From Pseudomonadota bacterium (GTDB taxonomy: Bacteria; Pseudomonadota; Gammaproteobacteria; Burkholderiales; Burkholderiaceae_D), in contig JAEZLB010000021.1 in the NCBI GenBank assembly GCA_023435945.1, positions 1 through 19,363 of the forward strand: DNA of 19,363 bases. The letters are read 5' to 3'. Shown piece by piece: positions 1 to 19,363 of the stretch. The notes beneath the pieces are model-generated. The model was given only the letters and a program-made list of their open reading frames with translations, did not search any database and had not been told where the DNA came from. A program made the position numbers and the translations under genes. Each line of letters opens with the position of its first letter. The first letter of the stretch is position 1.

Positions 1-1
1 A

Positions 2-1834
2 AGTGTGACCAACGGCACGGATGGCACTATCAACGCCAGTCACGATGCCGGCATCGCCGCTGCCAGCAGCGCCGGTGCAATCAGCATACTGAACGCCGGA
101 CGCATTAACGCGCTAACCGGACTGCTGGCAGAATCGAACTCTGCACGGGTCGATATCAGTAACAGTGGCACCCTCAATAGCAGCAGCGTCGGCATCCGGG
201 TCAATGCTGCCAGCGCTGGCAGCGTGACCAACACCGGCACTGTTGCCAGTGCCATGACCTCCGTTCAGGTCGCAAACGGCGTGGCTGTGAATGTCAGCAA
301 CCGCGCCGGCGGTATACTTTTAGGCAATCTCTCGCTTGGGAGTCTGGCTAGCCTGCACAACACAGGCAGCCTGTACCTGAAACAAGGAGCAGATGCTGCC
401 AATCCTGGCTTTACAGGATCGGCCGTCGCCAGCAGTATCGGCGGAAGCTTCACCCAGGAGCCGAGCGGCATCCTCGGCATAGCCGCTGCCAGCAACAGCT
501 CCTACAGCACCTTGACCGTCGGCGGAGCCGCTATCTTGGGTGGCACTCTGGAAGTCGATGTAAAGTCCACCTACAGTGGTGGCGACCTGAACGCTGTGCT
601 AACGGCCAGCGGTGGTGTCACCAACAGCGGACTGCGGGTCAGCGACAACTCGCTGCGTTATGCATTCTCTGCAGTTTTCCATGGTAACGCGGTGGACCTG
701 GTGGTTCGTGATACCGGCATAAATACCATCAGCGAAGTACTCTCGGCCAGCACACAGGGCGCCGGCAGGGTTTGGGATATGCTGCTAGGTACTGGCAGCA
801 GTTCGCCTGAACTAAGCCGGGCATTGGACCTCATCCAGAGCAGCAGTAACATTGATGAGATCAATCAGCAGGTGCAGCAAACCCTGCCTCAGCTTGCCAG
901 CAACTCCCAGCTCCTAGCTGGCAATACAGTGAGCAGCATGAACTCCGTTGTGCAGTCACGCATCGATACCATCCGCGGCATGGCTTCAGGCGAGACCTTC
1001 CTGGGTGATCGTCATCTCTGGCTGAAACCTTTTGCCACACATTCCAGCCAGGATACCCGCAACGGTACCAACGGTTACAGCGCCGACACTAACGGGCTGG
1101 TTGCAGGCCTTGACAGCAGTCTCTCAGCACAAACTGACTTGGGCCTGGCATTCGCCTACGCACAAACGGATGTATCCAGCCATGCTGGAGGGCCGAAACA
1201 ACGTGCCGATATCGATAGCTACCAGCTCATCCTTTATGGCCGTCAGGTGCTGGACGCAAGCAGCGACCTGTCATTCCATATCGGTGGCGGACGCCTGCAG
1301 AACGACGGGCGACGGCAGATTGACTTCATGGGCCTGAATGCCAACTCGGACTATACCAGCCAAACCGCACATGCAGGTGTGGCGATGGATCGCCGCTTTG
1401 CGCTCAGCCCGAACACTACCTTCGTGCCTTCGATGCGTCTGGACTACATGTGGATCAAAGATGAAGCCTATCGGGAACAAGGTGCAGGCGGCCTGGGGCT
1501 GCAGGTAAAATCCCGCAGCACCGATGCACTGATCGTCGGACTGGATGCCAATTTCATCCACGCCCTGAACAAGCAGCTCACACTGAACGCCAATCTCGGC
1601 ACCGGTTACGATCTGTATAACCGGGCTGCCAGCATCACCGCCGCCTATGCTGGCGCTCCGGACGTAGCCTTCGTGACCTATGGCACCCGGCCATCAGCCT
1701 GGAGTCAGCGCGCCGGCGCCGGCCTGACCTATACCACGGCCAACGGCACCGAAATCACCGGTCGCTATGACGCTGCCCATACGAAAGGTTTCCTCAGCCA
1801 GACCGCCTCGGTGCAACTGCGCTGGATATTCTGA
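2..1834 (+). CDS. Autotransporter outer-membrane beta-barrel protein, 3' part (5' end outside window)
   Basis: This is the C-terminal portion of a type V secretion (autotransporter) protein. Roughly the first 200 visible residues are a passenger tail rich in Ser, Asn, Gly and Ala, with beta-helix-like repeats of the form N-x-G-x-(I/L/V)-N. A linker follows, containing the helical stretch around residues 240-330. From about residue 335 (HLWLKPFA) to the end there is a roughly 275-residue barrel with alternating hydrophobic strands. The last residues, LRWIF, end in the terminal Phe needed for BAM recognition of outer-membrane proteins. The reading frame is open to the left edge, so the GTG at base 5 is not the true start and the gene is partial. 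The stop TGA is followed closely by the lipoprotein gene. The passenger function cannot be read from this part. Confidence 0.9.
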   Translation, partial: SVTNGTDGTINASHDAGIAAASSAGAISILNAGRINALTGLLAESNSARVDISNSGTLNSSSVGIRVNAASAGSVTNTGTVASAMTSVQVANGVAVNVSNRAGGILLGNLSLGSLASLHNTGSLYLKQGADAANPGFTGSAVASSIGGSFTQEPSGILGIAAASNSSYSTLTVGGAAILGGTLEVDVKSTYSGGDLNAVLTASGGVTNSGLRVSDNSLRYAFSAVFHGNAVDLVVRDTGINTISEVLSASTQGAGRVWDMLLGTGSSSPELSRALDLIQSSSNIDEINQQVQQTLPQLASNSQLLAGNTVSSMNSVVQSRIDTIRGMASGETFLGDRHLWLKPFATHSSQDTRNGTNGYSADTNGLVAGLDSSLSAQTDLGLAFAYAQTDVSSHAGGPKQRADIDSYQLILYGRQVLDASSDLSFHIGGGRLQNDGRRQIDFMGLNANSDYTSQTAHAGVAMDRRFALSPNTTFVPSMRLDYMWIKDEAYREQGAGGLGLQVKSRSTDALIVGLDANFIHALNKQLTLNANLGTGYDLYNRAASITAAYAGAPDVAFVTYGTRPSAWSQRAGAGLTYTTANGTEITGRYDAAHTKGFLSQTASVQLRWIF

Positions 1835-1836
1835 TA

Positions 1837-2691
1837 GTGGTGACCATCACGCGCCTTTCATATCTGACCTGTGCTGTACTGCTCTTCATGCTGGCAGGAT
1901 GCACCACCGTTCCCTCGCCAGGCGAACGGACCGGGTATGCTAATGCGCTCGCGGCGGCTCAAGGATGGGTGGCAGAGAACCTTGATGCGGGGCATTTCGT
2001 CTTGCGGACTTACCGCCCCGCCCAATCTAAAGGCGGACTTCTGACGATTTATCTGGAAGGCGACGGCTTGGCCTGGCTCACTTCTACTCTGCCTTCGACT
2101 GATCCTACGCCGGTGAATCCACTCGCACTGCAACTGGCCCTGGCCCAACCATCCGGAGAAGCTGCGTATCTCGCCCGCCCATGCCAGTTCATCCGCGATC
2201 AAACTAACTGCAGCGCACGCTACTGGACCGACGCCCGTTTCGCCCGGGAGGTCATCACTAGCACAAACCAGGCTGTGGACCAATTGAAGACGCGACTTGG
2301 CGCAAAGGAACTTGTGCTGGTAGGTTACTCCGGCGGTGGCACCGTGGCGCTGCTCCTCGCTGCCGAGCGCAAAGATGTGCGCCAGGTGATCACTGTCGCC
2401 GGCAATCTTGATCACGCTGCCTGGACCGCACTGCACCGACTGAAATCTCTTTACGCCTCAGATAACCCTGTCCGTTACCGTATGGCTCTGCAATCGATAC
2501 CGCAGATTCACCTCACTGGCGAACGTGACCACACCATCCCGTCGGAACTGGTCCTGAACTTCAACTCAGGCTATCCACCCGGCACACCGTCTCAGGTGAT
2601 GGTGTTACCCGGCTATGACCACGGATGTTGCTGGGTAGCTGGCTGGCCGGAATTATGGCGGCAGCATTCACGCAAAGATCAGGAACGCTAG
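1837..2691 (+). CDS. Lipoprotein alpha/beta hydrolase
   Basis: This 284-residue protein has an N-terminal lipoprotein signal: a basic start, a hydrophobic stretch and the lipobox LAGC, with the lipidated Cys at residue 22. It is predicted to sit on the inner or outer membrane facing the periplasm. The nucleophile elbow GYSGGG places Ser165 as the catalytic serine. Asp231 (GERDHTIP) and His262 (GYDHGCCW) fit the acid and base of an alpha/beta-hydrolase triad. The substrate is unknown; an esterase or lipase is most likely. Start codons available are GTG at 1837 or GTG at 1840, so the ribosome-binding region lies inside the end of the autotransporter gene. Two bases separate that stop from this start, which suggests translational coupling and a shared operon. 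The two proteins may be functionally linked, for example in surface display or turnover, but this is inference. Confidence 0.85.
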   Translation: MVTITRLSYLTCAVLLFMLAGCTTVPSPGERTGYANALAAAQGWVAENLDAGHFVLRTYRPAQSKGGLLTIYLEGDGLAWLTSTLPSTDPTPVNPLALQLALAQPSGEAAYLARPCQFIRDQTNCSARYWTDARFAREVITSTNQAVDQLKTRLGAKELVLVGYSGGGTVALLLAAERKDVRQVITVAGNLDHAAWTALHRLKSLYASDNPVRYRMALQSIPQIHLTGERDHTIPSELVLNFNSGYPPGTPSQVMVLPGYDHGCCWVAGWPELWRQHSRKDQER

Positions 2692-3006
2692 CGCTGACCG
2701 AAGGCAGCAAACCGTCCTTGCACTTCAATCGATGTTCAGAAAAAATCGAGAGAGGACTTGAGGGTCCATGGAACACAGGGGCTGACTATCATCAGCGTCT
2801 GCACCTGCGTTGGAGCCCTGGTGCTTGCTGCACCTCAGGCAGTTGGATGACATCAGGCAGGATGCCTGAAGGACTTGAACCGAAGCTGTCAATAACGATG
2901 CTGTCGTCCTCTCTCTTGCCCGCACCTCTACCTGGTTACCGGGAAAACATCGTAAGAGTCGGGCTTTTTGTGTATCTTCTCACGCTTTCCTGATGATGAT
3001 CGATGG
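2692..3006. other. Intergenic region between convergent genes
   Basis: This stretch has no convincing gene. It contains a perfect 7-bp inverted repeat, TCAGGCA-GGA-TGCCTGA, at 2853-2869. Near its end, a GC-rich stretch followed by five T (GGGCTTTTT, about 2961-2969) could mark the end of transcription from the plus strand. A short open stretch with a signal-peptide-like composition (around 2779-2848) stops at a TGA and has no clear start or ribosome-binding site. Confidence 0.4.
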
Positions 3007-3540
3007 TCAGGAGTAGTTTAGCGATTTGACCATGTAAATCGCATCCTCAGGATAGCTCTTGAGGCAGTCGCCATATTCAGGCGAGGGCGTGCCGGGGATA
3101 TATCCGAGCTTGCTCCAGTATGGATAGGAATCCTGCACGGATACCAGCGCGGAATATGGCATGCGCTGTGCACGGGCGAATTTCATGGCCAGGTTAAAAA
3201 GTGCCTTGCCCACTCCTCTCCCCGTCGCGCGCTGCAACACGGCCAGATCGTGCAAATACAAGGTATCCGCATCGTCCGCCACCAGGAATCCTCCCTCGAG
3301 CGCTGTGACGGCACCCAGCCTGGAAGGATAGGTAAAGAGATAAGCACATGCGCCCTCCTTATCCTCCGCAATCCAGCAGGTAGCGGGAGCTTCTTGCAAA
3401 CGGCGCAGGATGATTTCCTGCTTCTCCTGCATGGAAGGCGGATAACTTTCTTCCTGAATGGCATGGATGGCAGGCATATCTGCCAGATTCGCCAAGCGAT
3501 AGCTAATCCGCTCTGTCATATTGCCGATATCGTTACTCAT
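3007..3540 (-). CDS. GNAT family N-acetyltransferase
   Basis: This is a single-domain GCN5-related N-acetyltransferase of 177 residues that transfers acetyl from acetyl-CoA to an amine of unknown identity. From the chosen ATG, the acetyl-CoA pyrophosphate loop (motif A) is RATGRGVGKALF at about residues 104-115. It is preceded by the strand LYLHDLAVL and followed by the motif B helix and the aromatic SYPYWSKLGY, typical of the C-terminal GNAT core. The frame extends upstream to a TTG at 3564, but the ATG at 3538-3540 is preferred; an ATG at 3519 is also possible because no strong ribosome-binding site decides it. A perfect dyad lies about 50 bp upstream. The gene is alone on the minus strand, so the neighbours say nothing about its substrate. 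Confidence 0.85.
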   Translation of the reverse strand: MSNDIGNMTERISYRLANLADMPAIHAIQEESYPPSMQEKQEIILRRLQEAPATCWIAEDKEGACAYLFTYPSRLGAVTALEGGFLVADDADTLYLHDLAVLQRATGRGVGKALFNLAMKFARAQRMPYSALVSVQDSYPYWSKLGYIPGTPSPEYGDCLKSYPEDAIYMVKSLNYS

Positions 3541-3587
3541 CAAACCGAATTTCCGAAACCACAATTACCAACTATTCTCTATACGGC

Positions 3588-3604
3588 TGCTCATAAAATG
3601 AGCA
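3588..3604. promoter_or_regulatory. 17-bp palindrome upstream of the acetyltransferase gene
   Basis: The sequence TGCTCATAAAATGAGCA is a perfect 7-bp inverted repeat around AAA. It lies about 48 bp upstream of the acetyltransferase ATG. It could be a transcription-factor operator or a small hairpin in the leader RNA. The binding protein is unknown. Confidence 0.4.
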
Positions 3605-3764
3605 CCCTGCGACATCATAAATCAGATTGGTGAAATGCGAAGTTCCATAAGCCGGGTAACACTGAGTGATATATAGCATTCAATTACAATCGCGTTTTGT
3701 CTATATCCGTGCATTTGCATGCTGCGCTGTTGGCAATTCGCTACCTCCCCATTCTTATTGCCAT

Positions 3765-3793
3765 TTGACGCCGCTGTTCAGGCAGCCCACAAT
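3765..3793 (+). promoter_or_regulatory. Candidate sigma70 promoter for the zinc-ribbon membrane protein
   Basis: TTGACG (3765-3770, 5 of 6 matches to the -35 consensus), a 17-bp spacer, and CACAAT (3788-3793, 4 of 6 matches to -10). It would give a leader of about 75 nt before the ATG at 3874. The spacing is ideal but the -10 is imperfect. Confidence 0.45.
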
Positions 3794-3873
3794 CGGCCTC
3801 GCATTGGAGAGTCGGCAGGGCTCCTCGAAATCACGCGCGACTCACCTCATTACAATGCCCAGGACAAAAGAAT

Positions 3874-4947
3874 ATGAGTAAAACATTGCGACTCTCCGAA
3901 CGATGGTTCAAGCGCGGCCTGTGGCTGGTTGCATTGATCTTCGCCAGCTTTCTGATCGGGCTGGGCGGCACGCTCGTTGGACATTTGCACAAAGTCGAGG
4001 AAACCTACTCGATACAGGATTTCATGGATCCGGCCGCCGCCAGGCAAAGCAAGGATGCGCTCGCTGAAGCGCAAGTAAAGGAGCGCGATACCCAGGATGT
4101 ACTGGAGCAGGCGCAACTACGGTTGCGGATTGCCGAATCCGATAATCGTGCAGCTCGCGAGACATTCAGCAACTGGCTGGCAACACGGCATGTGACGGAG
4201 CGCGGCGAGCAGGATGCGGAACTGATCAGGCGCACGCAAGAGCTCGACCAGCTGAAGCAGAAAGAAAGGCAAGCGCAGGCTGAGGTTCAGGCGCTGGAAC
4301 AAACGCTGCTTGATGCGCGACAGACTGCGGCACGTACTCAGTCGACTATGCACGAGATGGAAAAGGCAGCGCAGGCCGAATTACAAAAAGCGCAATTCTG
4401 GCAGGAGTTCCGGGTTTTCCTGTATCGCCTGATGCTGACACTGCCTTTGCTGGGCATCGCGGCATGGCTATTTGCCAAGAAGCGTAAAAGCACCTACTGG
4501 CCCTTTGTCTGGGGTTTCATTTTCTTTGCGGTGTTTGTATTTTTCTTTGAGCTGGTGCCTTATCTGCCGAGTTATGGGGGTTATGTCCGCTATACCGTCG
4601 GCATCATCCTGACCGTCCTGATTGGCAGGCAAGCCATACTCTCCCTGAACCGCTTTCTGGAAAAACAAAGGCTGGCTGAGCAGAAATCCGAAGCAGAAAG
4701 ACGCCAGGCGCTCAACTACGATGTGGCGATGGCTCGCCTGGCGAAAAATGTCTGCCCCGGCTGCGAACGGCCGGTTGACCTGAAAGATACGGGCGCCAAT
4801 CACTGTCCCCATTGCGGTCTGCGCTTGCAGACGGATTGTTCACATTGCCAGACCCGCATCAGCACTTTTAGTCGTTTTTGCAAGCAGTGCGGAAATCCCG
4901 CAAGCAGTCAGGCCACCGAAGCGGGGATAGAGAAGCACCTTCCTTAA
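3874..4947 (+). CDS. Membrane protein with long periplasmic-type coiled coil and C-terminal double zinc ribbon
   Basis: I do not recognise a named family for this 357-residue protein. In order it shows: a basic N-terminus and a transmembrane helix at about 15-37; a long charged, Gln/Glu/Ala-rich coiled coil at about 55-175; three more hydrophobic helices at about 181-200, 208-230 and 238-256; a short basic helical linker; and a zinc-binding tail. The tail has four CxxC knuckles: C294/C297, C311/C314, C322/C325 and C336/C339, the arrangement of a double zinc ribbon. With four membrane helices the ribbon and N-terminus would face the cytoplasm and the coiled coil the periplasm, which is inference. 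AGGA at 3861-3864 is a reasonable ribosome-binding site for the ATG. The gene appears monocistronic with its own promoter. Double zinc ribbons often mediate protein contacts rather than catalysis. Confidence 0.8.
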   Translation: MSKTLRLSERWFKRGLWLVALIFASFLIGLGGTLVGHLHKVEETYSIQDFMDPAAARQSKDALAEAQVKERDTQDVLEQAQLRLRIAESDNRAARETFSNWLATRHVTERGEQDAELIRRTQELDQLKQKERQAQAEVQALEQTLLDARQTAARTQSTMHEMEKAAQAELQKAQFWQEFRVFLYRLMLTLPLLGIAAWLFAKKRKSTYWPFVWGFIFFAVFVFFFELVPYLPSYGGYVRYTVGIILTVLIGRQAILSLNRFLEKQRLAEQKSEAERRQALNYDVAMARLAKNVCPGCERPVDLKDTGANHCPHCGLRLQTDCSHCQTRISTFSRFCKQCGNPASSQATEAGIEKHLP

Positions 4948-5197
4948 CGGGCGCGGCCTCCTTAACGATAGAGATATTCATTCAGAATGCCTGCGCTCTA
5001 TCCGGTACCCGGTTCTCGTTCCTTCGACTACAATGCGGGATGCCGGGCTTTTAGTGTGCGTCGGCTTTCATCTGAAACAGGCAAGCGAAAGCATGCCTCT
5101 GTAGCGGATTACCGGACCACCCCGAACGCCTTGGTCGAATCGAAGAATCAGCAGCAGTCAAAATGCAGACCCTGTCCTCCCCATTTCAATTTATATA
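4948..5197 (+). other. Leader region of mntP with a hairpin
   Basis: This 250-bp stretch precedes mntP. It contains TACAAT at 5029-5034, a possible -10, but no good -35 was found. It also holds the hairpin listed at 5077-5102. mntP genes in several bacteria are preceded by the yybP-ykoY manganese riboswitch. I looked for its conserved GGGGAGUAG-type core and did not find it, so no riboswitch is claimed. Confidence 0.35.
5077..5102 (+). other. RNA hairpin with GNRA tetraloop in the mntP leader
   Basis: On the plus strand, ACAGGCA (5077-5083) pairs with TGCC-TC-TGT (5094-5102) with a two-base bulge. The stem is closed by GC-GAAA-GC (5085-5092), a GNRA tetraloop. The structure lies about 100 nt upstream of the mntP start. 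It may be part of a structured leader; no match to a known riboswitch core was seen. Confidence 0.35.
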
Positions 5198-5764
5198 ATG
5201 AGTTTTACGTCCATCCTGATCATTGCCTTTGCAATGTCAACCGATGCATTTGCCGCCGCCATAGGAAAAGGTGCTGCGCTCCAACGTCCTCATCTGCGCG
5301 AAGCATTGCGCACCGGTCTTATCTTCGGTGTTATCGAAGCGCTCACCCCCATCATCGGCTGGTTATTAGGCAAGGCTGCCGCCCCTTATGTGGAGGCCTG
5401 GGATCACTGGATCGCCTTTGTGCTGCTCGGCGCATTAGGCCTGAGAATGATTCATGCCGGCTTCACAAACGAAGAAGCAGAAAGCGAGAAACCCAGCTCT
5501 CACTCTTTCTGGATCCTGGCCGCCACGGGATTTGCCACCAGTATCGACGCCATGGTCGCAGGTGTGGGACTGGCATTCATGGACGCCAATATCATCGTGA
5601 CCTCGATTGCCATCGGGCTGGCGACCTTCACGCTGGTCACCGTGGGTTTCATGCTGGGCCGTGCACTTGGCGTAATAGCCGGACAGCGCGCCGAGATCAT
5701 GGGTGGCGTCTTGTTGATCGGGATCGGCTGCATGATCCTTTACCAGCATATTGGCCAACCTTAA
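5198..5764 (+). CDS. mntP: Manganese efflux pump MntP
   Basis: This 188-residue inner-membrane protein exports Mn(II) and protects against manganese excess. It matches the MntP (formerly YebN) family along its whole length. It has six hydrophobic segments in two homologous halves, each with the conserved acidic motif: [13 protein letters not shown] (Asp16) and [14 protein letters not shown] (Asp117). Further family signatures are [18 protein letters not shown] (about 38-55) and the C-terminal [13 protein letters not shown]. Length is normal for the family. The ATG at 5198 is the only start that keeps the whole first helix. No Shine-Dalgarno sequence precedes it, and a TATAAT string (5194-5199) overlaps the start codon. 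Regulation by manganese is expected from the family, but no known riboswitch was found upstream. Confidence 0.95.
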
Positions 5765-5771
5765 TCGGCCA

Positions 5772-5806
5772 GAGGAAACCGCTCAAGGCATGAGACGGCT
5801 TTCCTC
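5772..5806. terminator. Hairpin between convergent mntP and LysE-family gene
   Basis: GAGGAAACCG (5772-5781) pairs with CGGCTTTCCTC (5796-5806) with one bulged base, forming a strong stem just after the mntP stop. No T run follows, so intrinsic termination is not certain. The position between convergent genes fits a bidirectional terminator or an mRNA 3' end structure. Confidence 0.45.
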
Positions 5807-5846
5807 CCCCCAGCCTTGGGGTACTCTTTACTCGCCTGAAAAGCTC

Positions 5847-6473
5847 TCAACGCGAAATCATTAACCGCAATCCTAATGCGACAAAGACGGTGCCTGCCAG
5901 GCGATCGAGAATAACCCCGGCGTTATGCCGTCTATTCAGCCATTGCCCAACCGAGCCGGAGAAATAACCCAGCAGGCCAAACAGGATGGCGGCCTGGGCA
6001 GTGAAAGTCATTCCCAGCAGCGCTGTTTGCCAGTCAACGTTCCCGTGAGCCGGGATAATGAACTGCGGCAGGAAGGACAAAAAGAACAAGGCGACTTTGG
6101 GATTAATGGCATTGGCAAGGATGCCTTTGAAAAACAGCTGCGGCAGACTTTGCGCCTGGCCTTGCACAGCTTCGATTTGCGTACTGCTCCGGCTGCGCAG
6201 CGCATTGATGCCTAACCCGATCAGATAGAGGCCCCCGGTTATCTTCAGCGCCATGAATGCTGCAGGTGATGCCGCGATCAGCGCACTCACGCCAATCACA
6301 GCCAGTACGGTATGGCTCAGGCAGCCCAACGCACAGCCCAGACCAAAAGCGACACCTTGTTTGCGCCCCCTGGCAATGCCGATGCCAAGCACCATCAGGT
6401 TATCCGGCCCTGGCGATGCGGTGATGACGAGGGCAGCAATGAGGAAGCCGGCGAATTGCTCGAATGTCAGCAT
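5847..6473 (-). CDS. LysE/RhtB-family amino-acid exporter
   Basis: This 208-residue inner-membrane protein belongs to the LysE/RhtB family of small-molecule exporters, which expel amino acids or homoserine lactone-like compounds by proton exchange. The family signature SPGPDN is at residues 20-25, and the glycine-rich segment GVAFGLGCALGCLSHT follows it. The ANAINPKVALFFLSFLPQF motif sits in the middle. About six hydrophobic helices are present and the length is standard. The ATG at 6471-6473 fits the family N-terminus, although no strong ribosome-binding site precedes it. The gene is convergent with mntP and divergent from the ModE-type regulator. The specific substrate cannot be told from sequence. 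Confidence 0.9.
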   Translation of the reverse strand: MLTFEQFAGFLIAALVITASPGPDNLMVLGIGIARGRKQGVAFGLGCALGCLSHTVLAVIGVSALIAASPAAFMALKITGGLYLIGLGINALRSRSSTQIEAVQGQAQSLPQLFFKGILANAINPKVALFFLSFLPQFIIPAHGNVDWQTALLGMTFTAQAAILFGLLGYFSGSVGQWLNRRHNAGVILDRLAGTVFVALGLRLMISR

Positions 6474-6834
6474 ATGCTAGGTGATGTAGTCAGGAAATAG
6501 GAAAGTGTAGCGACTGATCGTAGCGTGTGCTTATCCCCCATGGACACATCAAGTGCCGCTTGCCCTTCCCTGGAGGCGCCCCTTGCCGTCAGCGAGCAGG
6601 TCGCTTCATCGTCAAATAGGAAGAGCAGATCATATGCAATCGCTTCGGCGCAATGATAAACCGCCTTTTTTAGGACCATCATATACAATCGATTCGTTCG
6701 CCCTGCCGGACCGGGCCCGGTATCAAAACCGGCTGGCTGGCAGGCTCTTATTTTCATGCATGCTGCCGGTTCCCTGCAGCCAATTCTCCCGCTGAAAAGC
6801 AGGGCAAGGATGAAGGCACTTACGATATTCACTG
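6474..6834. other. Divergent intergenic region upstream of the ModE-like regulator
   Basis: This 361-bp region separates the LysE-family gene and the ModE-like gene. Open frames here lack ribosome-binding sites and recognisable protein sequence. Its main feature is a 19-bp imperfect direct repeat, listed separately. The classical ModE operator (paired TATATA/TATAAC half-sites) was not seen. Confidence 0.5.
6629..6696. repeat. 19-bp direct repeat pair upstream of ModE-like regulator
   Basis: ATCATATGCAATCGCTTCG at 6629-6647 and ATCATATACAATCGATTCG at 6678-6696 match at 17 of 19 positions and lie 49 bp apart start to start. They lie in the divergent promoter region of the exporter and the ModE-like gene. 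They could be operators of the regulator encoded next door; this is inference. Confidence 0.55.
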
Positions 6835-7932
6835 ATGAAACTCGAAATCGAACCCAACCTGTTTTTGCTTGGTCAGAACGGCAAACATCATTCGCTGGCG
6901 CAGGGCCTGACGCTTTTGCGCCTGATTGAAAAATCAGGCAACCTGCGCGCATCCAGCAAGGACCTGGGCGTTTCGTATCGCATGGCCTGGGAATCGCTGA
7001 TACAGATGGAAAAGCTGTTCGGCGCACCGGTGATAGAAAGAACACCGGGCAAAGGTTCGCAACTGACCCGGTTGGGTCAGAGGTTGGTCCACTTCGACAA
7101 GCTGGTGCATGCACGCATCGGCCCCTTGCTCGATGCGATGGAAGCAGAGTTCGAATCGGAAATCCAGAATATTGTGATGGCGGTGCAGGCTGACCTGAGC
7201 ATTTGCGCCAGCCATGACTTCGCGGTGGAAGTCCTGCACAAACGGCTGAACCGCGAGAACCTGCGCGTCGACCTGAGCTATCGCGGCAGCCTGGAAGCCT
7301 TGATTGCCTTAAGCCGTGGCAATTGCGATATAGCCGGCTTCCATGTCCCCATCGGGCCGCTGGAACATGCCGTATGGAAGCACTTCGAAACCTATCTTTC
7401 GCCCGATAATGCCATCATCAACCTGGCAACACGCCGACAAGGAATCATGGTCGCCCGGGGCAATCCGAAAAACATCTGGGCCCTGAATGATCTCAAGCGC
7501 GCCGACGTGCAATTCGTCAATCGCCAACAAGGCGCAGGTACGCGCATGATCCTGGACCTACTGCTGAAACAGGAAAGCCTGGAAGGACGCGACATCCGCG
7601 GTTATGAGAATATTGAAATGACCCATGCTGCGGTCGGCGCCTACATCATGTGTGGCAAGGCAGATGCGGGATTGGGCGTGGAAGAGGCGGCGCACCAGTT
7701 TGAACTGGACTTCGTGCCGCTGCTGAGTGAGCGTTATTTCCTGACCTGCAAGAAGAACCTGTTGGAGGCAGCTCATTTTGCCCCCCTGTTCAATGCGCTG
7801 AATGCCAAGGACTTCCAGATGGAAGTCCATAGCCTGGCTGGTTACGATGGCATCAGTCTGGGAACCATTACAGAATTCGAAGAGCTTTCCAGCCATTTTG
7901 CCCAGTCCGCAAAATCCCAGGCGAACCAGTAG
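6835..7932 (+). CDS. ModE-type HTH transcriptional regulator with periplasmic-binding-protein-like sensor domain
   Basis: This 365-residue cytoplasmic regulator has two parts. Residues 1 to about 105 form a winged helix of the ModE/LysR kind: the block ASSKDLGVSYRMAWESLIQM (39-58) followed by the wing and LTRLGQRLV closely resembles the DNA-binding domain of the molybdate regulator ModE. From about 115 to 350 is a substrate-binding-protein-like domain (COG1910 type), with the hinge-like segments ATRRQGIMVARGNPKNIW and VNRQQGAGTRM. ModE of E. coli uses Mop domains to sense molybdate; here the sensor is an SBP fold, so the ligand may be molybdate, tungstate or another oxyanion. Neighbouring genes for a molybdopterin protein and a Mop protein support a molybdenum role. 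The ATG at 6835 matches the domain start, but no good ribosome-binding site is close. Confidence 0.85.
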   Translation: MKLEIEPNLFLLGQNGKHHSLAQGLTLLRLIEKSGNLRASSKDLGVSYRMAWESLIQMEKLFGAPVIERTPGKGSQLTRLGQRLVHFDKLVHARIGPLLDAMEAEFESEIQNIVMAVQADLSICASHDFAVEVLHKRLNRENLRVDLSYRGSLEALIALSRGNCDIAGFHVPIGPLEHAVWKHFETYLSPDNAIINLATRRQGIMVARGNPKNIWALNDLKRADVQFVNRQQGAGTRMILDLLLKQESLEGRDIRGYENIEMTHAAVGAYIMCGKADAGLGVEEAAHQFELDFVPLLSERYFLTCKKNLLEAAHFAPLFNALNAKDFQMEVHSLAGYDGISLGTITEFEELSSHFAQSAKSQANQ

Positions 7933-7939
7933 ATGAGCT

Positions 7940-7979
7940 GGCTTCACAAGATTTGCTCCAAAGCGGATATTGTGAAGCC
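7940..7979 (+). terminator. 10-bp perfect hairpin just after the ModE-like gene
   Basis: GGCTTCACAA (7940-7949) and TTGTGAAGCC (7970-7979) form a perfect 10-bp stem with a 20-nt loop, starting 8 bp after the stop codon. No T run follows. It may end or protect the regulator mRNA, or be a leader structure or operator for the downstream molybdopterin gene. Confidence 0.4.
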
Positions 7980-8089
7980 GGAACAGATCAGGCATCGTGC
8001 CGCCTAGCTTGATGCGTGCGGCCTACAGAATCACGACTTTCCTATTTATCTGCAAGCCGGATATTTATCTTTCCAAGGAGCTTCTTGGT

Positions 8090-8538
8090 ATGTGCCTGCC
8101 TATTCCTGCCGGATTCCACATCAAGCCATTTCTCTTTTTCCTGCTTGCACTCGGCCTCATGTACTCGCTCAATTTCCGCAGCAGGATATTTCCGAATCAC
8201 GGCAGATTAATGGAGGAAAGACGAGTACCCAAGTCAATTATCAGGGTGTGCTGCTCAAGGATGTGCTGGCGGCAGCAGACCTGAAAGAGGGGCAGCGCCA
8301 TGATTTTCGCAAGGCGCTCGTCATTGCCCGGGCGCGGGATGGCTACATTGCCTTATTCACGTGGGGAGAATTGTTCAATGCCTCCGCTGGCGAGCACATC
8401 CTCGTTATTACCGGCAAGAACAACGAGCCGTTGCCTGCAAGCGAAGGCCCCTTTGTTCTCAGAGCGCTGGGCGACATCAAGCCGGGGCCACGGCATGTGA
8501 AGTGGTTGGAGCAGGTCGAGGTCCTGCTGATTCGTTGA
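8090..8538 (+). pseudogene. Frameshifted sulfite-oxidase-like molybdopterin-binding protein
   Basis: The downstream part, read in the frame that ends at 8538, is a single oxidoreductase molybdopterin-binding domain (sulfite oxidase-like): YQGVLLKDVLAAADL, then ARDGYIALFTWGELF, then GPFVLRALGDIKPGPRHVKW to the end. The only start with a ribosome-binding site (AAGGAG, 8074-8079) is the ATG at 8090, which is in another frame. It encodes a signal peptide with core KPFLFFLLALGLM. Near 8160-8180 the reading must change frame, and about 20-30 residues expected at the start of the mature domain are missing. The simplest reading is a deletion that broke the gene. Alternatively a 148-residue protein starts at GTG 8092, but its first 30 residues look like non-coding translation. 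The family acts in the periplasm after Sec or Tat export. It lies next to a molybdate-type regulator. Confidence 0.6.
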
Positions 8539-8670
8539 GACCAGCACTTACTTTCACCGACGCTCAGAGCTTGTTCTAGCAGCAATCAATAATTTCAGAG
8601 AGGCTCTTTTTCGCCGTGGAAGCAAGTTGGCGTGTTTCTAAAGATGATCCGCCTCGACTTCCCCGATATA

Positions 8671-8699
8671 AAAAAGCCTGCTGAACTAGCAGGCTTTTT
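8671..8699. terminator. Bidirectional intrinsic terminator
   Basis: AAAAAGCCTGCT (8671-8682), loop GAACT, AGCAGGCTTTTT (8688-8699). This is a perfect 12-bp inverted repeat with an A run on one side and a T run on the other, between the convergent molybdopterin pseudogene and the Mop gene. It is the clearest terminator in the window and should work on both strands. Confidence 0.9.
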
Positions 8700-8717
8700 G
8701 GGTTATGAAACAGCTTC

Positions 8718-9146
8718 TTAAGCTCGCACGCCGATAATCACGTTGGAAACTTTGAACATCGCGGAAGCAGGTGTACCCGTCTTCAACCCTAAATTCTTCA
8801 CACTTTCATTCGTCACAATCGCAGCGACGGAGTCCCCATGCCCGAGGTCCAGTACCACTTCGCTATTGACTGCACCCATCACAACACGCGCAACGGTTCC
8901 CGCCAGGCGATTGCGTGCCGAGAATTTGATGCCTTCTTCATCTGTCAGCAGAATCACCGAGGAGGCCTTCACTAACGCGAAAGCCTCGGAACCCACCTTC
9001 AATCCCAGGTTATCCGTACTTTCACGCGTAACGGTTGCCACCAGTTTCTGGCCCCCGGCGATTTCCATGTCGATTTCATCGTTGACGGCACCTTTCCTGA
9101 TATCGGTAATCCTGCCGGCAAATTGATTACGTGCACTGGTTTTCAT
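8718..9146 (-). CDS. Two-domain Mop (TOBE) molybdate-binding protein, ModG-like
   Basis: This 142-residue protein is a tandem of two Mop/TOBE domains of about 66 residues each, starting at SARNQFAG (4-11) and SARNRLAG (76-83). Each repeats the pattern GAVN(D/S)E, a VT(R/N)ES motif and NLGLK before a final beta strand. Molbindins of this kind (ModG of Azotobacter) assemble as oligomers that store or buffer molybdate or tungstate in the cytoplasm. There is no DNA-binding or ATPase domain, so it is not ModE or ModC. A GAGG about 5 nt before the ATG supports the start. It shares the region with the ModE-type regulator and a broken molybdopterin protein, which fits molybdenum homeostasis. The upstream 370 bp carry no gene, so it seems to be monocistronic. 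Confidence 0.9.
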   Translation of the reverse strand: MKTSARNQFAGRITDIRKGAVNDEIDMEIAGGQKLVATVTRESTDNLGLKVGSEAFALVKASSVILLTDEEGIKFSARNRLAGTVARVVMGAVNSEVVLDLGHGDSVAAIVTNESVKNLGLKTGTPASAMFKVSNVIIGVRA

Positions 9147-9290
9147 ACAACCTCGCTATGGGAAAATTGCTTGAGGTGACTTTTCATGCCTGTTTCCGTA
9201 GGCAATTCTCTCATTAGAAGAAGGGCGCCTGATTTGGTTCGCGTGCCGGATTCATGGCCCTGCATACTTTGGTGAACCATTGAATCTTGT

Positions 9291-9314
9291 GAAGAAGAAG
9301 AAGAAGAAGAAGAA
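9291..9314 (+). repeat. (GAA)8 trinucleotide microsatellite
   Basis: Eight perfect GAA units lie directly upstream of the GGAGG at 9316-9320. Trinucleotide tracts of this length are rare in bacterial intergenic DNA and can vary in copy number by slippage. Confidence 0.9.
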
Positions 9315-9328
9315 CGGAGGCAATCCCC

Positions 9329-9361
9329 ATGATCATGAATGAATTGCCTGCAACAAATTAG
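9329..9361 (+). other. 10-codon ORF with strong ribosome-binding site
   Basis: GGAGG (9316-9320) lies 8 nt before an ATG that opens the short frame MIMNELPATN followed by TAG. It may be the preserved start of a deleted gene or a chance ORF. No longer frame continues it. Confidence 0.3.
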
Positions 9362-9518
9362 AACTGCTCAATGCAATAACCAATCCGGGCAAAAGAGCCA
9401 GAAGGTAGCGACTGATACAGCATCGGGAGAAATCAACGCCATGCTATGGCAGCTGCAGTCCGCCCTTTACTTCTATTAGCAGTCAATGGCTTGCATAGGG
9501 TAGCCAGGGCGCGCTACG

Positions 9519-9941
9519 TTAAGCGCCGCCCATGCCACTGGTCCACAATGCCCTGACCAGCAGCACAACCGCCATCCATAACAGGAACTGTTTAAGCAAC
9601 CTGCGATAAGCCGTTTCCGACAGCCTGCCCGCATACTGGTTGCCGACATACTGCCCGCCCAGTGATGCCAGTACGGCTAGCACCAGCAACACCGGCGAAA
9701 ATACCGTGCTCGACACCTGCGCCATCATGGCGATCTGAATCGCCTGGCCTACACAGAAACACAGATTCAGCACCAGTAATTGCTGGATGCGGGTCAGGCG
9801 CGTCACCGTCCCGTAGATCAGCATAAAGGGAGCCCCTACATTCAATGCCGATTCGGTCATGCCGGAACCGGAACGGGAGCCGCCCGGCACATAACGCGCC
9901 TCAAAAGCATTTACGCAATGTCCTCCGGGTGCTTGTTCCAT
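9519..9941 (-). pseudogene. C-terminal fragment of a TauE/SafE-family (TSUP) membrane transporter
   Basis: From about residue 26 of the 140-residue frame, the segment GSGMTESALNVGAPFMLIYG and the following helices resemble the second half of TauE/SafE-type (TSUP) permeases, which export sulfite, sulfoacetate or other organic anions. Full-length proteins have around 250 residues and two repeats. Here only about 115 homologous residues (three or four helices) remain, and the N-terminal half is absent. The first 25 residues of the frame (MEQAPGGHC...) do not look like the family and have no ribosome-binding site. Just upstream on the same strand another frame carries an unrelated-looking fragment, so the junction near 9900-9945 may be a deletion scar. 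The gene is most likely inactive. An expressed truncated membrane protein cannot be excluded. Confidence 0.6.
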
Positions 9942-10125
9942 TCAGGCCGGTAGCGAACTGGTCCAGCGTGTTTTTGTCAATCACGACGGCTCCGGCATCC
10001 AGCGCCTTCGCGGCACGGGGCGACACGAAAGAAAGAACGCGAGCCCATGATTCGCATGATCCATGTCCATAAAGACAAGCTAAGAGTGAATGAAGAATTT
10101 CAGATATGATCCGCATCATAGACAA
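9942..10125 (-). pseudogene. Unidentified gene fragment abutting the TauE-like remnant
   Basis: In a different minus-strand frame from the exporter remnant there is a coding-like segment, including AAKALDAGAVVIDKNTLDQF, that ends shortly after crossing into the exporter sequence. It has no ribosome-binding site and no family that I can name. It may be the start or middle of a gene fused out of frame to the exporter by a deletion. Confidence 0.25.
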
Positions 10126-10166
10126 CCGCGACTATTCTCTTGCACTTCAGTTTTGACATTGATCTC

Positions 10167-10727
10167 ATGAAAACCTTAGTTCTTCATCTTGCGCTCCTGG
10201 CTCCGCTTGCTGCCTTCGCGCAGTCCAACCCGCATGGCCACCATATGCCTCAGCATTCGCATCAGAATGCGCCACATCATTCCCCGTATGCCACGATGGC
10301 AGATCGTCCCGTTAAGGCCTTGTCTAACGAGCAGATCGCCGCTATACGTGCAGGAAGAGGGATGGGCCTGGCGATGGCTGCCGAGCTCAATGGCTATCCC
10401 GGCCCCTTGCATGTGCTGGAACTTGCCGAGCCATTAAAACTGACTGCTGCACAGAAGCAGCAGACCGAGAAGTTATTTAATGAAATGCTGCGCGAGGCAA
10501 AACAGAGTGGCGAACTGCTGATAGAAAAAGAGACAGAACTCGACCGTCTTTTCCGCGACAAACGCGCAAGCACGCCAGAGGTCGCCAGACTGACGGAACA
10601 GGTCGCACTTGCGCAAGGCAAATTGCGGGCAACGCATCTTCAGTACCATCTGAAGATGATGGACGTACTCACGCCGGAACAGGTGACTCAATATAACCAG
10701 CTTCGCGGTTACACTGCCGGAAATTAA
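10167..10727 (+). CDS. Spy/CpxP-family periplasmic protein (LTxxQ motif, His-rich)
   Basis: This is a 186-residue secreted protein. The signal peptide is residues 1-18 (MKTLVLHLALLAPLAAFA), with cleavage expected after AFA. A His-rich stretch follows at about 23-38 (HGHHMPQHSHQ), then a helical domain with two LTxxQ motifs, LTAAQ at 92-96 and LTPEQ at 168-172. These motifs define the Spy/CpxP family of periplasmic chaperones and metal-stress proteins. Members act on misfolded proteins or sense envelope stress, and some bind metals. The long charged helix at about 100-160 fits the cradle-shaped fold. The frame opens at a TTG at 10140, but the ATG at 10167 starts exactly at the signal peptide and is preferred. 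The His-rich N-terminus suggests metal binding, which is inference. It is convergent with the mocA-like gene, only 17 bp away. Confidence 0.85.
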   Translation: MKTLVLHLALLAPLAAFAQSNPHGHHMPQHSHQNAPHHSPYATMADRPVKALSNEQIAAIRAGRGMGLAMAAELNGYPGPLHVLELAEPLKLTAAQKQQTEKLFNEMLREAKQSGELLIEKETELDRLFRDKRASTPEVARLTEQVALAQGKLRATHLQYHLKMMDVLTPEQVTQYNQLRGYTAGN

Positions 10728-10744
10728 ACGGCACTGATTAAGTG

Positions 10745-11323
10745 CTAGGCCACATGAGAGGGGCGGATATCGACGGGGTGATCGATGTCATGCAAGATCC
10801 CGGCATCCGCCACGGGACACAGCACCATCCTATCGAGATGGTGCTGGATGATGGAACGTGCCCCCTGGTCACCCTTCAAGGCGGCTAAGGCATCGAACCA
10901 GGGACGGGAAAAACCGACCGGATGCCCACGCTGCTCGCGATAAGTTGGTGCCGCCAGAGCGGCCCCGCCAGATAAGGCGTCACGGAGGGCTTGGTAGGTG
11001 CTCGGGAGAATATAGGGCATATCGCCTAACGCAGCGATCCACGCTTCGGCTTGTGCTGCCGCACGCACGCCTGCTGCGAGGCTATGTCCCATGCCACCTC
11101 CGGCAGCAGCACAGACGACCACCTTACAGCCCTCCTGCGTCAATAACTCCGCCAGAAGATCGTCATGAGGTTTTACCACTGCAATGACATGATCACAGCC
11201 CACTTGTAAGCGGCGTGCCGACTGCACGCCCATGGGCGTTCCGTTCGCCAGCGGATGCAACAGCTTGTCGCCGCCAAAACGGCTACCCTTGCCTGCCGCC
11301 AGTAATATGCCGGTGACGCTCAT
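10745..11323 (-). CDS. mocA: MocA-like molybdenum cofactor cytidylyltransferase (NTP-transferase family)
   Basis: This 192-residue protein has the nucleotidyltransferase fold of MocA/MobA-type enzymes. The N-terminal nucleotide-binding loop LLAAGKGSRFGGDK is at residues 7-20, and the metal-binding Asp101 lies in ALGDMPYI. MocA attaches CMP to molybdopterin to give the dinucleotide cofactor used by xanthine-dehydrogenase-family enzymes; MobA does so with GMP. The preference for CTP is inferred from the context, because the gene lies 9 bp downstream of xdhC on the same strand and close to a Mo hydroxylase. Upstream sequence belongs to xdhC, so the two are probably cotranscribed and mocA is second. 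The product would act in the cytoplasm, delivering cofactor to the large subunit encoded at 16243-18627. Confidence 0.85.
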   Translation of the reverse strand: MSVTGILLAAGKGSRFGGDKLLHPLANGTPMGVQSARRLQVGCDHVIAVVKPHDDLLAELLTQEGCKVVVCAAAGGGMGHSLAAGVRAAAQAEAWIAALGDMPYILPSTYQALRDALSGGAALAAPTYREQRGHPVGFSRPWFDALAALKGDQGARSIIQHHLDRMVLCPVADAGILHDIDHPVDIRPSHVA

Positions 11324-11332
11324 TGATATAGG

Positions 11333-12337
11333 TTAAGCGAGCGTACAGCCGGCCTCTGCCGGCACACGCTTTGGCAACAAGCCTTCCTTACTGAACACGC
11401 CATTCTTCACAGCCGTCATCTGCGCAAGTATGGACACCGCGATTTCGGGGGGAGTCTGGCTGCCGATAGATAAACCCACCGGACCATGCAAACGGCCTAT
11501 TTCCTCCTCCGACAAGTCGAAGTGCTCAAGCAAACGTTCACGGCGGCGTTTGCTGTTGGACATCGAGCCCAGGGCGCCGACATAGAATGCCGGTGACTTC
11601 AGTGCCTCCAGCAAGGCCATGTCATCGAGCTTGGGATCATGGGTTAATGCCACCACGGCACTATGCGGGTCCAGATTCATCTCCAGCACCGTATCATCCG
11701 GCATCGTCGATACCAGTCGGGTGCCCGGCACATTCCATTCCGCCGAATACTCGCTGCGCGGATCGCAGACCGTGACCTGATAATCCAGCGCCTGCGCCAT
11801 CTGGGCGAGGTAGGTCGATATCTGCCCGGCACCGATGATCAGCAAACGCCAGGCTGGACCATGCAGGCTGGTCATCGTCTTGCCATCCCAATTCACTGCA
11901 TCACGCGCCGAACCGGGGGTCAGATCACAGCCGTACCTGCCGATGCTCACATGTCGCTGCACCAGCTCGCCGCGCATCACCCGTTCACGCAGGGTTTTCA
12001 TGATGGCCAGATCGGGGGTCGGCTCGATAACCAGCTCCATCGTGCCGCCACAAGGCAAGCCAAAACGATGTGCTTCGTCTTTGGTCACCCCATAGGTCAC
12101 CACGAAAGCGGCGGCAGTGTCAAAGCCGCCTTGCTGGATACGTCGAATCAGATCATCTTCGATACAACCACCCGATACCGACCCCTGCACCAGACCATCG
12201 TCACGCAAGGCCATCCATGACCCCGGCGGACGCGGTGCAGATCCCCATGTACGGGCCACCGTGATTAAAGCACACTGATGACCGGCTTCAGACCAGCGAC
12301 ATATCGCATCAAGAACTTGTTGGTCGGTACTATGCAT
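11333..12337 (-). CDS. xdhC: XdhC-family molybdenum cofactor maturation protein
   Basis: This 334-residue cytoplasmic protein binds molybdenum cofactor, promotes its sulfuration and delivers it to xanthine-dehydrogenase-type enzymes. The N-terminal XdhC/CoxI domain has its two cysteine motifs, SGGCIE (55-60) and GLPCGG (93-98). The C-terminal XdhC Rossmann domain starts with LLIIGAGQIS (about 165-174) and continues through YVGALGSMSNSKRRRERL and the end-of-domain motif IGSQTPPEIAVSILAQM. The length is normal for the two-domain form. The ATG at 12335-12337 is the only suitable start, and the ribosome-binding site is weak. It leads the xdhC-mocA pair. A block of 11-bp direct repeats lies 38 to 73 bp upstream and may regulate it. 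Confidence 0.92.
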   Translation of the reverse strand: MHSTDQQVLDAICRWSEAGHQCALITVARTWGSAPRPPGSWMALRDDGLVQGSVSGGCIEDDLIRRIQQGGFDTAAAFVVTYGVTKDEAHRFGLPCGGTMELVIEPTPDLAIMKTLRERVMRGELVQRHVSIGRYGCDLTPGSARDAVNWDGKTMTSLHGPAWRLLIIGAGQISTYLAQMAQALDYQVTVCDPRSEYSAEWNVPGTRLVSTMPDDTVLEMNLDPHSAVVALTHDPKLDDMALLEALKSPAFYVGALGSMSNSKRRRERLLEHFDLSEEEIGRLHGPVGLSIGSQTPPEIAVSILAQMTAVKNGVFSKEGLLPKRVPAEAGCTLA

Positions 12338-12360
12338 AGGAAATACTCGTTTGTGAGGAT

Positions 12361-12396
12361 TGCTGATTTACTTTACTTTTACTTCACTTTTACTTC
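12361..12396 (-). promoter_or_regulatory. 11-bp direct repeats upstream of xdhC
   Basis: On the minus strand GAAGTAAAAGT occurs twice in perfect tandem (plus-strand positions 12375-12385 and 12386-12396). A third, degenerate unit, AAAGTAAATCA, follows at 12364-12374. Direct repeats with 11-bp period are the format bound by OmpR/PhoB-type response regulators, so this could be an operator; simple sequence slippage is the alternative. Confidence 0.45.
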
Positions 12397-12493
12397 ACGC
12401 GTCTATGATGGCTTCCTGCACCGTAGCTTCATTCTCTTTGTAAAGAACCCCGCCGCAGTCTTTGGGCCCTATGGCCCTTGCTATGAGAGCCGC

Positions 12494-13603
12494 TCATTCA
12501 GCCTCGATGGCGAGGGACTGAAACGGCAGGCGATATACGCCGCGTCCGATCAAGCCTACCTGCGCGTCACGATCCAGGATGGCCAGATTCACCATTGGTG
12601 ACGCATCCTTGCTTTTAACGCCTTCGATGCTGACTGTGCCGGTACTGGCATCCAGCACCTGATTGCGCTGCTCAACAAGATCTGCCGGCAAGAAATTTTT
12701 CCAGTCAGCTGACAAACCAGGCGCGTACATTAATGCCTGCGCCCCCAGACCACTGAAATCGATCACCGCGCTGTCGCCGATGGCATTTAAGGCAGGCGTC
12801 TCTTCATGACCGGGGAAACGGCTGCCTTGTGGCGGAGTAGCAGTCACCAGGTGCCAGCCATCCGTTCCACGCAGACGATAACCAAAACATTGGCTATTAC
12901 CGCCTGCCGCGACGATCTGTCCATGTTCTTTCAAGTGCACGGCACTCGCTGCCATTAACAAAGGCAGTACAAATCCCGGGTTGGACAGGATAAGGTGCTT
13001 GTCCTGTACTGGCAGTTGCTCAAGCTGCGTGACTAATGCGGCATTCGCTTTTGCAGTCAATGCATGACATTCCTCGCCGCCGCAAAGCGCGTGGGCAATC
13101 AAAGGAGCAATCGCCACCGGGTGCTGTTTCAACACGGGCCTTAACGCATGGATTCCCAGGTGTGAAATCAAGCGTAGTTGTGCTCTTGCCGATGCTGCCG
13201 GTTTGCCAAAACGTAAAGCAGGTGGACCACTTTCCACCAGGGGCGCATAACACCGCACCTCATCACGACTCACACAGAACATGGGCATGGAAGGCGACAC
13301 CACTTGTGCCAGCGGGGTTACAACCCCATGCTCCTGTGCGGGCAAAAGGGTGACGGCCTGCGCATCAAGGAGTTGTGCAGCATGTTCGGCATCATCGGCC
13401 CAGGCCTCATACAGAATCGCTTCAATCGCCGCTGCGCGTATGGGCTTCGGCAACTCATCCGTCAGCGGCGGCCCCGCATGCAGCAGCGTTTTCTCTGGCA
13501 GATCGGGACAGGCGTGGGCACGCGTTATGACGTCCGTCCATACGATGCCCTCGAATCTGCTTGCAATGGCCTTGATACTGTCGTCTTGAATGGTGGTACT
13601 CAT
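12494..13603 (-). CDS. DUF1116-family protein (AllG/YlbE-like)
   Basis: This 369-residue protein matches the DUF1116 family. Landmarks are LLHAGPPL (40-47), a conserved YEAWA segment, SPSMPMF (103-109), the GDSAVIDFSGLGAQALMYAPG region and the C-terminal VGLIGRGVYRLP. E. coli AllG (YlbE) of this family works with AllF (FdrA) and AllH as oxamate carbamoyltransferase in allantoin breakdown. Neither partner is visible in this window, so whether this protein has that activity is unknown. It is somewhat shorter than E. coli AllG (about 420 residues), with many family positions changed; for example the motif that reads GPM in relatives is replaced here. It lies between the amidohydrolase and xdhC on the same strand with gaps of about 150 bp each side. 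This places it in the Mo-hydroxylase cluster and suggests a carbamoyl or ureide step, which is inference. Confidence 0.8.
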   Translation of the reverse strand: MSTTIQDDSIKAIASRFEGIVWTDVITRAHACPDLPEKTLLHAGPPLTDELPKPIRAAAIEAILYEAWADDAEHAAQLLDAQAVTLLPAQEHGVVTPLAQVVSPSMPMFCVSRDEVRCYAPLVESGPPALRFGKPAASARAQLRLISHLGIHALRPVLKQHPVAIAPLIAHALCGGEECHALTAKANAALVTQLEQLPVQDKHLILSNPGFVLPLLMAASAVHLKEHGQIVAAGGNSQCFGYRLRGTDGWHLVTATPPQGSRFPGHEETPALNAIGDSAVIDFSGLGAQALMYAPGLSADWKNFLPADLVEQRNQVLDASTGTVSIEGVKSKDASPMVNLAILDRDAQVGLIGRGVYRLPFQSLAIEAE

Positions 13604-13704
13604 TATCCACTTATCTAAATTGCTCTCGCGAGATATGCTTGCAAGACATATGCCATCCGCTGCGCGGCAATGTCATTTAACCAATTGGAATCCGGTGCAT
13701 GGAA

Positions 13705-13741
13705 GGCGATATCTGGCCTGTCATACGTGGCAGATATCGCC
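13705..13741. other. 11-bp perfect inverted repeat after the amidohydrolase gene
   Basis: GGCGATATCTG (13705-13715) and CAGATATCGCC (13731-13741) form a perfect stem with a 15-nt loop. It lies 14 bp past the amidohydrolase stop and 100 bp before the DUF1116 start (minus strand). No T run follows. It could be an mRNA processing or stability hairpin that separates expression of the two genes. Confidence 0.5.
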
Positions 13742-13754
13742 GGCCTCCGCTGGC

Positions 13755-15017
13755 TTATGCCGCTTTGGGTATCGGCAGAATCGGCGCCTTGGCATCGAAA
13801 CGCTCGCCGTTGCGGTAACAGAACGCAGGTTTCAGCATCCGCTCGGTGATCACTTCCGTACCCTCGTTGTCATGCAGCTTCCAGCGACCCGTCAAATCAT
13901 CCAACACACTGATATCTGCGACGCCACCGACTTTCAACAAGCCGATTTCATCTTCCATGCGTGCCAACCGGGCGGCATTGGACGTTACCATTGCCACCAC
14001 GTGATTCAGGGGAATCCCCAACGCCAGCATGCTGGTCATCGCTGAAACCAGGCTGAAACGTTCATTACCCTTGAAGATATGCGTGCTTTCGTCAGGGTGC
14101 CAGTCCGGAGTGCCTGGAGGAGGAGGAACGATGGTGTTATAACCATGCATGTCTGCGCCCAGCGTGTCGGGAATCACGCCTGCGTCCAGGACGATACGTG
14201 CGGTGTTGAAGCTGAAGTGGGAACCGTGACCAACATCAATCTTCAATCCGCGGTCGATGGCTTCCTTCACCATGGGGTGAACGCTGCCGTTCACTTCCAC
14301 GAAGCCGCCGGGATGGCGACTGAAGGGGTGTGCCAGTATATCGCCCGGCTTCAACATATCGACAACCTGATTGAAGATGCTGTCAGGATTGACGCCTTTT
14401 CCTCCCACTTCCGGTTTTGGCCACAGTTGGCCAAAGTGGATGTAGACCGGCAGCTCGGCTTCCCTGCCGATCTGCGCGGCGATCTTCATGACTTCCAGGC
14501 CCCAACGCTCAAAACCGCCGATCTCGGCATGCGCCTTCAGGCCACGAACGATGTCAGGATTCTTTTTCGCTGCAGTGACAGTTGCCTTCACATCCAGGCA
14601 TTCCGGGCGATACAGCTCCGGGTAATAGTGTCCTTCCAGACCACCAACCAGATAAGCCGACAGGTAAGACAGCACACGGGTTTTTGATTGCTCTGCAATG
14701 TACTTGCGAAAGCCCGGCAAGGTGATGCAGCTCGCACCGCCCTGATCGATCATGGTGGTCACGCCAGAGTACACGCCGCACATATCGGCATTCAAGCCGA
14801 AGCGGCCGGTAACGCCCTGATAAATATGGCCGTGGGTATCAATCAGGCCCGGCAACACCAGTTTGCCGCTGCAATCCACTACATCGACGCCATCCGCTGC
14901 ATGAATGTTCGGCTCGATAGCCTTGATAGTTACGCCTTCGATGAGCACATCGAATTTGCCATCACGATGATGGGCCGGATCGATAACACGACCGCCTTTA
15001 AGAAGTACCTGATTCAT
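13755..15017 (-). CDS. COG3964-type amidohydrolase/deacetylase metallohydrolase
   Basis: This 420-residue member of the amidohydrolase superfamily hydrolyses amide or ester bonds with a binuclear metal centre. The metal ligands are visible: HGH (His62, His64) after LPGLIDT, a likely carboxylated lysine Lys161 (RGLKAHAE), His194 (VYIHFG), His230 (ILAHPF) and Asp289 (LGADMHG). The C-terminus returns to the beta-sandwich that flanks the barrel. The sequence fits COG3964, whose members have often been annotated as dihydroorotases; a characterised Agrobacterium member hydrolyses N- or O-acetylated small acids instead. The true substrate here is unknown. Divergent from marR, it has three operator-like palindromes in its 224-bp upstream region. 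The ATG at 15015-15017 has a weak GAAAG ribosome-binding site. The likely job is hydrolysis of an intermediate in the Mo-hydroxylase pathway. Confidence 0.9.
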   Translation of the reverse strand: MNQVLLKGGRVIDPAHHRDGKFDVLIEGVTIKAIEPNIHAADGVDVVDCSGKLVLPGLIDTHGHIYQGVTGRFGLNADMCGVYSGVTTMIDQGGASCITLPGFRKYIAEQSKTRVLSYLSAYLVGGLEGHYYPELYRPECLDVKATVTAAKKNPDIVRGLKAHAEIGGFERWGLEVMKIAAQIGREAELPVYIHFGQLWPKPEVGGKGVNPDSIFNQVVDMLKPGDILAHPFSRHPGGFVEVNGSVHPMVKEAIDRGLKIDVGHGSHFSFNTARIVLDAGVIPDTLGADMHGYNTIVPPPPGTPDWHPDESTHIFKGNERFSLVSAMTSMLALGIPLNHVVAMVTSNAARLARMEDEIGLLKVGGVADISVLDDLTGRWKLHDNEGTEVITERMLKPAFCYRNGERFDAKAPILPIPKAA

Positions 15018-15042
15018 ATCGATTCTTTCAATGAAGGTTAAT

Positions 15043-15058
15043 ATGTGGTGTACCGCAT
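15043..15058. promoter_or_regulatory. MarR-type operator, copy 1
   Basis: ATGTGGTGTACCGCAT, a near-perfect palindrome (two mismatches to the consensus ATGTGGTGCACCACAT). It lies 26 bp upstream of the amidohydrolase ATG, in the divergent region with marR. Confidence 0.75.
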
Positions 15059-15080
15059 TTGTACGGCGTTGCCGTTAGAC

Positions 15081-15096
15081 ATGTGGTGCACCGCAT
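15081..15096. promoter_or_regulatory. MarR-type operator, copy 2
   Basis: ATGTGGTGCACCGCAT, one base from the perfect palindrome. It lies exactly 38 bp from copy 1, start to start, in the middle of the divergent region. Confidence 0.75.
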
Positions 15097-15118
15097 ATTC
15101 TATGCCAGCTTTTTATTT

Positions 15119-15134
15119 ATGTGGTGCACCACAT
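15119..15134. promoter_or_regulatory. MarR-type operator, copy 3 (perfect palindrome)
   Basis: ATGTGGTGCACCACAT, a perfect 16-bp palindrome and the best copy. It lies 38 bp from copy 2 and 108 bp before the marR ATG. The equal 38-bp spacing of the three copies suggests a designed array rather than chance. Confidence 0.8.
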
Positions 15135-15241
15135 TGGTGATTGTTAAAAGTGTTGCAGAAATGGGCCGCTATCCCAGCGTTGTTAACGTATACTCCACCG
15201 GCACGAGATGGTTACCCGGACATTTTCCTCCCCGCATTCTC

Positions 15242-15757
15242 ATGAACATGATTGAAAAATCCGCCCTTGCCCACCTGACGAAAGAACTGGATGCATTCAA
15301 GGCGCGCTCAATGTTGCTGACGCGCCCCGGCTTTCTGATCCGCCGCCTGCATCAGCTGCACAGCGCGCTCTTCATGGAAGAAACAGAGAGGTTCAATATC
15401 ACGCCCGTGCAATACAGCCTGCTGTCTGCGCTGGATGAGTACGGCGAACTCGACCAGAATTCGCTCTCCCATCATATCGGGCTGGAGCGGACCAGCGTGG
15501 CGGAAGTCCTGCCACGGCTCGAACAGCGCGAGCTGATCGTGCGTCATCAGTCCGACCGTGACAAGCGCGTTAAATACGTAAAACTGACGACCAAGGGACG
15601 TACGCTGGTCCGCAAGATGCGTCCGGGCGCCCAGCGCGCGCATGACCGCACCGTCGAAAGCCTCTCCGAAGAAGAGCGCATGCTTTTCATTCTTCTCATG
15701 GCCCGCATCGTCGAAGCAGAAATCACCGATCGCGTGCCGCCACTGAAGGTACGTTAG
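15242..15757 (+). CDS. MarR-family transcriptional regulator
   Basis: This 171-residue protein is a winged-helix regulator of the MarR family. It has an N-terminal dimerisation helix (about 1-50) and a recognition region around SLSHHIGLERTSVAEVLPRL (74-93). The wing ends with the family signature SDRDKRVKYVKLT (104-116), and a C-terminal dimerisation helix contains LSEEERMLFILLMARIVEAE. MarR proteins usually repress neighbouring genes and release DNA on binding a small phenolic or heterocyclic ligand, which here may be the pathway substrate. The frame is open to ATG 15059, but the ATG at 15242 starts at the family N-terminus and is preferred, although no clear ribosome-binding site precedes it. 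It is divergent from the amidohydrolase, with three palindromic operators between them, and 485 bp upstream of the Mo hydroxylase. Autoregulation is likely. Confidence 0.88.
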   Translation: MNMIEKSALAHLTKELDAFKARSMLLTRPGFLIRRLHQLHSALFMEETERFNITPVQYSLLSALDEYGELDQNSLSHHIGLERTSVAEVLPRLEQRELIVRHQSDRDKRVKYVKLTTKGRTLVRKMRPGAQRAHDRTVESLSEEERMLFILLMARIVEAEITDRVPPLKVR

Positions 15758-15899
15758 CACCAGGGACGCGCTCCCTTAATGCACAGCGCACCAAATACAT
15801 GCACCAATGCCCCAAACCGATGCAGGAATAAAGTTTTCTTGCTCGCCTCCGCCCATCGCCTCCTCACTAAAGGGACGAGTCCGCTTTGAACGCGTAAAA

Positions 15900-15915
15900 A
15901 TGTGCTGTACCACAT
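15900..15915. promoter_or_regulatory. MarR-type operator variant upstream of the Mo hydroxylase
   Basis: ATGTGCTGTACCACAT matches the operator consensus at 14 of 16 positions. It lies 343 bp before the large-subunit ATG, downstream of marR. It fits control of the hydroxylase transcript by the same regulator. Confidence 0.6.
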
Positions 15916-16171
15916 AACGTTCAGTCGACATTTTCCCAATTAAATCAATCTCTTATAAACAAAACAATCTGACATGGCAGTGACCATGGCACGGTCATTG
16001 CTAGTTGTTGCGTACAGGAATCCAATTCATTTTGGGCAGGCCTTCGGCAAACAGCACGCAAGGACTGCACCGCTAAGACGCTTATTAAGTTCAATAGCAG
16101 GGCATAGCGATAGGTAGCTTAAGAAAACGCTGCCAGCCAAATGAATTTGCGAACAAGTTATTTTTGCATAA

Positions 16172-16187
16172 ACGTGGTATGCCACCT
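16172..16187. promoter_or_regulatory. Weaker MarR-type operator variant just upstream of the Mo hydroxylase
   Basis: ACGTGGTATGCCACCT keeps the inner GTGGT-N2-GCCAC dyad but the outer bases differ. It is 20 bp before the 12-codon ORF and 55 bp before the large-subunit ATG, a position suited to block a promoter or RNA polymerase. Confidence 0.45.
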
Positions 16188-16207
16188 AATTGATCAGGAA
16201 AGACAGC

Positions 16208-16246
16208 ATGAGTCAAGTGAATGTCAACCTCAAGGGAAAAGCATGA
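16208..16246 (+). other. 12-codon ORF, possible scar of a [2Fe-2S] small-subunit gene or leader peptide
   Basis: AGGA (16196-16199) is well placed for the ATG at 16208, which opens MSQVNVNLKGKA and then stops at TGA. This stop overlaps the large-subunit start as ATGA. The peptide resembles the N-terminus of the iron-sulfur small subunits of Mo hydroxylases, which often begin in the style M-x-x-V-x-x-x-L-x-V-N-G-K. It may be what is left of that gene after a clean deletion, or a leader that couples translation to the large subunit. Confidence 0.4.
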
Positions 16247-18627
16247 GTGACATGGTTAAACCTGAGGCAAGCGCAAGCGATCAAGGTATTGGCCGTGAAG
16301 TGCCGCGCAAGGAAGATCAGCGCCTGCTGCGCGGACAAGGGAAGTATGTCGGCGATATGCGTATGCCCGACATGCTGGAAGTCGCCTTTGTGCGCTCGCC
16401 TGTCGCGCACGCGCGTATCGCAGGCATAGAGAAGCCAGCAGGCATGGAGCATCTGGTATACACCATGCAGGATATGGCGGGTGTAAAGCCCATCGTCGCC
16501 GCTTCCGCGCTGCCGGGGTTCAAGGTTTCCGCCCAATATCCTCTGGCACTGGACAAGGTACGTCACGTTGGCGAAACCGTCGCCGTGTGCATCGCACCGG
16601 ATCGTGCGCGTGCTGAAGATATCGCCAACAGCGTATTCGTCGATTATCAGGATCTGCCTGTGATGGCAGACATGTACGGCACGCTGGACAGCGAAACACG
16701 TGTGCATGACGAGTGGAACAACAACGTCTTCGCTGAAACCAATGTCGATCGGCGTGTGCAAGAGACGAATGAAGAAGTCGTTCGTGTCAGCCGCCAGCTG
16801 CGCATGGCACGTCAGTGCATGGCGCCGATGGAAGGTCGTGCTGTGCTGTGCTGGTGGGATACCCGCACCGATCAGCTGATCATGTACACCGCAGCACAGG
16901 TTCCTCATATCAACCGCACCGGCCTGGCTGAATGCCTGGGCTTAGATGAAGGCCAGGTGCGCGTGATTTCGCCGGACGTCGGTGGCGGCTTCGGCTACAA
17001 GGGAATTTTGCTGCCGGAAGAAATCTGCTGCGCATGGTTGTCCATGAAACTGCAGCGTCCCATCCGCTGGCTGGAAGACCGCCGCGAGCAGTTGAGCGCG
17101 AATGCCAACTGCCGCGAACACGGTTATGACATCACCGTTGCCGTGACACGCGAGGGCCGCCTGGCCGGTATCGAATGTGATGCTGTCGTGGACTCCGGTG
17201 CTTACTCTTCCTATCCCTTCAGTGCCTGTCTCGAAGCCGCACAAATCGGATCGATCCTGCCCGGCCCTTATGTGATGGACAGCTTTGTTTGCCGCACCCG
17301 CTCCGCAGCAACCAACAAACCGCCCATTCTTCCCTACCGTGGCGTAGCCCGTACCGGTGTGTGCTTCGCACTGGAGACCATGCTGGACAGGGCGGCACGC
17401 GAAATTGGCGTGGAGCCGTATGAGCTGCGTGCAAACAGCCTGGTGCCTGCAGCAGCGATGCCGTTCAATAACATCACCAACAAACTGTTCGATTCCGGCG
17501 ATTACACCACCTGCATGATGAAAGCCGTTGAAGCGCTGGACTGGAAAACCTGGCGTGCACGCCAACGCGAGCGTCATGCAGGCGGCAAGCGCGTCCAGAA
17601 ACGTCTGGGCCTGGGTTTGTCTGTGTTCTGCGAACAAGGCGCACACGGCACGTCGGTGTATCACGGCTGGGGCATTCCCATGGTACCCGGCTACGAACAA
17701 TGCACCGCTCGCTTCACGCCCGACGGGATACTGGAACTTCGCATCGGCGTGCACTCACATGGCCAGGGCCTGGAAACCTCGATGGCACAGGTTGCACACA
17801 CCGTACTCGGCATCGATGTCGCGAAAGTGCGTGTCGTGCATGGCGACACCGGCATGACACCTTATTCCACCGGCACCTGGGGCTCGCGTTGCGCCGTCAT
17901 GGCAGGCGGTGCAGTCGGCACAGCCTGCGAACAATTGGCTGTGCGCGTGAAAGAAATCGGTGCCTACCTGCTGAACACCGATGCATCGCAGCTCGTGATC
18001 GAAAAAGGTAATGTCGGCATTCCCGGCGGCGACAAGGTATCGCTCGCTGAAGTAGCTTACACCTGGTACCGCGCACCGCAGAAATTGCCGGTCGGCTCGG
18101 TCAACCCGGGCGGTCTGGAAGTGGTCGGCGGCTACAAGATGATTCCCGATGGCGGCACCTTCAGCTATGCCTGCCATGCTTGCGTGGTTGAAGTGGACAC
18201 CGCAACCGGCCATGTTGAATTCCTGGATTACGCCATCTGCGAAGACGGTGGCGTGCTGCTGAATCCGAAGATCGTCGAAGGTCAGTTGTTTGGCGGTCTG
18301 GCGCAAGGCATCGGCACTGCCCTCTACGAAGAAATGCCGTTTGACAGTGAAGGCCAGCCGCTGGCTTCTACCCTGCAAGATTATTTGCTGCCCGGCGCAG
18401 GCGAAATGCCGCCGCTGAAACTGGAGCACATGGAAACCCCGAGCCCCAACAGCAAATACGGTCAGAAAGGCATAGGCGAAGGCGGTGCGATTGCGCCACC
18501 TGCGGCCATCATCAATGCCATCAACGATGCGCTGCATGAACTCGGCGCAGAGATCACGGAATGTCCTGCCAACCCACGTCGCGTACTGGAAGCACTGGAT
18601 AAGGCAGCCAAGGAGGTAAGTGCATGA
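16243..18627 (+). CDS. Xanthine-dehydrogenase-family molybdopterin-binding (large) subunit
   Basis: This 794-residue protein is the catalytic subunit of a molybdenum hydroxylase. It has an alpha/beta hammerhead domain at about 20-125, followed by the two Moco-binding domains. Visible motifs are DVGGGFGYKG (about 245-254), PYRGVAR (364-370), the pterin-binding GQGLET (507-512) and the catalytic Glu746 in KGIGEGG. It lacks the AYXCSFR active-site loop of true CO dehydrogenase, so it hydroxylates an organic substrate, probably a heterocycle or aldehyde. The frame opens at 16141, but the ATG at 16243 (ribosome-binding site AGGGA) begins just before the hammerhead and is preferred. It overlaps the medium-subunit gene as ATGA. 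No small subunit precedes it. MarR-type operators lie upstream. MocA-like and XdhC proteins from this window would mature it. Confidence 0.93.
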   Translation: MSDMVKPEASASDQGIGREVPRKEDQRLLRGQGKYVGDMRMPDMLEVAFVRSPVAHARIAGIEKPAGMEHLVYTMQDMAGVKPIVAASALPGFKVSAQYPLALDKVRHVGETVAVCIAPDRARAEDIANSVFVDYQDLPVMADMYGTLDSETRVHDEWNNNVFAETNVDRRVQETNEEVVRVSRQLRMARQCMAPMEGRAVLCWWDTRTDQLIMYTAAQVPHINRTGLAECLGLDEGQVRVISPDVGGGFGYKGILLPEEICCAWLSMKLQRPIRWLEDRREQLSANANCREHGYDITVAVTREGRLAGIECDAVVDSGAYSSYPFSACLEAAQIGSILPGPYVMDSFVCRTRSAATNKPPILPYRGVARTGVCFALETMLDRAAREIGVEPYELRANSLVPAAAMPFNNITNKLFDSGDYTTCMMKAVEALDWKTWRARQRERHAGGKRVQKRLGLGLSVFCEQGAHGTSVYHGWGIPMVPGYEQCTARFTPDGILELRIGVHSHGQGLETSMAQVAHTVLGIDVAKVRVVHGDTGMTPYSTGTWGSRCAVMAGGAVGTACEQLAVRVKEIGAYLLNTDASQLVIEKGNVGIPGGDKVSLAEVAYTWYRAPQKLPVGSVNPGGLEVVGGYKMIPDGGTFSYACHACVVEVDTATGHVEFLDYAICEDGGVLLNPKIVEGQLFGGLAQGIGTALYEEMPFDSEGQPLASTLQDYLLPGAGEMPPLKLEHMETPSPNSKYGQKGIGEGGAIAPPAAIINAINDALHELGAEITECPANPRRVLEALDKAAKEVSA

Positions 18628-19363
18628 AACCCGCAGCCTATCGTTTATTAAAAGCGGATTCGATTGAACAAGGCACTGCCCTGCTGGCTGAAGGTGGCTG
18701 GGGCAGCAAACCTGTAGCCGGCGGCCAATCGCTCGGAGCGATGCTGAACCTGCGCCTGGCCCAACCTGACACTTTGCTGGATCTGGATGCCTTCGCTGAA
18801 CTGCGTGAAACCGTCGAACTGCCTGATGCAGTGCGTTTTGGCGCAATGACTACCCACGCCGCCATCGAAGACCAGCGCGTTCCTGATCCCAGCCGTGGCC
18901 TGATGCCTTTCGTTGCGCGTGGCATTGCTTATCGCGCCGTACGCAATCGCGGCACCCTCGGCGGCAGCCTGTGCCATGCCGATCCCGCTGCCGACTGGGT
19001 GAGCTGCATGCCCCTTCTGGGTGCCACGCTACACGTGGTCGGCCCCGCCGGCAAACGCGACATCGCCGCTCGTAACTTCATGGTCTCCGCTTACGAATGC
19101 CAGCTCGCCGAAGGCGAAATCCTGGTTGCCGTCACCGTCCCCAAACAATCCGCAACCATGCGCTGGTCGTATCGCAAGTTGTGCCGCAAGACCGGCGAAC
19201 TGTCGCATGCGATGGCATCCGGCATGGTCGACCCGCAAACCGGTGCCGAACGCGTGGTGATCGGTGCGCTGGACGGCGCGCCTTACGTTGCCGAAGGTGC
19301 GGGTTTGCTGAAATCGCTGCTGAAAAAAGAAGCACGACTGAGCCTGCTGGATCAGGCCGCCCC
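18624..19363 (+). CDS. FAD-binding medium subunit of Mo hydroxylase (3' end outside window)
   Basis: The reading frame is open to the right edge: 246 codons are visible, of an expected total of about 280-290. It encodes the FAD-binding subunit that passes electrons from the iron-sulfur centres to an acceptor. The PCMH-type FAD motifs are AGGQSL (32-37) and RNRGTLGGSLCHADPAADW (107-125). The ATG overlaps the large-subunit stop as ATGA, with a strong AAGGAGG ribosome-binding site at 18610-18616, so the two are translationally coupled. The order large-medium suggests that an iron-sulfur small subunit could follow beyond the window, since none precedes. The C-terminal CO-dehydrogenase-flavoprotein-like domain has barely begun. 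Confidence 0.93.
   Translation, partial: MKPAAYRLLKADSIEQGTALLAEGGWGSKPVAGGQSLGAMLNLRLAQPDTLLDLDAFAELRETVELPDAVRFGAMTTHAAIEDQRVPDPSRGLMPFVARGIAYRAVRNRGTLGGSLCHADPAADWVSCMPLLGATLHVVGPAGKRDIAARNFMVSAYECQLAEGEILVAVTVPKQSATMRWSYRKLCRKTGELSHAMASGMVDPQTGAERVVIGALDGAPYVAEGAGLLKSLLKKEARLSLLDQAA

Follow-up and report, generated by a model that had tools for sequence, protein, structure and literature searches.

This locus raises the question of why a 16-base palindrome occurs five times around a marR gene, and why the first three copies stand at an even distance from one another. The window, that is, the whole stretch of 19,363 nucleotides analyzed here, carries in order an amidohydrolase gene on the minus strand, marR on the plus strand and a Mo-hydroxylase operon on the plus strand. 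The proposed target genes are the amidohydrolase (13755..15017), of the PRK09237 type according to domain and family profile matches, and the Mo-hydroxylase large subunit (16243..18627), identified by profile and structure-sequence matches, whose closest solved structure by sequence is quinoline 2-oxidoreductase. The Mo-hydroxylase FAD subunit (18624..19361, plus strand) extends past the window edge. The marR gene (15242..15757) encodes a protein of 171 residues, the proposed operator-binding protein, assigned by homologue alignment and by a match of 46.9 bits to the winged-helix MarR domain PF01047, whose cut-off is 24.6. On comparative genomic grounds, we consider it likely that the five palindromes are MarR operators placed on two sigma54 (RpoN) promoters, where transcription would need both sigma54 activation and relief of MarR repression.

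Five palindromes beside a marR gene

The initial annotation had placed five palindromes in the window, the first three exactly 38 bp apart, three of them between the amidohydrolase and marR and two before the Mo-hydroxylase, and had seen no further copy. A word search and a matrix scan bore out each of these positions and both 38-bp intervals. The predicted operators are operator 1 (ATGTGGTGTACCGCAT, 15043..15058), operator 2 (ATGTGGTGCACCGCAT, 15081..15096), operator 3 (ATGTGGTGCACCACAT, 15119..15134), which is a perfect palindrome, operator 4 (ATGTGCTGTACCACAT, 15900..15915) and operator 5 (ACGTGGTATGCCACCT, 16172..16187). With up to three mismatches to ATGTGGTGCACCACAT, four sites were found in the window against 0.11 expected, the sites at 15043, 15081, 15119 and 15900 carrying two, one, zero and two mismatches respectively, and none of 200 shuffled windows reached four. 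Operator 5 has more than three mismatches to ATGTGGTGCACCACAT and shares with it the core GTGG-N4-CCAC. A symmetrised matrix, seeded partly with the window's own five sites, returned exactly five places above 14 bits, namely operators 1-5.

Operator 3 opens with an ATG in frame with marR (window 15119-15242), so that gene callers return a protein of 212 residues (P0001), while the marR start at 15242 agrees with most aligned homologues. The N-terminus of another protein, P0009, reads MWCI and resembles a translated operator, as in P0001.

The occurrence of the palindrome beside related regulators was then evaluated. The search for MarR relatives, limited to one genome per species, returned 104 places, 80 of which were kept as loci, and 31 sites, taken from nine loci and the window, served to derive a symmetric matrix. 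The 73 loci outside the seed comprised 62 with a closer MarR and 11 with a distant MarR, and a locus was counted if its best-scoring site was no more than 450 bp upstream of the amidohydrolase, marR or the Mo-hydroxylase. The best sites fell beside these cluster genes in 48 of the 62 loci with a closer MarR (2.0 expected) and in none of the 11 with a distant MarR (0.4 expected). Against these 48 hits over all 73 held-out loci, 200 permuted symmetric matrices averaged 4.2 and reached 30 at most, although some of the loci are closely related to those of the seed and all share descent, so that the counts overstate independence. In five loci (L022, L024, L025, L028 and L032, at 8567-8611) a strong operator, ATGTGGTGCACCACGT, stands directly after marR and before another gene.

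Co-occurrence was assessed in a sample of 392 genomes of the Oxalicibacterium family, ten of which carry the MarR at E<=1e-40. The exact word ATGTGGTRYRCCACAT was present in six of these ten genomes versus five of the 382 others (Fisher 1.9e-8), and its reversed control in one of the 392. Five of these six MarR-bearing genomes have it at the marR cluster; in the sixth (G005) it is on another contig, away from marR. The four MarR-bearing genomes lacking the word have MarRs 59-62% identical to that of the window. The five genomes with one exact word each and no MarR at 1e-40 (G120, G145, G166, G188 and G287) perhaps reflect chance or another owner. A loose core word, GTGGTRYRCCRC, was also tried and discarded, as it did not exceed its reversed control overall in nine genomes; only the full 16-mer or the composite word described below is therefore informative. 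With two mismatches allowed, most of the listed places for GTGGTRYRCCRC were scattered through the genomes.

The recognition helix follows the same division. Residues E82, V86 and E88 are conserved in 99-100% of 68 near MarRs, and all 10 far MarRs differ there, in a comparison that omitted L048 and L069 of the 80 loci.

Predicted sigma54 promoters and the -12 element

The scoring weights for sigma54 elements and the consensus itself (GG at -24, GC at -12, 10 bp between them, TGGCAC...TTGC) are assumed here. On this basis both promoters of the window look sigma54-dependent. The Mo-hydroxylase operon is preceded by a -24/-12 element, TGGCACGGTCATTGCT (15987..16002, plus strand), which scored 20.1 of 20.8 and has the GG and GC dinucleotides, the spacing and the flanks of a sigma54 promoter. 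It is conserved in all six genomes of the close comparison, consisting of the window and five relatives (L001, L002, L003, L084 and L086), and scored 18.2 of 20.8 in each relative. Besides the operators, TGGCA[CT]GGTC[AG]TTGCT before the Mo-hydroxylase and ATTCTATGC[CT]A between operators 2 and 3 were among the best conserved pieces of the six-genome alignment. Between operators 2 and 3 lies the sigma54-like -24/-12 element of the amidohydrolase, TGGCATAGAATATGCG (15092..15107, minus strand), in which the GG-N10-GC dinucleotides and their spacing are present, the total score is middling (10.4 of 20.8) and ATGC stands in place of TTGC. The same score was obtained in four relatives, that is, in five of the six genomes with the window included; in L084 the element is lost (TAGCAT...ATGAGG) and both operators are retained.

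The register of these elements extends to more distant loci. A sigma54 score of at least 11 was found upstream of the amidohydrolase on the coding strand in 57 of 76 loci versus 11 on the other strand, three of the 76 being repeats of genomes already counted, and averages over five shuffles stayed below 11 at every locus. Upstream of the Mo-hydroxylase, a score of at least 13 occurred in 12 of 57 loci and in none on the other strand; in many of the remaining loci the Mo-hydroxylase follows the amidohydrolase on one strand and may lack its own promoter.

The predicted start sites, at about 15081 (minus strand) and 16013 (plus strand), place the operators with respect to the two promoters. Operator 1 would lie at +24 to +39 of the amidohydrolase transcript, operator 2 at -15 to +1 and operator 3 at -53 to -38 of its promoter, while operator 4 would occupy -113 to -98 of the Mo-hydroxylase promoter and operator 5 positions +160 to +175, in the leader. 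A leader frame of 12 codons (window 16208-16246) overlaps the Mo-hydroxylase gene start (ATGA); similar frames of 16 codons were seen by eye in L001 and L003, and none in L002.

On the minus strand, the first bases of operator 2, ATGC, would serve as the -12 element of the predicted amidohydrolase promoter. This would explain why operator 2 is not a perfect palindrome, its odd G belonging to the GC at -12. Both the predicted sigma54 promoters and this sharing of bases had been overlooked in the initial annotation. The register was counted in 73 non-repeated loci, 62 of which have an amidohydrolase sigma54 score of at least 9. In 35 of these 62 loci an offset of exactly 11 bases separates the start of the 16-base sigma54 word from that of the operator, whose first four bases thereby coincide with the -12 element (TTGC, ATGC or GTGC). 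Some operator is present in 57 of the 62; in the 27 where none lies on the -12 box, 22 have it elsewhere and five have none. Since TGC is common to the operator and the -12 element, the -24 half was also scored alone, with operators picked blind to sigma54. The gene-proximal operator had GGCA[CT] at an offset of -10 in 34 of 44 loci, and in 18 of 26 after removal of near-identical loci, every other offset giving at most one. The window counts as a miss here because its gene-proximal copy is operator 1.

The composite sigma54-operator word GGCAYNNNNNWTGCGGTRYRCCAC was searched in the genus of L007 (Paraburkholderia humisilvae) and was found in 25 of 144 genomes, the reversed control in none. 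With the L007 MarR as query, a MarR at E<=1e-55 was found in 25 of 144 genomes, the identical set (Fisher 1.6e-28, uncorrected for kinship). The word lies within 450 bp of marR in 24 of the 25 genomes and about 6 kb away in G418. A second composite was seen in each of G415 and G418, the pair in G418 being divergent and 418 bp apart.

Predicted upstream operators, IHF sites and further targets

The Mo-hydroxylase promoter shows a different arrangement, in which the sigma54 box, an IHF site and the upstream operator keep constant distances from one another in all six close genomes. Operator 4 begins at -87 from the sigma54 word in each of them, and a match to WATCAANNNNTTR, which we take to be the IHF consensus, lies between the two (AATCAATCTCTTA, 15943..15955, plus strand) at offset -44. 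Among the 11 Mo-hydroxylase promoters scored, seven carry the consensus, including all six close genomes, and all seven have it at -44 from the sigma54 word (0.18 expected). Six of 62 amidohydrolase promoters have it at -43, -44 or -53 (0.36 expected), and it is missing from the other 56, among them the amidohydrolase promoters of the window and its five relatives.

A candidate Mo-hydroxylase enhancer is given by two NtrC-like dyads 21 bp apart (15787-15803 and 15808-15824, plus strand), which are weak, imperfect matches within a partly conserved block. The dyad sought was the NtrC pattern TGCACC-N5-GGTGCA at 100-200 bp upstream. Across loci, 16 of 60 have their best dyad beginning 141-160 bp upstream of the sigma54 word, versus 3.7 expected, and the mean best score is 8.17 versus 7.37 after shuffling, the matches being imperfect in both counts. 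A gene for an enhancer-binding protein occurs in three of the 80 loci (L016, L075 and L077) and none was found in the window, which points to a global activator.

Two further targets were detected in relatives, where a sigma54 box TGGCACG[AG]TAACTGCT lies between paired operators; both first came from the two-mismatch list of GTGGTRYRCCRC. At the promoter of an NMT1-type ABC transporter (L081 and L094) the operators are 141 and 146 bp apart, one of those in L094 being weak (14.9 bits), and at a porin promoter (L082) they lie 140 bp apart around the box. The upstream operator of these three uptake promoters stands at -79 or -80 from the sigma54 word, and none of the three has the IHF consensus. 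In the amidohydrolase promoters of L004, L013, L029 and L056 an upstream operator, weak in some, is found at -86 or -87. The small regulon that had been proposed for the palindrome is supported by conservation and co-occurrence, with the amidohydrolase, the Mo-hydroxylase and, in relatives, the transporter and the porin as members.

The Mo-hydroxylase/amidohydrolase pathway occurs in Oxalicibacterium, Herminiimonas, Paraburkholderia, Pseudomonas and others. No relative was found among the viral contigs searched, and of 228 plasmid records none exceeded 60% identity. In the window an AllG-like protein (12494-13603; PF06545, oxamate carbamoyltransferase subunit family; no NCBIfam match) adjoins the amidohydrolase, and about 1.6 kb of extra DNA lies between the two genes in L001 and L002, with an amidase in L002, and is missing from the window. 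The region 6835-12337 is a molybdenum-related cluster with a ModE-like regulator having LysR-type and PBP domains, a TOBE protein, a molybdopterin oxidoreductase domain, and MobA-like and XdhC-like proteins.

Alternative explanations and proposed mechanism

The even 38-bp spacing had been read as a sign of cooperative binding on one face of the helix or of looping, with MarR dimers filling three evenly spaced operators and protein-protein contacts setting the distance. The interval between operators 2 and 3 is indeed exact in all five close relatives, hence in six of six genomes, and operator 1 repeats the period. However, 38 bp corresponds to 3.62 helical turns and other lineages have spacings of about 51, 90, 102, 115 or 140 bp, so that helical phasing is not a likely reason for the distance. 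Operator 1 has no counterpart in any of the five close relatives, and operators 2 and 3 bracket the sigma54-like -24/-12 core of the amidohydrolase, which fills their interval and would account for its length. We therefore regard this explanation as unlikely. The relatives have a single promoter operator, whose downstream flank recurs at operator 1 and whose promoter flank recurs at operator 2, which suggests that operator 1 may have arisen by duplication of the promoter operator; in our own check for a tandem duplication, the 22-base spacers matched at five to six places only. Both sites before the Mo-hydroxylase are kept in five of five close relatives at a spacing of 280-304 bp, compared with 272 bp in the window, and a conserved IHF site next to operator 4 would be compatible with looping at that promoter.

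The promoters themselves might instead be of the sigma70 type, the sigma54 likeness being due to chance and the operators simply covering -35 and -10 elements. A minus-strand TAGAAT between operators 2 and 3, the weak score of the window amidohydrolase element and its loss in L084 would fit such an arrangement, but no sigma70 promoter-like pair was detected in 14990-16260, where 1.3 were expected by chance. The sigma54 register is moreover widespread among the loci, and the Mo-hydroxylase box reaches 20.1 of 20.8 with an IHF site beside it, which makes sigma70 promoters quite improbable. As for the owner of the palindrome, its core TGGT-N2-ACCA resembles operators of the GntR/FadR type, and marR could be a bystander. 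Yet a crude search with an assumed consensus found no GntR-type gene in the L001, L002 and L003 loci, although the query picked up many MarR genes and missed the LysR-type domain of the ModE-like gene of the window, and a Pfam scan of window proteins returned no GntR-type protein. The operator tracks marR genome by genome and was not found beside MarRs with a differing recognition helix, and a GntR-type owner is very improbable. The held-out matrix test, the co-occurrence among genomes, the recognition helix and the failure to find a GntR-type gene make MarR the likely binder. The repeated palindrome is thus very probably the operator of the adjacent MarR-type regulator, as had first been suggested.

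The sites, their conservation, the sigma54/IHF register and the co-occurrence with marR are read directly from the genomes; MarR binding and repression, and the nature of the activator and the ligand, are what we infer from them. In the reading preferred here, of MarR operators on sigma54 promoters, a MarR dimer on -15 to +1 of the amidohydrolase promoter and another upstream of -24 should exclude sigma54-RNA polymerase. The Mo-hydroxylase promoter has its upstream operator at about -105, flanked by the candidate enhancer and the conserved IHF bend, and a second one in the leader; MarR on these sites should block contact between enhancer and polymerase and/or elongation, and the leader operator may serve as a roadblock or as a loop partner. 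The first key to transcription would be an enhancer-binding protein, probably NtrC, responding to nitrogen limitation, and the second the release of MarR by a ligand of the pathway, probably a (hetero)aromatic carboxylate. We propose only tentatively, with slightly less than even confidence, that this represents a widespread two-key class, in which a MarR operator and the sigma54 -12 element occupy the same bases, for which repressor and sigma factor compete, and the operator at a fixed position near -105 in sister promoters, beside IHF, blocks the enhancer.

The usual picture of MarR repressors has them acting at -35/-10 promoters, and sigma54 promoters are commonly regarded as activator-controlled. 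AtzR, a catabolic regulator of the LysR and not the MarR family, represses its own sigma54-dependent atzR promoter, which needs NtrC; we know of no fusion of its operator to the -12 box. PcaV (4fht), the best PDB sequence match of the window MarR, is distant (59.7 bits) and has the MarR fold and the same Arg/His region; to our knowledge no sigma54 setting has been described for it. Assignment of the window MarR as an HpaR equivalog (NCBIfam TIGR02337) was rejected, as it scored 56.4 bits against a curated cut-off of 121.2. In the case of NadR, a MarR-family protein of Neisseria meningitidis, one operator at PnadA overlaps the core promoter and start site and another lies upstream, IHF binds between operators, and 4-hydroxyphenylacetate releases the repressor (PMC2791445). 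The window resembles PnadA in its promoter-overlapping and upstream operators, which are known there with IHF between them; unlike PnadA, which has a -10 region (PMC2791445), it has predicted sigma54 -24/-12 promoters of catabolic genes, with an operator sharing the -12 bases.

The Bordetella MarR-family protein BpsR (PDB 6pco/6pcp) represses the nic cluster for heterocycle degradation and is released by 6-hydroxynicotinate, which involves residues Tyr15, His23, Arg26 and His32; its DNA recognition sequence is called unclear by the authors, and the part of the article available makes no link to sigma54 (PMC6837509). In the alignment, R34 and H40 of the window MarR correspond to BpsR Arg26 and His32, making an aromatic or heteroaromatic acid the likely ligand. 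His23 is replaced by Phe31 and Tyr15 falls outside the alignment, and the window MarR was not classed as a BpsR-type nicotinate regulator, given the replacement of His23. The literature searched, which was largely open-access, contained no description of a MarR operator placed on a sigma54 promoter. This combination is what appears new, MarR operators on and upstream of a promoter with IHF between them being known already for NadR.

If true, a MarR operator doubling as a -12 box would represent substrate-specific repression laid over global sigma54 control. These catabolic genes appear to be set up so that expression takes both a global activator and the proper nutrient molecule, and the sites described here offer a testable regulon for an uncharacterised Mo-hydroxylase/amidohydrolase pathway.
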